The notes under the pieces are model-generated. The model saw nothing but the letters and a program-made list of their open reading frames with translations. It had not been told where the DNA came from and did no database searches. The position numbers were made by a program, and so were the translations under genes. This document shows positions 1 to 64,000 of a stretch of 64,000 nucleotides of DNA, piece after piece. The first letter of the stretch is position 1. Each line of letters starts with the position of its first letter. Origin of the DNA: Sulfurimonas crateris (GTDB lineage Bacteria > Campylobacterota > Campylobacteria > Campylobacterales > Sulfurimonadaceae); assembly GCF_005217605.1 (NCBI RefSeq), contig NZ_SZPX01000001.1:124001-188000 (forward strand), read 5' to 3'.

Positions 1-1
1 G

Positions 2-901
2 GGAGCGCAAAAAGAGGAGATAGCAAGCAAGCGCGTCTTTGCAAGGGTTTCTCCCGAGCAGAAGCAGCTTATAGTCAAAACATTTCAAGAACTCGGTCAC
101 TTTGTAGCGGTAACGGGTGACGGTGTAAATGACGCGCCCGCACTTAAGTTTGCAAACATCGGTATAGCTATGGGCAAAAGCGGTACGGATGTAGCCCGTG
201 AATCAAGTGACTTGATACTCACAGATGACCACTTCGGTTCTATCGTTAACGGTGTTGAAGAGGGGCGCGTAGCGTATGACAATATCAGAAAGGTCATCCA
301 TCTTCTTATAGCTACGGGGTTTGCAGAGATAGTGCTCGTGCTCCTCTCGATCATATTTTTTATCCCCATTCCGCTTCTGCCCGTACAAATACTCTGGCTA
401 AACCTTGTTGCAAACGGCATACAGGATGTCGCACTGGCCGTTGAGAAGGCTGAACCGGGAGTGTTAAAACGAAAGCCGCGCGATCCAAAAGAGCCTATAT
501 TTAACAGGACTATGATAAGCAGGGTGGTTGTGGGCGGTTTGCACATGGGTATCTCGGCATTTGCTCTTTTTTATACACTGCTTGAGTTTGGGTATCAAGA
601 GGAGGCGGCAAGAAATATCACACTGCTTATGATGGTACTTTTTGAGAATGTTCACGCTTTTAATTCACGCAGCGAGAACAGATCAATCTTCAAGATCGAC
701 CACGCTAAAAATATGCTTTTTTGGATATCCGTCATCTCTGCACAAGGCATTCATATGATAGCGATGTACACACCTTTTATGCAGTCCATACTCAGTGTTC
801 AACCGGTTAGTTTGGAGATGTGGGCAACACTGCTGCTCATTGCCCTGACCTTGGTAGCGGTGATGGAAGCAGAGAAGTTTTTTAGAAAAAAATTATATTG
901 A
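2..901 (+). CDS. Cation-transporting P-type ATPase, C-terminal part (5' end outside window)
   Basis: Open at the window's left edge; 299 residues are visible. The hinge motif TGDGVNDAP lies near visible residue 38, followed by an ESSDLIL segment and then hydrophobic segments of the C-terminal membrane domain, including LPVQILWLNLVANGIQD, typical of P2-type (Ca2+-ATPase-like) pumps. The family couples ATP hydrolysis to cation export across the inner membrane. The phosphorylation site (DKTGT) and the ion-binding helix M4 are upstream of the window, so the transported ion cannot be assigned. The reading frame is intact to the TGA at 899-901. Confidence 0.9.
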   Translation, partial: GAQKEEIASKRVFARVSPEQKQLIVKTFQELGHFVAVTGDGVNDAPALKFANIGIAMGKSGTDVARESSDLILTDDHFGSIVNGVEEGRVAYDNIRKVIHLLIATGFAEIVLVLLSIIFFIPIPLLPVQILWLNLVANGIQDVALAVEKAEPGVLKRKPRDPKEPIFNRTMISRVVVGGLHMGISAFALFYTLLEFGYQEEAARNITLLMMVLFENVHAFNSRSENRSIFKIDHAKNMLFWISVISAQGIHMIAMYTPFMQSILSVQPVSLEMWATLLLIALTLVAVMEAEKFFRKKLY

Positions 902-923
902 AGAACTAAAACATACAGTTGGT

Positions 924-949
924 ATATTATGCCATTTATGGCATAATAT
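924..949. promoter_or_regulatory. Perfect 26-bp palindrome, probable operator of the XRE/Fic pair
   Basis: Two 12-base arms, ATATTATGCCAT and ATGGCATAATAT, are separated by TT and end 15 bases before the start of the XRE gene. The arms overlap TATTAT/TATAAT-like sequence, so a bound dimer would cover the promoter. Autoregulation by the XRE protein is inferred from the usual behaviour of antitoxin repressors. Confidence 0.75.
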
Positions 950-964
950 GCTTAAAGGACATTT

Positions 965-1345
965 ATGACAAGAGCAGAATTGATAAATAAGATAAAACAT
1001 AGAAAAAAAGAGCTTAACATCACTATGGAAAATCTAGCCAAATTGTCAGATATTGGGATGAGAACGCTCAATAGATTTTTTGCCGGTGACGATGTAAAAC
1101 TCAGCACGGTTGAAAAGATAACAAATATACTTGGTCTTGATTTTGCAGGAAATGAGATCATTTCACTTAATAAACTTAAAGCAAAAAGAGCCAAAGAAAA
1201 AGCGATCTTTATGGTATCACTTGTTCAAAGCACATCTGCTCTTGAAATGCAGGGGTTAGAAAAAAGCAGTATAGATAAAATGATTTATAAATTTGAGCAA
1301 GAGTTTTTAAGCGGTCAATATAAAGATAGGCTTTGGGTGGCGTGA
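965..1345 (+). CDS. XRE-family helix-turn-helix antitoxin/repressor
   Basis: 126 residues. Residues about 16-60 form a Cro/CI-type helix-turn-helix (ITMENLAKLSDIGMRTLNRF...). The C-terminal half is charged and helical, suitable for dimerising or contacting the toxin. The start follows AAAGGAC by a short spacer. The gene is translationally coupled to the Fic gene: its TGA overlaps the next ATG (TGATG). The arrangement, regulator first and Fic second, matches the pair called mobile mystery proteins A and B; this protein is somewhat shorter than I remember for A, so only the general HTH assignment is firm. It probably neutralises the Fic protein and represses the operon through the upstream palindrome. 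Confidence 0.85.
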   Translation: MTRAELINKIKHRKKELNITMENLAKLSDIGMRTLNRFFAGDDVKLSTVEKITNILGLDFAGNEIISLNKLKAKRAKEKAIFMVSLVQSTSALEMQGLEKSSIDKMIYKFEQEFLSGQYKDRLWVA

Positions 1346-1947
1346 TGATAGATTCTACTAAGCCTATCGATGACGCAACACCCATCAATGATGTATCGGG
1401 TTTAAAACTTCCAAAAGGAAAAGTTTATACACTTAAAGAGATACATGAAAAAGAAGCCCAGAATATTGCAAAAGCAATACTGAAATATCTCTCAGCCACA
1501 CCTTCAACAAAAGAAGCACCTTTTAGTTATAGCTGGATGATGGAGTTGCATTATGAGATGTTTGGCGATGTATGGGAGTGGGCTGGAAAATTTAGAAAAA
1601 TAGAGCTCTCCATAGGTATTCAAGCTTATCGTGTGTCGATGGAGCTTAAAAATCTGTGTGATGATGTGGAGTATTGGAGTAAAAACAAGACATATGATCT
1701 GTTTGAGATAGCTACAAGGATGCATCATCGAGCAGTTCAAATTCACCCATTTCAAAATGGAAATGGTAGATGGAGCAGAATGTTGGCAAATATTTATTTA
1801 AGACAACATGGCAAAATGCCTGTTCGTTGGCAAGAGGATTTATTAGCTAAAGAAAATCCCAAAAGAAGTAAGTATATCAGCGCTTTAAAAAAGGCTGACA
1901 ATGGGGATTATAGTAAACTGATTGAGATGCACAGAGTGACATATTAA
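1345..1947 (+). CDS. Fic/DOC-family protein, mobile mystery protein B type (putative toxin)
   Basis: 200 residues from ATG 1345. The Fic core motif HPFQNGNGRWSR is complete at residues 134-145, with the catalytic His and the Gly-Asn-Gly-Arg anion hole, so the AMP-transfer site looks intact. MFGDVWEWAGKFR upstream and a C-terminal RSKYISALKKADNGDY segment are typical of the mobile mystery B subfamily. Fic enzymes usually transfer AMP from ATP to a hydroxyl side chain of a target protein. A TTG at 1333 and a GTG at 1342 are in frame, but ATG 1345 overlaps the antitoxin stop and is the simplest start. I saw no clear inhibitory (S/T)xxxE(G/N) motif in either protein. Target unknown. Confidence 0.88.
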   Translation: MIDSTKPIDDATPINDVSGLKLPKGKVYTLKEIHEKEAQNIAKAILKYLSATPSTKEAPFSYSWMMELHYEMFGDVWEWAGKFRKIELSIGIQAYRVSMELKNLCDDVEYWSKNKTYDLFEIATRMHHRAVQIHPFQNGNGRWSRMLANIYLRQHGKMPVRWQEDLLAKENPKRSKYISALKKADNGDYSKLIEMHRVTY

Positions 1948-1961
1948 TCAGACAAAGCGGG

Positions 1962-4358
1962 TCACAGAACTGCTTTGTCCACTTTCTTCTCTTCCAAATC
2001 ACTCACAATCACGCGCATCTTAAAGAGTGAGTCCGGATTGAGCGAGATGGAGTCTATGCCCTCTTGCACTAGAAACTCAGTGATTTCAGGATAGTCAGAC
2101 GGTGCCTGACCGCAGATGCCTATGTATTTGCCTCTCTCTTTGCACGCTTTTATCGCCATCTGCAGCATTCTCTTAACCGCTTCGTTTCTCTCATCAAAAA
2201 TATGGGCGATCTTTGCACTCTCTCTGTCAACGCCAAGAGTGAGCTGTGTGAGGTCATTTGAGCCGATGGAGTAGCCGTCAAACAGCTCTAAAAATTTGTC
2301 GGCCAGTATGACATTTGCGGGGATTTCGCACATTGCATATATCTCAAGTCCGTCTTTGCCTTGAGAAAGACCTTGCTTGTTCATGATCTCTATAACTTTT
2401 TTTCCCTCATCAGGCGTGCGGACAAAGGGGATCATTATTTTGATGTTGCTAAGTCCCATCTCCTCACGCACTCTCTTAAGTGCTTCACACTCCCACTCAA
2501 ACGCCTCACGGTAGCTCTCGTCATAGTAGCGGCTAGCCCCTCTAAAGCCTATCATCGGGTTCTCTTCCTCTGCCTCATAAAGAAGTCCGCCCAGCATATT
2601 GCGGTACTCGTTGCTCTTAAAATCACTTGTTCTGATAATGACAGGTTTTGGGTAAAAAGCCGCAGCGATCATGCCTATGCCTTCGCTCAGTTTTTGCAAA
2701 AAGAACTCTTTTGTATCACGGCATGGAGTCATAAAGGAGCGTATCTTCTCTTCGTCTTTGACGTTTTTGCCTTTATACATATCGACAAGCGCCATCGGAT
2801 GTGCAGCGATTGAGTTGTTCATGATGAACTCCATTCTGGCAAGTCCTACGCCGTCGTTTGGCAGCTTTGCAAAATGAAAAGCTTCTGCGGGATTTCCGAC
2901 ATTTACAAATATCTTTGTTTTGGTAGGTTTTAGCTCTTTCATATCTATGGTCTTGACGCTAAAAGGAACTTCTCCCTCATAAACATACCCCTCGTCCCCC
3001 TGCGCACAGCTAACTGTTACTATCTGAGCATCTTTAAGCACTTCTGTAGCGTTCGTGCATCCGACGACAGCAGGAACTCCTATCTCACGTGCAACTATCG
3101 CCGCATGACATGTGCGGCTTCCGCGATTTGTTATAACGGCAGAAGCTTTTTTCATGATCGGTTCCCAGTCGGGATTTGTAGAGTCAGCAACCAAAATATC
3201 GCCCTTACTGAAGCGTTCAAACTCCGTCGTGTCCTTTATAATGGTCACTCTTCCGCTTCCTATTTTATCTCCAACCGCTCGTCCTGATGTCAAAATTTTT
3301 GCATCTTTAAGCCCATCAAGCGTGTATCGCTCGTTTGTAAGGCTTTTATTCTCTTGGTTTTTTACGGTCTCTGGTCTTGCCTGAACGATGTAGAGCTTGT
3401 CATCGTCTCCGTCTTTCGCCCACTCGATGTCCATTGGACGACCGTAATGCCCCTCGATAATAAGCGCTTCATGTGCTAGTTCCATAACCTCATCATCGGT
3501 TATGGAGAAACTGTTTTGCTCCTCTTTTGTAGTGGCGATATTTAGGGTGCGGGATTTTTTATCATATAGCATCTTCTCTTTTTTGCTTCCCAAAGAGCGT
3601 TTTAGTATGGTTCTTTTGCCCTCTTTAAGCGTAGGTTTAAAGACAAAAAACTCATCCGCATTGACTCGTCCGCTTACTACATTCTCGCCCAAGCCCCAGA
3701 TGGAGTTTATGAGTATGAGATTTTCTGAGCCGCTCTCAGTGTCTATGGTGAACATAATCCCGCTTGAGGAGATGTCACTTCGCACCATCTTTTGAACACC
3801 GACCGAGAGAGCGACTTTGAAGTGACTGAATCCACGGCTTGTGCGGTAGCTGATGGCACGGTCTGTAAAGAGCGAAGCGAAACATCTTAGGACACTATCT
3901 AAAAGTTCATCTTCGGTGCCAACATTTAAAAAGGTCTCCTGCTGCCCAGCAAAAGAGGCATCGGGAAGGTCTTCCGCCGTTCCTGATGAGCGAACAGCTA
4001 CATCTACGCTCTCTTTGCCGTACTCGTTTGAGAGAGTTTTATACGCCTCTTTAAGCTCTTCAACAAGGGTTTTAGGAAGATGTGAGTTTAATATGAGATT
4101 GCGGACTTTAAGCCCGCGCTCTTGAAGATTGTTCGTATCGCTAATATCGAGATCATTTAAGATGGAAGCTATCTTATCTTTAATAGAGTTCTCCTCCAAA
4201 AGAAGCCAGTAGGCGTCACTTGTAGTTGCAAAACCGTTTGGAATATTTACACCTTTTGGGGTCAGGTTCTGGTACATCTCCCCAAGTGAGGCATTTTTGC
4301 CGCCGACTATCGCAATATCGCCTATGTTTAGTTCGCTGAAAAATCGTATATATTTCAT
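1962..4358 (-). CDS. ppsA: Phosphoenolpyruvate synthase
   Basis: 798 residues, the normal length. It converts pyruvate, ATP and water to PEP, AMP and phosphate, the gluconeogenic entry step needed by autotrophs and acetate users. The N-terminal ATP-grasp domain begins GGKNASLGEM with VRSSGTAEDLPDASFAGQQ near residues 122-140. The swivelling phospho-histidine domain has GSRTCHAAI with the catalytic His near residue 418. The C-terminal PEP/pyruvate barrel ends with SIGSNDLTQ and the catalytic Cys in GICGQAPSDYPE. AAAGG precedes ATG 4358. It is convergent with the Fic gene; an 8-bp inverted repeat at 1951-1979 overlaps its stop. Confidence 0.97.
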   Translation of the reverse strand: MKYIRFFSELNIGDIAIVGGKNASLGEMYQNLTPKGVNIPNGFATTSDAYWLLLEENSIKDKIASILNDLDISDTNNLQERGLKVRNLILNSHLPKTLVEELKEAYKTLSNEYGKESVDVAVRSSGTAEDLPDASFAGQQETFLNVGTEDELLDSVLRCFASLFTDRAISYRTSRGFSHFKVALSVGVQKMVRSDISSSGIMFTIDTESGSENLILINSIWGLGENVVSGRVNADEFFVFKPTLKEGKRTILKRSLGSKKEKMLYDKKSRTLNIATTKEEQNSFSITDDEVMELAHEALIIEGHYGRPMDIEWAKDGDDDKLYIVQARPETVKNQENKSLTNERYTLDGLKDAKILTSGRAVGDKIGSGRVTIIKDTTEFERFSKGDILVADSTNPDWEPIMKKASAVITNRGSRTCHAAIVAREIGVPAVVGCTNATEVLKDAQIVTVSCAQGDEGYVYEGEVPFSVKTIDMKELKPTKTKIFVNVGNPAEAFHFAKLPNDGVGLARMEFIMNNSIAAHPMALVDMYKGKNVKDEEKIRSFMTPCRDTKEFFLQKLSEGIGMIAAAFYPKPVIIRTSDFKSNEYRNMLGGLLYEAEEENPMIGFRGASRYYDESYREAFEWECEALKRVREEMGLSNIKIMIPFVRTPDEGKKVIEIMNKQGLSQGKDGLEIYAMCEIPANVILADKFLELFDGYSIGSNDLTQLTLGVDRESAKIAHIFDERNEAVKRMLQMAIKACKERGKYIGICGQAPSDYPEITEFLVQEGIDSISLNPDSLFKMRVIVSDLEEKKVDKAVL

Positions 4359-4412
4359 AAAGATACCTTTTTGCGAAAATTATAGATTATGTTAGCATAA
4401 TTTGATGACTAT

Positions 4413-5642
4413 TTAAGTCTCTTCTCCTCTTGGATCAAGGGAAGCAGACTCCGCACCCGAGATACTGGGGATATTGACAAAAACGCTCATATTCTCATCA
4501 GGCACTCTCTCCCTTGAGAGCGCGTAGAAGCCTAGAAGAATGCTTAGAGTTAAAAAAGAGATAAATATAAAATCATCAAAAAGATATGTCCCTGCTCCTA
4601 TGATAAGCGGTGCGGCAAAAGAGCCCAGACCGTAAGCAAAAAGCAGAGTTCTGCTTATCTCTATGATGTTCTTGTTCTCATCAACGACATCATTTGCACG
4701 TGCCACCGCCAAAGGGTAGAGGCAGAATATGCCCACTCCAAGAAGCGCCCCCAAGATATAAAAGCTCTTCTCATCGTATGCCAAGAGCAGAAACCCGATG
4801 GATACAATAGCGATAAAAAAACCGCTAAATGCTATCATCCTTCTTCTTCCAAGCCTGTCTGAGAGTATTCCTATGGGCCATTGAGAGAGAAGAGCTCCTA
4901 TGATGGTGATGGTCATAAAGATGGAGACCGTCTGGATAGAGCCAAATGTCTCCACTATAAAAACCGGTATCATGGTGAAAAATCCGCCGACAAAAAAGCC
5001 TCCTATGAAACTGCTTGCAAGCGCTAATGGGGCAATGCTAAATATCTTAGGGAGGCTGTATCTCTCAAAAGGCTCTAAAATAGGCTCTTTTATCTTTGTC
5101 ATAGAGATAAAGATTACCGAGAAAAGAACCAAAATCGAGCCGATAACAAAAAAGATAGAGCCGCTTTGATCGCCGATATTTAGAAGAAGCTGACCGATCG
5201 CCGTGGATAGATAGAAGATGATCGTGTAGATGGCAAGTATCTTCCCTCTGTGTGATGGTGAGCTTTTTTCATTGAGCCAGCTCTCCAAAATGATAAGCAG
5301 CCCGTAGTAGGCAAAACCCGATAGCAGCCTTAAAATTGCCCAGAAGAGTTCGTTAAAGTAGAGGCTGTGTCCCAAAAAACCTATGATCATAATGGAGGCA
5401 AATGTAGCGAAACTTCTTATATGTCCGACGCTTGATATTATCTTCTGGCTAAAGATGGATGAGCCTATGGCTCCCAGAAAAAAGGATGCGTTGATAAGAC
5501 CGATGGCAATATTGCTTGAACCCGTCTCTTTGAGATGAACGCCTATAAAAGTCAAGATCATCCCATACCCGATAGCCAAGAATCCTATTGCAAAAAATAG
5601 GGATGATATGGGCAGCAGGGAGAATTTCTCTTTTATAATCAT
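4413..5642 (-). CDS. MFS transporter
   Basis: 409 residues with about twelve hydrophobic segments and the MFS loop motif GILSDRLGRRRMIAF between helices 6 and 8. The fold and the N-terminal LFFAIGFLAIGYGMILTFIGVHL resemble YcaD-like and drug-resistance-type members. The substrate cannot be deduced. The start has AAGGAC upstream. It lies 34 bases downstream of the lipoprotein gene and upstream of ppsA on the same strand. Confidence 0.85.
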   Translation of the reverse strand: MIIKEKFSLLPISSLFFAIGFLAIGYGMILTFIGVHLKETGSSNIAIGLINASFFLGAIGSSIFSQKIISSVGHIRSFATFASIMIIGFLGHSLYFNELFWAILRLLSGFAYYGLLIILESWLNEKSSPSHRGKILAIYTIIFYLSTAIGQLLLNIGDQSGSIFFVIGSILVLFSVIFISMTKIKEPILEPFERYSLPKIFSIAPLALASSFIGGFFVGGFFTMIPVFIVETFGSIQTVSIFMTITIIGALLSQWPIGILSDRLGRRRMIAFSGFFIAIVSIGFLLLAYDEKSFYILGALLGVGIFCLYPLAVARANDVVDENKNIIEISRTLLFAYGLGSFAAPLIIGAGTYLFDDFIFISFLTLSILLGFYALSRERVPDENMSVFVNIPSISGAESASLDPRGEET

Positions 5643-5676
5643 CTTTTTTGTCCTTCTCTATTAGCACTTCGTTCTA

Positions 5677-6234
5677 CTAGAATTCGCTAAAACCCTCTTG
5701 TAGTAAAATGGAGATCTTCTTTGCCGCATTTGTAAGAACCGTATTCTTATCGCTCTCTTGCTCTTGTGTTATTGTAAAACCTAAAATTTTGGACCTGTTA
5801 ATTGTAAGCTCGCTCTTTGTCGTAGCTGTTAGGTCTTTGGTTTTGTTGTGCGCATGAAGAGTGATTATAAGCTGCAGCAACTCTCTCTCTTCGTCTTTAA
5901 AGATATTTTTTTCTGAGATCTCTTCTTCTCTAAATAGATTCGCTTTCGTGTCAAGCAGATATTCACTCTCAACATTTAGCGACTCTTTCTCTTTTGCATC
6001 CAGAGAGATTCTAAAACATCCGGTAGTTTTAAGTGACTTCGCAAGAGTGTCTCTGATCTCATCCTCGGTTATGTGAAATGACTCGTCACCGTTTTTTATT
6101 TCGATCTCATTTAGATAAAGCGTTGCTACTTCAGCACTGCACAGCCCTTCGTTCTGGATATTTAAAACTCTCTTTTTATCTACACATCCCGATGCAAAGA
6201 GAAGCACAAGCAGTGCTAGTAAAATTTGTTTCAT
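5677..6234 (-). CDS. Putative lipoprotein of unknown function
   Basis: 185 residues from ATG 6234, chosen because it opens directly on a lipoprotein signal MKQILLALLVLLFASGC with the lipobox LFASGC; an earlier in-frame start (6273) would bury the signal. The mature part is hydrophilic with the Cys followed by VDKKR. It has a central segment (FHITEDEIRDTLAKSLKTTG) and a C-terminal stretch NAAKKISILLQEGF that recall periplasmic assembly lipoproteins, but I do not recognise the family. It lies 46 bases downstream of ackA and may be co-transcribed with it. Confidence 0.75.
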   Translation of the reverse strand: MKQILLALLVLLFASGCVDKKRVLNIQNEGLCSAEVATLYLNEIEIKNGDESFHITEDEIRDTLAKSLKTTGCFRISLDAKEKESLNVESEYLLDTKANLFREEEISEKNIFKDEERELLQLIITLHAHNKTKDLTATTKSELTINRSKILGFTITQEQESDKNTVLTNAAKKISILLQEGFSEF

Positions 6235-6280
6235 AGCGGTACACTCCATTTTTAATATGTGGCAGTATAACATAACAGAG

Positions 6281-7447
6281 TTATCTCAAAATTGTTATTG
6301 TCTCTCTTGCGATTTGGAGTTCTTCATCGGTTTTGATCACAAACACTTTTATTTTGCTTGATTCACTTGAGATAAGCAGGCTATTTTTGAGGTTTGCCTC
6401 CTCATCCAAAAAGATCCCGAAAATTTCAAGATCTCGCAAGATTTCTGCTCTAAGAGATGATGAGTTCTCACCTATTCCTGCTGTAAAAACCAGCGCATCG
6501 ACTCTTTTTAAAAGAGTCATATAGGAGCCAATGTATTTTACAACCCTTCTTTTTAACATCAAAAGAGCCAAACGAGAGAGTTCATCATCTCTTTTTTGAA
6601 TCTCTCTTACATCTTTTTGAGCGCAAATTCCCAGAAGTCCCGAGCGTTTGTTAAGAAGTTCATCTACCTCATCAACACCAAGAGAGAGCTCTCTTTGAAG
6701 ATAAAGAACTACGGCGGGGTCAATATCTCCGCATCTACTTCCCATTATAAGCCCCTCCAGAGGGGTAAATCCCATAGAGGTGTCGATACTTTTGCCATTT
6801 TCTATGGCGCAGATGCTTGAGCCGTTTCCAAGATGAAGCGTTATCATATTGCACTCCGTGGCATCTTTTTGCATTGTTTTTGCAGCCTCTTGCATAACAA
6901 ATGCGTGCGACGTTCCGTGAAAACCATATTTTCTGATTTTATGTTTCTCATAGAGCTCATAAGGCAGAGCGTAGAGGTACGCCTCTTTTGGCATCGTTTC
7001 ATGAAATGCAGTGTCAAAAACCGCGACTTGCGCTACGTTTGGAGCCTTTTTCTGGCTGATGCGGATTCCCTCAAGATTTACTCCGTTATGAAGGGGTGCT
7101 AGGGGGATAAGCTCTTCTATTTTTTTTAAAACCGCATCGTTAATTACAACAGCTTCTTTGAAATGCTCAGCTCCATGAACGACCCTGTGCGCCATTGCAT
7201 CAAGTGAAGCAAAGTTTGCAACAATATTTTCTTCGCTTAGAATGCTATTTATCTTCTTAAGCGCTTCATGATGTGTCGCTATAGCCTCTTTTTGCGTAAA
7301 TCTTCTCTCTTTTTGCCTAAATGTTACAAGAGAGCTCTCCTCGCCGATCTTCTCGACAACAATGCTCGCCAACATCTCTTCGCTAGGCATTAGAAAAATT
7401 TTACACTTTATAGATGAGCTTCCGGAGTTTATGACGGCTATCTTCAA
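6281..7447 (-). CDS. ackA: Acetate kinase
   Basis: 388 residues. It interconverts acetyl phosphate + ADP and acetate + ATP in the cytoplasm. The N-terminal INSGSSSIKCK phosphate loop, the HRVVHGAEHF segment, GFHGTSHAFV and LHLGNGSSICAI are the ASKHA-fold signatures of the family. The start is TTG at 7447, overlapping the pta stop (TTGA) and preceded by GGAGAGAGG, so it is coupled to pta. The order pta-ackA is the usual one for acetate overflow or acetate activation. Confidence 0.97.
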   Translation of the reverse strand: MKIAVINSGSSSIKCKIFLMPSEEMLASIVVEKIGEESSLVTFRQKERRFTQKEAIATHHEALKKINSILSEENIVANFASLDAMAHRVVHGAEHFKEAVVINDAVLKKIEELIPLAPLHNGVNLEGIRISQKKAPNVAQVAVFDTAFHETMPKEAYLYALPYELYEKHKIRKYGFHGTSHAFVMQEAAKTMQKDATECNMITLHLGNGSSICAIENGKSIDTSMGFTPLEGLIMGSRCGDIDPAVVLYLQRELSLGVDEVDELLNKRSGLLGICAQKDVREIQKRDDELSRLALLMLKRRVVKYIGSYMTLLKRVDALVFTAGIGENSSSLRAEILRDLEIFGIFLDEEANLKNSLLISSESSKIKVFVIKTDEELQIARETITILR

Positions 7448-9528
7448 CCTCTCTCTCCTGCTTGAATCGCCGTAATTAGGATGGTGTTTACAACATCTTT
7501 AACGCTGCATCCGCGGCTTAGATCATTTATGGGTTTTTTAAGTCCTTGCAGGATCGGTCCTATGGCTACTGCATTTGTAGAGCGCTGAACTGCCTTGTAG
7601 GTGTTGTTTCCAGTATTTAGATCGGGGAAGATAAAAACGTTTGCTTCTCCTGCCACCTTTGAGTTTGGAAGTTTAAGAGATGCAACGCTTTTGTCAATCG
7701 CCGCATCGTACTGGATAGGTCCCTCTATCTCAAGTTCAGGCTCCATTTTGCGGGCAAAGAGCGTTGCTTGGCGCACTTTGTCGACATCTACGCCGCTTCC
7801 GCTCTCGCCGGTTGAATAGGAGAGCATTGCCACCTTTGGTTCTATCCCAAAGATGTGTGCGGTTCTAGCACATGAGATGGCTATCTGAGCAAGTTCATCC
7901 GCATTTGGGTCTTGATTGAGAGCACAATCTCCATAGACCAAAACCTTTGTTTTTAAACACATAAAAAAGAGGCTTGAGACTATGGTTACATCAGGTGTGG
8001 TCTTTATGATCTGAAGAGCAGGTCTTATGGTGTCCGCGGTTGAGTGCACGGCGCCGCTTACCATACCGTCTGCATAACCCAGATGTACCATCATAGTTGC
8101 AAAGTAGTTCTTATGCGTCATTGCATCTTTTGCATTTTGGCGGCTTAAACCCTTCTCTTTTCTCAGCTCGTAAAAAAGATCGCTAAACTCTTGCATAAGG
8201 GGTGAAGTCTCTGGATCGATAACTGCAGCTCTGCTAAGATCAAGACCCAATCTTTGGTAACTCTCTTTTATCTCCTCTTCATCTCCCAGTAGCACTATAT
8301 CTGCAACGTCTCTGCGAAGGATTATCTCCGCTGCCCTTAGTATTCTCTCATCCAGACTCTCAGGCAGGAGTATCTTTTTTCTCTTTTTTTGAGCCATTTC
8401 AAAGAGTTTATACTCAAACATCATCGGAGTCATCACTTTGCTCTGATGCGTTTGAATCCTCTGCTCAATCGCTTTGATATCCACCGAGGAGTTAAAGAGT
8501 CCAAGGGAGAGAGCTATCTTCCTTTCGCTCTCTACTCTTAGCCTTGAGTGAATGTTCGATAATTTTTTCGCATTCTCGTAGCTGTCAAACGGGACAGACA
8601 AAATAGGAATATTGTAATCTTTAAGTCCAAAGAGTATCTTTTGAATATTAGGGTTCAGCTCTGTGCCCGAGACAAGCAGGATCGCGCTTATTTTTGCAAA
8701 CTCTTTTGAGTAAAAGGCACCCACAATCCCAAGAATGATCTCTGATCTATCAGCCTCAACGATAACAAGATCATCCTCTTTGATAGAGTTCAAAAAGCTC
8801 TCAACACTGCCTGTAGCTATTTTAAACCCTCTTACGGCTCTAGTGTTGCAGGAGTTAAAGCAGTGCGTGACCTTGGCACCTAAGACCTCTATGACATCTC
8901 CTATGGTCGGGACATCAAGCTCTTTTACCTCTTTTAATATATATATATTTGCATCGATGCCATGAAGTTTTTCTTTGAGTTTTACATAACTCTTCTCATC
9001 CACTCTGTTTATGAATGTAGCAAAATGGGAAGATTCATGAGATGAGATATTTTCTCTCTCTATCAATACGTTTTCGTAAATATCCTGCAGAGATCTATCT
9101 TTTGCGTTAATGATGTTTATGATCGGCGCGCCGAAGTTTTGGGCAAGCAGCATATTTAAGTCATACTCTATCGTAGGTGTTAAAAACTCTCTTCTTATGC
9201 CTTCGCAAAGAACAAAATCATAACTCTCTTCGAGCTTTTTAAATTTTTTTATAAGCTCATCTATAAGTTCGTTGCTTCGCTTTGAGGCGATCATGCTCTC
9301 TATGTGATCCAAATCAAAGCCATAGGCATCCTCATACTCCATATCAAGCTCATACTTTTGTAAAATAAAGTCGATATCTTTGTCACGAACATCTCTGCTA
9401 AGAATAATAGGGCGAAAAAAAGCGACTTTGTGCAGGTTTCTCTTTAGTATCTCCATCATCCCTATGGAGATAAAAAGTGAACCTGCGTTCTTTTGGCCTG
9501 CAGATATATAGAGTGATTTGATCTTCAT
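7444..9528 (-). CDS. pta: Phosphate acetyltransferase, long two-domain type
   Basis: 694 residues, close to the long enterobacterial form. It converts acetyl-CoA and phosphate to acetyl phosphate. The N-terminal part is the P-loop/DRTGG-like regulatory domain (MKIKSLYISAGQKNAGSLF), the middle carries DVIEVLGAKV, and the C-terminal transferase domain from about residue 375 has the KKILLPESLDERILRAAE start and PDLNTGNNTYKAVQR near the end. It forms a two-gene unit with ackA. AGGTAG lies upstream of ATG 9528. It is divergent from the metal efflux operon. Confidence 0.96.
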   Translation of the reverse strand: MKIKSLYISAGQKNAGSLFISIGMMEILKRNLHKVAFFRPIILSRDVRDKDIDFILQKYELDMEYEDAYGFDLDHIESMIASKRSNELIDELIKKFKKLEESYDFVLCEGIRREFLTPTIEYDLNMLLAQNFGAPIINIINAKDRSLQDIYENVLIERENISSHESSHFATFINRVDEKSYVKLKEKLHGIDANIYILKEVKELDVPTIGDVIEVLGAKVTHCFNSCNTRAVRGFKIATGSVESFLNSIKEDDLVIVEADRSEIILGIVGAFYSKEFAKISAILLVSGTELNPNIQKILFGLKDYNIPILSVPFDSYENAKKLSNIHSRLRVESERKIALSLGLFNSSVDIKAIEQRIQTHQSKVMTPMMFEYKLFEMAQKKRKKILLPESLDERILRAAEIILRRDVADIVLLGDEEEIKESYQRLGLDLSRAAVIDPETSPLMQEFSDLFYELRKEKGLSRQNAKDAMTHKNYFATMMVHLGYADGMVSGAVHSTADTIRPALQIIKTTPDVTIVSSLFFMCLKTKVLVYGDCALNQDPNADELAQIAISCARTAHIFGIEPKVAMLSYSTGESGSGVDVDKVRQATLFARKMEPELEIEGPIQYDAAIDKSVASLKLPNSKVAGEANVFIFPDLNTGNNTYKAVQRSTNAVAIGPILQGLKKPINDLSRGCSVKDVVNTILITAIQAGERG

Positions 9529-9672
9529 GTATCTACCTAAAAATTGATATCTTAAATCTTAGAATGTTTTTTGTTAAAAGCGGCTGTAGTTGCAAATATA
9601 AAAAAACAAAAGAGAGCTTATGGCAAATAGATAGGCTTGTCATTTTAGAGGAAGTTCATTTACTGTTTTTTA

Positions 9673-9684
9673 CTAGAATTCTAG
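9673..9684. promoter_or_regulatory. 12-bp palindrome immediately before the efflux-operon leader gene
   Basis: CTAGAATTCTAG ends two bases before ATG 9686, where a ribosome-binding site would normally be. No clear Shine-Dalgarno sequence is visible here. It could be an operator or a structure limiting translation; neither role is shown. Confidence 0.35.
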
Positions 9685-9685
9685 A

Positions 9686-10000
9686 ATGAATTTTAAAAAA
9701 ATATGGCTGTTTTTACTTCTCTCTACAATAAGCTTCTCAGTAGTCCATGACTATGCCTTTGCCAAGCTCAAAGATGATCACTACTTTTTAAGCAGTTATA
9801 TTCATAAAGCTCTCCTGAGTGCATCGGATGAAAAAAGCGCTATTTTATGTGAGCTTCATACAGAGTATCACTCGGCATTTCTTTTTGTAGAAAAACTATC
9901 TTATACTCCGGTTGTCCAAGAAAAAGATGAGCTTTTTAAATATAGCAAAACATTTATATCTCTAGCCTATTTCAACTTTTTTAAGCCCCCGATAGCATAA
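9686..10000 (+). CDS. Small exported protein of unknown function, head of metal-efflux operon
   Basis: 104 residues. The N-terminus (MNFKKIWLFLLLSTISFSVV...AFA) is a clear signal peptide, so the protein is probably periplasmic. The mature part holds several His, Glu and one Cys (DDHYF, CELHTEYHSAF), possible metal ligands, but no family is recognised. The gene precedes the TolC-like gene by 69 bases on the same strand. By position it could be a metal-binding accessory of the efflux system. The ribosome-binding site is poor. Confidence 0.55.
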   Translation: MNFKKIWLFLLLSTISFSVVHDYAFAKLKDDHYFLSSYIHKALLSASDEKSAILCELHTEYHSAFLFVEKLSYTPVVQEKDELFKYSKTFISLAYFNFFKPPIA

Positions 10001-10069
10001 CTCTCTAAGCACTTAAAATCTATAAAATTCAAATATAAAAGCATATTTTTATGCACAAAAAGGGTAATT

Positions 10070-11266
10070 ATGAAAATAGTATTCTCTCTTTTGATCGCTG
10101 CCTTTTCTCTAAACGCAGCTACGATCACGCTAGATGAGATCCTGCAAAGAGTAAAAGATGAACATCCGCTCTCAAAATCGATCAAATCGCTAAAAGAGGC
10201 ACACTCCTCACAAAACAGAGCCTCAGAACTAAATGAGCCGCTTGAGTTTTCGGCAGGAGGAGCGTACGCTAAGCCTGATGCAGATAAAGCGGGGTATGAG
10301 TATAGCGTTGGTTTGGCTCAAAATATAATGCATCCGGATGCTAAAAAAGGCGCCGCACACTCTGTGAAATACCAGAACGAATCGGAGATCTTAGAGCTGC
10401 AGAATGATCTCTTTGTTTTGCGCCAAGAGGTAAAGCTTCTCTACCACGTCAACTGTTTAAACCAAAAAAACACTCTGCAGTATAGAGACTCTTTTTTGGC
10501 TTTTGAGAAGTTTTATGAGAAAAAGAAGAGAGCCTATGAGCATGGCGAGATCTCTAAAAAAGATCTTTTAGCGCTTCAAATAGAGCTCGATAGGATCCAA
10601 GCCGAGTATAAGCTTTATGAGAATGAGGTGAATATCTCCCGTGACAATCTGGAGTCCAAAGCTCTTTTGCCATCTTTGAGAGAAGATGAGCTCTTCTGTA
10701 AAGACATCGTGCCGATCACAAAAGAGCTACAGTTTGATTATGAAGGCGAGACGCTTTTAGAGCAGTCGATCGATAAAAAGATCTTGACATATCAGAGTGA
10801 TTTTGAGAGGTATAACGTCTCTTTTGACTCTTTTACTCTTGGAGCAGCTTATGAGAATGAGCTTGATACTGATAGATTTGTCTTCTCGCTCTCTATGCCG
10901 CTTAATTTTACAAACTCCTTTAACGAAGATAACCGTGCAGCAGCTATGCATAAAAAAAGTGCGCTTATGCACGAAAAAGAGGGAGTAAGGTTACAGAAGA
11001 GCTCATATGCAGAGGCGCTTAAAAAAGAGCTCTTGCAAAATTATGAAAATATAACCGCATACCAAGCTATGGTACAGAAGTATGAAAATGAGCTGATGCC
11101 TCTTGTAAAAAGCGCTTATGAACTTGGGGAGGACTCCGTTATAGAGTATCTTTTAAGCCAAAGAGAGCTTACAAGCCTTAAAAAAGAGCTTATCGAACAT
11201 TACAAAAAATATTACGAAACACTATTTAAACTCTATAGCATTTTACAAACGAAGGAAGAACTATGA
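10070..11266 (+). CDS. TolC-family outer-membrane efflux protein (CusC/CzcC-like)
   Basis: 398 residues with a signal peptide (MKIVFSLLIAAFSLNAA) and long helical segments of the outer-membrane efflux family. It would form the outer-membrane duct of the tripartite pump encoded by the next two genes. AAGGG lies upstream of ATG 10070. Its stop overlaps the adaptor start by four bases (ATGA). A TATAAAAT run near 10020 may give an internal promoter. No acylation Cys is seen. Confidence 0.85.
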   Translation: MKIVFSLLIAAFSLNAATITLDEILQRVKDEHPLSKSIKSLKEAHSSQNRASELNEPLEFSAGGAYAKPDADKAGYEYSVGLAQNIMHPDAKKGAAHSVKYQNESEILELQNDLFVLRQEVKLLYHVNCLNQKNTLQYRDSFLAFEKFYEKKKRAYEHGEISKKDLLALQIELDRIQAEYKLYENEVNISRDNLESKALLPSLREDELFCKDIVPITKELQFDYEGETLLEQSIDKKILTYQSDFERYNVSFDSFTLGAAYENELDTDRFVFSLSMPLNFTNSFNEDNRAAAMHKKSALMHEKEGVRLQKSSYAEALKKELLQNYENITAYQAMVQKYENELMPLVKSAYELGEDSVIEYLLSQRELTSLKKELIEHYKKYYETLFKLYSILQTKEEL

Positions 11267-12330
11267 AAAAAATAATTATGGTGCAGATGCTATTTGCACT
11301 TTGGCTTAGCGCAGATGTCACACTTACACCACAAGAGGAAAAAAGCTGGCAGATTCAGAGTGCCAAAGCAAAAGAGGTCACACATGTGCCTCTTGATGTC
11401 TATATGATGCAGGTCACTATCCCGCCAAAACTTCTTCACACTACCTCCTTGCCTTATGAAGCACAAGTGGCGCAGCTGCACAAAACAGAGTTTGAGAGTG
11501 TAAAAAAAGGTGAGCTTCTTGCAACTTTGAGTTCACAAGAGTGGATAGAGGCGCAAAAAGAGGCAATCGATACTTGGATAGAGCTCTCATATAGTAAAAA
11601 TGAGGCAGATCGAAAAGCGCAACTCTGCAAAGAGGAGATAATTGCCCAAAAAGAGTGCCTGATAGCTAATGAGAATATGAAAAGAGACACCATAAAGCTT
11701 CAAGCTTCAAAAGCGCTTCTTAGATCTTACGGAGCGACGGATGGGATGATTCAAAAACTCTTTGAAGAACTCGCAATTTTTACAAATATCGAACTTCGCT
11801 CACCGGTTAACGGGGTGGTTTTACAAACAGATATTCAAGTAGGCAAGAATGTCTCTCCATCAAGCGCTCTTTTTGTTATAAAAAGAGACGGAGAAAATTG
11901 GATAGAGTCAGATATTCCACAAGAGGTTGCAAAAACTCTGCAGCCTTTGCAGGAGGTTACTTTAAAGGTTGGCAAAGATGAGATAAGATCGAAGATACTC
12001 CTTATATCTCCTACTCTTCACCCTCTTAATCAGACAAGATATGTTCGTTTTGTTCTTCCAAAAGATGCGAATCTTCTAGCCGGACTCAGAACAAAGGTCG
12101 AATTAAGTGTTGCAAAACGCGCTTTTGTAGTCAGCAAGAAAGCTCTTATCAGAGAAGATGAAGAGAATATGGTGTTTGTAAAAAAAGGAGAGACATACAG
12201 TTTGCTCAAAGTAAATGTGCTCTCAGAGAATCGTGACGTTTGTTATCTGGAGTATCAAGAGGAGCTTAAAGAGCCGATCGCCGTGAGTGGAACAAGCATC
12301 CTGCAAAATAGACTCCAAGAGGACGAATAA
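11263..12330 (+). CDS. RND efflux periplasmic adaptor subunit (membrane fusion protein)
   Basis: 355 residues with a short signal sequence. The central part contains the split lipoyl/barrel-sandwich segments (LSSQEWIEAQKEAIDTW... ELRSPVNGVVLQTDIQVGKNVSP) separated by a helical hairpin, followed by the beta-barrel domain. It links the inner-membrane pump to the TolC-like duct in the periplasm. Four cysteines are present, three of them in or near the hairpin region, but no classical metal-binding N-terminal Met/His motif is seen. It overlaps the gene before it by four bases and the gene after it by one base. Confidence 0.85.
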   Translation: MKKIIMVQMLFALWLSADVTLTPQEEKSWQIQSAKAKEVTHVPLDVYMMQVTIPPKLLHTTSLPYEAQVAQLHKTEFESVKKGELLATLSSQEWIEAQKEAIDTWIELSYSKNEADRKAQLCKEEIIAQKECLIANENMKRDTIKLQASKALLRSYGATDGMIQKLFEELAIFTNIELRSPVNGVVLQTDIQVGKNVSPSSALFVIKRDGENWIESDIPQEVAKTLQPLQEVTLKVGKDEIRSKILLISPTLHPLNQTRYVRFVLPKDANLLAGLRTKVELSVAKRAFVVSKKALIREDEENMVFVKKGETYSLLKVNVLSENRDVCYLEYQEELKEPIAVSGTSILQNRLQEDE

Positions 12331-15300
12331 TGCGCCAGCTTATCTCTTTTGCGCTCTCACAGAGGCTTTTTACATCTCTGTTGGCTCTTGTAATATTGGG
12401 TTTTGGTATCAAGTCATACAACAATCTTGCAGTAGACGCTTTTCCGGATATTTCGCCTACGCAGGTAAAAATTATTATGAAATCAAGCGGTATGACGCCT
12501 GATGAGGTGGAATCACGCATTGTTATTCCGGTTGAGATGGGGATGCTTGGAATCCCATATCAGACAATTATTCGCTCAACTTCAAAATATGGCATCTGTG
12601 ATATTGCCATCGACTTTGAAGAGGGAACTGATATATATTGGGCACGTCAGCAGGTAAGCGAGCGTCTTAATGCCATAATGGATGAGCTACCTGCAAATCT
12701 TGAAGGAGGGCTTGCCCCCATCAGTACGCCGCTGAGTGAAATTTTAATGTTTACGATCGAGTCGCCTACACTTGATCTAATACAAAAACGCTCTTTACTT
12801 GACTGGGTTATCGCACCTCAGATCCGTTCTATTAACGGTGTAGCGGAGGTCAACTCTCTTGGAGGCAAGGTTAAGACCTATGAAGTGACACCAAGGCTCG
12901 ATATGATGCGAACCTACCAGATCACGCTTGAGCAGCTTCTTGAAACTTTGGAGAAAAACAACTTAAATGATGGTGCAGGACGTGTGACACAAGGGGTAAA
13001 CAGCGTGCTTGTGCGTAGTGTTGGGAGGATCAATGATATTTATGATATTGAGAACTTAAGTGTTACGACAATTGCAAACAAGCCCATCTATATAAAAGAT
13101 ATAGCAGATGTGCATATCGGTCACCTCACGCGCGCAGGTTTTTCAACAAAAAATGGAAATGGCGAGGCGGTGCAGGGGATAGTTTTAGGACTTAAGGGGG
13201 CAAATACACAAAAAGTTGTCAAAGAGGCAAAAGAGAAGCTCTTAAAAATGGAGTCAATGCTTCCTGTTGATACAAAAATAGAGATCTTTTATGATCGCTC
13301 AAGCCTTGTTGATCTCGCGACAGATACCGTAAAAAATTCACTAGTGGAAGCAACTGTTCTTATTATCATTGTTCTTCTACTTCTGCTTGGAAACTTCGCT
13401 TCAGCTTTTAGCGTCGCACTTATCTTGCCATTTGCGCTGCTTATGAGTTTTATTGCTATGGATTACTTCGATCTGAGCGCTAATCTTATGAGTCTGGGTG
13501 GTCTTGCCATTGCAATAGGCATACTAGTCGACTCCGCAGTTGTTATGGTTGAGCACATTACTGCAGAGCTTGGAAATGAGAAGCGTAAAAATGAGAAAAA
13601 GACGCACATTATCTATCATGCTGCAGTTGAGATGGCGCCATCTATCGTAACTGGCGTGCTTATCATCATCATTGTATTTATGCCGCTCTTAACGCTTGAA
13701 GGATTGGAGGGAAAACTCTTTAAGCCTGTGGCACTTAGTATCGTGTTTGCTCTTTTTAGTTCTCTAATACTTGCACTGACGCTTATACCGGTGCTAAGTT
13801 CGTTTATACTGAAAATTCGTCCCGATAAAGAGTCTTGGCTGATTCAAATTTTGCTAAAGTTTTTTAAGCCTACCCTTGATTATGCGATCAAACATGCGAC
13901 TGTCGTCTTTGTCACTGTCTTTTTGCTCTTTGGCTTCTCTCTTTACCTCGCTTCAAAAACTGGTAAAGCCTTTATGCCGACCATGGATGAGGGAACTATG
14001 ATTGTAATGATAGAGTCTCTGCCATCCATCAGTCTTGAGGAGAGCATAGAGCTTAACAATAAGATTCAGACAAAATTGATGAGAGATGTTCCTGAGATTT
14101 CATCTATAGTAGCACGCACCGGAACTGACGAGCTTGGACTTGACCCGATGAGCCTAAACGACACAGACACTTTTTTTATTCTCAAACCGCAAGAGGAGTG
14201 GCGCGAGCCCTCAAAAGAGTGGGTAAAAAATGAGATAAGAAAATCTCTTGATGAGATGCGTGGGGTAGAGTATGTTTTTACGCAGCCCATTGAGATGCGT
14301 ATCTCTGAGATGCTAACGGGAGTTCGCGGTGATTTGGCTATCGATATCTTTGGAGAGAGTCATGACGAGCTTGAGAGGATCGCGCAAGAGATAAAAACTA
14401 TTTTGGAAAAGACAGAGGGAAGTAGGGATGTCTATAAAAAGAGCAATGAAGGGGTAGAGTATCTTGAACTTAGTTTTAACAAAGAAGCTCTTGGCTACTA
14501 TGGAGTGAGTGAGCAGGAAATTGCCCTATTTATGAAAACAATGGTCAATGGGACTCAGGTAGGCATCATCCAAGAGGAGATGAGGCGGATTGACCTTATG
14601 GTCAAAGGCAACTCTGCTATGCAAAACTCTCTTAATACTCTAGAGTCGCTCTACTATACTCTTGGAGATGGCAGAAGTGTGCCGCTGAAGGCTCTTGTGA
14701 CATTTTCTAAAACAACGGGTTCGGTGCAGATAGAGCATGAGAACGGCTACCGTAAAACCGTTGTTCAGAGCAATGTGGAAAATCGCGACCTTGTAGGCTT
14801 TGTTGAGGATGTAAAGGCGCAAATAGAGCAGAATGTAAATCTGCCAGAGGGGTACTATATAGCCTACGGCGGCGAGTTTGAAAATCAACAAAGAGCGGCT
14901 GCAAAACTGATGATAATTGTGCCGATAGCACTTTTTCTGATCTTTATCTTGCTATTTGTCTCATTTAACTCAATAACTCAGGCACTGCTTGTTCTAATAA
15001 ATGTTCCGCTGGCACTCATCGGTGGATTCGCAGGACTCTACCTAAGCGGCGAATATCTCTCTGTTCCAGCATCGGTAGGTTTTATTGCACTTCTTGGTAT
15101 TGCGGTCTTAAACGGGGTTGTTCTTGTAAATACATTCAACCATCTTGTGGACAATGGATATAGAGTTATAGACGCCGTACGCCAAGGTACTCTGAAGCGT
15201 TTTCGTCCTGTTCTTATGACTGCAACAATTGCGGCATTTGGTCTCGTACCACTGCTTTTTGCAACCGGTCCGGGTTCAGAGATACAAAAACCACTCGCTA

Positions 15301-15404
15301 TTGTAGTCATCAACGGCCTGATAAGTTCTACACTCTTAACACTTATTGTATTGCCGCTACTTTATCTGAAATTTACCAAAGAGTCTGATTTGGAAAAACC
15401 GTAG
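12330..15404 (+). CDS. Heavy-metal efflux RND pump, CzcA/CusA family
   Basis: 1024 residues, full length. The first helix is followed by DAFPDISPTQVKI, typical of CzcA/CusA. Helix 4, near residues 390-410, reads GGLAIAIGILVDSAVVMVEH: the conserved Asp of the proton relay is present, and His stands where HME-RND pumps usually have Asn. The second half repeats the fold (LLGIAVLNGVVLVNTF). The family exports Cu/Ag or Zn/Co/Ni by proton antiport; the metal cannot be decided from sequence alone. Last gene of the operon; a hairpin follows at 15414. Confidence 0.9.
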   Translation: MRQLISFALSQRLFTSLLALVILGFGIKSYNNLAVDAFPDISPTQVKIIMKSSGMTPDEVESRIVIPVEMGMLGIPYQTIIRSTSKYGICDIAIDFEEGTDIYWARQQVSERLNAIMDELPANLEGGLAPISTPLSEILMFTIESPTLDLIQKRSLLDWVIAPQIRSINGVAEVNSLGGKVKTYEVTPRLDMMRTYQITLEQLLETLEKNNLNDGAGRVTQGVNSVLVRSVGRINDIYDIENLSVTTIANKPIYIKDIADVHIGHLTRAGFSTKNGNGEAVQGIVLGLKGANTQKVVKEAKEKLLKMESMLPVDTKIEIFYDRSSLVDLATDTVKNSLVEATVLIIIVLLLLLGNFASAFSVALILPFALLMSFIAMDYFDLSANLMSLGGLAIAIGILVDSAVVMVEHITAELGNEKRKNEKKTHIIYHAAVEMAPSIVTGVLIIIIVFMPLLTLEGLEGKLFKPVALSIVFALFSSLILALTLIPVLSSFILKIRPDKESWLIQILLKFFKPTLDYAIKHATVVFVTVFLLFGFSLYLASKTGKAFMPTMDEGTMIVMIESLPSISLEESIELNNKIQTKLMRDVPEISSIVARTGTDELGLDPMSLNDTDTFFILKPQEEWREPSKEWVKNEIRKSLDEMRGVEYVFTQPIEMRISEMLTGVRGDLAIDIFGESHDELERIAQEIKTILEKTEGSRDVYKKSNEGVEYLELSFNKEALGYYGVSEQEIALFMKTMVNGTQVGIIQEEMRRIDLMVKGNSAMQNSLNTLESLYYTLGDGRSVPLKALVTFSKTTGSVQIEHENGYRKTVVQSNVENRDLVGFVEDVKAQIEQNVNLPEGYYIAYGGEFENQQRAAAKLMIIVPIALFLIFILLFVSFNSITQALLVLINVPLALIGGFAGLYLSGEYLSVPASVGFIALLGIAVLNGVVLVNTFNHLVDNGYRVIDAVRQGTLKRFRPVLMTATIAAFGLVPLLFATGPGSEIQKPLAIVVINGLISSTLLTLIVLPLLYLKFTKESDLEKP

Positions 15405-15413
15405 AATTAAAAC

Positions 15414-15443
15414 TATTATGCACTGTAACCGTAGTGCATAATA
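15414..15443 (+). terminator. Hairpin after the efflux operon
   Basis: Perfect 11-bp stem TATTATGCACT / AGTGCATAATA around an 8-base loop, beginning ten bases after the pump stop codon. There is only a weak T-rich tail (ATAAAATTTCT), so it could also be an operator for the helicase gene that starts 46 bases later. Confidence 0.5.
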
Positions 15444-15488
15444 TAAAATTTCTCCTCTATTATTAAAGGCTTTTGGCTACAATTTTGT

Positions 15489-18287
15489 ATGGCAAAGAAA
15501 AATAAGAAAAACTCAAAAATAAACCAAAAAATAAGAAAATATTTTGACGACGACCCATTTGACGTAGGAGTCGCAAGAGTAAGCACGCACACGCTAAGCG
15601 AGATGTTTACGACACTTGGAATGTATGATATCGATCAGAGCAAAGATATGCTTGTGAAGTTGGCAAGAATGTTGTGGAGCGAGGGGAACGGAGATTTTCG
15701 CTCTGACATTTTAAACTTTTTTGCAAGCGAGGGCAAGGTTTATAAATCAACTACTCCAAAAGAGCCCAATTTGGACAGAGAAGATAAGATAGATGTGCTC
15801 ATAGGCGAACTTGATGTCACACATGAAGAGGCAGCGCTTCTGCATGAATCGTTTGCAGATGTCAGAAGCAAAAAGATTACCATTGAGAAGATGGAGTCAA
15901 AACTCCGCCACATCAGGTACAACCTCAAAAAAGAGAGCGTTGAGAAGAGGGTTGACGCTTTTTTTGACATTGACGACTCTTTGGAGTTTAATGCTTCGCT
16001 TCACTATGTTTTGTATGGACAGAGCTTTCACAAGATACTCACGCTTAACACAAAAGTCTACGAGTATGAGTATCTACAAGAGTGTGATGAAGCGCAGCTT
16101 ATAGATGAGATACTGGAAGAAAAAGAGAGAGTCAGAGCAAAAAAACAAAAAGAGATAGAGGCTTTTATAAAAAAGCTCAAAGATCCGCATCCGTACTTGA
16201 GCCAAAAAGAGATAGTAGGCGCACTTCGAGCAACTCCGCCAAAGACAAAGGTCTCATACCCGCTTTTAAAAGAGAGTATTCTGCTGGGCATTATCTCAAA
16301 AGAGCTAGGAGATGTGGAGATAGAGCTTCACGAGGAGGAGCTTTTAGTAAGAGTGAAAGAGAGTCTGCAGTTGCCATACAGCAAAAAGAGCCAAGAGTAC
16401 ACTTTGGAGCTGCATATAGAGCTTAACTCTCTTTTGGAGGATATTTGGAGTGCGAACGAGCTTGATTTCAGCGACGTTGTAAATGAGTCAAAAAGAGAGC
16501 ATGAAGAGCAGTCTTTGAGTGATCTAGCGGCTCTTGCAGAGGAGTGTAACTCATACGCCGCTCTGCTTCATCTAACTCCTGAAGCGCTTTATGCCAAAAT
16601 CTACGATGTGCTTTTAGAGCTGCTGAGCGCATCTCTTAATATCTCTTCAAAAATCGCGCGAAAAAGCGTGAGACGGTTTGTACATAATATACACGATGCG
16701 ATACTTAAAAAACAGAGATACGAACTCTTGGCGCGCACAATAAGAGAGTTTAAAAACCTTTTCCCGCTAGCACGCGACATGAGAAGAAAGCTAACTCTTC
16801 ACATAGGCCCGACAAACAGCGGAAAGACTTATCAGGCGATGAAAAAGCTAAAAAATGCCGACACAGGGTACTATCTTGCACCGCTTAGACTTCTCGCACT
16901 TGAGGGGTATGAGGAGTTAAGGGAGAGCGGAGTTGAAGCCTCTTTGATAACCGGCGAGGAGCAGATTCTCAGCGAAGAAGCAACACACATCAGCTCAACC
17001 ATCGAGATGGTAAACTTTGATGTGGATGTAGATGTCTGCGTTATCGATGAGGTGCAGATGATAGATGACCGTGACCGCGGCTGGGCATGGGCAAATGCCA
17101 TCATAGGCGCACCCGCAAAAGAGATCATTATGACGGGTTCGCCAAACGCAAAAAATGCGGTTATAGCACTTGCCGAGTATCTGGGCGAAGAGCTTGAAAT
17201 TGTAGAGTTTGAGAGAAAAAATCCGCTCACGTTATTGAATGAGCCTACTCATGAAAAGGACGTAGAGCCTAGCACTGCGATCATCGCTTTTAGCAGAAAA
17301 GATGTGCTAAAACTAAAACAGATATTTTCAAAATATTTCAGCGTTAGCGTAGTTTACGGCAATCTCTCCCCAGAGGTAAGGCGTGAAGAGGCAAGAAGAT
17401 TTCGTGCAGGCGAGACGCAGATACTGGTTGCCACCGATGCCATTGCCATGGGGCTAAATATGCCCATAAAAACCATACTCTTCTCAAAAGCAGAGAAGTT
17501 TGACGGCGTAAGCGATAGAAGCCTGCTTCCAAGCGAGATCCATCAGATCTCGGGTCGTGCGGGAAGATTTGGTCTGCATGAGAACGGTTATGTCGGAGCG
17601 CTTAGCGGCGATGTTTTAAATGTGATAAAGAAGAATTTTCATAAAGAGGCAAAAGCGATAACCATCCCTTTTAAAGTTATGGCAAATCTTGACCATATAA
17701 AGCTTGTGGGAAGTATTTTGGAAGAGAAGTCGCTTCATGAGATACTAAAGTTTTTTGCAAAAAATATGGAGTTTGACGGTCCTTTTATCGCCACAAATCT
17801 GGATGATATGCTTGAAGTATCCGTTTTGGTGGACAGTTATGATCTTGACATCGCTACAAAGTACCATCTGGCATGCGCGCCGCTAACTCTCAAATCGCCA
17901 TATATCATCTCAGCGTATGAGAGTTACTTGGGGGCGCTTGAGAAGAAGATGCCTATTCCCTACATCGCTCCGCCGCTAAGCGGAAGTTATGCACAGACGA
18001 CGGATGAGCTTCTGCGCGCCGAAGATATGGTAAAGGAGATTTCGCTCTATCTCTGGTTGAGCTACAGGTTTAGCGACTACTTTGTAGATGCAGGCAGAGC
18101 CAGAGCCGCAAGAGGGGTTTTAAACAAGTTTATAGAAAACTCGCTTCAGCAGAGCCAGCTTGCCACAAAGTGCAGAATGTGCAACGCACCGCTGCCGCCA
18201 AACTCCCCTTACGGCATCTGCCAGTCATGCTTTAAGAAAAACTACGCAGGACGAGGGATAAGCAATAGAGGGTATAGGAAGAGGTAG
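15489..18287 (+). CDS. SUV3-like superfamily 2 RNA helicase with C-terminal zinc ribbon
   Basis: 932 residues. The N-terminal ~430 residues are charged and helical and specific to this lineage. The helicase core starts with Walker A HIGPTNSGKTYQAM near residue 440, then LAPLRLLALEGYE, the DEVQMIDDRDRGWAW Walker B near residue 520, a GSPN motif III, and the second domain ending ISGRAGRFG. This pattern is that of mitochondrial SUV3, an RNA helicase of the degradosome. A zinc ribbon closes the protein (CRMC near 894 and CQSC near 914). It is likely to unwind structured RNA for decay; a bacterial partner nuclease is not adjacent. Confidence 0.85.
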   Translation: MAKKNKKNSKINQKIRKYFDDDPFDVGVARVSTHTLSEMFTTLGMYDIDQSKDMLVKLARMLWSEGNGDFRSDILNFFASEGKVYKSTTPKEPNLDREDKIDVLIGELDVTHEEAALLHESFADVRSKKITIEKMESKLRHIRYNLKKESVEKRVDAFFDIDDSLEFNASLHYVLYGQSFHKILTLNTKVYEYEYLQECDEAQLIDEILEEKERVRAKKQKEIEAFIKKLKDPHPYLSQKEIVGALRATPPKTKVSYPLLKESILLGIISKELGDVEIELHEEELLVRVKESLQLPYSKKSQEYTLELHIELNSLLEDIWSANELDFSDVVNESKREHEEQSLSDLAALAEECNSYAALLHLTPEALYAKIYDVLLELLSASLNISSKIARKSVRRFVHNIHDAILKKQRYELLARTIREFKNLFPLARDMRRKLTLHIGPTNSGKTYQAMKKLKNADTGYYLAPLRLLALEGYEELRESGVEASLITGEEQILSEEATHISSTIEMVNFDVDVDVCVIDEVQMIDDRDRGWAWANAIIGAPAKEIIMTGSPNAKNAVIALAEYLGEELEIVEFERKNPLTLLNEPTHEKDVEPSTAIIAFSRKDVLKLKQIFSKYFSVSVVYGNLSPEVRREEARRFRAGETQILVATDAIAMGLNMPIKTILFSKAEKFDGVSDRSLLPSEIHQISGRAGRFGLHENGYVGALSGDVLNVIKKNFHKEAKAITIPFKVMANLDHIKLVGSILEEKSLHEILKFFAKNMEFDGPFIATNLDDMLEVSVLVDSYDLDIATKYHLACAPLTLKSPYIISAYESYLGALEKKMPIPYIAPPLSGSYAQTTDELLRAEDMVKEISLYLWLSYRFSDYFVDAGRARAARGVLNKFIENSLQQSQLATKCRMCNAPLPPNSPYGICQSCFKKNYAGRGISNRGYRKR

Positions 18288-18292
18288 CGCGT

Positions 18293-19294
18293 TTATGCCT
18301 TTAGCAGCTCTTTGAGCGGCGAAGGCTCTTTTTCCTGCATATTGTTGAGCATGGTCATCATAAAGGTGTCAAGCTTTACAGAATTTACATCTTTGGCATT
18401 TTTCAGCTCATCTTGCATCTTCTCTCTCATCTCTTCGATAAGGTTCTTTTTGAACTCATCTACAAGTTTCGCTATCTTCTCCATGGCTTCGGGAGAGTCG
18501 CCCATCTCTTCTATGAGCTTCTGTTTATACTCCTCTACCATCTTGTCTATCTTCTCTTGATTCAGATCAGCCAAGAATTTAGCGGCTCCTTTTGTGCGCA
18601 GGTCATTTAAAAATTTCTCTACCGCAATGTTCTCCTCGCTTTGAGTTTGCGTATTTTGAGTTTTGTCTCCATTGTAAGATGCATCAAAAGCGTTCCAAAA
18701 TGCCGTTATGCTCTCTTTTGCTTCGAGAGATGTATACCCTCCGTTTTGAGGATTTAGCATATTGTCAACTCTACTCTTCAGGTAGTTGTAGTCCATATTA
18801 GTCGGAGTATAGGGCTTGTTGTTTATAAGCGCATCCAAGCGTGCAGGGTCAAATGTAAGCGTCATCGCCATAAGTTTATCTTTGTCGCTAAGAGAGTTCA
18901 TAGCCGAAATATACGCCTCTTGAACATCGGCAGGCATATTCATGGGAACGGGCAATATATGCTTACCGATTCCAACCTCCGCAGTTCCGTTGCCGTCAAA
19001 ATCATACTGCTCATTGTCATGCATGAGTAGGTTGTATGCGCCCTCGGCAGAGAGCGAGTTTACATTGATAGAATCTGCAAGACCAGAGTATTTTTGAAGT
19101 GTTCTTAGTTCACTTTGAGAGAGTGACTCCAAAAAGTTTTTGGCATTTGAGAGTTTGACATCTTGCTCTTGCGCTTTTGCGTAGATAAGCTCAAAACTCT
19201 CGGCAAAAGGAGCCTGATAATCCCTGCGCCCTTGTGTTGTTTGGTAGTTTTTCATTACATTTAAATAGCTTTGATAAGCGGCAGAAGTCTCCAT
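18293..19294 (-). CDS. Conserved-style hypothetical with EF-hand-like loop, sigma-54 promoter; possibly flagellum-associated
   Basis: 333 residues from ATG 19294, chosen over an in-frame GTG (19300) because AAGGAG is correctly placed for the ATG. No signal peptide. A calcium-loop-like sequence DFDGNGTAEVG lies near residue 98. The C-terminal third is a long charged helix (LNQEKIDKMVEEYKQKL...). The upstream GG-N10-GC element indicates sigma-54 transcription, which in Campylobacterota mostly means flagellar middle/late genes. Function not recognised; the flagellar link is inferred from the promoter only. It converges on the helicase gene with a 5-base gap. Confidence 0.7.
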   Translation of the reverse strand: METSAAYQSYLNVMKNYQTTQGRRDYQAPFAESFELIYAKAQEQDVKLSNAKNFLESLSQSELRTLQKYSGLADSINVNSLSAEGAYNLLMHDNEQYDFDGNGTAEVGIGKHILPVPMNMPADVQEAYISAMNSLSDKDKLMAMTLTFDPARLDALINNKPYTPTNMDYNYLKSRVDNMLNPQNGGYTSLEAKESITAFWNAFDASYNGDKTQNTQTQSEENIAVEKFLNDLRTKGAAKFLADLNQEKIDKMVEEYKQKLIEEMGDSPEAMEKIAKLVDEFKKNLIEEMREKMQDELKNAKDVNSVKLDTFMMTMLNNMQEKEPSPLKELLKA

Positions 19295-19301
19295 AACCAC
19301 T

Positions 19302-19359
19302 CCTTTATAGTTTTAATGATATAAAACAAGCAAAAACAGTTCCGACAAAATATGATACT
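19302..19359. repeat. 58-bp direct repeat, copy 1 (contains a sigma-54 promoter)
   Basis: This segment recurs at 21415-21472 in the same orientation with three mismatches in 58 positions. It holds the promoter and the first bases of the ribosome-binding site of the gene ending at 18293. The two copies bound a block of about 2.1 kb. Confidence 0.85.
19330..19343 (-). promoter_or_regulatory. Putative sigma-54 promoter for the 333-residue gene
   Basis: Read on the minus strand, the element is GGAACTGTTTTTGC: GG and GC exactly ten bases apart, followed by T, and preceded by TC. It agrees with the sigma-54 -24/-12 consensus (TGGCACG-N4-TTGCT) at GG, AC and TTGC. It lies about 35 bases upstream of ATG 19294. 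Confidence 0.65.
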
Positions 19360-19362
19360 GTT

Positions 19363-20028
19363 TTAGCGAGTAATCTTTTTCTGATTTGGAATGTGCAGAG
19401 AAGTAAAGCCCTGCATGAGTTTTATCCAACCGCGACCGAGTGAAACAACTCCTTCTTTTTCAAGATTTTTTAAAATTCTGCTTATTACCTCTCTTGAGGT
19501 TCCTAAAATAGTTGCTATCTGCTCATGGGTCGTATGTATTGTGCCTCTTCCTTGTACAAAAAGCCAATTTAGCACTCTTTGGTCCATTCTTTTAAAACGA
19601 AGCTCTTCAACAAGCTGAAATATCTCTCCGAGTCTTTGTGCACAAAATGCAACTTTAAACTCTCTGTAGGCGGGAGAATTTTCAACAAGCCATTGCATAG
19701 TTTTTGTAGGAACTAACCATCCTGTTATACTCTCATCTACAATTGCTGTTGCAGTCGCTGGAGTTTGAGAAATAGTGCTCAGCGTATTGACGAGGCACTG
19801 CTCCCCTGGGGTTATATAGTACAGTGTGATCTCCCCTTTGCCTATTTCGTCGGAGTGTAAAAAAACTTTGACTGAACCTTTTTCTAAAAATAAAATTCCA
19901 TCATTTATATCGCCTTGATAATAGAGAAACGAGCCGACTCCAGCAGAGACTATTTTGGCATCTTCTTGTACTTTTTGTATGGCATGTGGTTCTAAGGATT
20001 TAAAAAACTGATACTCTTGAAGTTGCAT
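19363..20028 (-). CDS. Crp/Fnr-family transcriptional regulator
   Basis: 221 residues. An N-terminal cyclic-nucleotide-binding-type beta-roll (residues 10-120) is followed by a dimer helix and a winged helix (about 150-205). It has no N-terminal Cys cluster, so it is not a classical iron-sulfur FNR. The recognition helix reads TSREVISRIL, keeping the Arg-Glu-x-x-x-Arg pattern that CRP uses to read TGTGA. Such a site lies upstream of the neighbouring dsrE-like gene. The effector is unknown; the heme- or redox-sensing branches of the family are possible. Confidence 0.88.
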   Translation of the reverse strand: MQLQEYQFFKSLEPHAIQKVQEDAKIVSAGVGSFLYYQGDINDGILFLEKGSVKVFLHSDEIGKGEITLYYITPGEQCLVNTLSTISQTPATATAIVDESITGWLVPTKTMQWLVENSPAYREFKVAFCAQRLGEIFQLVEELRFKRMDQRVLNWLFVQGRGTIHTTHEQIATILGTSREVISRILKNLEKEGVVSLGRGWIKLMQGFTSLHIPNQKKITR

Positions 20029-20048
20029 AATTGCCCTTAAGTTGAAAT

Positions 20049-20076
20049 AACATGATATGAAAAATCATATCATGTT
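20049..20076 (-). terminator. Perfect 12-bp hairpin between the dsrE-like gene and the Crp-family gene
   Basis: AACATGATATGA and TCATATCATGTT flank a four-base loop; on the minus strand it is followed by TTATTTC. It begins 28 bases after the stop of the dsrE-like gene and ends 20 bases before the regulator's start. A terminator for dsrE or an operator for the regulator gene are both possible. Confidence 0.55.
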
Positions 20077-20104
20077 TTGAAGTAGGAGTTACTGTCTTAG
20101 AAAA

Positions 20105-20542
20105 CTAAAAAGTCATCGCTTGTGTGTTTGGAACGTAAAGCGCACCTGCTAAATTAGCAGGAGAAGAAACACCTACGCCATCGACCATATCACTATTCTT
20201 AATGCCGCCAAGTTTTACAAAGCCTTCACAAATCATAACTTTACCGCCTTTTTTTATGAGTTGTGTTATCCACTCTTGTGCAGAACTTCCTGCAAATTTT
20301 TCGTGATTTCCGTCTTTGAGTGCAAAATCGACTGCTTCTGCGGAGACAAAAACTGTACTTTGGATTCCTGCATCTTGCATTGCATTTGCAACCGCTAAGC
20401 CAAAACCTGATTTTACTATAGAACTATCCGTGATTGTTACGACTATTTTTTTCGTATTTTTACTCTCGTTTGTATCTGCATTTACACTTGATACCAATAA
20501 AAAGACTCCAAGGATTCCTGCAACTAATTTTTTGAGGTTCAT
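20105..20542 (-). CDS. Periplasmic DsrE-family protein
   Basis: 145 residues from ATG 20542, preceded by GGAGG; a longer in-frame reading upstream lacks a ribosome-binding site. The start gives a clean signal peptide (MNLKKLVAGILGVFLLVSSVNA). The mature part has the DsrE/YchN-like alternating pattern: VVTITDSSI, a FGLAVANAMQDAG helix, TVFVSAEAV, and GGKVMICEGFVKLGGI with one conserved-position Cys. Members handle sulfur trafficking or act as small binding proteins; a periplasmic copy fits a sulfur-metabolising cell. Probably regulated by the adjacent Crp-family protein through the site at 20615. Confidence 0.75.
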   Translation of the reverse strand: MNLKKLVAGILGVFLLVSSVNADTNESKNTKKIVVTITDSSIVKSGFGLAVANAMQDAGIQSTVFVSAEAVDFALKDGNHEKFAGSSAQEWITQLIKKGGKVMICEGFVKLGGIKNSDMVDGVGVSSPANLAGALYVPNTQAMTF

Positions 20543-20614
20543 TTCAACCCTCCTAAGATAATTTTGCATTTTTTGATGCATGTGAGAATTGTAGAAAATT
20601 TGAGAACTTTGTTG

Positions 20615-20630
20615 TGTGACTCTTATCACA
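20615..20630. promoter_or_regulatory. CRP-type operator TGTGA-N6-TCACA
   Basis: A perfect palindrome TGTGA CTCTTA TCACA, identical to the CRP half-site consensus, about 73 bases upstream of the dsrE-like start, a distance suited to activation. The adjacent regulator has the matching recognition helix. Confidence 0.65.
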
Positions 20631-20714
20631 TAATCTCTCTTAAAAATTTGGCATAGTTCATAGTCAATTAAGCATACGGTAAAAATGAGCAGCATTACTA
20701 TAAATGTGAAAAAG

Positions 20715-20730
20715 TGGTGCAGATTTTGCT
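20715..20730 (+). promoter_or_regulatory. Putative sigma-54 promoter
   Basis: TGGTGCAGATTTTGCT has GG and GC ten bases apart and agrees with the sigma-54 consensus at most informative positions. It lies 43 bases upstream of ATG 20773. Confidence 0.7.
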
Positions 20731-20772
20731 CTTTTAGCATGTAGAGTCTTAATTATAAAAATAGGGAGATGA

Positions 20773-21390
20773 ATGATGATAATCAATAATTTACAAACCG
20801 GATATAATGCATATAACTCTAATTTACAAAACCAGACTTTAGATCCTAAATATGCTGAATCAACAACAGAGAGATCTAAAAAAACAGACAGAGTGACTAT
20901 TTCCGATGAAGCAAAACAACTACTTAAAACAAGTGAAAATACTACATCTCAAAGTACTGATACACTTCCCGTTGAAGCTTATTCTCTTCCTTCTTGGTTT
21001 CAAGATTATATTGTGCCTTCAAATGAAATCGGTGAAATAAATTACGATTTTTGGAATTTCGTTGGAACATTAACAAATGACAATATGCTAGCCGGTGATG
21101 AAAAATCGCAAATAAAAGAGTACCTTCAAAAAGACTCTAAACATCAACAGAGCTTAGCTAATGATAAATTTATAACAGAGCATAAAACGGAGATAGAGAG
21201 TTATGGCTCTTTACTAGAGAACTATTTTCAAGAAGCCCTCCAAGAAAATGGAGTCATATCAAACCAAGACTACTATAACAAAGTTATTTTAGACAAAGAA
21301 AGTAGTGAAATTATCCATCAAAATATGGCAAAAAAAATTGAAAGTGACCGTAGGATACAAGAGCTAATGAATATTTTAGGAGTGAAATGA
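20773..21390 (+). CDS. Hypothetical protein, sigma-54-driven, flagellar-style N-terminus
   Basis: 205 residues, no signal peptide or membrane segment. The N-terminal region (KKTDRVTISDEAKQLL, near residues 36-51) resembles the D-x-V-x-I/L-S-x-E-A-K sequence common in FlgM and hook-associated proteins; the rest is acidic and helical. The GGGAG ribosome-binding site fits ATG 20773 or ATG 20776. With its upstream sigma-54 element it is probably part of the same regulon as the gene at 18293. No specific function can be given. Confidence 0.65.
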   Translation: MMIINNLQTGYNAYNSNLQNQTLDPKYAESTTERSKKTDRVTISDEAKQLLKTSENTTSQSTDTLPVEAYSLPSWFQDYIVPSNEIGEINYDFWNFVGTLTNDNMLAGDEKSQIKEYLQKDSKHQQSLANDKFITEHKTEIESYGSLLENYFQEALQENGVISNQDYYNKVILDKESSEIIHQNMAKKIESDRRIQELMNILGVK

Positions 21391-21414
21391 ACTTCAAAAA
21401 AGTCGTATGATAAC

Positions 21415-21472
21415 CCTTTATAGTTTTAATGATATACAACAAGCAAAAACGGTTCCGATAAAATATGATACT
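21415..21472. repeat. 58-bp direct repeat, copy 2 (sigma-54 element pointing into the preceding gene)
   Basis: 55 of 58 positions match 19302-19359. It retains GGAACCGTTTTTGC on the minus strand (21443-21456), but there is no gene on that strand in front of it: transcription from here would run antisense into the 3' end of the 205-residue gene. Confidence 0.85.
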
Positions 21473-21518
21473 ATAAACTGATTTGTGTTACTATTTTTTA
21501 GCATAAATGGGGGGATAG

Positions 21519-21896
21519 ATGAAATCAACATATAGCTATTTTAATCCGCTGACGAGCGAGAATCTTGATATGTGGAACGAGCTCGAAGGATCGGAGGGAA
21601 ATATTTTCTATATTACACTTGCCGAGGATGAGATCACGGGAGATTATACAAGACTCACACTCTTTAAAGACGGCTATGACTCTCAAAAGTTCGGCGCAAA
21701 GAGCCACGACTACCCCGAAGAGATATTTGTTGTAAAAGGTCGGCTCTACGACAAGGCATTTGGTATATGGCTAGAAGAGGGGCATTACGCCAGCCGACCG
21801 CCGTTTGAGCTACATGGTCCGTTTGTTGCCGATGGTGATGTAGTGATATTTGAGATCTCAAATGTGAGTCAAAGGGTGCAAGGAGGGAAGGAGTGA
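21519..21896 (+). CDS. Cupin-fold small protein
   Basis: 125 residues. The pattern SHDYPEEIFVVKGRLYDKAFGIWLEEGHYASRPPFELHGPF matches the two conserved cupin motifs with His/Glu ligands, as in ChrR-like or AraC-type sensing cupins. The metal site is plausible; the substrate is unknown. GGGGGAT precedes the ATG. Its stop overlaps the first codon of the degenerate YjbR remnant. Confidence 0.75.
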   Translation: MKSTYSYFNPLTSENLDMWNELEGSEGNIFYITLAEDEITGDYTRLTLFKDGYDSQKFGAKSHDYPEEIFVVKGRLYDKAFGIWLEEGHYASRPPFELHGPFVADGDVVIFEISNVSQRVQGGKE

Positions 21897-22018
21897 ACTT
21901 TGCCTATCCATTTGATAAAACAGCACGTATATATCGTATCGCTGACAAGATGTTTGCGCTTACGGCGGCTAGAGAGTCTTTGGCAGTAAAGCTGATGAGA
22001 AGAAAAAACTTTAGGTAG
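21893..22018 (+). pseudogene. Truncated YjbR/MmcQ remnant, broken copy of the gene at 23749
   Basis: From GTG 21893 the frame encodes NFA, then YPFDKTARIYRIADKMFALTA, then an unrelated tail ending at TAG 22016-22018. The middle part matches YPFDKTVRVYRVADKMFALTA of the intact gene 1.9 kb downstream. The segment between NFA and YPFDKT (about 15 codons) and everything after the match are missing, so this is a deletion remnant rather than a working gene. Confidence 0.75.
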
Positions 22019-22122
22019 TAAAGATAGTTTAAAATAGTATATGACATTGTGAAGCTATCTTTTCAAAGGCATATGTAGTACAAATTTTAGATATTGCTTT
22101 TAATAACACTCTAGGAGAAAAA

Positions 22123-22545
22123 ATGAATCTAAAGATCTACCAGATCGACGCATTTGCTAAAACCGTTTTTGAGGGAAATCCTGCGGCGGTTGTGCCGCTT
22201 GAAGCGTGGCTTGACGATACGTTAATGCAAAAGATCGCGATGGAAAATAATCTATCTGAGACGGCGTACCTTGTCAAGGAGAAGGCGTACTACCGCATTC
22301 GTTGGTTTACCCCTTTGACAGAGGTAGATATGTGCGGACATGCCACGCTTTCAAGTGCTTTTGTGCTTTTTGAGTCAAAAAGTGGCTTACTTCGGGTACG
22401 AAAAGATGGTGAACGCTACGTGATGGATTTTCCTGCTCAAAAGCTTATCCCATGTGAAACTCCGCGTGCTTTGAAAGAGGCTTTTTCGCAAGAGATCATG
22501 GCAGGTTACGCCGTGAAATATCTTGAGGGAGTGATACAGCTATGA
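22123..22545 (+). CDS. PhzF-family protein lacking the central and C-terminal domain (in-frame deletion)
   Basis: 140 residues against about 260-300 for the family. The N-terminal half is well preserved: IYQIDAFAKTVFEGNPAAVVPL, NNLSETAYLV with the catalytic Glu, and WFTPLTEVDMCGHATL. After residue 120 it jumps to GYAVKYLEGVIQL, which resembles the last strand of PhzF proteins. The second domain with its conserved Gly/Asp residues is therefore missing while the frame stays open. PhzF proteins are diaminopimelate-epimerase-fold isomerases; this one is probably inactive or serves another role. Its stop overlaps the next start (ATGA). Confidence 0.7.
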   Translation: MNLKIYQIDAFAKTVFEGNPAAVVPLEAWLDDTLMQKIAMENNLSETAYLVKEKAYYRIRWFTPLTEVDMCGHATLSSAFVLFESKSGLLRVRKDGERYVMDFPAQKLIPCETPRALKEAFSQEIMAGYAVKYLEGVIQL

Positions 22546-23162
22546 AAACCGTTCTCTTTGAAAACTGCGTTGTTACACCGAGCAAAGTGGTCTGTATCGG
22601 GCGCAACTACGTCGAACATATACACGAACTGGGCAATGAGATACCAGAAAATCTTGTCGTATTCAACAAGCCAAATTCAAGTGTCAGCGACATGCTCTTT
22701 TTTATCAGCGAGGATACGAGGTTTGAGGGGGAGATATGTTTTTTGATTGAAAAAGGAAATATTGCGGGCGTAGGGTTTGGGCTCGATCTCACCAAAGCAG
22801 ATACCCAAAACAGCCTTAAAGCCAAAGGCTTGCCATGGGAGCGTGCCAAAGCGTTTGATAGTTCAGCGGTGCTGGGGCATTTTGTCGCTTTTAACGGCGA
22901 TATTACGAAGTTGCGGTTTGAACTTTTTATTAACGACACGTTACGGCAGTTTGCGACTTATGATCTGATGATCTACAAACCCGACGTGATGCTGAGAGAG
23001 ATCGCTTCATTTATGAGTTTTGAAGACGGTGATATAATCATGAGCGGCACGCCAAAAGGGGTGGCAACCTATAAAATAGGCGATCTTTTTGAGGGAAAAA
23101 TCTATTGCAACGAAGAACTTTTGGTCGTTTCAAAGTGGGAAGTTAAAGAGAATAAAAAATAA
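22542..23162 (+). CDS. Fumarylacetoacetate hydrolase-family protein
   Basis: 206 residues, the short single-domain form. CIGRNYVEHIHELGN, the metal ligands in RFEGEICFLIE, GFGLDLTKADTQ, WERAKAFDSSAVLG and IIMSGTPKGV are the family signatures. Members hydrolyse or decarboxylate 2-oxo acids such as acylpyruvates or oxaloacetate in the cytoplasm. It is coupled to the PhzF remnant by a four-base overlap, so it may have lost an upstream partner function. Confidence 0.9.
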   Translation: MKTVLFENCVVTPSKVVCIGRNYVEHIHELGNEIPENLVVFNKPNSSVSDMLFFISEDTRFEGEICFLIEKGNIAGVGFGLDLTKADTQNSLKAKGLPWERAKAFDSSAVLGHFVAFNGDITKLRFELFINDTLRQFATYDLMIYKPDVMLREIASFMSFEDGDIIMSGTPKGVATYKIGDLFEGKIYCNEELLVVSKWEVKENKK

Positions 23163-23173
23163 AGGAGTTTACA

Positions 23174-23707
23174 ATGGGCAAACGATACGAGAAGCTCAGC
23201 CAAGAGGATAGAGCGTTTATAGATGCTCAGCATCTCTTTTTCATAGCAAGTGCAAGCAACAACGGTGAAGTGAACCTGAGTCCTAGAGGGTATGACTGTT
23301 TTAGGGTTATCGGGGAGAATGAGGCGATCTTTATGGATTATGCGGGCAGCGGTAACCGTACTGCACGTGATATTGAGGCAGGCGGCGAGGTTACGGTGCT
23401 TTTTGTGTCGTTTGAAAAGCAGCCTCTTAATCTGCGTCTTTTTTGCAAAGGTGAGCTTATCGACAAACATGACGATTACGCACGCTCACTTTTTGAAGGT
23501 AGCGATTTTTCAGGTATGCGCCGTTTTGTGAAGCTTCATATCTACTGTGTAGAGCATAGCTGTGGTATGAGCATGCCTTACTATGAGTTTAAGGGCGAGC
23601 GAAACGATTTGCGTGAGTGGTGTCAAGACTCAGATGAAGAGAGGCGTTTGGAGGGTTATATGCAAAAAAATCATACACCGCCTGATCTGAGCAAATACAA
23701 AAAATAG
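23174..23707 (+). CDS. Pyridoxamine 5'-phosphate oxidase-like flavin-binding protein
   Basis: 177 residues. The split-barrel pattern is clear: FFIASASNNGEVNLSPRGYDCFRVI, then FMDYAGSGNRTARDIEAGGEVTVLFV. These proteins bind FMN (or F420 in other lineages), and their substrates are usually unknown. AAAGGAG precedes ATG 23174. It lies 11 bases after the hydrolase gene on the same strand. Confidence 0.85.
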   Translation: MGKRYEKLSQEDRAFIDAQHLFFIASASNNGEVNLSPRGYDCFRVIGENEAIFMDYAGSGNRTARDIEAGGEVTVLFVSFEKQPLNLRLFCKGELIDKHDDYARSLFEGSDFSGMRRFVKLHIYCVEHSCGMSMPYYEFKGERNDLREWCQDSDEERRLEGYMQKNHTPPDLSKYKK

Positions 23708-23748
23708 TAGTATGTTTAATCTTAGTTTTTATGTAAGAGGTGCACAAA

Positions 23749-24099
23749 ATGAACTTTGCTGAGTTAGATACCTATTTGCTCTCTAAAAATGGAGCTACTT
23801 TTGACTATCCGTTTGATAAAACGGTGCGGGTCTATCGTGTCGCCGACAAAATGTTTGCACTTACGGCGGATGAAGAGCCGCTATCCATAAACCTAAAATG
23901 CTACCCCATTTACGCCCTAGAACTTCGCTCTTTGTATGATTCTGTAAAAGGCGGCTACCATATGAACAAAAAACATTGGAACACCGTAAGGCTCGGCGGC
24001 GATGTGGATGATGCGCTTTTAAAAGAGCTAATCGACCACTCTTATGAGCTTGTTTACGGTAAACTTACCAAAAAACAAAAAGAGTCACTCGGACAATAA
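23749..24099 (+). CDS. MmcQ/YjbR-family DNA-binding-fold protein
   Basis: 116 residues from ATG 23749, chosen because AAGAGG is well spaced; a GTG at 23740 is in frame. The family sequence is complete: FDYPFDKTVRVYRVADKMFALTADEEPLSINLKC, then GYHMNKKHWNTVRL and DHSYELVYGKLTKKQ at the end. The fold is CyaY-like (YjbR); the biological role is not established. A broken copy lies at 21893. Confidence 0.9.
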   Translation: MNFAELDTYLLSKNGATFDYPFDKTVRVYRVADKMFALTADEEPLSINLKCYPIYALELRSLYDSVKGGYHMNKKHWNTVRLGGDVDDALLKELIDHSYELVYGKLTKKQKESLGQ

Positions 24100-24110
24100 A
24101 AGGAATCTCC

Positions 24111-24575
24111 ATGGATAAAATCAAAAAAAACACTGTCGTGTCAATGCTTATAAAGTTAGAAGATGAAGAGGGCAACATCATTGATGAGAGTGAGGAGCTT
24201 ATGTATATTCACGGCGGCTATAATCAAATCTTTAAAAAGCTAGAAGATGAGCTTGAGGGGAAAAAAGCAGGTGATACTTTTCATGTTACGCTCACTCCGA
24301 CAGAAGCGTTTGGAGAGTACGATGAGACTTTGGTTTTAAAAGAACTGCTGGATGATCTGCCTGATGATATATATGTAGGTGCAGAACTTGACGGCGAAGA
24401 GGAAGATGTCATTTATGTAGTTGAGAGCATAGAAAAAAAACATGCAGTCCTCAACGCAAATCATGAACTAGCAGGCATCCCGCTCGTAGCAAGCGGCAAG
24501 ATATTAGAGATAGAACAGCTCTCGGATGAAGCTGCAGAAGAGCTGCTTAAGGCGGAGCATGGAGTGGTAACTTAA
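24111..24575 (+). CDS. SlyD-type FKBP peptidyl-prolyl isomerase
   Basis: 154 residues. The FKBP half-sites (VVSMLIKLEDEEGNIID, MYIHGGYNQIFKKLEDELEGKKAGDTF) surround an insert-in-flap domain (AFGEYDETLVLKELLDDLPDD...), the SlyD architecture combining isomerase and chaperone activity. SlyD's His-rich metal-binding tail is absent; the C-terminus is acidic (LSDEAAEELLKAEHG). AAAGGA lies upstream. End of the small-enzyme cluster. Confidence 0.88.
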   Translation: MDKIKKNTVVSMLIKLEDEEGNIIDESEELMYIHGGYNQIFKKLEDELEGKKAGDTFHVTLTPTEAFGEYDETLVLKELLDDLPDDIYVGAELDGEEEDVIYVVESIEKKHAVLNANHELAGIPLVASGKILEIEQLSDEAAEELLKAEHGVVT

Positions 24576-24905
24576 ATTCAATGCATTAATGGAGCAGTAT
24601 TCAAACCTTAAAGAGTATAAAGTTTTTTATGGATTTATGCAAATGAAGGTTTTTAGAGAATTAACTGGTATTCAGTGGTCAATGAGTTTTGAATAATAAA
24701 GTGATTAAAAGTTAAAGAATAACTCTAATAAAATGCAAAATATAAAGTGCAGTTTTATCAAAGCAGATGAAAGAGTTTTAAAAATTAAGATAGTGCTTGG
24801 CATGTGAAAATAAGAAATAAAATATATGACAAATAGCCATATATTTTATGACTCTCAACTTTTCTTGCTAATATATTTGTAATTATTTGATTTTTGGAGT
24901 GTAAA
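24576..24905. other. 330-bp AT-rich intergenic region with a 12-bp inverted repeat
   Basis: No gene is supported here. At 24817-24849 the arms ATAAAATATATG and CATATATTTTAT surround nine bases. The repeat lies about 57 bases upstream of dinD and may be its operator or promoter structure. GGAG at 24896 is the dinD ribosome-binding site. Confidence 0.6.
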
Positions 24906-25745
24906 ATGATAGAAAAAGAGCTTATTCACAGCTTGACTCAAAATTTTGAAGATTTTGTAAATAAAACAGATGATGGTGTCGAGTTTTGGTTGGCGAGAGA
25001 CTTGCAACATCTGCTTGGTTATACAGAATGGCGTAATTTTCAAAATGCTATCTTAAAAGCAAAAACGGCTTGTGAAGTCTCGGGTCAAAATATTGCAGAC
25101 CATTTTGTTGACGTTAACAAAATGGTTGAAATAGGTTCTGGTGCAAAAAAAGAAGTCGATGACATTATGCTTACTCGTTATGCGTGTTATCTCATAGCTC
25201 AAAACGGTGACAGCAAAAAAGAGCAGATTGCTTTTGCCCAAACTTACTTTGCCCTTCAAACACGAAAAGCCGAACTTGTTGAACAAAGGCTGCTGGAAAA
25301 CGAGAGGGTGGAAGCTAGAGCTAAATTAGCTCAAACAGAAAAAGAACTATCAAAAGTAATATATGAGCAAACAGGAGGCAATAATGATTTTGCATATATT
25401 AGAAGCAAAGGCGATCAGGCACTTTTCAACCGTACAACGGCACAGATGAAAGAGAGATGGAATATTAAAAACAAACCTTTAGCCGATTTTATGCCGACTA
25501 TATTGCTAAAAGCAAAAGATTTTGCAACGGAAATAACCATCTACAATGCAAAAGAAAAGAATATGAAAAGTGAGAATCAAATCTCAAATGAACATGTAAC
25601 TAACAATAAAGCAGTACGAGAAACCCTCATCTCTCGCGGAATTGTTCCTGAAAATGTAAAACCTGAAGAAGACATCAAAAAAGTAGAGAGGAAACTTGCT
25701 AGTGAGAAGAAAAAAACTTTAAATGGCAAGGATAAATTAAAGTAA
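24906..25745 (+). CDS. dinD: DNA damage-inducible protein D (BRO-N-type domain)
   Basis: 279 residues from ATG 24906 (GGAG eight bases upstream; an in-frame TTG at 24894 lies in the ribosome-binding site). The N-terminal BRO-like domain reads GVEFWLARDLQHLLGYTEWRNFQNAI, followed by MLTRYACYLIAQNGDSKKEQIAFAQTYFALQTRKAE and a C-terminal RGIVPENVKPEEDIKKVERK, all typical of DinD. E. coli DinD is SOS-induced and affects RecA activity. Campylobacterota generally lack LexA, so another control is likely. Often carried on mobile DNA. Confidence 0.9.
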   Translation: MIEKELIHSLTQNFEDFVNKTDDGVEFWLARDLQHLLGYTEWRNFQNAILKAKTACEVSGQNIADHFVDVNKMVEIGSGAKKEVDDIMLTRYACYLIAQNGDSKKEQIAFAQTYFALQTRKAELVEQRLLENERVEARAKLAQTEKELSKVIYEQTGGNNDFAYIRSKGDQALFNRTTAQMKERWNIKNKPLADFMPTILLKAKDFATEITIYNAKEKNMKSENQISNEHVTNNKAVRETLISRGIVPENVKPEEDIKKVERKLASEKKKTLNGKDKLK

Positions 25746-25764
25746 AACATTAGTAAGGAAAAAA

Positions 25765-25989
25765 ATGGTTTCAGCAAAATATCTTCATCAGGTTCAATCC
25801 CTTTTGCTCTCTGGTTTTATGAGTTTTATCATGTCGGGAGCGATCACATTTATTAACCTAGGGTGGGTGGATGATTTCGTCTCAATTTGGATACATGCAT
25901 GGCTGGTAGCTTATGTTATTGCATTTCCTACCATACTGCTTGTATTTCCCTTTGCCCGTAAGCTTGCTATGAAAATAGCGTCAAAGTAA
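25765..25989 (+). CDS. DUF2798-family small membrane protein
   Basis: 74 residues with two membrane helices (SLLLSGFMSFIMSGAITF and WLVAYVIAFPTILLVFPFA) joined by the GWVDDFVSIWIHAW loop, the usual DUF2798 pattern. Function unknown. It sits 4 bases before the beta-lactamase gene and shares its direction. Confidence 0.8.
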   Translation: MVSAKYLHQVQSLLLSGFMSFIMSGAITFINLGWVDDFVSIWIHAWLVAYVIAFPTILLVFPFARKLAMKIASK

Positions 25990-25993
25990 AAAA

Positions 25994-26713
25994 ATGTATA
26001 AACTGCTTATTGTATTTATGTTGATTTTGCCGCTATCTGATAAAGAACCAAATTTTGGCAAGTATGACGGAAGTGCGGTTATCTTAGATTTGAACAGTTT
26101 AGAAAAAAAAATTTTTGGAAGCAGAGCGGATGAGAGACTTAGTCCATGTTCAACTTTTAAGATCTTAAACTCAATGATCGCTCTTGATAGCAAAGCGATT
26201 AAAGATGAAGATGAGATCATAGAGTGGGATGGATTGAGGCGAGAGTATGAAGCATGGAACCGCGATCACTCAATGCGCTCTGCCATAGCCGTATCTACAG
26301 TATGGTTTTATCAAGAGTTGGCACGGCGCATTGGTGAGGATCAGATGAGTAGGAGCGTAAAAGCTATAAAATATGGAAACATGGATATTTCAAGTTCGTT
26401 GGATGGCTTTTGGCTTGGCGGCGGAAGTATAAAAATATCGCTAAATGAACAAGTAGATTTTATGGCAGCACTTGCTAAAAATGAGTTGCCGTTTTCGCCT
26501 CGCGCCATGAATATTACAAAAGATATTATGACTTTACAAGAGCAGGGGGAGTATAAATTGGCGGCAAAAACAGGAAGCTGCGCCGGAGCTGGTTGGTTTG
26601 TGGGTTTTGTGCAAAATAGTGATAACACTACTGTTTTTGCTTTTAATATCAAGGGCGATGGCGCAAACGGGCTAGAGGCAAAAAGAGTTGCACTAGAGTA
26701 TTTAAAAAGATGA
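25994..26713 (+). CDS. Class D (OXA-type) beta-lactamase
   Basis: 239 residues with a short hydrophobic N-terminus for export. All class D motifs are present: STFK (Ser53 nucleophile, Lys56), STV at 101-103, YGN at 127-129, Trp140 and KTG at 192-194. The family hydrolyses penicillins and related drugs by an acyl-serine with a carboxylated lysine. The N-terminal region is shorter than in clinical OXA enzymes. Chromosomal OXA genes are common in Campylobacterota, so recent transfer need not be invoked. Confidence 0.9.
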   Translation: MYKLLIVFMLILPLSDKEPNFGKYDGSAVILDLNSLEKKIFGSRADERLSPCSTFKILNSMIALDSKAIKDEDEIIEWDGLRREYEAWNRDHSMRSAIAVSTVWFYQELARRIGEDQMSRSVKAIKYGNMDISSSLDGFWLGGGSIKISLNEQVDFMAALAKNELPFSPRAMNITKDIMTLQEQGEYKLAAKTGSCAGAGWFVGFVQNSDNTTVFAFNIKGDGANGLEAKRVALEYLKR

Positions 26714-26786
26714 TTTTACTAAAAAGCAAATTTAAAACAAAAGATAGTAGTATGTTAAATCACACTCATATCATCCAAGGTCGTTG

Positions 26787-28541
26787 ATGTTTAAAAAGTA
26801 CTATTTTCAGTTTTTCTTACTTGCACTTGCATTTGTGGTCTTTTACAGCGACGACTACAAGATCATCATCGCCGGTGTCGCTATATTTTTGGTCGGTATG
26901 CTTTTTATGGAGGATGGCTTTAAGCTCTTTAGCGGTGGGGTGCTTGAGAGGGTGTTGCAAGTCAGTACGGACACTCTGCCAAAAGCTATAGGTACGGGGT
27001 TTGTAGCAACTGCCATTATGCAGAGCTCCTCTTTGGTCTCTGTCATCATCATCTCATTTTTAAGTGCGGAGCTTATTACGCTAAGTGGCGCAATTGGGGT
27101 GATCTTCGGTTCAAATATCGGCTCAACTACGACGGCTTGGATAGTCTCTGCTTTTGGTGTAAAGATAGATATAGCTACTTATGCGATGCCTATGATAATC
27201 TTTGGCGCAGTGCTTAAGTTTGCCCAGTCCAAGAGTTATCAGGGGGTGGGAAAGATACTTCTTGGGCTGGGATTTGTTTTTCTTGGTATCGATTACATGA
27301 AAGACGGTTTTGAGGTTCTGCAAAAGACACTTGATATCTCAAAGTTCGCTGTTGAGGGCTATTTTGGTGCTTTGGTATATATCTCGCTTGGTATAGTTGC
27401 AACAGTTATTATGCAGTCTAGCAGTGCCACTATGGCGCTTATCATCACCGCTCTTGCAGCAAATCAGATCATCTACATCAATGCGATCGAACTGGCAATA
27501 GGTGCAAATATAGGCACTACCATCACGGCGGCTCTTGGCGCCATCTCATCAAACTCAAACGGTAAGAGAGTCGCGGTTGCGCACTTCATTTTTAACATCA
27601 TAACGGCATCATTTGCAATACTCTTCCTCTACCCGCTTAGCGATTTAACGGCATTTTTGGCTTTAAAAGTCGGCATTGCAGATGGTGACTATGCTATGAA
27701 GCTTGCACTTTTTCACACTATCTTCAATCTCATCGGTGTTATGATGGTATCTCCTTTTACGCACAGGCTCGTGAAGTATTTGGAGACACTTTTTATAGAG
27801 GTAAATATCTATGCGCTAAAACCGCTCTATCTTGACAATGTCGTCATCAACGTCCCGGACGCAGCGATCGAATCCATAAAAAAAGAGATAATTCACCTCT
27901 ATAACAGCGCTATTGAAGCTATCTCGCACTCAATGTTCCTGCACCGTCACGAGTTTATAGGCTCTAAAGACATTGAGGGGGTTGTAAAGAGCTCCGAGAT
28001 AAGTATAAATACAGATGTAAACGAGTTCTATGCGAGCAAGATAAAATCGCTATACGGCGAGATCATCCACTATGCAACGCTTTCTCAGGAGAACATGAAC
28101 GAAGATGACCAGAACAGGGTGTATGATCTAAAGCTTGCTTCGCGAGAGATAGTAGAGGCTCTAAAAAGTATGAGAGATCTGCAAAAAAACATCTTTTACT
28201 ACTCCAAGTCTAAGAACCAGTACATTAAAGAGGAGTATGACAATCTAAGAGTCTATATAGCAAAGACGATCGATACCATAGAGAAGATAAAAGAGCATGA
28301 TGACGAGCTGGATGTTATCTCTACTACGGAGCTTCTAAAAGAGAGCACAAAGGCGCTGGACAATATAAAAAACAGCAGGATAGATGCACTTATACGAGAG
28401 AGAAAGATTGACTCAAAGATGGCGACATCACTTATTAACGACAGCTCGTTTGCGTATGATGTAACACAAAAGTTGATACAAGTTGCTACAATATTGTGGA
28501 TAAAGGATCCGGACATAAGAACATTGGGGGTAAAAGAATGA
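26787..28541 (+). CDS. Na/Pi cotransporter-family protein with PhoU-like tail
   Basis: 584 residues from ATG 26787. Two repeated Na/Pi symporter halves carry the QSSSLVSV/QSSSATMAL signatures (TAIMQSSSL..., TVIMQSSSAT...) with GANIGTT in each half. The C-terminal ~230 residues are soluble, helical and PhoU-like. It probably takes up phosphate with sodium at the inner membrane. Its stop overlaps the start of the next small gene (ATGA), suggesting a functional pair. Confidence 0.9.
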   Translation: MFKKYYFQFFLLALAFVVFYSDDYKIIIAGVAIFLVGMLFMEDGFKLFSGGVLERVLQVSTDTLPKAIGTGFVATAIMQSSSLVSVIIISFLSAELITLSGAIGVIFGSNIGSTTTAWIVSAFGVKIDIATYAMPMIIFGAVLKFAQSKSYQGVGKILLGLGFVFLGIDYMKDGFEVLQKTLDISKFAVEGYFGALVYISLGIVATVIMQSSSATMALIITALAANQIIYINAIELAIGANIGTTITAALGAISSNSNGKRVAVAHFIFNIITASFAILFLYPLSDLTAFLALKVGIADGDYAMKLALFHTIFNLIGVMMVSPFTHRLVKYLETLFIEVNIYALKPLYLDNVVINVPDAAIESIKKEIIHLYNSAIEAISHSMFLHRHEFIGSKDIEGVVKSSEISINTDVNEFYASKIKSLYGEIIHYATLSQENMNEDDQNRVYDLKLASREIVEALKSMRDLQKNIFYYSKSKNQYIKEEYDNLRVYIAKTIDTIEKIKEHDDELDVISTTELLKESTKALDNIKNSRIDALIRERKIDSKMATSLINDSSFAYDVTQKLIQVATILWIKDPDIRTLGVKE

Positions 28542-28744
28542 AGATAGATAAGGTATTTGAAGGGATAGAGAAGCTCTTCTTCAGCGAGATAAGTGATGAG
28601 AAAAAACAGCAGAAGCTAAGAGAGAAGCTTCACAAAAAGATAGAGCAGACAAAAAAAGAGATAAAGAGCGCAAAGGATGATGAGGAGGCTTCAGATCTAA
28701 GAGCCAAGCTCTACATCCTAAAAAAGCTTCTTGAGAGAGTTTAG
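28538..28744 (+). CDS. Small coiled-coil protein coupled to the phosphate symporter gene
   Basis: 68 residues, almost entirely charged and helical (EKKQQKLREKLHKKIEQTKKEIKS...). The start ATG overlaps the symporter's TGA. No known family. It could bind the PhoU-like tail; that is inference from position only. It converges on the gene at 28751 with six bases between them. Confidence 0.7.
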   Translation: MKIDKVFEGIEKLFFSEISDEKKQQKLREKLHKKIEQTKKEIKSAKDDEEASDLRAKLYILKKLLERV

Positions 28745-28750
28745 CCTCTT

Positions 28751-31700
28751 TTAGAGACCCTCTTTAGGTTCTGAGAAGTAGTAGCCCTGAGAGTAGTCGA
28801 TGCCCAGCTCTTTTACGATCTTGAATATCTCTTCGCTCTCTACATACTCGGCAATGGTTTTCATTCCAAGCTTCTTTGAGAACTCGACTATGGTCGATAC
28901 AACCAAATATGCGTTCTCATCTTTGTCTATATTTTTTATAATAGAGCCGTCTATTTTTAGGTAGTCCGCTTTTAGTTTTATAAGATACTCAAAGTTGCTA
29001 TAACCTGTTCCAAAGTCGTCGATGGCAATTTTACAGTTATACTTTTTGATCTCGCCGATAAAGTTCATAACGCCCTCAAAATTCTCCATATATTCAGACT
29101 CTACTATCTCAAAGACAACTCTTGAGCCTATGTCATATTTCTTTAGCATGGAGAGAATATATTTGGAGATTTTAGGCTCAAGTATATCTAGGATGGAGAG
29201 GTTTATGGAGAACTCGACATCTTTTTCTTTAAACATCTCAAACGCCTGATAAAGAACTGTTTTTGTAATGTCAAAGTACTGTCTTGTCTGTTTTGCAACG
29301 TCAAGGAAGAAGAAAGGAGATACTACCTTTGCTCCGTCTTTAATTCTTACTAGACACTCATACTTTTCATAAGAGAGGTCTGAATTTTTGACTATCGGCT
29401 GATAGTAGGTGATGATATTTTTCTCTTTTAGCGCATTTGAGAGTTTTCTTGTCCATGTGATATTGTTCTCATATTGGCGGTTCAAAGAGATCTCTTCACG
29501 GTAGACCAAGAAATCGACATTGCTTTTTTTAGCAACTTTAAGTGCCATGTTTGCGGTTGAGAGGAGGTACTCTTTGTCTTCAAAAGAGATACCGCAGGTA
29601 CAAGAGATGAGCATATCTTTATCTTTTATAGTGAATTTCTCCTTTATGGCCGCTAATATCTGTTTGACCTTTTCTATCAAGAGCTCTTTTGAGTAGTCTA
29701 TGGCTATGGCAATAAACTCATCGCCCTGAAGCCTATAAAATCTGAATTTTTCGTCTCGTAAAAAGAGGTTATATATTTTATTTGCGGTGAATTTTATTAT
29801 CATGTCCCCAAACTGATGTCCGTAGAAGTCGTTTATCTGTCTGAAGTTGTCTATGTTAAATACCGCAACGGAGATGTTTTCAAGCTCCTGCATCTCGTAG
29901 TTAAGTCTAAATCTGTTTCCGCATCCTGTAAGCGGATCTGTTTTTGCGATGCGTTCAAACTCTTTTCTCTGCTCTACGATCTCGGTTATGTCAAATTTTA
30001 TGACAAGATACTCTACGATCTCTTCGTTTAGATCTTTGATAGGCACTATCGTAGTTTTTGCCCAAAAATCTTTTCCGGATTTTGTTATGTTTCTTATTAT
30101 GCCGTGCCAAATTTTACCGCTGGAAACCTCTTGCCAAACATCGCCAGACTCCTCTTTGGCAACCTCGCATTGACCCATTGCACTTTGACTCTTTCCAACA
30201 AGCTCATTAAGAGAGTAACCGCTTATCTCTAAAAACTTATCGTTTGCATAGGTAATATTTCCATATTTGTCTACCCTTGAGAGAATGGTGCTTGAGTCTA
30301 TTGCCTTTTCATACTCCTTGGAGAGGTGCATGGAGAAGTCAAAGTTTTTTGTAGAGATTTTTAACTGGTTTTCAAAATATCTTGTTATCTCTTTTTGCTG
30401 TGTTATGTCGGTTCTCATCCCGATATACTCAACAACATTTCCATCACTATCTAAAATAGGGTTTATAATCGCTCTTAACCAGTGCGAAGAGCCGTCTTTA
30501 GAGAGATTTTTCATATCTCCGACCCAGGTCTTTTTTAAATCCTTTATTGTATGCCACAGATCGGTAAATACCTCTTTTTGCATATCTGGATGTCTCATAA
30601 TGTTGTGTGACTTTCCGATAAGCTCCTCTTTGGAGTAGCCGCTAAGTTTGCAAAACTCTTCGTTTACGTATGTGATAATGCCCTCTGCATCCGTCTTTGA
30701 GACTATAAAAGTTCCATCCACCGTAGATTTGTACTGCTCTAAAAGAGCTTGCGAATTTCCATACTCTCTCTCTAAATTGTCGGCGGAGAAGAGGATCTTT
30801 CTCACTATAAGTATCATTAAAAATGTAACGACAATAGCAGAGATGATCAAAAATGCAATAAGAGTTACAAGTTTATAGGAGGTGAAATCGAGTTTATCGT
30901 TGATGAGTATTTTTACATCGTTAAAGAGTCTGTCTTCGACCTCTTTTAGAAGATTGATGGTCTGTGTAGATTTTTCAAACCAGTACGGAGGCTCTATTCC
31001 CAAATCTGCCGCATATCTGTTTTTGACGGCAATATTTATCATCCTAAATGTTTCATCTACCACTTCGCCCCTGTAAACATCGTAGTAAAAGTTAAGAATA
31101 TCCATTGGTGCGGTTGTCTTAAAGTTGTTCGTTTCAAGGGAGTATATTCGTAGATCCTCTTTAAATGCGGTAAAAGGCTCATCTAAATACTCCTTGCTTG
31201 TAAAGAGTTCCACTAAAATAGCTCTGGTCTGCCCTAAAGACTCTTTTGCAGAGGAGAGGTAGCTGTATGCCTGTATGTAGTTTCTATTCTCCATATCGTC
31301 CATCTGTGCAGGAGTGGATTTTATAAGATCAAGGAAAAATGCGATATTTTTCGTATAGTAGGCTCTTGCGTTAATGGTTGAGAGACCGAGAAGATTGTCA
31401 CTGTTTCTTGATTTTATCTTATCGAGATGAGCGAGAGTGTCCACATTGTTTCTGCAGACGGTGCAATCTGATATTATCTCTCTTGCATCTTCAAGAGCGC
31501 GGTTGAGGTTCTTTTTTGCCTCTAAGAGGTTCTCATTGTTCTCATCTAAGTTTCCGGCTGCAATAAGTCCGGAGGTAACACCTCGCTCTATCTGCATATA
31601 GTGTACTACTTTTGATATCGTCTCTGCTTCAAGTATATGATGTCTTGTAAACTCAAGATTTTTTTTGTCATCATATATCTCAAGCAAGATCATCGATGAT

Positions 31701-31768
31701 AAGAGCATTACGAAAAATAGCGGAACTATCAGCAAAAAAAGCAGTCTCGCCTTTAAATCCAGTCTCAT
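28751..31768 (-). CDS. NIT-PAS-PAS-GGDEF-EAL signalling protein with degenerate GGDEF
   Basis: 1005 residues. Two membrane helices (about 9-29 and 300-325) enclose a periplasmic nitrate/nitrite-sensing (NIT) domain marked by QIERGVTSGLIAAG. Two PAS domains follow (about 345-460 and 480-590), then a GGDEF domain whose active loop is RLQGDEF instead of GGDEF, then an EAL domain with ECL in place of EAL (KYECLVRIKDG) but with DDFGTGYS and later acidic residues intact. It is likely a c-di-GMP phosphodiesterase or sensor rather than a cyclase, controlled by an external small ligand. Confidence 0.88.
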   Translation of the reverse strand: MRLDLKARLLFLLIVPLFFVMLLSSMILLEIYDDKKNLEFTRHHILEAETISKVVHYMQIERGVTSGLIAAGNLDENNENLLEAKKNLNRALEDAREIISDCTVCRNNVDTLAHLDKIKSRNSDNLLGLSTINARAYYTKNIAFFLDLIKSTPAQMDDMENRNYIQAYSYLSSAKESLGQTRAILVELFTSKEYLDEPFTAFKEDLRIYSLETNNFKTTAPMDILNFYYDVYRGEVVDETFRMINIAVKNRYAADLGIEPPYWFEKSTQTINLLKEVEDRLFNDVKILINDKLDFTSYKLVTLIAFLIISAIVVTFLMILIVRKILFSADNLEREYGNSQALLEQYKSTVDGTFIVSKTDAEGIITYVNEEFCKLSGYSKEELIGKSHNIMRHPDMQKEVFTDLWHTIKDLKKTWVGDMKNLSKDGSSHWLRAIINPILDSDGNVVEYIGMRTDITQQKEITRYFENQLKISTKNFDFSMHLSKEYEKAIDSSTILSRVDKYGNITYANDKFLEISGYSLNELVGKSQSAMGQCEVAKEESGDVWQEVSSGKIWHGIIRNITKSGKDFWAKTTIVPIKDLNEEIVEYLVIKFDITEIVEQRKEFERIAKTDPLTGCGNRFRLNYEMQELENISVAVFNIDNFRQINDFYGHQFGDMIIKFTANKIYNLFLRDEKFRFYRLQGDEFIAIAIDYSKELLIEKVKQILAAIKEKFTIKDKDMLISCTCGISFEDKEYLLSTANMALKVAKKSNVDFLVYREEISLNRQYENNITWTRKLSNALKEKNIITYYQPIVKNSDLSYEKYECLVRIKDGAKVVSPFFFLDVAKQTRQYFDITKTVLYQAFEMFKEKDVEFSINLSILDILEPKISKYILSMLKKYDIGSRVVFEIVESEYMENFEGVMNFIGEIKKYNCKIAIDDFGTGYSNFEYLIKLKADYLKIDGSIIKNIDKDENAYLVVSTIVEFSKKLGMKTIAEYVESEEIFKIVKELGIDYSQGYYFSEPKEGL

Positions 31769-31859
31769 CCTTTAGAGTTCCTTGCGCCTTAATCTGCCGA
31801 AGCAAATAGAAATTATATGTATTGTAGCATATTTTATTTTTGTGATACTTGTGTGATAC

Positions 31860-32915
31860 CTATATAGAGTAAATAATGTACTCAATCTCCTCTAAAAGTT
31901 GGCTTTTCTCTATGTTTGTTGAAGCTGCATATGCCATGGCGGCTCCAGCGCCCACACCCTCTTTCGCTTCTCCCTCATCATATTTTTTAAGTACAGGAAT
32001 GGTTGCTTTTTCAAATGAAAAGGTTGTATATACCGCGTGCGGTTTGTAGCTAAGAAGCGATAGTATATGAGCTATATCGGAGTTTTCGTCCTTTGCTACC
32101 CATGAGGTAGTAGCAATAGTGATATTTTCATGCTTTACTCTCATCAAAACATCTTCTCTGAGTTTGTCGGCTATAAGCAGACATGCCGCCATCTGTGTTC
32201 CGCCTCCTAGAACCACATGAAATCTTCTTGAAGCACTCATAATAAAACCGGCGCAAAACAGAAGCATGTTGTCACTTACATGCGAGAGCTTCTCAAAGTT
32301 GCTCATCTCGTCGTTTATAAGTGATAGCGCCTTGTTTATCGTCTCGTCTCTTATGTTATTAGGCACATTGCAAAAGCTTGAAGAAAATTTATCTCTGCAA
32401 TCATAACCGAGTGCAGCGGCAGTTGCGGAGGCAGTCGTCGTTCCGCCTGGAGTGCTCTCTCCCAAAATAAGATAGTTTCCTTTTAGTTCGTAACGCTCTC
32501 CCGCTTTTAAACCTTTTTCAAAAACAGCTCTTGCATCTATGTCCGCTCCCCCTGAAATGGAGCCTGATGGTGAAATATCAAAGTCGTGGCACAGAGAATT
32601 TTGAGGAGTTTTGCTAAGCCCCAAATCTAATATCTCTATAGAACTAAAGGGTGCGAGATTATGAACGGCTCTTGTAATAATTGCAGGAGTAGGCACGCCT
32701 GTTGGAGTCTCTGCAATTTCGTCCAAAGAGAAAACTCTCTGGTTGATGATAAACTCCGCATCAAGTGTGGGAGTGAGTGGAATCATACCAGGAATCCCCG
32801 CTTGCGTTATCCCCTCTATTTCGCAGGTCCTTGTAACAGAGGCAGCTAATAAAAAGTCCGCTTTGCCCTCTGGAAGTGTGTCCGGTTCGTTTGTAAATAT
32901 GTTGTACGTGTTCAT
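31860..32915 (-). CDS. cobT: Nicotinate-nucleotide-dimethylbenzimidazole phosphoribosyltransferase, archaeal/epsilon type
   Basis: 351 residues. It activates the lower-ligand base to its alpha-riboside phosphate for nucleotide-loop assembly. LGLSKTP, ISGGADIDARAVFEKGLKAGERY, GESTPGGTTTASATAAALG and VVLGGGTQMAACLL are typical of the divergent CobT family found in archaea, cyanobacteria and epsilonproteobacteria. Its ATG overlaps the MscS stop by one base, and it closes the cobU-cobS-cobC operon. Confidence 0.9.
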   Translation of the reverse strand: MNTYNIFTNEPDTLPEGKADFLLAASVTRTCEIEGITQAGIPGMIPLTPTLDAEFIINQRVFSLDEIAETPTGVPTPAIITRAVHNLAPFSSIEILDLGLSKTPQNSLCHDFDISPSGSISGGADIDARAVFEKGLKAGERYELKGNYLILGESTPGGTTTASATAAALGYDCRDKFSSSFCNVPNNIRDETINKALSLINDEMSNFEKLSHVSDNMLLFCAGFIMSASRRFHVVLGGGTQMAACLLIADKLREDVLMRVKHENITIATTSWVAKDENSDIAHILSLLSYKPHAVYTTFSFEKATIPVLKKYDEGEAKEGVGAGAAMAYAASTNIEKSQLLEEIEYIIYSI

Positions 32916-33793
32916 CAGTTCAGATCATCCTTATTGATAATGCCTTGAGAGAGCAGCTCTTTTATAACTATCTCCGTCATATCGCTTTTAAATTTAAACT
33001 CATAGCGTATATCCATAACATAAGCTTTTAGTTTCATCTCCAGATATGACCTGTTCTCATTCATCTTATTTGAAAAAAGCACGACAATAGGTTCATTAAG
33101 ATAGACATATCTTGAGACTTGCGCCGCTTCAATGGCGATTTTACGGATCCTGTCCATAGGTGCATCTATGGGGAGCATAACTTTTGCAACTACTTGACAG
33201 TAGAGTTCGCCTGAGTTGGAGTTTGATACGTGCGTGTTCATAAGCTCCATATTTGGAACTACAACCATTGAATCATCGGGTGTTACAATGCGTGTCGCGC
33301 GAAGTCCGATATTTATAACCTCGCCGTAGTTATCACCCACCTCGATCTTATCTCCAACTTTAAAAGGGCGGTCAAAAAGAAGCATGATTCCTCCGAAAAT
33401 GTTTTTCAGCAGATCCTGAGTTGCAAAACCGACTGCAATCGCTACGGAAGCAAGGGTTGTGAGAAGCATCTCTTTTGGAGGGTTGTATATTATTTTTATG
33501 ATCGCTATTATAAAGAGCGTCCAAAGGGCGATTCTAAGGATAGGAACAAACCCTTTTATGGGTATTCTTGCTTTTGCGCTCTTCTCTGCAAAAAATTCCA
33601 ACACTTTTGTCAAGAGAGTAATAAATATATAAGCAATAACAAAAAAGAGCAGCGTCCAAAGAATTTTAGAGAGAGAAAATATTACAAAAAAATCTATAGG
33701 GTCAACTTTAGATGAGACATCATCGGGCAGTATATCAACCGCAAATAGCATCTGTGCACAAAAAGTAAAAAGAAATAGAGTTATAAGTTTCAT
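32915..33793 (-). CDS. Small-conductance mechanosensitive channel, MscS family
   Basis: 292 residues. A signal-like N-terminus and three membrane helices lead into the pore helix region (LASVAIAVGFATQDLLKNIFGGIMLLFDRPFKVGDKIEV), followed by the beta and C-terminal cytosolic domains. It releases solutes on hypo-osmotic shock. It is embedded in a cobalamin operon, coupled to cobT and 14 bases after the AAA-like gene. Confidence 0.92.
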   Translation of the reverse strand: MKLITLFLFTFCAQMLFAVDILPDDVSSKVDPIDFFVIFSLSKILWTLLFFVIAYIFITLLTKVLEFFAEKSAKARIPIKGFVPILRIALWTLFIIAIIKIIYNPPKEMLLTTLASVAIAVGFATQDLLKNIFGGIMLLFDRPFKVGDKIEVGDNYGEVINIGLRATRIVTPDDSMVVVPNMELMNTHVSNSNSGELYCQVVAKVMLPIDAPMDRIRKIAIEAAQVSRYVYLNEPIVVLFSNKMNENRSYLEMKLKAYVMDIRYEFKFKSDMTEIVIKELLSQGIINKDDLN

Positions 33794-33807
33794 ATCGGCG
33801 CTCCGTT

Positions 33808-35007
33808 TTAGTGGATATAATTTTTAGATGAGAGATAATCGTGCAGATGCTTGTAAATGGCAGGATTTATGTTGTATTTTTTGTGCGGCTGTATCAGCAA
33901 CCCCTTCTCAAGCATAGGCATAAGCATCTTGCGGCACTCTTCAGGCGGTTCATTCATAACGATAGAGAAGTCATGCAAAGTAAGTCCGTCATGAAGCATG
34001 AGTGCTTGAAGTGCAAAGAGGGCTTCATAGGATAGGGTTTTGATAAAAGAGTAATCAAGATCGTCAATTCCTTTTACATAAACAACGCCTTCATCGATCT
34101 TCTCTATTGCGCGAATCCAGTAGAGCATAGCAAGAGAGATATTTCCGTTTGAGAGTTTGTGCAGCTGCTTAAAAAACCTCTCACTCAAAAATGTCTGTTT
34201 TTCATCATCTTCAAGTCTTTCAAAAGTCGTACTTTTTAGGCTCTCTTCTTTTTTGAGAAACTCAGTTTTTAGATTTTCATACTCATTTCGTTTAGAGATT
34301 ATCCCTTGTATACTCTCTTGGCTGAGCGGCTCCATTACTATCTCGCTTGTAAAGTAGTTTGATATTGAGATTGTTTTGTCAAGATAGCTCCATGTTTCAG
34401 GTGTGAATACACCTACCCAGAGCACTTTTTTAGTAGTGTATGAGATAAGCTCAAATAGCATTTTTATAGCCTCAAATCCGCCTACTTTTTTCAAAAACAT
34501 ATGGTGAAGGTTCTCTAAAATGATTATCTTTGCGCTTTGGGTATCGTTTAGATGATCGATCAGCTCTTTGTTAGTAGTGATATTGTCACTGCCTAAGAGA
34601 GAGTTGAAGTAGTTGAAGTACTCATCTTGGGTAAATATCTTCTCGTGAAGCTCGCCTCTAATAGTCTCTGTTTGCGGGATCGTGTCTAAAAAAGCATCAA
34701 GCATAGATGTTACTCCACACCCTTTCTCCCCGACAATCGCACAGGTAACAAAACGGTTTTTCGTCCAGTTTGTAAAAGAGTTCTCAAGTTTTTGAAGCTC
34801 TTGAAGTCTGTTTACAAAAAAGTTAGCTCCTGCAGGAGCAAATTCATAGAGTTTTTTGTGGGTTTTTGGAAGTTCTTGAAGTGCGGATTCTGTCTCTTGC
34901 ATAAATTCGGAGAGCTCAAAGGAGATAGGTGCTTTTTTGTCTACTATGCCCAGAGCCTTTTTTAACTGCTCAAACCTATTTTTTAAAAATTCTAAAATAG
35001 AACCCAT
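33808..35007 (-). CDS. AAA/STAND-like protein with degenerate P-loop
   Basis: 399 residues. The P-loop position reads VGEKGCGVTSMLD: the invariant Lys of GxxxxGK(S/T) is Val. A Walker-B-like KIIILENLHHMF follows, with a sensor-like segment and a C-terminal winged-helix-like part (LTLHDFSIVMNEPPEECRKMLMPMLEKGLL). The N-terminus is an amphipathic helix (MGSILEFLKNRFEQLKKALG) that could contact membrane. It lies directly before the MscS gene in the same operon, so an interaction is conceivable. Nucleotide hydrolysis is doubtful. Confidence 0.7.
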   Translation of the reverse strand: MGSILEFLKNRFEQLKKALGIVDKKAPISFELSEFMQETESALQELPKTHKKLYEFAPAGANFFVNRLQELQKLENSFTNWTKNRFVTCAIVGEKGCGVTSMLDAFLDTIPQTETIRGELHEKIFTQDEYFNYFNSLLGSDNITTNKELIDHLNDTQSAKIIILENLHHMFLKKVGGFEAIKMLFELISYTTKKVLWVGVFTPETWSYLDKTISISNYFTSEIVMEPLSQESIQGIISKRNEYENLKTEFLKKEESLKSTTFERLEDDEKQTFLSERFFKQLHKLSNGNISLAMLYWIRAIEKIDEGVVYVKGIDDLDYSFIKTLSYEALFALQALMLHDGLTLHDFSIVMNEPPEECRKMLMPMLEKGLLIQPHKKYNINPAIYKHLHDYLSSKNYIH

Positions 35008-35040
35008 TTTTCGGCCTTGTTTCTCAAATCTTGGTTTATT

Positions 35041-35580
35041 TTAGCATATTTCAACTCTTGTTAGCGAACCGTTCTCAATTTTTATGCCAAAAGCCTCTTC
35101 AAGCGTTATGCCGTTTATAAGAGAGAGCAAAACGCGGATAACTCCCGCATGGGTAACGACCAAGATATCCTCTTTTTTAAGTGAAGGCAAAAACTCGAAA
35201 AAAAACTCTTCAACTCTTTTTACATACTCTTCGTGCGCCTCTCCATCAAGTGCTTCTATCCACTGTAAAAAGTCTATATACGCTACTTTGCCCTCTGCGA
35301 TGATCTCATCAAAGCTAAGTCCCTCGTGCACTCCCCACGACTTCTCTCTTAGTTTCTCCGTATAGTTTGCATCTTGGGCGTGTAAAGAGTGTCGCAGCGT
35401 CTCTTTCGCACGTCTGAGGTCTGAGCAGAAAACCGCATCAAACTTCAATGTGTCAAGCTCTTTTGCGAGTTCTCTTGCTTGAAGATAGCCATTTTCTGAT
35501 AAGCCTATATCTATGTGTCCGTTATAGCAGTTTTTGTATCTCTCTTCAACCTCTGCGTGTCGGAGTAGAGTTACTCTCAT
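35041..35580 (-). CDS. cobC: Histidine phosphatase, probable alpha-ribazole phosphatase
   Basis: 179 residues. The catalytic LLRHAE motif (His near residue 7) and the second His in VVTHAGVIRVLL mark the phosphoglycerate-mutase-like phosphatases. Its start overlaps the cobS stop by four bases, and the operon context identifies alpha-ribazole-5'-phosphate (or cobalamin-5'-phosphate) as the substrate. Without context, phosphoglycerate mutase-like enzymes cannot be excluded. Confidence 0.88.
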   Translation of the reverse strand: MRVTLLRHAEVEERYKNCYNGHIDIGLSENGYLQARELAKELDTLKFDAVFCSDLRRAKETLRHSLHAQDANYTEKLREKSWGVHEGLSFDEIIAEGKVAYIDFLQWIEALDGEAHEEYVKRVEEFFFEFLPSLKKEDILVVTHAGVIRVLLSLINGITLEEAFGIKIENGSLTRVEIC

Positions 35581-36302
35581 AATAAGCCAAGAAGAAGAAC
35601 ATTTAGCAAGACAAGCTCTGTCACTTCGATCGTAAAACCGTAAATATCGCCTGTAAATCCGCCGTACCTCTTAATAAAAAAGCTTTTTATAACAAACAAA
35701 ACTAACAGTGCGCTAACAAGCAGAAGGAGTTTGTTATATATCAGAACTATCAAGAACGAGCAGAAGAGTGTGATGAGCATCTGCGGTTTTGTAAGCTCCT
35801 CTTTCGCCAGAGTTCCCATCCCGCTTTGGCTTATGTAAGGGTAGAAGTAGATTGCCAAAACAGCGTTTAGTCTTGAGAGCATAAGAACAAGCGGCAGAAG
35901 ATAGAAGAGTTCAAAGTATGCCAAGGATGAGGCTTTTAAAATGAGAAAAGTGACACCTGTTATCATCCCCATTCCGCCGACATGCGAATCTTTCATAACC
36001 TCCAAGGCTCTCTCTTTTGGAACATAAAGTCCATCCACCGTGTCGCTAAAACCGTCAAGATGAAGAGCACCAGTTAGCAGAACTAAGAGAGCAAAGATGA
36101 TAATGCCAAGATGAGTTGATGTTACAAACGGATTTAAAAATTCATGCACTCCCCATAACACAGCGCCCAGCAAGAAGCCGACAAACGGGTAGAACATAAC
36201 TGCGTAGCCGTTTATGCCTTTGTAAAAATCGTGAATTTTAAAAAAAGGAAGAGTTGTTAACATTGAGATCGCAAGGGCAAGACCTTTAAAGATATTTCTC
36301 AT
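35577..36302 (-). CDS. cobS: Adenosylcobinamide-GDP ribazoletransferase (cobalamin synthase)
   Basis: 241 residues from ATG 36302, which overlaps the cobU stop (ATGA); a longer frame to 36350 would run into cobU. It joins AdoCbi-GDP to alpha-ribazole (phosphate) at the inner membrane. Several helices and the metal-binding GALHLDGFSDTVDGLYV motif are present. Second gene of the cobU-cobS-cobC unit. Confidence 0.95.
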   Translation of the reverse strand: MRNIFKGLALAISMLTTLPFFKIHDFYKGINGYAVMFYPFVGFLLGAVLWGVHEFLNPFVTSTHLGIIIFALLVLLTGALHLDGFSDTVDGLYVPKERALEVMKDSHVGGMGMITGVTFLILKASSLAYFELFYLLPLVLMLSRLNAVLAIYFYPYISQSGMGTLAKEELTKPQMLITLFCSFLIVLIYNKLLLLVSALLVLFVIKSFFIKRYGGFTGDIYGFTIEVTELVLLNVLLLGLL

Positions 36303-36802
36303 TTTATTCTCATTGATATGCCTGCTATCGTATGATAGACCTCGTCGCAAGAAGCTGCAATAAGCTGAGATAATTTCCCGCTTATATCTATAAACTCACG
36401 TGCAAGCCTGTTTTCTGGAATTATCCCGCACCCGACATCATTTAAAACAAAGACGACCGTTTTATCAAGCGCTAAAACAGCTTCCAACTCTCTTTTCATC
36501 TCATCAAACCCAAATCCGTGGTAGAGCATATTGTTTATCCAGATACTAACACACTCAATTAAAACAGAGCTATCACACTTAGTTATTGCGTTATAAAGTT
36601 TGAGAGGCTCTTCAAGAGTTTCAAACTGAGCGCTTCTTTGGAGTTTGTGAGCGTCGATGCGCTTTTGCATCTCATCGTCAATAAACTCTGTAGTTGCCAG
36701 ATAGATTGGTTTTTTTAAAGAGTTTTTAAGTGTGTATATTTCTGCATTTAGAGATTTTCCGCTTTTGATGCCGCCGATAAAGAGTGCTTTTTTAGTTTTC
36801 AT
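36299..36802 (-). CDS. cobU: Adenosylcobinamide kinase / guanylyltransferase
   Basis: 167 residues. The N-terminal P-loop GGIKSGKS and PIYLATTEFIDDEMQKRIDAHKLQR carry the kinase and guanylyl-accepting His, and VLNDVGCGIIPENRLAREFID is the CobU/CobP signature. It phosphorylates and guanylylates adenosylcobinamide. First gene of an operon running to cobT. Confidence 0.95.
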   Translation of the reverse strand: MKTKKALFIGGIKSGKSLNAEIYTLKNSLKKPIYLATTEFIDDEMQKRIDAHKLQRSAQFETLEEPLKLYNAITKCDSSVLIECVSIWINNMLYHGFGFDEMKRELEAVLALDKTVVFVLNDVGCGIIPENRLAREFIDISGKLSQLIAASCDEVYHTIAGISMRIK

Positions 36803-36872
36803 CTTGAAATTTTATCTAATGAAATGAAAAAGTGAGGTTTTGTGGAGAGATTTGTGTTATAAAATTAAAAAA

Positions 36873-36896
36873 GCCCCATCCAAGAGTGGATGAGGC
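36873..36896 (-). terminator. Rho-independent terminator of the 44-residue peptide gene
   Basis: On the minus strand GCCTCATCC-ACTCTT-GGATGGGGC (one G-U pair) is followed by TTTTTTAATTTT. It lies 13 bases after the peptide gene's stop: the strongest intrinsic terminator seen in the window. Confidence 0.85.
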
Positions 36897-36909
36897 GTAA
36901 ATTCAAGCC

Positions 36910-37044
36910 TTAGTAAAGGTCTTGAGTAGGGTGATTTGTCTTGATGCTATCAGTATTGCCACCGTTGTTTGTATCGTAAGTTACGATATTGTCAGCTTGA
37001 AGAGCACCTAGTGTTAATCCGATTAATAAAATCAATGTTTTCAT
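36910..37044 (-). CDS. 44-residue exported peptide of unknown function
   Basis: ATG 37044 is preceded by AAAGGACAGACA. The product begins MKTLILLIGLTLGALQA, a signal peptide, leaving a polar 27-residue mature part rich in Asn, Asp and Thr (NIVTYDTNNGGNTDS...) with no Cys. It has its own strong terminator. No family is recognised. It lies alone between the cobalamin operon and a toxin-antitoxin pair. Confidence 0.7.
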   Translation of the reverse strand: MKTLILLIGLTLGALQADNIVTYDTNNGGNTDSIKTNHPTQDLY

Positions 37045-37226
37045 TGTCTGTCCTTTGTTAAGAGAGCCTTACCCTCTAGTATTTTTAAATCAGACAAATT
37101 TTATCCTATTTAACTTTTAAGCTTCTAACGGTTTTTAAAGTACTGTTTTTAATTAAGACAATTTTTATCTTTTATTGCAGTTTACGTTCTCAACTAGGAT
37201 GAGGAGATTTTTCAATAACATTTTGC

Positions 37227-37232
37227 TATAAT
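37227..37232 (+). promoter_or_regulatory. -10 element for mntA-hepT
   Basis: GCTATAATG matches the consensus -10 box, 25 bases before ATG 37257. No good -35 box is visible, as is common in Campylobacterota. Confidence 0.5.
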
Positions 37233-37256
37233 GAAAAAAATTTATGGGGGGCTTGT

Positions 37257-37553
37257 ATGAATAAAGAACAGATTTTAGATTATTTAAAAAACAAAAAACA
37301 ATTCCTTCATGAGCAATTTGGTATAAGTAAAATAGGACTATTTGGCTCATACGCAAGAGGCGAGCCAACCAAAAGCAGCGATGTTGATATTATTTATGAG
37401 ATAGATAAAGATAAAAAGTTTTCAATGTTTGCGTATTTAAAATTAAATAAATATCTTGAAGAAAATTTCCATGCAAAAGTTGACCTTGTAAGAGAAGCTA
37501 CAATAAAAGAGTCGTTAAAAAGCTACATATCAAAAGATGTCATATATGTTTAG
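37257..37553 (+). CDS. mntA: MntA-type minimal nucleotidyltransferase (antitoxin)
   Basis: 98 residues. The motif GSX10DXD is exact: Gly30-Ser31 and Asp42, Asp44 in LFGSYARGEPTKSSDVDI. In characterised MntA-HepT systems MntA blocks the HepT RNase by adding AMP to its conserved Tyr. GGGGGG precedes the start. The gene overlaps hepT by 8-17 bases. Confidence 0.92.
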   Translation: MNKEQILDYLKNKKQFLHEQFGISKIGLFGSYARGEPTKSSDVDIIYEIDKDKKFSMFAYLKLNKYLEENFHAKVDLVREATIKESLKSYISKDVIYV

Positions 37554-37890
37554 TACCAATAGAGATTGGAAGCTGTATGCAAAAGATATTTTACAAGAGT
37601 GTGAAAATATCAAAAAGTTTACAAACGGCGTAACATACGAAGAGTTCACGGAAAATTTGGAAAAAGTTTATGCCGTGGCAAAAGCCTTTGAAAATATAGG
37701 CGAAGCAGTAAAACAGCTTCCAAAAGAGATTACCAAAAACTATTCAAACATTCCATGGAGCGAAATCGCTAAAATGAGAGATGTATTAACTCATCACTAT
37801 TTTGGTTTGGATGATAAAGTCCTGTGGGATACGCTAGGCGAGGATTTTGAGCAGTTTTGGCAAACAGTGGATAAAATATATAAAAGCTAA
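37537..37890 (+). CDS. hepT: HepT-type HEPN ribonuclease toxin
   Basis: 117 residues (or 114 from ATG 37546). The catalytic and target motif RX4HXY is complete: Arg81, His86, Tyr88 in MRDVLTHHYFGLD. This is the DUF86 HEPN family; the toxin cleaves RNA and is AMPylated on the Tyr by MntA. Both partners look intact, so the pair is probably functional. Confidence 0.92.
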   Translation: MSYMFSTNRDWKLYAKDILQECENIKKFTNGVTYEEFTENLEKVYAVAKAFENIGEAVKQLPKEITKNYSNIPWSEIAKMRDVLTHHYFGLDDKVLWDTLGEDFEQFWQTVDKIYKS

Positions 37891-37946
37891 TCGACAATTA
37901 TCAAGTTATGGTTGTCACCTTATCTATTAGTGTAAAGAACCGCTAG

Positions 37947-38444
37947 TTAAAGCAGCTCTCGCTTTTTAGCTTCATACTCATCTTGCGTAATCGCTCCCTT
38001 TTGCAAAAGCTCAAACCAATAATTAATATTCATTTTATCGCTTGACTTACTAGTCTCAAAAGCCTCTCTAGCTTTAGCTTCCTTGGCATATTCTTTATTA
38101 AACTCTATCTGCTCTAGCTCTTCCCTGACATTCTTATAAATGCTAAGCCCATTCTTGCGACGGAATTTTCTTATGCTTCTCTCCCAGAGGACAAAAGGTA
38201 GAATAACTGGCGCAGAAATAGCAATTATTGCAAGCGTAATAGTTATGATATTTTCAGGAGGGTTTTTGGAAAAATCTAGAATGCCACCAAAGCCTTTTGA
38301 GGGAATAAAAATAACAAAAATATATAATAAAGAAGCAGGAATGAAAAACAAAAAATACCCAAATAATCTAGCCCCAAACCCGCCTGTTTGTATCCCCGCC
38401 GCAAATAGCGTAGCCGCTCCCGCATTTTTCATATCATTTGCCAT
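37947..38444 (-). CDS. Membrane protein with C-terminal SHOCT domain
   Basis: 165 residues from ATG 38444, chosen for the AAAAAGG before it; ATGs at 38480 and 38492 are in frame but lack ribosome-binding sites. Two membrane helices (YFLFFIPASLLYIFVIFI and ITITLAIIAISAPVILPFVL) precede a charged helix and the short SHOCT tail (NYWFELLQKGAITQDEYEAKKREL). SHOCT domains are oligomerisation tails found on many unrelated proteins; the function is unknown. Confidence 0.75.
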   Translation of the reverse strand: MANDMKNAGAATLFAAGIQTGGFGARLFGYFLFFIPASLLYIFVIFIPSKGFGGILDFSKNPPENIITITLAIIAISAPVILPFVLWERSIRKFRRKNGLSIYKNVREELEQIEFNKEYAKEAKAREAFETSKSSDKMNINYWFELLQKGAITQDEYEAKKRELL

Positions 38445-38503
38445 TTTTTGCCTTTTTATTAGTTCAGAATTTTTATACATGTAGTTTAGCATAAAGCATA
38501 AAT

Positions 38504-39901
38504 TTAAACCAAGTTTTTTACAGTGAGTGCCTTTTGTATAAAATCAATATCTACATGTAGATTTATATGCTCGGCAAACTCATCTATAGCTTTTGCTTTG
38601 TACTCTTTAAAGTCGTATCCCTCATAGCTCTTGTCTATTTTACAAAAGAGTCTGTAGCGGAATTCATCGTTCTCAAAGATACCGTGCACAAAAGTGGCGT
38701 ATAGATTTTTCTTCTTTACAACCCTTTTTTTAGCAACTCCGTTATGTATCTCGTAGCCATCTATCATTGAGCCAAAAAGATAGTAGCACCCCTTTTTGAC
38801 GATCTTCTCTTTGCCAAAAACTACATCGCCTTTTATGCGTCCAAAACCGATTGTCTCCTTTTGTTTGGACTCCACGCACTTAGGGTCTAAAATACGCTCA
38901 AACATCATCTCGTAACCGCCGCAGATGGCGACTATTTTTTGTTTTGTTGAGCTTAAAATCTCCTCAAAGCCTCTTTCTCGCAGCCACGCCAAATCATCCA
39001 CGACTCTTTTGCTTCCCGGCAGAACGATCAAGTCACATACAGAAGCCTCGGCGGGATTTGAGATAAAAGAGAGTGCAACTTCACGGTCTGCAACAAGCGG
39101 TTCAAAGTCTGTAAAGTTGCTGATGTGCGGGAGTTTTATAACGCCTACGTTGATTTTGGCTTTTGAATTGTCCTGAACATAGTTCATTATAGATTGGCTG
39201 TCTTCAAAACCGAGGTTGAACGGTTTGTATGGCACAACGCCCAAAACTTTTATGCCGAACTTCTTCTCTATGATAACTCTGCCCTCATCAAAAAGAGTTA
39301 TGTCGCCTCGAAATTTATTTACGATTACTCCGATAACATTTTCACGCAGTTTTTTTGGAAGCAGTTTATAAACTCCGTAAATAGATGCAAAAACTCCGCC
39401 GCGTTCTATGTCAGCGACTAAGATTATCTTTGTATTGAACTCACTTGCCACATAGATATTTGAGAGGTCTTTATCCATGAGGTTAAGCTCAACAGGACTC
39501 CCCGCTCCCTCGGCTACAATGACGTCATACTCATCTTTGAGCTTTAAAAATGCCTCTTTTACGATGGGTTGGAGTGTTTTTATGTCACGGTAATATGCAT
39601 GCACATCTTTCTCACCCACGCTTTTGCCGTTGATTATGAGATGCGCACTGTTTTTTGTGCCCGACTTTAGCAAAACAGGGTTCATGTTTGTGGTGGTTTT
39701 TAGCCCTATTGCCTCTGCCGCAAAGTGCTGAGGGATTGCTATCTCGCCCCCGTTATCCGTTACATGCGAATTGTTTGAGACGTTTTGGGCTTTAAAAGGA
39801 GCTACGCTGATGCCTCTATGGTGCAGAAGATATGTAAGTGCAAAACTGAGGGTAGATTTTCCCGCGTCGCTGCTTGTGCCGAAGATACTTAGTGAGTTCA
39901 T
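38504..39901 (-). CDS. cobQ: Adenosylcobyric acid synthase
   Basis: 465 residues. It amidates four carboxyl groups of adenosylcobyrinic a,c-diamide. The N-terminal dethiobiotin-synthetase-like P-loop (IFGTSSDAGKS) and APFKAQNVSNNSHVT are followed by the class I amidotransferase half with VAICGGYEMMF (catalytic Cys) and FVHGIFEND (His). Slightly shorter than typical. It stands alone, separated from the other cob genes by accessory genes. Confidence 0.95.
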   Translation of the reverse strand: MNSLSIFGTSSDAGKSTLSFALTYLLHHRGISVAPFKAQNVSNNSHVTDNGGEIAIPQHFAAEAIGLKTTTNMNPVLLKSGTKNSAHLIINGKSVGEKDVHAYYRDIKTLQPIVKEAFLKLKDEYDVIVAEGAGSPVELNLMDKDLSNIYVASEFNTKIILVADIERGGVFASIYGVYKLLPKKLRENVIGVIVNKFRGDITLFDEGRVIIEKKFGIKVLGVVPYKPFNLGFEDSQSIMNYVQDNSKAKINVGVIKLPHISNFTDFEPLVADREVALSFISNPAEASVCDLIVLPGSKRVVDDLAWLRERGFEEILSSTKQKIVAICGGYEMMFERILDPKCVESKQKETIGFGRIKGDVVFGKEKIVKKGCYYLFGSMIDGYEIHNGVAKKRVVKKKNLYATFVHGIFENDEFRYRLFCKIDKSYEGYDFKEYKAKAIDEFAEHINLHVDIDFIQKALTVKNLV

Positions 39902-40035
39902 TTTATTGCTTTTAGTGAAGTTTTATAAGAGTCCTATTTTATCTAAAAAAACATACTTTGGATCCATTTAATAAGCTGTTTAAGAAAAGAAGTGTACTAT
40001 CTATAAACAAATAAAAAACAATACAAAGGTTGTGA

Positions 40036-41147
40036 ATGTTCTTTGGTAAAAGCGATAAAAGCAGGGTAGAGTTAGATGCTAAGGACAAAGTGATAGAGGC
40101 TCTTAAAAATGAGCTTGAAGAGGCGAATGCAAAAATAAGAGAGTTTGAGCAAAGCGTCAATAGGGTAGATGAGAATCAGATAATGAGCGAGCTTATCAAA
40201 TCCTTGACCGCAAGCTTGACGCAGGCTTGTACCGCAGATATGGCACATCTTCAAACAGATTTGACCGACAACTTAAAGGCGCTTGAAGATATAGACAAAA
40301 GAAGCCATCTCAATTCTGAGAGCGCTGAAGAGTCGCTTTTAAACACAAATACATTGATGGCGACTATGAGCTCTCTACTTGAGCACATCACAAGTACGTA
40401 CGATCAGGTAAACACGCTAAATACAAATGTCGAGAATATCTCAGATGTGATAAATCTTATAAGAGATATAAGCGATCAGACAAATCTTCTTGCCCTAAAT
40501 GCAGCGATCGAAGCGGCACGAGCCGGTGAGCATGGAAGAGGGTTTGCCGTTGTTGCCGATGAGGTAAGAAAGCTTGCAGAGAGAACCCAAAAGGCAACGG
40601 CTGAAGTTGAGATAACAGTTCAAAGCCTCAAGCAAAACACTCAGGAGGTTCACGAACACTCCAAGTCAATGGAGGAGCTCTCTGTAAACTCCAATGAGCA
40701 GATAGGATCACTTCAGCATAAGATCAGCACTCTGCGTGACAGTTCTAAGGTTATTGCTGAGGAGAACCAAGATGTTACAAATGCGATATTTATGATCTTG
40801 GTAAAACTAGACCATCTTCTTTTCAAGGCCAACGGTTATAAAGTGGTCTTTAAAGGGGAGACAGATACTGAGTTTGTCTCTCAAAAGAGTGCCGCCTAGG
40901 AAGATGGTATGAGAGCGGCATAGGCAGAGAGAAGTTTAGTAAAACTCAAAGTTATGCAAAACTTGAGACACCGCACTCGCTTGTTCACGACAACATCAAA
41001 AAAGCCGTAGAGTGTGTAGAGAACGGCACCTGTACGAAAGAGTCAAAAAATGTTATGAGCTATTTTAGCGAGGCTGAAAAAGCAAGTAATACCGTAATAG
41101 ATATTTTGGATGCAATGTTAAAAGAGGAGAGAAGCAGTAGACATTAA
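40036..41147 (+). pseudogene. Cytoplasmic chemoreceptor with CZB zinc domain, split by a frameshift
   Basis: The first frame (40036-40899, 287 residues) has an N-terminal coiled coil and the methyl-accepting signalling tip with [33 protein letters not shown], and no membrane helix. It ends [12 protein letters not shown]...FVSQKSAA then TAG. In the -1 frame from 40890 the sequence continues as [16 protein letters not shown] and then SYAKLETPHSLVHDNI to a TAA at 41145, the rest of a CZB domain with its Cys and His ligands. One indel around 40880-40893 therefore splits one gene. A sequencing error or ribosomal frameshift cannot be excluded. Confidence 0.8.
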
Positions 41148-41159
41148 GTAAAAGTTATT

Positions 41160-42836
41160 TTACTGCTTCCACTCCATATTTTTCTCAAAAACTAAAATTA
41201 AAATCTCTCTTAGGCTCTCTATCATCTGCGCACTCAACTCTTGTTTGTTGCAGTAGAGAAAAAACGCAACGGTGTTTAGCATCGACTTTTTAAGTCTTTT
41301 TCTAAGAGTTGAGACTTCGTCGATAGGGATAAGATTTTTACCGTTATAGAGAGAAAAATCTTTTGCCATACCGAGGTTAAAAGAGACGATTTGATAGGCA
41401 AAAGCGATATTTTTGCCCTTTTCATAGTGCGATACAAAGTTTTGGAGTGAATTTCTAAGAAGTGAGAGTTTTGCTTTGTTGATGTAGCCAAAACTCTCAC
41501 GAAACTGATATTTTTGTTTCATGCTAAAGCCTAAAACATCATAAAAATCATTGAGATTTTTCCAAAGAGAGTGAAAATATTTTTTGCCAAAGAGCACCTC
41601 TTCAAAAATCATAAGCATCTTTTGTGTCTCTTTTTCTTTTGAGTATTTAAGCATAAAATACTCCTCTTTAAAGAGTGAGATAAGCCAGTTTTCATCAAGT
41701 AGGCTAATAGTGTCAAGCCTTTTTTGGTTAGATGCGGCATCCAAAAAACTCCACAGCATGGAGATGTCATTTCGTTTGGCTTTTGTTTTTTTTCTAAAGT
41801 GCTCCTCTGCAAGATAGAGGATAAGATTTTCAAGCATGGCATCTTTTTTTGCTATCTCATGGTTAAAAATCACCTTTTTGTATAGGTTAAAACGCATCTC
41901 TAGCACATGTTCTATATCTAAAATGGCACTGTCAAAAAAACTAACCCTGAATTCTTGGTTTTTATGGCTTAAAACACTCTGTTTTGCTATGCGCAACAAG
42001 TCAACCGCCCCGCCGATGTAGCCGCTTGCAAGCATATCGCGGTTGATGTAATCAAGCCTGTCAGCGTCAATGGTTGCGTCAATAAAAGAGTGCAGCACGC
42101 CAAAATCAAATCCACCGAATGAGGCATCTTGAAGGATGTAGTCAACCACTCTGTAGATAAGCACGATATACTCTCTTTCGTTCTCTTTGGTAAAGTCTTG
42201 GAGTATCTCATAATCAAGAAGCATTTTTGCAAACTCTACGCCCATAGCTTCGTGAAGCACTTGAGCATTTTTGTTTATCAGTTTTTCATAAAAATCCAAA
42301 AATTTCTGCTCTTTGGCGTTGCAAACTTCTTGGAGTGATAGCTTCTCATAAAGGCTCTGCATAGCATACTCGCTTTGATGTGAAAATGGCAGATGCCCAG
42401 CGTCATGCAAGAGTCCTACAAGCCGGAGTGCTTGGAGTGAGATAAGATAGGCGTACTTCTCTTTGGAGTTTTTTAGTGGGATAAGAAACTGGTAGAGTGT
42501 ATCATCTTCAAAGAGTTCACAACTTTTTATCTTGCTTTTTATGGAGAGTTCGTCTTCGATTTTTAAGATAACTTTGTACAAATCTTTTAAAAAGATGGAG
42601 CGAACATCGCTATTTGCATTTAAAAGCGCTCCTTTGTACATGTGAGAAGCAAGGTGCATTGTCCCTAAGCTGTGGATATATCTTTTGGTGTTGATGGAGG
42701 GAAAAGCAAAGTAGGCAAGCGCATTTTGCGTTATAAACTGCAGACGGCTTAAAATCTTGGTTTGAAGGACTTTGCCTTCAAGCTTTGTATACTCAATGTG
42801 ACTGTAAATCGTATCGTTGATAAATCTATTTGTCAT
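41160..42836 (-). CDS. HD-superfamily phosphohydrolase, dNTPase-like
   Basis: 558 residues from ATG 42836; a longer frame to 42896 would lie inside phoH. The HD core is RYIHSLGTMHLASHMY, LVGLLHDAGHLPFSHQSEYAM with the His-Asp pair, and DADRLDYINRDMLASGYIGG with the last Asp, the arrangement of dGTPase/SAMHD1-like enzymes. The C-terminal 250 residues are helical. Substrate unknown. It overlaps phoH by 11 bases. Confidence 0.85.
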   Translation of the reverse strand: MTNRFINDTIYSHIEYTKLEGKVLQTKILSRLQFITQNALAYFAFPSINTKRYIHSLGTMHLASHMYKGALLNANSDVRSIFLKDLYKVILKIEDELSIKSKIKSCELFEDDTLYQFLIPLKNSKEKYAYLISLQALRLVGLLHDAGHLPFSHQSEYAMQSLYEKLSLQEVCNAKEQKFLDFYEKLINKNAQVLHEAMGVEFAKMLLDYEILQDFTKENEREYIVLIYRVVDYILQDASFGGFDFGVLHSFIDATIDADRLDYINRDMLASGYIGGAVDLLRIAKQSVLSHKNQEFRVSFFDSAILDIEHVLEMRFNLYKKVIFNHEIAKKDAMLENLILYLAEEHFRKKTKAKRNDISMLWSFLDAASNQKRLDTISLLDENWLISLFKEEYFMLKYSKEKETQKMLMIFEEVLFGKKYFHSLWKNLNDFYDVLGFSMKQKYQFRESFGYINKAKLSLLRNSLQNFVSHYEKGKNIAFAYQIVSFNLGMAKDFSLYNGKNLIPIDEVSTLRKRLKKSMLNTVAFFLYCNKQELSAQMIESLREILILVFEKNMEWKQ

Positions 42837-44208
42837 TAGACTTTTCAAATATTCGTTCGCTAAACTCTGCAAACTTTCCGCGCACTGCTTTTTCAAGCTC
42901 TATGGCAAACATGCCAAGCTCTGGATGTGTCGCTCTTGTCTGTTTTAGAAGAGTTGTCAAGCCGTTATTGTATTTGTTTAAGTAAAGGTTGTCTATCTGC
43001 CTGTTAGAGCCGATAACGATTGCCATACAGCTCTCATCAAGTCGTGAGAGGATAAGCTGTGTCGTCTTTTCGCTGCTGTTTTGCCACTCATCCATGATAA
43101 CGATAGCCTCGCTTAGAGTCCTTCCTCGTGCCTCTCCAGGCCAGAGTGTTTGGATGTCATACTTTGCAATAAGCTCTTCTGTTTTAGAGTGAATAGATTC
43201 GGGATTTTCTGCGTTTACTCCCTTCTTGAGTCTTTTTTTGGCAATAAACTCTAAGGTGTCACTCAGTGCCATATTATAGATGCGGAACTTCTCGTCATTG
43301 CCTGATAAGAAACCAACTTCTGCTCCTCTGTCTATAGATTCTATGGAGTTTCGCACATAAACTATTTTGTCGTAAAGCCCTTTGTCTATGAGTCTCATTG
43401 CCGCCACAAAAGACATAAGCGTTTTTCCGCTTCCAGCTTTGGCGTCAATTACAAGCAGATTATAAACATTTTCGATAATGGCTTTGACAAAAAATTTCTG
43501 CTTCATGTTTGCCGGTTTTACGGCAAGAGGGTGAAAATCGCTCTCATCCATAACCATCACGCGCCCATTTGCCACAATGCCGTATGCGCTGTTTCCGTCG
43601 CTAGATTCAAATGTGTAGCAAAAATTCTCCGGCTTGTATCCGTCGTCAATCTCTTTGATACTTTGAAGATTGAGCTTGTTAAAGTAGATAGACTCAAGCG
43701 GCGTGCTTTTTACAAAAGAGAAGTCTGGAACTTCGCTTTTGTCGTCATTGAGCGTTTGGGTTTTGATGTTTTTAAAGAGTGCGAATGTTCGTGCATAGAT
43801 GTCGATAGAGATAAAAATGACCTTTTGTCCTTTGTAGTAATCCCTCGCAACCTCGGCAACCTCTATGATCCTTTTGTCGTTGCTCTCGGAGATGTGGTGC
43901 TGTTCTATCTGAGTGTCGTAGCTATCCTTGGAGATGACGTGAATGACTACGTCACCTTTGTAGAGTTTTACAACCTTGTAATTTTTCTTATAATCTATCT
44001 CTTTAATCTTAGTGGAGGCTAGAAATCTGGCAAACTCTCTTGAGTAGTAACCGAGTTCATTTGAGAGTTTCTTTTTATCTTCAAGTTCAAGCAGTACCGT
44101 CTCCGGTATCACGACTATGTTAGAACCTTGATCGCTAAGAGTCTCTATATTTTGCACATTTTGCAAAATAATATTTGTGTCTACGACATAAACTTTTTCT
44201 TTTTTCAT
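42826..44208 (-). CDS. PIN-PhoH fusion protein (ribonuclease-helicase type)
   Basis: 460 residues. The N-terminal PIN domain has VVDTNIILQN and VIPETVLLELEDKKK with acidic nuclease residues. The C-terminal PhoH ATPase has VIDAKAGSGKTLMSF (Walker A) and IVMDEWQNSSEKTTQLILSR (Walker B). Such PhoH2-like proteins couple RNA unwinding to cleavage. It is 24 bases downstream of the first Cys-rich gene and part of the long minus-strand run. Confidence 0.92.
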   Translation of the reverse strand: MKKEKVYVVDTNIILQNVQNIETLSDQGSNIVVIPETVLLELEDKKKLSNELGYYSREFARFLASTKIKEIDYKKNYKVVKLYKGDVVIHVISKDSYDTQIEQHHISESNDKRIIEVAEVARDYYKGQKVIFISIDIYARTFALFKNIKTQTLNDDKSEVPDFSFVKSTPLESIYFNKLNLQSIKEIDDGYKPENFCYTFESSDGNSAYGIVANGRVMVMDESDFHPLAVKPANMKQKFFVKAIIENVYNLLVIDAKAGSGKTLMSFVAAMRLIDKGLYDKIVYVRNSIESIDRGAEVGFLSGNDEKFRIYNMALSDTLEFIAKKRLKKGVNAENPESIHSKTEELIAKYDIQTLWPGEARGRTLSEAIVIMDEWQNSSEKTTQLILSRLDESCMAIVIGSNRQIDNLYLNKYNNGLTTLLKQTRATHPELGMFAIELEKAVRGKFAEFSERIFEKSNDK

Positions 44209-44231
44209 CTTAAAATGGTATGAGATATTTG

Positions 44232-44654
44232 TTACATAGCGGTTACTTTACTCATGATCTTTTTCCAATCAAGGTCAAACTTCTTTTTTACATAGGCTCT
44301 GTGGTGTGGAACTGTGCATTTTGAGCAGTCCTGATGGATCGCTCCGCCGGCTGCAAGCTTAGAGCCGTTGTTTATGTCGCACTTACTGAGAATCTTTGCT
44401 CCGTTGTATTCTCCAAGCCCATCATCGTTAAACCTAAAGTGCGGACATCCGCAGAGGTAGCAGTTTAGTTTCTCAATGTCGTGGCACTTCACAGGCTCTT
44501 TGTAGAGCGGGCAGAACTCATTCTCCTCTTTTACCATATTCTCAAAATCAAAATAGTCTATGATCTCATCTTCGCTTAAGCCTTGCGCTACAAGTTTCTC
44601 AACTATCTTTTTATGTTTTTTGGCGTGCTGTTCAAACCACTCAATATAACTCAT
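44232..44654 (-). CDS. Cysteine-rich small-domain protein, copy 1
   Basis: 140 residues. After a helical N-terminus (MSYIEWFEQHAKKHKKIVEKL) the Cys/His region runs FCPLY...KCHD...LNCYLCGCPHFRF...KCDI...HQDCSKCTVPHHRAYV, a metal-binding pattern matching the cysteine-rich small domain (PF04071) often found with cobalamin genes. It may bind zinc or an iron-sulfur centre. It follows cbiB by 36 bases. A paralogue with the same Cys spacing lies at 48472. Biochemical role unknown. Confidence 0.8.
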   Translation of the reverse strand: MSYIEWFEQHAKKHKKIVEKLVAQGLSEDEIIDYFDFENMVKEENEFCPLYKEPVKCHDIEKLNCYLCGCPHFRFNDDGLGEYNGAKILSKCDINNGSKLAAGGAIHQDCSKCTVPHHRAYVKKKFDLDWKKIMSKVTAM

Positions 44655-44690
44655 ACTTTCTTTCCTCTTTGTACTCTTTAAACTTAAATT

Positions 44691-45590
44691 TTATCCTATA
44701 AAAAAATAAAGTAAAGCCAAAGTGAGAATAATTGCAAAATCTATTTTTGGTTTTAGAGAGAGAGCTTTTTGTAAATCATCCGCTTTTATGTCAAGCGCAC
44801 CGCCTCCAAAGTATGGTTTTTCTTTTATTTTGCCAAAATAGCTAGTAGGTCCGCCGAGTCTTACATGTAAAAAAAGAGCCATCGCGGTTATGGGGTGTCC
44901 GGCATTTGGAGAGTCATGTTTTTTGCCGTCTTTGTAGAAAGAGAAGATATTTTTTACTCCGCCAAGAAGCATAATCAAAACAGCGGTTATTCTCGATGGA
45001 ATGAAGTTTGCCGCGTCATCCAAATATGCCGCAGCTTTTCCGTATTTCTCGTACTTCTCATTCCTGTAGCCGACCATAGAATCCATGGTATTTATGGCTT
45101 TGTAGATGATAATACCAGGGAGTCCAAAAAGAGTAAGATAAAAAAGAGGTGCAATAACTCCGTCACTCAGATTTTCGGCATAAGTCTCGATAGAGGCTTT
45201 GTAGATGTCGCTCTCGCTTAAATGCACTGTATCACGGCTGACAAGCATAGAGATCGCCTCTTTTTTATTCTTACATGTAAGAATGTTTTTCACTGAATCA
45301 AAAAGCATCCTGTGCGCTAAAAACATAGAAGCTGTAAGAGAGGTCAGGATGGTATTTAGAGGCGTGCCAAACCATCCAAAAAAAGAGCAAAGCAGAAGTG
45401 AGGCGAGAGTAACGAGAAGTAAAACAAACATAACAAGCAACAAACCGCGCATAACGCTATCTTTGTAAAACCTGCTCTCAAAAATGCCAATAAGCTCACC
45501 TATAAAGATTATCGGGTGTTTTATAAATCTGAACTCACCAAAGAGTTTGTCTGTGATGTAGGCAAGAGCGGCAACTAAAATATTGCTCAT
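44691..45590 (-). CDS. cbiB: Adenosylcobinamide-phosphate synthase
   Basis: 299 residues (the enzyme is called CobD in other nomenclature). It attaches aminopropanol phosphate (or ethanolamine phosphate) to adenosylcobyric acid at the inner membrane. ALAYITDKLFGEFRFIKHPIIFIG, the ETYAENLSDGVIAPLFYL motif and NAGHPITAMALFLHVRLGGP are the family signatures among several membrane helices. Its start overlaps the RhuM gene stop by four bases. Confidence 0.95.
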   Translation of the reverse strand: MSNILVAALAYITDKLFGEFRFIKHPIIFIGELIGIFESRFYKDSVMRGLLLVMFVLLLVTLASLLLCSFFGWFGTPLNTILTSLTASMFLAHRMLFDSVKNILTCKNKKEAISMLVSRDTVHLSESDIYKASIETYAENLSDGVIAPLFYLTLFGLPGIIIYKAINTMDSMVGYRNEKYEKYGKAAAYLDDAANFIPSRITAVLIMLLGGVKNIFSFYKDGKKHDSPNAGHPITAMALFLHVRLGGPTSYFGKIKEKPYFGGGALDIKADDLQKALSLKPKIDFAIILTLALLYFFIG

Positions 45591-46618
45591 ACCTGATATT
45601 CTCCTAAAATCTTCTTTATTTCCCTATCAAAATCAGATTCTATTTTTTGTGTTTTGTTAAACTCATCATACTCTGCAAATGCTTTTAATTCAGCTTCTGT
45701 TTTAGAGACTTTACCGCTGTTTTGGAGTACTTGGTATTCGTTAAATTCCAAAAACTTATTTACAGAGTCTGCAAGTTGTTCCATAGTAAGGGCAGTTTTA
45801 TTTTCTATAAGCCTTTCTATGTAGTCAAAGTAGCCAGATACTGCACGTTCTAGCTTTTTAATTTCCTCTTCGCTGAGATAGTTTTTAGCTACGGTTGTAT
45901 CTGACTTTAAAACTCTTCCATCCGGTGAGTTTTTAAAGGTTTGTAAGCCCATAAAAGGTTTTGTTTTATCGGCATTTTGGTAAATGATTTCCGCAGCAGT
46001 CTGTCCGCTTATGGCAAAGTGAAATTTGTTTTGTATAGTTGCGTAAAAGTTTTTTGTAGTTTCTGATTTAGAGTTATAGTCAATACTGCACTCTGCAAAG
46101 ATATCGGTAATCTGTTGGTAAATTCTTCTTTCACTTGCACGGATGGAGCGAACACGTTCAAGCAGCTCTTTGAAGTAGTCTTTGCCAAAGTATCTGCCGT
46201 TTTTTAGCCTCTCATCATCCATGGCAAAACCTTTGATGATGTACTCTTTTAATACTTTTGTTGCCCAGATTCTAAACTGTGTAGCCTGTGAGGAATTTAC
46301 ACGATAGCCTACAGAGAGGATTGCATCAAGGTTATAATATTCGACCTCCCTTTTGACACTTCTATTCCCTTCTTTTTGAACTGTTTCCAAAATGGAAATA
46401 GTTGCCTCTTTGTCTAATTCACCATCTTCATAAATATTGTTTAAATGTTTAGAGATAGCAGGAACATTAACTCCAAAAAGCTCAGCCATTCTTTTTTGTG
46501 GCAGCCATACAGTTTCGTTGTTTACAAAAATTTCGACTTTCACTTCACTGTTGGGCGTTGTGTAGAGTAAAAATTCAGTTAGTTCATCTTGTGTTGTAAG
46601 TGTTTTGTTTTGATTCAT
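45587..46618 (-). CDS. RhuM-family protein inside the cobalamin cluster
   Basis: 343 residues. It has the full RhuM pattern: VEIFVNNETVWLPQKRMAELFGVNVPAISKHL, a DNA-binding-like N-terminus, then EVEYYNLDAILSVGYRVNSSQATQFRIWATKVLKEYI and a helical C-terminal half. RhuM was named in Salmonella pathogenicity island 3; its function is uncertain, and relatives occur in mobile elements and defence islands. Here it lies between the CobD-type decarboxylase (60 bases upstream) and cbiB (4-base overlap), so it is probably co-transcribed with cobalamin genes. Likely an insertion into the operon. Confidence 0.9.
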   Translation of the reverse strand: MNQNKTLTTQDELTEFLLYTTPNSEVKVEIFVNNETVWLPQKRMAELFGVNVPAISKHLNNIYEDGELDKEATISILETVQKEGNRSVKREVEYYNLDAILSVGYRVNSSQATQFRIWATKVLKEYIIKGFAMDDERLKNGRYFGKDYFKELLERVRSIRASERRIYQQITDIFAECSIDYNSKSETTKNFYATIQNKFHFAISGQTAAEIIYQNADKTKPFMGLQTFKNSPDGRVLKSDTTVAKNYLSEEEIKKLERAVSGYFDYIERLIENKTALTMEQLADSVNKFLEFNEYQVLQNSGKVSKTEAELKAFAEYDEFNKTQKIESDFDREIKKILGEYQV

Positions 46619-46678
46619 GCAAAATCCTTCAGGCTTTTATCGATATATTTTAGCAAAAAGAAAATCTTTGTATAATTT

Positions 46679-47677
46679 TTATTGCAATATGCCATTTAAA
46701 GCCTCTCTCAGTTTGTTGTGCGAGTAGCTCTCTTTGACCGCAAAACGGAGATAGCTCTCATCCAAAAAGTCAAAACTTCCGCAAGTTCTAACCAAAATTT
46801 TGTGTTTTAAAAGATGCGCGAAAATCTCTTTTGCCCTCTTTGATTTTGTAAGAAAAAAATTGGAGTCGCTCTTGTGTATTTTAGTAAAAAGGTTAGACTC
46901 TTTTAGTATCTCAAAAAGTTCATTTTTATTTTTTACATGTAGCTTTTTACTTCTGGGCTCAAACTCCCTCTCTTGAAGCCTTTTGGTTAAAAATTCCACA
47001 TCAAAAGATGAGAGGTTCCACATGGGAGTCAGCAGCTCCTTTACGTTCTCTTTATTGGAGAAAACCGCGCCTATCCTTACCCCCGCACAGCTGTAAAATT
47101 TGGAGAAAGATTGTATGATGTAGAGCTTCTCGTAACTCTCTGTTTGGTTTCTCAAAGATTTCAGCCCTTCAAACTCTATGAATGATTCATCCAGGATTAT
47201 TGTGCAGTTTTGCTTCTTCCAGAGTCTGAAAAGTTTATCCAGATTGTAATATTTTGCATCCGGAGTAGAGGGGTTTACAAAGACAACGATAGAGCCTTTT
47301 TGCGGTTTCAGATGTAAGTTTTTAAAACGGTTGATTTTAATGATTTTTTTCTCTTTTGGCACCGCTTTTTCATACTCGCCATAAAGAGGCGCATAGAGAT
47401 AGACTCTCTTCTCCCTTAGAGTTTTAAAGAGTTCAAAAATGGCAGAAGTTGCACCGTTATAGAGTGCAATGGAGCTCTTTTTTATCTCGTATTTTTTGGC
47501 GATTGCTTTTTTTAAATCAAGATAACTGTTATCGGCATATTTGACTAACATCTCGTTAGTGGGTTTTAGTTTTATTTTTGGGTGATAGCTGTTTATGTTT
47601 GATGAGAAGTCTATAATCTCCTCATCTGCGCATGAGAGCATTTTTGCGTATTTGTATATGTTTGCACCGTGTTTCAT
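46679..47677 (-). CDS. cobD: CobD-type threonine/serine-phosphate decarboxylase (PLP enzyme)
   Basis: 332 residues. It starts MKHGANIYKYA and IIDFSSNINSY, as in CobD of Salmonella. The PLP lysine lies in QSFSKFYSCAGVRIGAV. The family decarboxylates L-threonine-O-3-phosphate to aminopropanol phosphate; in some Campylobacterota making norcobamides the homologue accepts serine phosphate instead. The sequence does not tell which. It overlaps the kinase gene by four bases. Histidinol-phosphate aminotransferase is an alternative by fold, but context favours CobD. Confidence 0.88.
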   Translation of the reverse strand: MKHGANIYKYAKMLSCADEEIIDFSSNINSYHPKIKLKPTNEMLVKYADNSYLDLKKAIAKKYEIKKSSIALYNGATSAIFELFKTLREKRVYLYAPLYGEYEKAVPKEKKIIKINRFKNLHLKPQKGSIVVFVNPSTPDAKYYNLDKLFRLWKKQNCTIILDESFIEFEGLKSLRNQTESYEKLYIIQSFSKFYSCAGVRIGAVFSNKENVKELLTPMWNLSSFDVEFLTKRLQEREFEPRSKKLHVKNKNELFEILKESNLFTKIHKSDSNFFLTKSKRAKEIFAHLLKHKILVRTCGSFDFLDESYLRFAVKESYSHNKLREALNGILQ

Positions 47678-48471
47678 CTGATTAACTCTTTTGCTTTTTG
47701 TGTGTTTTTATAGCTGTTGATTCTCTTGAGCGCATAAAATGCAGAGGCTCTCTCAAGCTCTGTTGCGACATTTTTTTTGTTTAGTTTTCGTGGAGCATGT
47801 TGATTGTATGTGTTTAAAAAAAGATTTAAAAAATATGGCGTGTGCCTTAGCGACTCAAACCCCACAAGGGTAACCGCAACATCAAAAGCAAAACTTCCGC
47901 ATGTCGAGTCTATAAAATCAAAAACACCGACTTTTCTACCCTCAAAAACAGTGTTGTCTTTGAAGATGTCTCCGTGGATAAGCCCGTCATTTTTTGGCGC
48001 ATAGTTTTTTAAAAATTCAAGCTTTTTGTAGTAAGAAAAATAGTTTCTTTTTGCGTAGTTTAGCAGTGAGTTTATCTCATCTTTGTCTATGAGGTTTGAT
48101 GAACAGCTCTTTTTGTAGGTATGTTTGTGAAATCTTGCCAAAAATCTTGCCAATGCCTGAATATGGAAGCTTTTTACGCTCTTTGGCTGAGAACCTTGGA
48201 GTTTTTCGTAGAGGTACCATTCAGAGCTTTTGGCGATGCACAGAGGAACATTTAGCCCTATTGATTTGAGTTCGCCTAAAACTCTTATCTCCTCAACTAT
48301 CTTGTTTGAGAGCTCTCTTTCGTACTTTTTTAGGATATATTGGTTTTTGGATGTAGAAACTATGTAGGTCGTATCGATAATCCCCGAAGTTGTCGCAACA
48401 AGCTCTGTAAACTCGTAAGATGCAAAGAGTCTGTTCAGTTCGCTCAGGGTGATGAGAGTTTTAACGCCCAT
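47674..48471 (-). CDS. APH/choline-kinase-fold small-molecule kinase, candidate threonine/serine (or ethanolamine) kinase
   Basis: 265 residues. The kinase-like core has SGIIDTTYIVSTSKNQYILKKYE (nucleotide loop and Lys), the catalytic GLIHGDIFKDNTVFEG and GVFDFIDSTCGSFAFDVAV (metal-binding Asp). This is the fold of homoserine kinase II, aminoglycoside and choline/ethanolamine kinases. It overlaps the CobD-type decarboxylase by four bases and abuts the Cys-rich gene. It is the likely source of phosphorylated threonine, serine or amino-alcohol for the cobamide linker, since no PduX-type kinase is seen here. Confidence 0.8.
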   Translation of the reverse strand: MGVKTLITLSELNRLFASYEFTELVATTSGIIDTTYIVSTSKNQYILKKYERELSNKIVEEIRVLGELKSIGLNVPLCIAKSSEWYLYEKLQGSQPKSVKSFHIQALARFLARFHKHTYKKSCSSNLIDKDEINSLLNYAKRNYFSYYKKLEFLKNYAPKNDGLIHGDIFKDNTVFEGRKVGVFDFIDSTCGSFAFDVAVTLVGFESLRHTPYFLNLFLNTYNQHAPRKLNKKNVATELERASAFYALKRINSYKNTQKAKELIR

Positions 48472-48897
48472 TTACAAAGAACACTCTCTCATAATCTCTC
48501 TGAAATCAAGGTCAAACTTCTTTTGGACATACTCTTTATGGTGCGGTACGGTGCATTTTGAGCAGTTCTGATGTATCTTGTCGCCATAGACTCCCTGCTC
48601 GCCGTCTTTTGACTCTATTGCGCAGAAGCTGTATTTGGTTTTGTTATCTACTTTTTCTATGCCCTTGTCGTCAAATCTAAATTTTGGGCAGGCGCAGAGG
48701 TAACAGTTCAGCTCCCCCATATCATGGCACTTTTTGTTATCCTTATATAAAGGGCAAAAATCACTCTCCGCTTTCACCATATTTTCAAACTCAAAGTACT
48801 CTAGTATCTGCTCTTTTGTGTATCCGCGTGAGACGAGTTTATCGACTATTTTTTTGTGTTTATCTGCATGCTGCTCAAACCACTCGCCGTAACTCAT
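48472..48897 (-). CDS. Cysteine-rich small-domain protein, copy 2
   Basis: 141 residues, clearly paralogous to the protein at 44232 (MSYGEWFEQHADKHKKIV, FCPLY, KCHD, LNCYLCACPKFRF, HQNCSKCTVPHHKEYVQKKFDLD). The Cys pattern is retained. Its start overlaps the ycaO stop (ATGA), and its stop directly abuts the kinase start, so translation is tightly coupled across three genes. Role unknown; metal binding is likely. Confidence 0.8.
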   Translation of the reverse strand: MSYGEWFEQHADKHKKIVDKLVSRGYTKEQILEYFEFENMVKAESDFCPLYKDNKKCHDMGELNCYLCACPKFRFDDKGIEKVDNKTKYSFCAIESKDGEQGVYGDKIHQNCSKCTVPHHKEYVQKKFDLDFREIMRECSL

Positions 48898-50516
48898 GCT
48901 GCCATACCTCTTTTTTTCTTCTCAAGTCTGTCGTACATCGCTAACATGTTATAGTAGTCGTTATGCAGAGTAATATCAATGAAAAACTCCTCTTTTTCAA
49001 GGATTCTCACAGCTTTTTCTACCATCTCAGGAGTAAAGATATTAAAAAGCCCCTCTCTGTAATCTTCAAAATCAAGCCCCTCATCACCCATGCGTATAAG
49101 CTCGGCAACTACATGTCCAAGTCTCTTCTCACCAAACTCTAAAAGCTCCAGAGCCGCCTCTGTGTTGTCTTGTAGAAGATACAGATGCGCTTTAAACTCC
49201 GCCATCGTGAAGTTGTTTTTAAAGATAACGCCTATATATTTTTCCACGTTTAGAGAGTTGTCGAGCCCATCAACCTCGTCTAAAATATCATCTGCATCAT
49301 ACTCGCTAAAATTTAAAACCATATCACGTATGAGTTTGCCGCTGTTTTTGTTGTTATAGGTTAAATCCTCTATCGGATAGACTTCTGAAATGCTCGGAAT
49401 AAGAAGCTGGCATGAGTAAAATCCAAGGTAGTCATACTCTCTGATGTAGATCTCTTTGTCCATCTCTTTGGCGATGTTTGTTAAAAATTCAAACTCATCC
49501 TTAGTGCCATCTCCGTTGTATCTCCACGGCGAAAACTCAAAGCTCTTTTTAGCGCTTAAAAAGCCAAATCCGAGCTTTCCGTTTGAGTCGACAAAGTGGG
49601 ACTCAAGGTTAAAACTGTCCTCAATTATGCTCATGTCAAAAGTAGGAGTCTCAAAGGTGTCGAGATTTTCCAAAGAGCGTCCCTGCATAAGTTCGGTCAT
49701 TGTTCTCTCTAGTGAGACTTCCAAGATGGGGTGTGCTCCAAAAGAGACGAAGAGTGTTGAGTTTTTTGGGTTTATCAAAGAGATTGCGGTTACTGGAAAA
49801 ACTCCGCCAAGCGTTGCGTCGAGAACCTCTACGATGTAGCCGAGCTCTCTGAGTGCCGTAATGTCTTTGTAAACTTTGGAGTGGGATTTTAAAGTCTCAT
49901 CCGGAAATTTCGGCAGCGCGTAGCCGTTTTTGATAATCTGGATTTTTGCGTAGCGTTCATATATCTCGCTAAGAGCCTGAACCTGCGCTTCTTGTGGAGT
50001 GTTTCCAGAAGCAAGACCGTTGCTGAGGTAGAGGTTGCTCAGTATATTTATAGGAAAATAGACGCTCTGCCCGTTTGAGTGTTTTTTGAAGGGCAAAGAG
50101 AGAATCTTATCCGTAATGTCGCTGTTGTAATCCACCAAATCTTCACTCCCAAGCTCGCCCTCTGGATCATAAATGCTTAGGAGCTCCTCGTTTAAGTAGT
50201 CGCCGCCAAACTCAAACGCCATCTCATCGGGATACTGTTTTTTTTTCGGAAGATAAAAATCTATAAAAAAGTTGTTTGTCTGAAGCCGCTCGATATACTC
50301 GCCCAAAGCGCTTGCCATTGAGGCATCCGAGAGAACTCCTTTGCCGTTTGAGTAGATGTGTGAGGGTGCTTCAACTGAGCCAAGGTTTACCGAGTAGCAA
50401 TTCTCAAGCGGATGTTTCTCCTGTGAGAATGTAGTCTCACATCCGACATCTGCCAGCACGGCTTTCATTTTTGCTATGCTTACTTTGAGTGGAGATTCTT
50501 TTGATAATAGGTTCAT
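48894..50516 (-). CDS. ycaO: YcaO-domain protein
   Basis: 540 residues, similar in length and domain order to E. coli YcaO. ATP-binding residues of the family are visible in ASALGEYIERLQTNNFF and QALSEIYERYAKIQ. The C-terminal ~150 residues are the helical TPR-like tail (LYLLQDNTEAALELLEFGEKRLG...). YcaO enzymes activate amide backbones with ATP; the E. coli protein is an accessory of ribosomal protein S12 methylthiolation. Location between the B12 transporter and the Cys-rich/kinase genes is unexpected. Confidence 0.9.
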   Translation of the reverse strand: MNLLSKESPLKVSIAKMKAVLADVGCETTFSQEKHPLENCYSVNLGSVEAPSHIYSNGKGVLSDASMASALGEYIERLQTNNFFIDFYLPKKKQYPDEMAFEFGGDYLNEELLSIYDPEGELGSEDLVDYNSDITDKILSLPFKKHSNGQSVYFPINILSNLYLSNGLASGNTPQEAQVQALSEIYERYAKIQIIKNGYALPKFPDETLKSHSKVYKDITALRELGYIVEVLDATLGGVFPVTAISLINPKNSTLFVSFGAHPILEVSLERTMTELMQGRSLENLDTFETPTFDMSIIEDSFNLESHFVDSNGKLGFGFLSAKKSFEFSPWRYNGDGTKDEFEFLTNIAKEMDKEIYIREYDYLGFYSCQLLIPSISEVYPIEDLTYNNKNSGKLIRDMVLNFSEYDADDILDEVDGLDNSLNVEKYIGVIFKNNFTMAEFKAHLYLLQDNTEAALELLEFGEKRLGHVVAELIRMGDEGLDFEDYREGLFNIFTPEMVEKAVRILEKEEFFIDITLHNDYYNMLAMYDRLEKKKRGMAA

Positions 50517-50550
50517 TTGATGCTCGTATGAGGGTTAATATTTTTGCAAA

Positions 50551-51495
50551 TCATACCCGTTTTCTTCTAAGGAGCAGGTAGATGAAAAACGGTCCGCCCA
50601 AAAATGAGGTCACAACGCCTATGGGTATATCTGAGGCTGTGCCGAGATTTCTTGAGATGAGGTCACAAAGCACCAAAAAAATTCCGCCGTAAAAAAAAGT
50701 TACATGTAGAAGTTTGTCAGCACTCTTTTTGTAGATGCTCCTCAGTATATGCGGCACTATCAGACCTACAAATCCGATAGGTCCCGTAACGCTTACCGCT
50801 ACACCGATTGCTATAGATACCGAGATAAGCAGTATGGTGTTTGTTTTTTTAACCTCCACGCCCTTTAAAAAGGCGTTGTCGTAGGAGGTGAGGAGGAGTT
50901 TTATCTCTCTTTTATAGTTGAGTGCGAGAAGTAAAAGGGCGATGGATACCGCGACAATAGGCACTACTGTTTTAAAACCGACAACATCAAGCGTTCCCAT
51001 GGTAAAACGGACTATCTCATAACTCTGCGTCTCATCGCTGATGTAAAAAAGTATCATCAAAGCGGCGCTGTAAAAGAAAGAGAGGGCAATACCTACCAAA
51101 AGAAGAGTGGAAGTTTCAAAAGCTTTTAGCCTTGCGGTTATGCTAAATAGTATCACTATAGTCAAAAGCGCGCCGACAAATCCAAACAGAGCCATAAAAG
51201 AGGCAAGACCAAATACTATGGCAAAGGCGGTTCCCAAAGTCGCTCCGCTTGCAACGCCCAGCGTAAATGGAGTGCTCATCGGGTTTCTAAAGAGAGATTG
51301 AAATATTAGACCGCTAAGAGCCAAAAGCGCTCCCGTAAAAAAGGCGACAACCACCCTTGGAACTCTTAAATCCCAAAAGAGTTTGTACTCCATGGATGAG
51401 AGAAGATTTATTTTTGACATCTCAATTTCTATCTGCCCGAAAAAAGGAGCAAAAAGTAGCAAAATAAGTGAGAGGATTATAAATAGATATCTCAT
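50551..51495 (-). CDS. btuC: ABC transporter permease, BtuC/FecCD family
   Basis: 314 residues with about nine to ten membrane helices. LRVPRVVVAFFTGALLALSGLIFQSLFRNPMSTPFTLGVASGA and GPIGFVGLIVPHILR are the family signatures. It forms the inner-membrane channel for corrinoid (or siderophore) import. Its start overlaps btuD by four bases. Cobalamin is inferred from the neighbouring genes. Confidence 0.9.
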   Translation of the reverse strand: MRYLFIILSLILLLFAPFFGQIEIEMSKINLLSSMEYKLFWDLRVPRVVVAFFTGALLALSGLIFQSLFRNPMSTPFTLGVASGATLGTAFAIVFGLASFMALFGFVGALLTIVILFSITARLKAFETSTLLLVGIALSFFYSAALMILFYISDETQSYEIVRFTMGTLDVVGFKTVVPIVAVSIALLLLALNYKREIKLLLTSYDNAFLKGVEVKKTNTILLISVSIAIGVAVSVTGPIGFVGLIVPHILRSIYKKSADKLLHVTFFYGGIFLVLCDLISRNLGTASDIPIGVVTSFLGGPFFIYLLLRRKRV

Positions 51496-52184
51496 AGATT
51501 CACCACAAAATAATCATCTATGCGTTTTATGCTTGTGCCGAAAAATTTATCCATATTGCACACTTCAAAAAACCTCTTGTTTGTGTCAAAAAACTCTATT
51601 TTCCCATCTAACATGTAGATAATTTTATATCCGAGTTTGTGGGCTAGATTTAAGTCATGCGTTATGATGATTCTGTTTTGAATTTTTTCGCCGGAGAGTA
51701 TCTTTGCGACTTTGAGACTCTTTTTTGGGTCGAGGTTTGCGGTTGGTTCATCAAAGATGGTAAGTTTTGCATTATGAAGAAGAGATGAGGCAATCATAGC
51801 CAACTGCTGCTCACCGCTGCTGAGTGTTATACATGGTTTATGCTGTAGAGCTTTTAGCTCCAAAAGCTCTAAAACATGATCTATCGTGAGTTTTGAGTAT
51901 AGACTGCTAAGTTCAAGATACTCTCCTAAAGAGAGATACTCATCAAACATCTCAAGTTTTGGCGGTACATAGTTTATAAACTCTGAGCGCTCTTTTGCGC
52001 TAAAGTGATGTAGTTTTTTGCCAAAAAGCTCAACCGCCTGCGAGTATGAAATGCCGCACAAAATCTTGGCTAAGGTCGATTTTCCCGCACCGTTTGAGCC
52101 TAAAATGGTAAGATTTTCACCCTCATTTAGATGAAAATCTATATCTCTTAAAATGGTGTTGCTAAACTCTGTTATTTTTAACAT
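51492..52184 (-). CDS. btuD: ABC transporter ATP-binding protein, BtuD/FepC type
   Basis: 230 residues. Walker A GSNGAGKST, signature LSSGEQQL, Walker B LTIFDEPTANLDP and the switch His in IITHDLNLAHKLG are all intact. Powers the BtuCDF importer. It abuts btuF with no gap. Confidence 0.92.
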   Translation of the reverse strand: MLKITEFSNTILRDIDFHLNEGENLTILGSNGAGKSTLAKILCGISYSQAVELFGKKLHHFSAKERSEFINYVPPKLEMFDEYLSLGEYLELSSLYSKLTIDHVLELLELKALQHKPCITLSSGEQQLAMIASSLLHNAKLTIFDEPTANLDPKKSLKVAKILSGEKIQNRIIITHDLNLAHKLGYKIIYMLDGKIEFFDTNKRFFEVCNMDKFFGTSIKRIDDYFVVNL

Positions 52185-53012
52185 CTAGTTGCCGCTTTTA
52201 TAGTTATTTAAAATCTCTCTGAAATCTTGTAAAAAATAGACAAGTCTGTCGCTTGGTATGCCTGAATATGTCTTGTCTATGATGTAGACGGATTTTGTTC
52301 TGCCTGCATTTATGGGAAGTTCAAGCCATGGGTTGATAAGCTCATCTCTGCTTAATCCCATCTCTTTCATCGAGTGTGCAAGAAGAATGACAATGTCGGG
52401 ATTGCAACTGATTATATTTTCCATGTTTAAAACAGGTTGCCCTTTCCTTTGACTTTGCAGGGCGTTTTTATTCCCGCTCTCATTTATAATATCATCAAAA
52501 TATAGGTTCTGACCAGCTACAAAAATTCTCGAAGTAAGCGAGGTGTTGTGCCCCATTACGATTAAAATCCTCTTATCTTTTGTTATATTTTTTAGTTTTT
52601 TTAGTTCGCCATCAATCTCTTCTACAATCTTTATTGCCACATCTTCTCTCTCTAATGTTTTGCCAATTTCTAAAATCGAGCCTCTTATGTTTGAGAGAGT
52701 ATCTATGCGAACAATTTTGCTCTTAATATCGAGTCGTTTTAATTTTTCTCCAAGTTTATAGTTGTTCTCCTGCATAATTACCAAAGTTGGTTCCAGTGCC
52801 ACTATTTTTTCCAAAGATGGCTCAAAATAGCCGCCAACTTTGGTGATATTGAGAGCCTCTTTTGGGTGTAGCGAGTGGGTTGTGTTGCCGACAATTTTAT
52901 CTCCCTCACCAAGAGCAAAGATTATCTCATTTACCGATGGCGAGAGGGCAATTATTCTCTCGCTTGCAAAGATGTTCAGAGCCAAAGAGAGCAGTAAAAA
53001 GAGTTTTATCAT
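52185..53012 (-). CDS. btuF: Periplasmic cobalamin-type binding protein
   Basis: 275 residues with a signal peptide (MIKLFLLLSLALNIFA). It has the BtuF-like pattern ERIIALSPSVNEIIFALGEGDKIVGNT and the helical-backbone class III fold. Delivers the corrinoid to BtuC. Its ATG overlaps the btuB stop by one base. A siderophore-binding role cannot be excluded from sequence alone. Confidence 0.88.
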   Translation of the reverse strand: MIKLFLLLSLALNIFASERIIALSPSVNEIIFALGEGDKIVGNTTHSLHPKEALNITKVGGYFEPSLEKIVALEPTLVIMQENNYKLGEKLKRLDIKSKIVRIDTLSNIRGSILEIGKTLEREDVAIKIVEEIDGELKKLKNITKDKRILIVMGHNTSLTSRIFVAGQNLYFDDIINESGNKNALQSQRKGQPVLNMENIISCNPDIVILLAHSMKEMGLSRDELINPWLELPINAGRTKSVYIIDKTYSGIPSDRLVYFLQDFREILNNYKSGN

Positions 53013-54814
53013 TAAAATTGAGCCTTAATCCCTGCGTATGCACTCAGAGGAGCAGTCGCGTAACCATCCAATACTTGGTAATATTTGTCAAACAGGTTCT
53101 CTATTTTAGCATATATAGAGATGTTTTTATTGAGGCTATAGTTCGTCACAAGGTTTACAACAGTGTACTTTCCAGTCCGTGTGCCGCTTTCGTTATCGTT
53201 TGAGTATCGCTCACCGATATACTCGCCGTTTATTCCTATATGCAGATTTTTTACACCATAATAATCTAATGCAAGATTAATAGTATTTTTCGGTCTTCTG
53301 CTGAGCACTTCATCATCGCTGTTTTTGGCATCGAGCCAAGTATAGTTTGATGTAAGTGAGACATCTTCGCCAAGTTTAGTATTATACTCTATTTCAAAAC
53401 CTTGGATTTTGGTCTCTCCTGTAGCATTAAAATATTTCCAGGTATTTAAATCAAAATCAATCATATCTTTTGTTGTTGAGTTAAAATAGGTAACTTTGAA
53501 CTCCTTATATCCAACACTCAAATCATAACTCATCGTATTTTCAGGCGTCAGGTTTTCGTTTCCGTAAGTCGGATCATAAAGATTATATATTGTGGGTACA
53601 TTGTAAGACGAACCTATGTTTGCACTTGTTATTAACCCCTCAACACTCTTGCAAAAATGTTTTACGCCGAGCTTGCCTGTTGTCTTGTCATCAAATTTGT
53701 CATAATCGTCAAAGCGTATAGATTCACTGACAACTGTTTTTGAGCCTAAAAGGGTGAACTCATTGGAGTTTGTAAGAAAAACAGCCTTGTTGTTATACTT
53801 TTTTTGTAAGTCGTTCTTATGCTCAAATGTTTTGTAATCAAGACCAAAGACGACAAAGTCGTCATCATTGTAGGGCGTGTTAGACTTTATGCCGTATTCC
53901 TGAATCTCTCCGTCAAACTTTTTTGTCCAACCTTGGGGATAGTCTCTGTTGAAAATTGAAAGTTTTGCATAAACATCAAGCTCGGTGAAACTGTTTTTGT
54001 GGTTGAAATTGACTTGGCTGAAACTGTCCTCCGTGATTGAATCTTCAATGCCGTTGGGAGTTGCAAAAGGGTCGGATTCAGTCTTGGAGTATATTATTGT
54101 GTGCGACATGTCAATTTTGTTATTTTCGTCAAAATTAAACCCAAGCTTTATGTTTGAAGTCGTGTTTTTGTAACCGTCATCTTCGTACATGTCAATGTTG
54201 TCGCCATTTGGAGATTGTGCTGTGAATCCATCTGTATCTACTTGTTGTAGACCTGCTTTGATGTAGTATCTATCTTCTTTATAAGATGCTAGTAAACCAT
54301 ATTTTTTTGTATTAAAACTTCCAAATTCAGCGTTGATAGAACCGTGCAAGCCTGTTTTTGCACTTTTTGTGATTATGTTGATGACACCTGCCGTTGCATC
54401 AGCTCCCCAGATACCGGACTGCGCGCCTTTTATGATCTCTATTTGTTCGATATCTCCTATCATCAAATCTCCAAAAGGAGCACCGTTTAAACCGGTTATA
54501 TCATTGTATCTGATACCGTCTATTAGAACTAGGGTTCTTTTTGAATCAAGACCTCTTAGGTAAACAGCGGATGTTGTTCCAAGACCGCCGTTGCTTGTAA
54601 AGTTAATGCCTGAGATGCTGTTTAGCGCCTCCGTTACAGTTGTGTAGTGCTTTTCTTCAATCTCTTTGCTTGTGATTACATTTACGTTTGATGTGACGTC
54701 TTCGATTGACTGCGCTGTTTTTGTCGCACTTGTTACTGTGATTTGTTCTAGCTCAATTTCCTGAGCAACTAATATGGTTGAAGCCAGTAGTGATAAAAGT
54801 ATCTTTTTTTTCAT
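53012..54814 (-). CDS. btuB: TonB-dependent outer-membrane receptor, BtuB type
   Basis: 600 residues. A signal peptide (MKKKILLSLLASTILVAQ) is followed by the TonB box region (LEQITVTSATKTAQSIEDV), the plug (LNSISGINFTSNGGLGTTSAVYLRGLDSKRTLVLIDGIRYND) and the 22-strand barrel ending AYAGIKAQF with the C-terminal Phe. Size and sequence fit BtuB. Takes up corrinoids across the outer membrane and heads the btuBFDC unit. No cobalamin riboswitch is recognised upstream. Confidence 0.9.
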   Translation of the reverse strand: MKKKILLSLLASTILVAQEIELEQITVTSATKTAQSIEDVTSNVNVITSKEIEEKHYTTVTEALNSISGINFTSNGGLGTTSAVYLRGLDSKRTLVLIDGIRYNDITGLNGAPFGDLMIGDIEQIEIIKGAQSGIWGADATAGVINIITKSAKTGLHGSINAEFGSFNTKKYGLLASYKEDRYYIKAGLQQVDTDGFTAQSPNGDNIDMYEDDGYKNTTSNIKLGFNFDENNKIDMSHTIIYSKTESDPFATPNGIEDSITEDSFSQVNFNHKNSFTELDVYAKLSIFNRDYPQGWTKKFDGEIQEYGIKSNTPYNDDDFVVFGLDYKTFEHKNDLQKKYNNKAVFLTNSNEFTLLGSKTVVSESIRFDDYDKFDDKTTGKLGVKHFCKSVEGLITSANIGSSYNVPTIYNLYDPTYGNENLTPENTMSYDLSVGYKEFKVTYFNSTTKDMIDFDLNTWKYFNATGETKIQGFEIEYNTKLGEDVSLTSNYTWLDAKNSDDEVLSRRPKNTINLALDYYGVKNLHIGINGEYIGERYSNDNESGTRTGKYTVVNLVTNYSLNKNISIYAKIENLFDKYYQVLDGYATAPLSAYAGIKAQF

Positions 54815-54844
54815 TTTTTTCCCATAATTTATTTTTTTTGTAAG

Positions 54845-55177
54845 CTAAAAGTGAAAATATGGCGGAGATATAGCGTTGTTTAGGGTTTTAAAGTAGTTGA
54901 AAAAGTAGTTTTGATTTGGGTGTAGCAGAAGTGATTTGCGTGTTTTTTTTAAATAGTAACAGTTGCAATGGCAAGGCTTCGCAGAGAGTTCAAGAAGGCA
55001 GAGCGTGGCGGCGAGCTCCTCTTCCTCTAACTCCGCTTCAAGCTCATCGCTTGAGAACTGCAGCATATGGAAATTCTGTACACGTGAAGTGGTAGCATTT
55101 AGTGTTACTTGATTTACGGTTGCAGTGATCGCTCTTAGCGTAAAGTAGTTTTTGCCGAAGCCTTTTGGAAGTTTCAC
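54845..55177 (-). CDS. Possible small Cys-rich protein upstream of btuB
   Basis: 110 residues from a GTG start (GAGAGA upstream, weak). The N-terminal part reads KLPKGFGKNYFTLRAITATVNQVTLNATTSRV, then an acidic run (SDELEAELEEEELAA) and AKPCHCNCYYLKK, a possible metal-binding CxCxC. It ends 30 bases before btuB on the same strand. Codon use resembles neighbours, but no family is recognised; this may be a real metal-binding leader protein or chance. Confidence 0.45.
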   Translation of the reverse strand: MKLPKGFGKNYFTLRAITATVNQVTLNATTSRVQNFHMLQFSSDELEAELEEEELAATLCLLELSAKPCHCNCYYLKKTRKSLLLHPNQNYFFNYFKTLNNAISPPYFHF

Positions 55178-55243
55178 AAATCTCTCACATCTCTATTTTT
55201 CGCAATTATAGCAGGATAAATCTGAAAGAAATTTTCGATGCCA

Positions 55244-55271
55244 TTGCATTTCTTAGACAATCTTGTATAAT
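55244..55271 (+). promoter_or_regulatory. Sigma-70-type promoter for the PAS-GGDEF-EAL gene
   Basis: TTGCAT and TATAAT are separated by 16 bases, about 40 bases upstream of the likely start at 55309. Confidence 0.6.
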
Positions 55272-55308
55272 ATTGTCTCTAAAATGTTCTAAATTAAGGA
55301 TGCATAAA

Positions 55309-57282
55309 GTGCAAAACAACCATTTGAGATGTCGTAAAAATGCATTTCAGATCTCTTTTATATATTTTATTTCTGCACTGCTTTGGATAGTTATATCGGA
55401 CTATGCTGTGGGACTTGTAATTGAAAATTCGGATAAAATTGTATTGGTAGAGATATATAAAGGGATCTTTTTTGTTTCGGCAACAACAATAATCTTGTAC
55501 TTTTTGACCTACAGATTTTTTCGCACCATGCAGTCCCAGTACGACGCAAATTTAGAACATATTGCAAAACACAAAAAAGCTAAAGAGAGTTTAATAGACT
55601 CTAAAAGCGAACTCTCTAAGTATGATACTCTATTAAATACCATAGTAAACAGCTCTCCAGATGCCATATACGCAAAAGATCTTGATGGAAAATATATTCT
55701 TTTTAACGAAGCCGCTGCAAAGATGGTGCATGCTGATGTTCAAGACGTACTCGGAAAGAGCGACGAAGAGATATTTGATGTAGAAGATGCAATAAAAGTT
55801 AAGATAGCAGACAGAGCTACTATGAGGAGCGCTGAAATATCCACGACAGAGCACACGCTTACGATGAAAGACGGCTCTTTAAAGACAGTTTTGGCGACCA
55901 AAGGGGCTTTAGTAGATGAGAAAAACAATATATTTGGAATTTTTGGAATATCAAGAGATATAACAAACCAAAAAGAGCATGAACACTTTTTAGAGGAGTC
56001 AAGAGAGAAGTTTTATAATCTCTCTCATATAGACAAGGTCACAAAACTGCCAAACAGGCTCCATATCAGTGAAGTTCTAGTTGAGAAGTGCTCTCAAAAA
56101 GTTCCATTCTGTCTTATTCTTCTCGACCTTGACGAGTTTAAAATAGTAAATGACTCATACGGTCACCGTTTCGGGGATAAACTGCTTTATGAAATATCCA
56201 AAGTGCTTGTAGAGGTCTTTGATTCTAGCGCTTTTATAGCACGTATGGGCGGAGATGAATTCGCAATAGCTCTAAACCAAAGCGATAAAAAAGAGATAGA
56301 AGCTCTGATGCAGAAACTGCACCACAAATTTGACAGCCCTTTTACGATAGATATGATAGATATTTATATCACTGCAAGTTCGGGAATCTCCATATACCCT
56401 GATGATGTAAAGAGCATGGAGGAGATGTATCAGGCAGCCGATACGGCAATGTACAACGCTAAAAGATTGGGCAAAAACAGTTTTAGTTTTTATAGCTCAA
56501 AATTAAAAAAAGAAGCGGTAGAGTATACGCAGATGGTGACAAGCCTGAAGCAGGCTATTAAAAACAGTGAGCTTGAGCTCTATTTTCAGCCTCAAAATGA
56601 AGCAGAGAGCGGAAAGATCGTCGGCGTTGAGGCACTTCTGAGATGGAAGCACAAAGATAAGATGATCTCGCCTGATGTCTTTATACCGCTAGCAGAGAGA
56701 AGCGGACTGATAGTCGAGATCGGGGATTTTGTACTAAGAAGCGCTTTTAAAACTGTGAAAAAGTGGCATGAGATGGGAATACTTTGGGGAAGGGTGGCTA
56801 TAAATATGTCGGCACGCCAACTTACTCATCTTAACCTTATAAATACACTCAAAAATATGCTTAAAGAGAGCGGATGCGAAGCATCTTGGATAGAACTTGA
56901 GATCACCGAGAGCTCCGTTTTGGAAAATCCGGAACTAGTTATAAGTCTGCTAGAAGAGTTACGAGGAATAGGATTTTACATCTCGATGGATGATTTTGGT
57001 ACAGGCTACTCCTCGCTCTCATATCTAAAAAATCTACCAATAAACAAACTGAAAATCGACAGATCTTTTATTATGAACATAAGAGATGAGCCTAAAAATC
57101 AGATAATCGTAAAGACGGTTATATTTTTGGCAAAAGAGCTCGGCATACATATACTCGCAGAGGGTGTGGAGACTGAGGAGGAGCGCAGCTTTTTGCTGCT
57201 TAACAAAATAGACTCCATCCAAGGTTACTACTACGCAAAACCGATGCCGATGAAAGATATGGAGAAATTGTTGCAAGAATAG
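55309..57282 (+). CDS. Membrane PAS-GGDEF-EAL protein (c-di-GMP turnover)
   Basis: 657 residues from GTG 55309, preferred because AAGGA is eight bases upstream; ATG 55300 is in frame but touches the AAGG. Two membrane helices near residues 15-35 and 50-73, a PAS domain (about 110-225), an intact GGDEF domain (RMGGDEFAIAL) without a clear RxxD inhibitory site, and an intact EAL domain (GVEALLRWKH, DDFGTGYSSLSYL, AEGVETEEE). Both activities are possible, unlike in the protein at 28751. Confidence 0.9.
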   Translation: MQNNHLRCRKNAFQISFIYFISALLWIVISDYAVGLVIENSDKIVLVEIYKGIFFVSATTIILYFLTYRFFRTMQSQYDANLEHIAKHKKAKESLIDSKSELSKYDTLLNTIVNSSPDAIYAKDLDGKYILFNEAAAKMVHADVQDVLGKSDEEIFDVEDAIKVKIADRATMRSAEISTTEHTLTMKDGSLKTVLATKGALVDEKNNIFGIFGISRDITNQKEHEHFLEESREKFYNLSHIDKVTKLPNRLHISEVLVEKCSQKVPFCLILLDLDEFKIVNDSYGHRFGDKLLYEISKVLVEVFDSSAFIARMGGDEFAIALNQSDKKEIEALMQKLHHKFDSPFTIDMIDIYITASSGISIYPDDVKSMEEMYQAADTAMYNAKRLGKNSFSFYSSKLKKEAVEYTQMVTSLKQAIKNSELELYFQPQNEAESGKIVGVEALLRWKHKDKMISPDVFIPLAERSGLIVEIGDFVLRSAFKTVKKWHEMGILWGRVAINMSARQLTHLNLINTLKNMLKESGCEASWIELEITESSVLENPELVISLLEELRGIGFYISMDDFGTGYSSLSYLKNLPINKLKIDRSFIMNIRDEPKNQIIVKTVIFLAKELGIHILAEGVETEEERSFLLLNKIDSIQGYYYAKPMPMKDMEKLLQE

Positions 57283-57309
57283 TTGTTATAAGTGTGATAA
57301 AATCTTGTT

Positions 57310-58635
57310 ATGAAACTTTCACACTTAAAACAGATAACCCAGTACTTAAAAAAATTCTCTAAGATCTCCGCTATTTACAGAGTTAGTGACACCATTATAA
57401 AAGTAGTTTTCGACAGAGACGACGAACTATACTTTGAGATGCAGCGCTCAAACTCCAGAATATTCAAATGCGCATCTTATGCCCGCTCAAAAGTCTACAA
57501 CGCTCCTTTTGACGTACTTCTATCAAAACGCTTTAACCGTGCCAATATAATAAACGTCGAGCTTTACGGCGGCGATAAGATAGTCAGGTTTAAAACCTCT
57601 GTAGCTTCTGCTTACAAAGAGGAGATGACATATCTGCAGTTTGAATTTACGGGAAAATATACAAACGTTATTATCCTTGATGAGAACGAAACAGTTCTAG
57701 AGGCACTCCGCCATGTTGATCTCTTCTCTTCGTTTCGCGAGGTAAGAGTAGGACAGAAGCTCTTAGATGTTCCACAAGCTCCATTTGAGGCAAAAGAGTA
57801 CCCAATAGACGATGTTGAGCAGTTTTTATATGATGAGTACGCAAAAGAGATGGATGACAGACTCTCATCTTTAAAGAAACAAAAGCTCTCGCTTCTAAAT
57901 AAAAAACTAAAGAAGCTAGAGAAACTTTACGAAAAGCTTGACGATGAGGAGCTGCTTAAAGAGGAGGCGGGGAAGCTTAGCCACTTCGGAAATCTGCTGT
58001 TGGCAAATATGCACAACATTAAGCCCTACCAGAGAGTTATAGAGCTGGATGATTATGATGGGCAAAAGGTCAAGATCGAGCTTCATAAAGAGTTCTCTTC
58101 CGTTGCAAGAATGGCTGATTCCCTCTTTACAAGAAGTAAAAAAGCGAAGCAGAGAGCCTCTCATCTGCATATTGAAAGAGAGTCTCTGCTCTCAAAAATA
58201 GAGCATATAAAGCTCTTCATCCATACGGTGCAAGAGGCAAAAGATGTTGCAAAAATCCAGCTTCTCTTTCCAAAGAACGTTCAGGCTAAAAAGGTCAAGA
58301 CAAACGAGGCAATTGAGACTTTTTGGATAGAGGGTTACAAAGTGAGTCTTGGAAAGAGTGAGAAGGGAAATATTGAACTGCTTCAAAAGGCACGCGCCAA
58401 GGATATCTGGCTTCATATGAAAGAGCGCCCATCAGCCCATGCCATAATCACGACAGATAAACAAAACGTACCGATGTCGGTCATCGAGAGCGCGGCAAGA
58501 CTCTGTGTAGATTTTACGATGTTTCAAAAAGACAGGTATTTGGTCGATTATACCCCACGAAGAGAAGTAACCATTCAAAACGGTGCAAATGTGTTGTATA
58601 ATAAGTACAAAACCATAGAGGTAGATACTCGCTAA
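57310..58635 (+). CDS. NFACT-family protein (RqcH/Rqc2-like)
   Basis: 441 residues. The N-terminal NFACT-N domain (LKQITQYLKKFSKISAIYRVSDTIIKVVF) is followed by a long coiled coil (SSLKKQKLSLLNKKLKKLEKLYEKL) and the NFACT-R domain with AKDIWLHMKERPSAHAII and VDYTPRREV. RqcH adds C-terminal alanine tails to stalled nascent chains on 50S subunits. This form is shorter than Bacillus RqcH (about 570 residues), so the HhH part may be reduced. Confidence 0.88.
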   Translation: MKLSHLKQITQYLKKFSKISAIYRVSDTIIKVVFDRDDELYFEMQRSNSRIFKCASYARSKVYNAPFDVLLSKRFNRANIINVELYGGDKIVRFKTSVASAYKEEMTYLQFEFTGKYTNVIILDENETVLEALRHVDLFSSFREVRVGQKLLDVPQAPFEAKEYPIDDVEQFLYDEYAKEMDDRLSSLKKQKLSLLNKKLKKLEKLYEKLDDEELLKEEAGKLSHFGNLLLANMHNIKPYQRVIELDDYDGQKVKIELHKEFSSVARMADSLFTRSKKAKQRASHLHIERESLLSKIEHIKLFIHTVQEAKDVAKIQLLFPKNVQAKKVKTNEAIETFWIEGYKVSLGKSEKGNIELLQKARAKDIWLHMKERPSAHAIITTDKQNVPMSVIESAARLCVDFTMFQKDRYLVDYTPRREVTIQNGANVLYNKYKTIEVDTR

Positions 58636-58648
58636 AGTAGGTAGGTTC

Positions 58649-58664
58649 TGACACGAAAGTGTCA
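58649..58664. other. Small hairpin with GAAA tetraloop
   Basis: TGACAC-GAAA-GTGTCA lies between the NFACT gene and the next small gene. GAAA is a stable GNRA loop. No T-run follows, so it is a weak terminator candidate. Confidence 0.4.
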
Positions 58665-58704
58665 AGCTTCAGTGCCCAACAAAGTAAAATTAAGGAGGGT
58701 TGTT

Positions 58705-59013
58705 ATGGCTATAGGATTAGTCGGCAATGCAATATATGTAAATCAGCAGACCGCATCTGCTACAGCTTTGCAAAATGCTCATAACAACCGTGTAGAGTTT
58801 CAAAATATGATAGCTCAGGCGGCGGCGCAGGAGAAAGAGAAAGAGGTTCTTGAAGTTCGTCCTGCAGAGGAAGTTCATGAAATAGATCCTGACCGTGAGC
58901 ATGAAAAAAATGAGGCGGATCAGGAGAGTGCAAGAAACAAGAAACGCCAAAAGCCTGAGGAAGAGGAAAAAGAGAGCTCCCCGCCTCTGCATATACTAGA
59001 TATTAAAGTCTGA
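58705..59013 (+). CDS. Small acidic, highly charged hypothetical protein
   Basis: 102 residues from ATG 58705 with a strong TAAGGAGGGT upstream. The N-terminal 45 residues are Ala/Gln/Asn-rich (NAIYVNQQTASATALQNAHNN); the rest is dominated by Glu and Lys and is probably disordered, ending PPLHILDIKV. The good ribosome-binding site suggests real expression. No family is recognised. Confidence 0.7.
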   Translation: MAIGLVGNAIYVNQQTASATALQNAHNNRVEFQNMIAQAAAQEKEKEVLEVRPAEEVHEIDPDREHEKNEADQESARNKKRQKPEEEEKESSPPLHILDIKV

Positions 59014-59037
59014 TTTGATATAATTACTAATGTTACG

Positions 59038-59119
59038 CACTAAAACGAACGCGTCCGTTTTAGTGGCAGGGACAGATGTCCCTTGCAACCCCCTAAAGCT
59101 ACGAAAAACAAGTTTTTCG
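59038..59119. other. Three consecutive hairpins upstream of cdsA
   Basis: Hairpin 1 (59038-59065): CACTAAAACG / CGTTTTAGTG with an ACGCGT core. Hairpin 2 (59067-59086): GGGACA-GA-TGTCCC with GCA/TGC flanks. Hairpin 3 (59102-59119): CGAAAAAC-AA-GTTTTTCG. A TATAAT follows at 59125. Terminator of the upstream gene, a structured RNA or a small repeat element are all possible. Confidence 0.6.
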
Positions 59120-59148
59120 AGAGTTATAATATTTTTGCAGGATTTTTT

Positions 59149-59904
59149 ATGAGTATATTTACGGCTTCCAAAGATAGAGTGACTACAGGCTTGGCACTTG
59201 TCGCAGGAGTGCTTGTCATAGGTTTTATAGATAGTTTTTTTCTTATGTGGCTCTTTCTTGGAGCGGTATATCTTCTAGCCTTCAAAGAGGCGATGAACCT
59301 TTTTGAAATAAACAACAGCGATCTTATCTACTACGCCGTTGGAATATGGCTTCTCGCAGCGATCTACCCTTACGGTGATGACCTGTTTGTCTTGGCCGGT
59401 GTCGCTTACGCAAGTGCAGTTGCATACAACAGAGAGCTCACTTGGAAAAATTTCCTCCCATTTATCTACCCGACAGCAGGAATGCTTTTTATACTGACTA
59501 TGTATATGGAGTATGGAGTTCTATCACTTCTGTGGCTCTTGGTGGTCGTTGCTATGACTGATGTCGGAGCTTATGCGGTCGGCAAAAGCATTGGCAAGAC
59601 CCCTTTTAGCCCGACATCTCCTAACAAAACTATGGAGGGAGTTGTAGGCGGTGTCGTTGTGGCAACAACGGCGGGTATGTTTGTCGGTCTTGGCGTAGTC
59701 GATCTGGGAACCTCTTTTATCATCTCTTTTATGGTGGCTGTTGGCTCCATTTTCGGCGATCTCTTTGAGAGTTCACTCAAGCGCAGTGCAGGTGTAAAGG
59801 ACAGCGGAAACATCCTACCAGGTCATGGCGGAATGCTTGATCGCATAGACGGCTACCTTTTTGGAGCTATCGTTATGCTCGTACTTCTTCGCGGACTTGT
59901 TTAA
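59149..59904 (+). CDS. cdsA: Phosphatidate cytidylyltransferase
   Basis: 251 residues from ATG 59149 (AGGA upstream; an in-frame start at 59083 would run through the hairpin block). Seven or so membrane helices and the signature KRSAGVKDSGNILPGHGGMLDRIDG near the C-terminus. Makes CDP-diacylglycerol for phospholipid synthesis. Its TAA directly abuts the dxr start. Confidence 0.95.
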   Translation: MSIFTASKDRVTTGLALVAGVLVIGFIDSFFLMWLFLGAVYLLAFKEAMNLFEINNSDLIYYAVGIWLLAAIYPYGDDLFVLAGVAYASAVAYNRELTWKNFLPFIYPTAGMLFILTMYMEYGVLSLLWLLVVVAMTDVGAYAVGKSIGKTPFSPTSPNKTMEGVVGGVVVATTAGMFVGLGVVDLGTSFIISFMVAVGSIFGDLFESSLKRSAGVKDSGNILPGHGGMLDRIDGYLFGAIVMLVLLRGLV

Positions 59905-60966
59905 TTGATACTACTAGGCTCCACAGGCTCGATCGGCGTAAACACTTTAGAGGTGGCAAAAAAGTTCTCAATAGAGGTTGAGGTACTCGTCGCGGGCAAT
60001 AATATCTCTCTTTTAAACACCCAGATAAAAGAGCACAATCCAAAAACAGTCGTTATTGCAAACAGAGATGATCTGCATAAAGTAGAGCATAAAAACGTTT
60101 TCTGTGGAGAAGAGGCGATTTTAAGAGCGATAGAGGAGTCAAGCAGTGAGCTTGTAGTAAATGCGCTTGTCGGCTTTTTAGGACTTCGCCCCACACTTAC
60201 AGCGCTTAAATGCAACAAAAGAGTCGCTCTTGCAAATAAAGAATCACTCGTTGCGTGCGGAGCATTTATAGACACTTCAAAGATTCAGCCCATAGACAGC
60301 GAACATTTCGGTCTTTGGTACCTGATGCAAGAGCGTCCTGTTGATAAGATGATTATCACGGCAAGCGGCGGAGCATTTCGCGACTGGGAGATAGAGAGGC
60401 TTAAAAATGCAACTTTGGCAGACACTCAAAAACACCCAAACTGGTCGATGGGGCAAAAGATAACCATAGACAGTGCGACCATGATGAACAAGATGTTTGA
60501 ACTCTTAGAGGCAAGATGGCTATTTGGTGAGGGCAGATACGACGCTATTATAGAGACAAAATCGCTCATCCACGCGCTAATCGACTTTAAAGACGGCTCA
60601 ACAACTGCACACTTCGCCAATGCAAATATGCAGCTCCCGATCGCTTTTGCACTAAATACCACGATGCAGGAGAATATCCTCCCGCATGTAGACCTGCTAA
60701 AAGTGGGCTCTTTGGAGTTTCGTGAGATAACCACGGACAGATACCCTCTATGGCAGATAAAAGATGAACTGCTTAAAAATCCTGCAAGAGGCGTTGTCGT
60801 AAATGCGGCAAACGAGGCGGCAATAGAGAAGTTTATCGCCCGTGAGATAGGTTTTATGGATATAGCAAAAACTGTTATAAGAGCATATGAGAAGTTTGAC
60901 ACAGCACCCAAAAGCGTTGATGATGTGTTTGGGCTTGATGAAGAAGTGAGAAGCTTTATAAGATAA
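59905..60966 (+). CDS. dxr: 1-deoxy-D-xylulose 5-phosphate reductoisomerase
   Basis: 353 residues, starting at TTG 59905 immediately after the cdsA stop; the NADPH loop LLGSTGSIG starts at residue 3, so a later start is excluded. ANKESLVACG, ASGGAFRDW and GQKITIDSATMMNK are the metal and substrate motifs. Second step of the MEP isoprenoid pathway. A little shorter than usual (about 390). Confidence 0.95.
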   Translation: MILLGSTGSIGVNTLEVAKKFSIEVEVLVAGNNISLLNTQIKEHNPKTVVIANRDDLHKVEHKNVFCGEEAILRAIEESSSELVVNALVGFLGLRPTLTALKCNKRVALANKESLVACGAFIDTSKIQPIDSEHFGLWYLMQERPVDKMIITASGGAFRDWEIERLKNATLADTQKHPNWSMGQKITIDSATMMNKMFELLEARWLFGEGRYDAIIETKSLIHALIDFKDGSTTAHFANANMQLPIAFALNTTMQENILPHVDLLKVGSLEFREITTDRYPLWQIKDELLKNPARGVVVNAANEAAIEKFIAREIGFMDIAKTVIRAYEKFDTAPKSVDDVFGLDEEVRSFIR

Positions 60967-61074
60967 TTTTTGTACTCTTATGGTATAAATATTCTTAGTT
61001 TTATATTAGAGCATATATTTAAGTTCTGAAAAATTTATATATTTTATATATTCAAGTCTAAGGAAATTATACAA

Positions 61075-61692
61075 ATGAAATTTAATGATTTAGATTTAAA
61101 AAACTGGAAAGAGTGTGACATAAACACAGACTCTCTTTGGCTTATAAATGAGCGTGATAAAAGTGGAAAACATAAAAATATCTATCACGGAAACTTCATT
61201 CCTCAGATTCCAAATCAACTTATAAGACGTTATACAAAAGAAAATGAGGTTGTTTTAGAACCCTTTATGGGAAGCGGAACTACACTTTTTGAGTGTGAAA
61301 AACTTAGTCGTAAATATATAGGTTTTGATATAAACCCAGTGATGTTTGAATATGTAAACAATGCAATGAGTGATGAAACATATAAGCATAATTTTTATAT
61401 TAACCATTGTAATAGTTTAGATAATGAGCAAGTGGATGAGAATATCCAAAATGCAAATGAAAAACTTCAAACTAAAGGTGTCCAATTTGTACTTATGCAC
61501 CAACCTTATATGGATATAGTGAAGTTTACAGAAGATGAAAATGATATGTCAAAGATAGATAATATCAATGAGTTTGTAAAAAAGTTTAAAATCATTTGTG
61601 AAAATAGCTTAAAACATCTTGATAAAAATAGATATTTTGCTGTTGTTATTGGGGATGTTTATAAAAATGGGGGAAAATCTTATGACTTATGA
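61075..61692 (+). CDS. DNA N4/N6 methyltransferase, probably truncated
   Basis: 205 residues. Motif I is LEPFMGSGTT and the catalytic motif is LMHQPYMDIVKFT, where relatives have HPPY or DPPY: the first Pro is Gln. The protein ends at GDVYKNGGKSYDL, where I expect another ~50-60 residues after a GDxYxxG segment. The last bases overlap the endonuclease gene. The region is clearly richer in AT than its flanks, suggesting transfer. It pairs with the HNH endonuclease as a type II system. Activity is uncertain. Confidence 0.7.
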   Translation: MKFNDLDLKNWKECDINTDSLWLINERDKSGKHKNIYHGNFIPQIPNQLIRRYTKENEVVLEPFMGSGTTLFECEKLSRKYIGFDINPVMFEYVNNAMSDETYKHNFYINHCNSLDNEQVDENIQNANEKLQTKGVQFVLMHQPYMDIVKFTEDENDMSKIDNINEFVKKFKIICENSLKHLDKNRYFAVVIGDVYKNGGKSYDL

Positions 61693-62350
61693 AAAAGCAA
61701 TGGAAAAAGTCATGATTGAAAATGGTGGCTTTGCACCTTTAAAATTGATTTATGAAAACATAGAGAAGTACAGAAAAAATACTGGAAAAACACCTGATAG
61801 GACTATTCAAGAAAGAGCTCAAAGGTGTTTTACTCGAATAGCAAAAGGTATCTATTGCACAGAAGAATTTGCTATGCAACTAGAGCAAGATAATAAGGGT
61901 TACTTGGAAATAAGTTCTAAGAATAATGTTGTTTTTAAACCTATAAAAATAACTCAAGAAACTGAACGAATTGGTTCACAAAAAATTAGAATAGGACACA
62001 GTACTTTTAGAGACAAGTTAATAAATGATTTAAAACAGTGCCCAATTACACATATTGATGATACAAAATTATTAATTGCAAGTCATATAAAGCCTTGGGT
62101 ACTAAGTAACAATGAAGAACGATTAGATGTAAATAATGGTTTTTTATTATCTCCATTGTTTGACAAACTGTTTGATAAAAGTGTTGGACTGATTACATTT
62201 ACAGATAAAAAAGAAATTTTGTTATCAAAACGGCTTAAGAATAATATTAATAAGATAGGAGTTATTCACAGGCAAATTATTGAAGATTTGCCAGTTGTTG
62301 GTAGAGAAGAATTTTTAGAATATCATAGAAAATATATTTTTCAAGGATGA
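61682..62350 (+). CDS. HNH endonuclease, likely type II restriction enzyme
   Basis: 222 residues from ATG 61682 (GGGGGAAAA upstream; overlaps the methyltransferase by 11 bases). An N-terminal winged-helix-like part (MTYEKAMEKVMIENGGFAPLKL...) is followed by the HNH_2-type core CPITHIDDTKLLIASHIKPW and NNGFLLSPLFDKLFDKSVGLITF with conserved His and Asn. This core is typical of restriction endonucleases paired with DNA methyltransferases. The core looks intact. Confidence 0.8.
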   Translation: MTYEKAMEKVMIENGGFAPLKLIYENIEKYRKNTGKTPDRTIQERAQRCFTRIAKGIYCTEEFAMQLEQDNKGYLEISSKNNVVFKPIKITQETERIGSQKIRIGHSTFRDKLINDLKQCPITHIDDTKLLIASHIKPWVLSNNEERLDVNNGFLLSPLFDKLFDKSVGLITFTDKKEILLSKRLKNNINKIGVIHRQIIEDLPVVGREEFLEYHRKYIFQG

Positions 62351-62583
62351 ATGAAATGCAAGAATATTATTTTGAATATAGAGGTGGTGAAATTGTAGCC
62401 ACAGTTAAAGCCACCTCTTTAAGTGAAGCTTTAGACAAGTTTGATAAAAAGCAAGATGTGACATACGACATTGAAGTAAATATGTTATTGCCAGATATGT
62501 GGACATATGAATGCGATGAGTTAGCAATTGTGGCGAAAGAAGAATTCTATAGACAACAAGAAGATGATGATGAAGACATTTAA
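62347..62583 (+). CDS. Small acidic hypothetical protein in the restriction cassette
   Basis: 78 residues (or 75 from ATG 62356, which has better-spaced AAGGATGA). The ATG overlaps the endonuclease stop. Sequence EYYFEYRGGEIVATVKATSLSEALDKFD with a strongly acidic tail (QQEDDDEDI). No family recognised; translational coupling and codon style suggest it belongs to the cassette. Confidence 0.55.
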   Translation: MNEMQEYYFEYRGGEIVATVKATSLSEALDKFDKKQDVTYDIEVNMLLPDMWTYECDELAIVAKEEFYRQQEDDDEDI

Positions 62584-62788
62584 ATACTTACTAGAAGTCG
62601 AAATAGTTATTGATGAGGAAAATATCAACAAAAAGTACCCAAACTATAAATTCAATTATGATTCTATAGAAGAGTTTGCTAGTTCTTTAGTTCCTGAAGA
62701 AAGCTATGAAGGAGATACAGATACGTCTAAAGATGGTTTGGAACAATGGGGATATAGTATCACAAAAAAGCGAGCTAGGATAAAATAA
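62564..62788 (+). CDS. Small hypothetical protein in the restriction cassette
   Basis: 74 residues from the first of three consecutive in-frame ATGs (62564, 62567, 62570). Overlaps the preceding gene by 20 bases in another frame. Contains ENINKKYPNYKFNYDSIEEFASSLV and a basic tail (KKRARIK). No family recognised. Confidence 0.5.
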   Translation: MMMKTFKYLLEVEIVIDEENINKKYPNYKFNYDSIEEFASSLVPEESYEGDTDTSKDGLEQWGYSITKKRARIK

Positions 62789-62931
62789 TGAGGTTTAATT
62801 TATTTATAAAAATAAAAAATAATGACTTAAAAACCAAAGAGTATCAAAGGTTTAAAGCAGATAAGACAGAGAATAGAAACCATACGGCAAGTAGTACTTT
62901 TGAATATCTACATATCTTAGAGAAGTTATAA
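62788..62931 (+). CDS. Possible 47-residue protein
   Basis: ATG overlaps the preceding TAA (TAATG), indicating coupling. The product is basic, with TASSTFEYLHILEKL at its end. Too short to assign; it could be a remnant. Confidence 0.4.
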   Translation: MRFNLFIKIKNNDLKTKEYQRFKADKTENRNHTASSTFEYLHILEKL

Positions 62932-63057
62932 ATGACAGAAAATATTGAAAAAGCTACAAGCGGCGGTGATCTGCTCACTTGGAGCATTATGTTTGGATTG
63001 CTCATTGTTGTTGCAATAGGTTTGGCTATTTGGGATAAAAAGAGCAGTAAGGAGTAG
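62932..63057 (+). CDS. 41-residue single-pass membrane protein
   Basis: ATG follows the previous stop without a gap (TAAATG). The product has a polar N-terminus ([15 protein letters not shown]), one membrane helix ([19 protein letters not shown]) and a short DKKSSKE tail. It lies seven bases before tsaD and shares its direction. Function unknown; its composition fits the chromosome better than the cassette. Confidence 0.55.
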
Positions 63058-63064
63058 ATTACAG

Positions 63065-64000
63065 ATGATACTAAGCATAGAGAGTTCATGTGACGACAGC
63101 GCGATAGCAATCACTGAGATAGCGACAAAGAAACTTCTTTTTCACAAGAAGATATCCCAAGAGCTTGAACACTCAGTTTACGGCGGTGTTGTTCCTGAGC
63201 TCGCAGCAAGACTTCACGCCGAAGCTCTGCCCAAGATCTTAGAGGAGTGCAGACCATATTTTGGCTCTCTTAAAGCTGTTGCAGTTACCTCTTCACCGGG
63301 GCTGACCGTGACTCTTGTCGAGGGTGTGACTATGGCAAAAGCTATCTCCATCGCATTGAACATTCCCATTATCGGGGTAAATCATCTTGTGGGGCATATC
63401 TACTCGCTCTTTATAGAGAAAGAGAGTGAGTTTCCTCTTACCGTTTTGCTGGTATCCGGCGGGCATACGCAGGTTATGGAAGTAAAAAGTTTAGAAGATA
63501 TAAAAACAGTTGCAAAGAGCATGGATGACAGCTTTGGAGAGAGTTTTGACAAAGTGGCAAAGATGATGAATCTGGGCTACCCCGGCGGACCTTTGATCCA
63601 AGAGCTTGCAAAAGGTGGAGATAGAAAAAAGTACAACTTTACCGTTCCGCTGCATCAATCTCCGCTTATAGCATTTTCATATTCAGGCTTGAAAAACTCG
63701 GTAAGACTTGCGGTTGAAAAAGCAGAAGAGAGTGACTACAGAGATATTGCCGCTTCTTTTGAGCGAGTGGCTGCGGCGCATATTATCCAGAAGCTAAAAA
63801 AGTATTTTAAAGAGGTGCCTCCAAAAAAATTTGCAATAGTCGGCGGAGCAAGCGCTAACCTCTACCTTCGCTCCCAGATAGAAGAGCTGCTAAAACCCCA
63901 TAAGGCGGATCTGCTTTTAAGTGAGTTAAAATATTGTTCGGACAATGCGGCAATGATAGGAAGAGTCGGGGTTGAGATGTATGAAAAAGGGTTGTTTAGT
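63065..64000 (+). CDS. tsaD: tRNA threonylcarbamoyladenosine transferase TsaD (3' end outside window)
   Basis: 312 residues are visible, and the frame runs off the window. It transfers the threonylcarbamoyl group to A37 of ANN-decoding tRNAs with TsaB and Tsa[17 protein letters not shown], the metal-binding [32 protein letters not shown] and [12 protein letters not shown]-type ([12 protein letters not shown]) motifs are typical. AAGGAG lies upstream of ATG 63065. Confidence 0.95.

Follow-up and report, generated by a model that had tools for sequence, protein, structure and literature searches.

Why does an apparently intact HNH nuclease gene in Sulfurimonas crateris overlap the end of a methylase gene that stops early? 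An earlier note on this DNA (the window, the whole 64,000-nucleotide stretch analyzed here) held that an active nuclease with a dead methylase would kill its host, so that the nuclease must be silent or modification-dependent, the methylase must work in its short form, or the locus must be another kind of defence. That dilemma was correctly stated, and our analysis favors its modification-dependent option but not its working-methylase option. With moderate confidence, we read the sequence as encoding a modification-dependent (type IV-like) nuclease that stands alone; its cassette has taken the place of a restriction gene, and the enzyme would be compatible with the host as the neighboring methylases are dead. 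The term "restriction cassette" used in the note is therefore misleading: the locus is a nuclease cassette inside the remains of an M1-R-M2 system (two methylases and a restriction gene), rather than a single restriction-modification (RM) pair.

Table 1. Features of the AT-rich island, in window coordinates
Feature	Position	Strand	Evidence
AT-rich island	60967..62931	+	Between dxr (end 60966) and conserved 41-aa ORF/tsaD (62932/63065)
M1, 3'-truncated, probably dead N6/N4-type DNA methyltransferase fragment	61075..61692	+	205 aa; PF01555 E=2.4e-18
Motif I FMGSGTT of M1, SAM binding, intact	61264..61284	+	Sequence; conserved in relatives
Motif IV HQPY of M1	61498..61509	+	Sequence; HPPY in 22/22 other family members inspected
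HARE-HTH-like + HNH nuclease, 222 aa from ATG	61682..62350	+	HNH_2 E=1e-9; VcaM4I 6yex profile E=6.8e-27
N-terminal winged-helix (HARE-HTH-like) domain, residues 1-64	61682..61873	+	Modelled winged helix; Foldseek to forkhead domains
HNH core, residues 120-166	62039..62179	+	Alignment to VcaM4I
ORF1, 78 aa, partner	62347..62583	+	67% identical ORF after same nuclease in Ignavibacteriales genome
ORF2, 72-73 aa, partner	62567..62788	+	3' of nuclease in L088, L089, L097, 67-76% identical
M2 remnant, residues 295-333 of D12-class DNA adenine methyltransferase	62809..62925	+	tblastn 77% identity, E=3e-14

The upstream methylase, M1, keeps residues 1-199 of approximately 265, and these are 88% identical to its nearest intact relative (265 aa). 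Relatives came from 399 searched genomes belonging to the same order; the intact ones extend 249-267 aa from the matched start, and after GDVYKN all of them carry a conserved block (IPLGFY..., KNIEGNRGKLG..IWRYRAL..DYYIFKHEYIFVFKK) that is absent from the window M1, which has lost the C-terminal ~66 aa. A second lesion has changed HPPY to HQPY, a variant found in the window M1 alone among the 23 sequences compared (the other 22 being 17 intact and 5 truncated family members). The earlier note had described a shortened methylase with an intact motif I and a catalytic HQPY, and both motifs and the truncation were confirmed. Its suggestion that the methylase works in this form was rejected, since every intact relative is longer and every one has HPPY; M1 is probably a dead 5' fragment, judging from these two lesions. 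Nevertheless, dN/dS of the remnant against its nearest relatives (0.075-0.136) resembles that of intact genes, suggesting that the break is probably recent or that the fragment is kept for another purpose, for example as a lead-in for translation of the nuclease.

At the far end of the island lie the last 39 residues of a second methylase, M2, which the earlier note missed and which are the sole M2-like match in the whole window genome. Intact loci in other genomes place M1 first, then at least one cargo gene, and finally M2, which is a D12-class adenine methylase with a length of ~333 aa. A frequent cargo between M1 and M2 is an IceA-family protein (PF05315, E=1.9e-115), while EVE/NucS_C-like proteins are also found there. 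To this family belongs the NlaIII-like IceA1, which in Helicobacter pylori adjoins the hpyIM methylase (PMC13340068), and the pairing of M2 with IceA leads us to infer that M2 may be a CATG enzyme. In the window, the HNH_2 protein occupies the place that intact loci give to a PF05315 gene, the cognate restriction gene. PF05315 had no match in the window's own genome, nor in control genomes, and a search of viral contigs for M2 was likewise without a match. The intact protective methylase(s) expected of a type II RM system were not found: M1 is truncated and carries HQPY, M2 is reduced to 39 aa, and neither has a substitute elsewhere in the genome.

As the earlier note had recognized, this DNA is much richer in AT than cdsA-dxr before it: G+C falls from 0.42-0.49 across cdsA-dxr to 0.28-0.31 from ~61000 to 62999 and has recovered by ~63000. 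Relocating both ORFs also reproduced the 11-base overlap of the methylase and nuclease frames exactly, at 61682-61692. In relatives from the genus, tsaD either begins 6-15 bp 3' of dxr or follows it in the order dxr-41aa-tsaD without an insert, while others have inserts there; M1/M2-type islands also occur at the dxr-tsaD position in G202, L088, and G433. The dxr-tsaD interval is thus a variable slot. A promoter scan gave a result at chance level. The 41-aa ORF between dxr and tsaD (62932-63057) has a predicted membrane stretch and is found at the same position, with 59-78% identity, in several genomes of the genus.

The nuclease appears well preserved in sequence and predicted structure. Its AlphaFold2 model rose from a pLDDT of 66 with a first alignment to 85 with a deeper one, and Foldseek matched it to VcaM4I at E=3.3e-9. 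Residues H135, N152, D161, and D165 align with H224, N241, D250, and D254 of VcaM4I, known as active-site residues and from mutants (PMC7897488), and all four are invariant in 48 homologues. Pairwise dN/dS of 0.12-0.27 indicates that the nuclease is under purifying selection. We also considered whether the enzyme might be catalytically dead for want of an HNH histidine (SPLFDKLFD), but VcaM4I too has D at that position. The N-terminal domain is less clear-cut: a PF05066 (HARE-HTH) profile search gave no match to the window nuclease itself, and the homologues in L091 (25.7 bits) and G361 (L090/L032; 25.3 bits) fell below the cut-off of 25.9, though spanning positions 1-70 of 71. The wing of the window protein has a 2-residue deletion relative to close homologues, and given this deletion, the protein could be losing function.

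Two small ORFs 3' of the nuclease, likewise missed by the earlier note, complete the cassette. Their dN/dS values (0.28 for ORF1; 0.13-0.24 for ORF2) point to constraint, and neither family had a useful match in Pfam, NCBIfam, PADLOC, or PHROG. By hhalign, neither is similar to the small ORFs of G361 and L093.

Recurrence of this arrangement was followed in nuclease loci obtained from a genome contig scan together with order and genus searches. Full-length nuclease accompanies M1 in six loci from two phyla: the window, L088 (a S. crateris MAG), G361, G383, L093 (Pyrinomonadaceae), and L095 (Sulfurospirillum). All six have a 3'-truncated M1, with about five distinct break points (after residue 199 in the window, ~95 in L088, ~250 with an additional internal deletion in G361, 209 in G383, 235 in L093, and ~250 in L095), and M2 is 5'-truncated in five of these six as well as in a gammaproteobacterial locus (L097). 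M1 was intact in 20 of 27 loci without the nuclease versus none of six with it (Fisher p=0.0015), and M2 was 5'-truncated in 6/7 loci with the nuclease versus 1/20 without (Fisher p=0.00016), both values being rough since the loci share ancestry. No intact close copy of M1 was found in ten nuclease-carrying genomes, and an intact close M2 was found in G361 alone, where the frame is open, with an altered start, beside an intact nuclease. The nuclease itself is broken in two cases, by an insertion sequence in L095 and by a frameshift in G335, where it lies 3' of an IceA fragment. A deeper relative (L094, 43% identical) follows and abuts a CcrM-like methylase that ends at profile position 193 of 350. 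In Ignavibacteriales, Calditrichaeota, and Flavobacteriales, the nuclease stands alone. The nuclease has come to adjoin broken methylases many times. Chance misassembly is not favored as the origin of the truncation, as several other loci share the architecture with different junctions.

What the nuclease might recognize is constrained by the other methylases of its host. A genome-wide search found no other intact PF01555 or D12 methylase in the window genome, and thus no active cognate methylase, as for stand-alone type IV enzymes. The genome does contain two intact 5mC methylases, which makes a broad 5mC reader unlikely, and a type I HsdM along with two large N6-type methylases, which make a general m6A reader unlikely. 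The nuclease must therefore be context-specific, and because the host has 5mC, HsdM, and large N6 enzymes but no intact PF01555/D12 enzyme, an amino-methyl mark in a specific sequence is the more plausible target. Since G361 keeps an open M2 frame beside an intact nuclease, the M2 mark is not the sole or universal target. Elsewhere in the same genome (G000:C1:220860-223099), tandem 5mC methylases are followed by a 345-aa ORF, probably as a separate RM system.

The combination of a VcaM4I-type HNH, a HARE-HTH-like domain, stand-alone homologues, and a broken methylase in every M1 locus with the nuclease suggests modification dependence, on the basis of homology and genome context. Such an enzyme offers the most economical account of the locus, because it needs no methylase, would be lethal beside an active one that makes the mark it reads, and is found beside dead ones. 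The anatomy itself is well established: the island represents the remains of a three-gene RM locus (M1, restriction gene, M2) in which a cassette encoding the winged-helix (HARE-HTH-like) and HNH nuclease with its two small partner proteins stands in place of the restriction gene, the last (3') quarter of M1, and almost the whole of M2. Under the favored scenario, the winged helix would recognize a modified sequence when DNA enters the cell, and the HNH domain would cut nearby, whereas host DNA would be spared, the resident methylases that would make such marks being dead. The M1 fragment would then serve only as a leader that is translated and whose stop overlaps the start of the nuclease, and translation of the two may be coupled. 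A bolder and distinctly tentative extension is that the nuclease is a mobile anti-restriction-system element, whose gene would enter M1-R-M2 (NlaIII/IceA-like) or CcrM-like methylase loci, capture the expression signals of the methylase, dismantle the methylases, and restrict their mark; if so, the same locus would switch from protecting methylated DNA to destroying it.

Alternatively, the HNH protein may be an ordinary type II enzyme that was originally partnered with M1 and M2, the methylases having been lost after the nuclease fell inactive or silent and its ORF remaining open as the decay is recent. This reading is unlikely in our estimation, though it would account for the specific association of the nuclease with M1/M2-type loci, the near-intact dN/dS of the M1 remnant (implying recent truncation), and the broken nucleases of G335 and L095. 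It fits poorly with an intact active site and purifying selection across the family, with stand-alone copies in three phyla, and with the observation that in most loci the flanking methylases are broken and not the nuclease; moreover, no intact M1-HNH-M2 locus was found among those surveyed. If ORF1 and ORF2 instead restrained or triggered the nuclease as immunity or sensor proteins, base modification would be irrelevant, and the locus would be another defence altogether. We consider this improbable: the close homologues in L091, L092, G383, and G335 have neither ORF, and the small ORFs that accompany those in G361 and L093 are different ones, even though both ORFs travel with the nuclease across phyla under purifying selection. 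Very improbable indeed is a frame slip, through phase variation or sequencing error, at GGGGG (~61670), where removal of one base would bring the frames into register and yield a single MTase-HNH polypeptide from M1 residues 1-199 and the nuclease. The fused M1 would still lack its C-terminal 66 residues and carry HQPY, other loci have separate frames with different junctions, and a five-G run is short for a phase-variable tract.

Several known systems lie close to this one. VcaM4I (EVE-HNH, 5mC/5hmC-dependent; PDB 6yex), its best PDB match by sequence and fold, shares the HNH, the preceding linker helix, and the active-site residues, but has an EVE reader at its N-terminus where the window nuclease has a HARE-HTH-like winged helix. 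HARE-HTH is a predicted reader of modified bases (PMC10853773; PMC11037411), including, as has been proposed, cytosine modifications (PMC11037411). Among the wH-HNH proteins (224-283 aa) are m6A-dependent (Gm6ATC) type IV enzymes, and 87% of wH fusion genes lack a neighboring methylase (PMC11037411); the window protein resembles this class in its modelled winged helix followed by HNH, its 222 aa, and the lack of an active methylase neighbor, whereas it is by Pfam probably of the HARE-HTH subtype and lies inside methylase wrecks. Methylases adjoining DpnI-like nucleases have been described as inactivated or frameshifted (PMC11037411, section 17), and the window locus is a variant of this reported pattern rather than categorically new: like the DpnI-like PD-(D/E)XK-wH nucleases and DpnI/DpnII cassettes, it would pair a modification-dependent nuclease with an inactivated amino-methylase, but the nuclease fold differs, and the truncation affects both methylases of a three-gene locus, recurrently and at different junctions. 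The iceA1/iceA2-hpyIM (NlaIII-type) locus of H. pylori likewise sets an IceA-family gene beside a D12-type methylase, in a position that also takes alternative cargo, yet H. pylori retains hpyIM, whereas the window has an HNH nuclease in place of IceA and an additional upstream M1. In PcaRCII and PcaRCI, a methylation-dependent HNH nuclease also conflicts with an RM methylase, but in that pair promoter silencing resolves it (PMC8989522), and in the window apparently methylase loss.

If the preferred reading is right, this locus family constitutes a natural experiment on the incompatibility of methylases and methyl-dependent nucleases, and an intact methylase from a relative is predicted to make the nuclease toxic, which is directly testable. 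The locus may also point to an uncharacterised HARE-HTH modification reader. For annotation, a "methylase" ORF should be checked to be whole before it and an intact nuclease next to it are called an RM pair.

Related loci show further variation within the M1..M2 frame. In many intact loci (L002, L256, L257, L259, L260, and others), a protein of 351-382 aa with weak EVE and NucS_C matches lies directly 3' of M1, with or without IceA, and could represent a restriction component that has gone unrecognised. In L258 (G207), the M1-IceA-M2 locus is whole except for a single in-frame stop at M1 codon 220, and M1 may be dispensable there. In L251 (G202) and L252 (G362), M1 is cut at residue ~171 and followed by a 5mC methylase, a BpuJI-like enzyme, and a second 5mC methylase, with M2 3' of this block intact in G202 and running off the contig in G362; this is another cargo swap in the same M1..M2 frame, at the dxr-tsaD site in G202.
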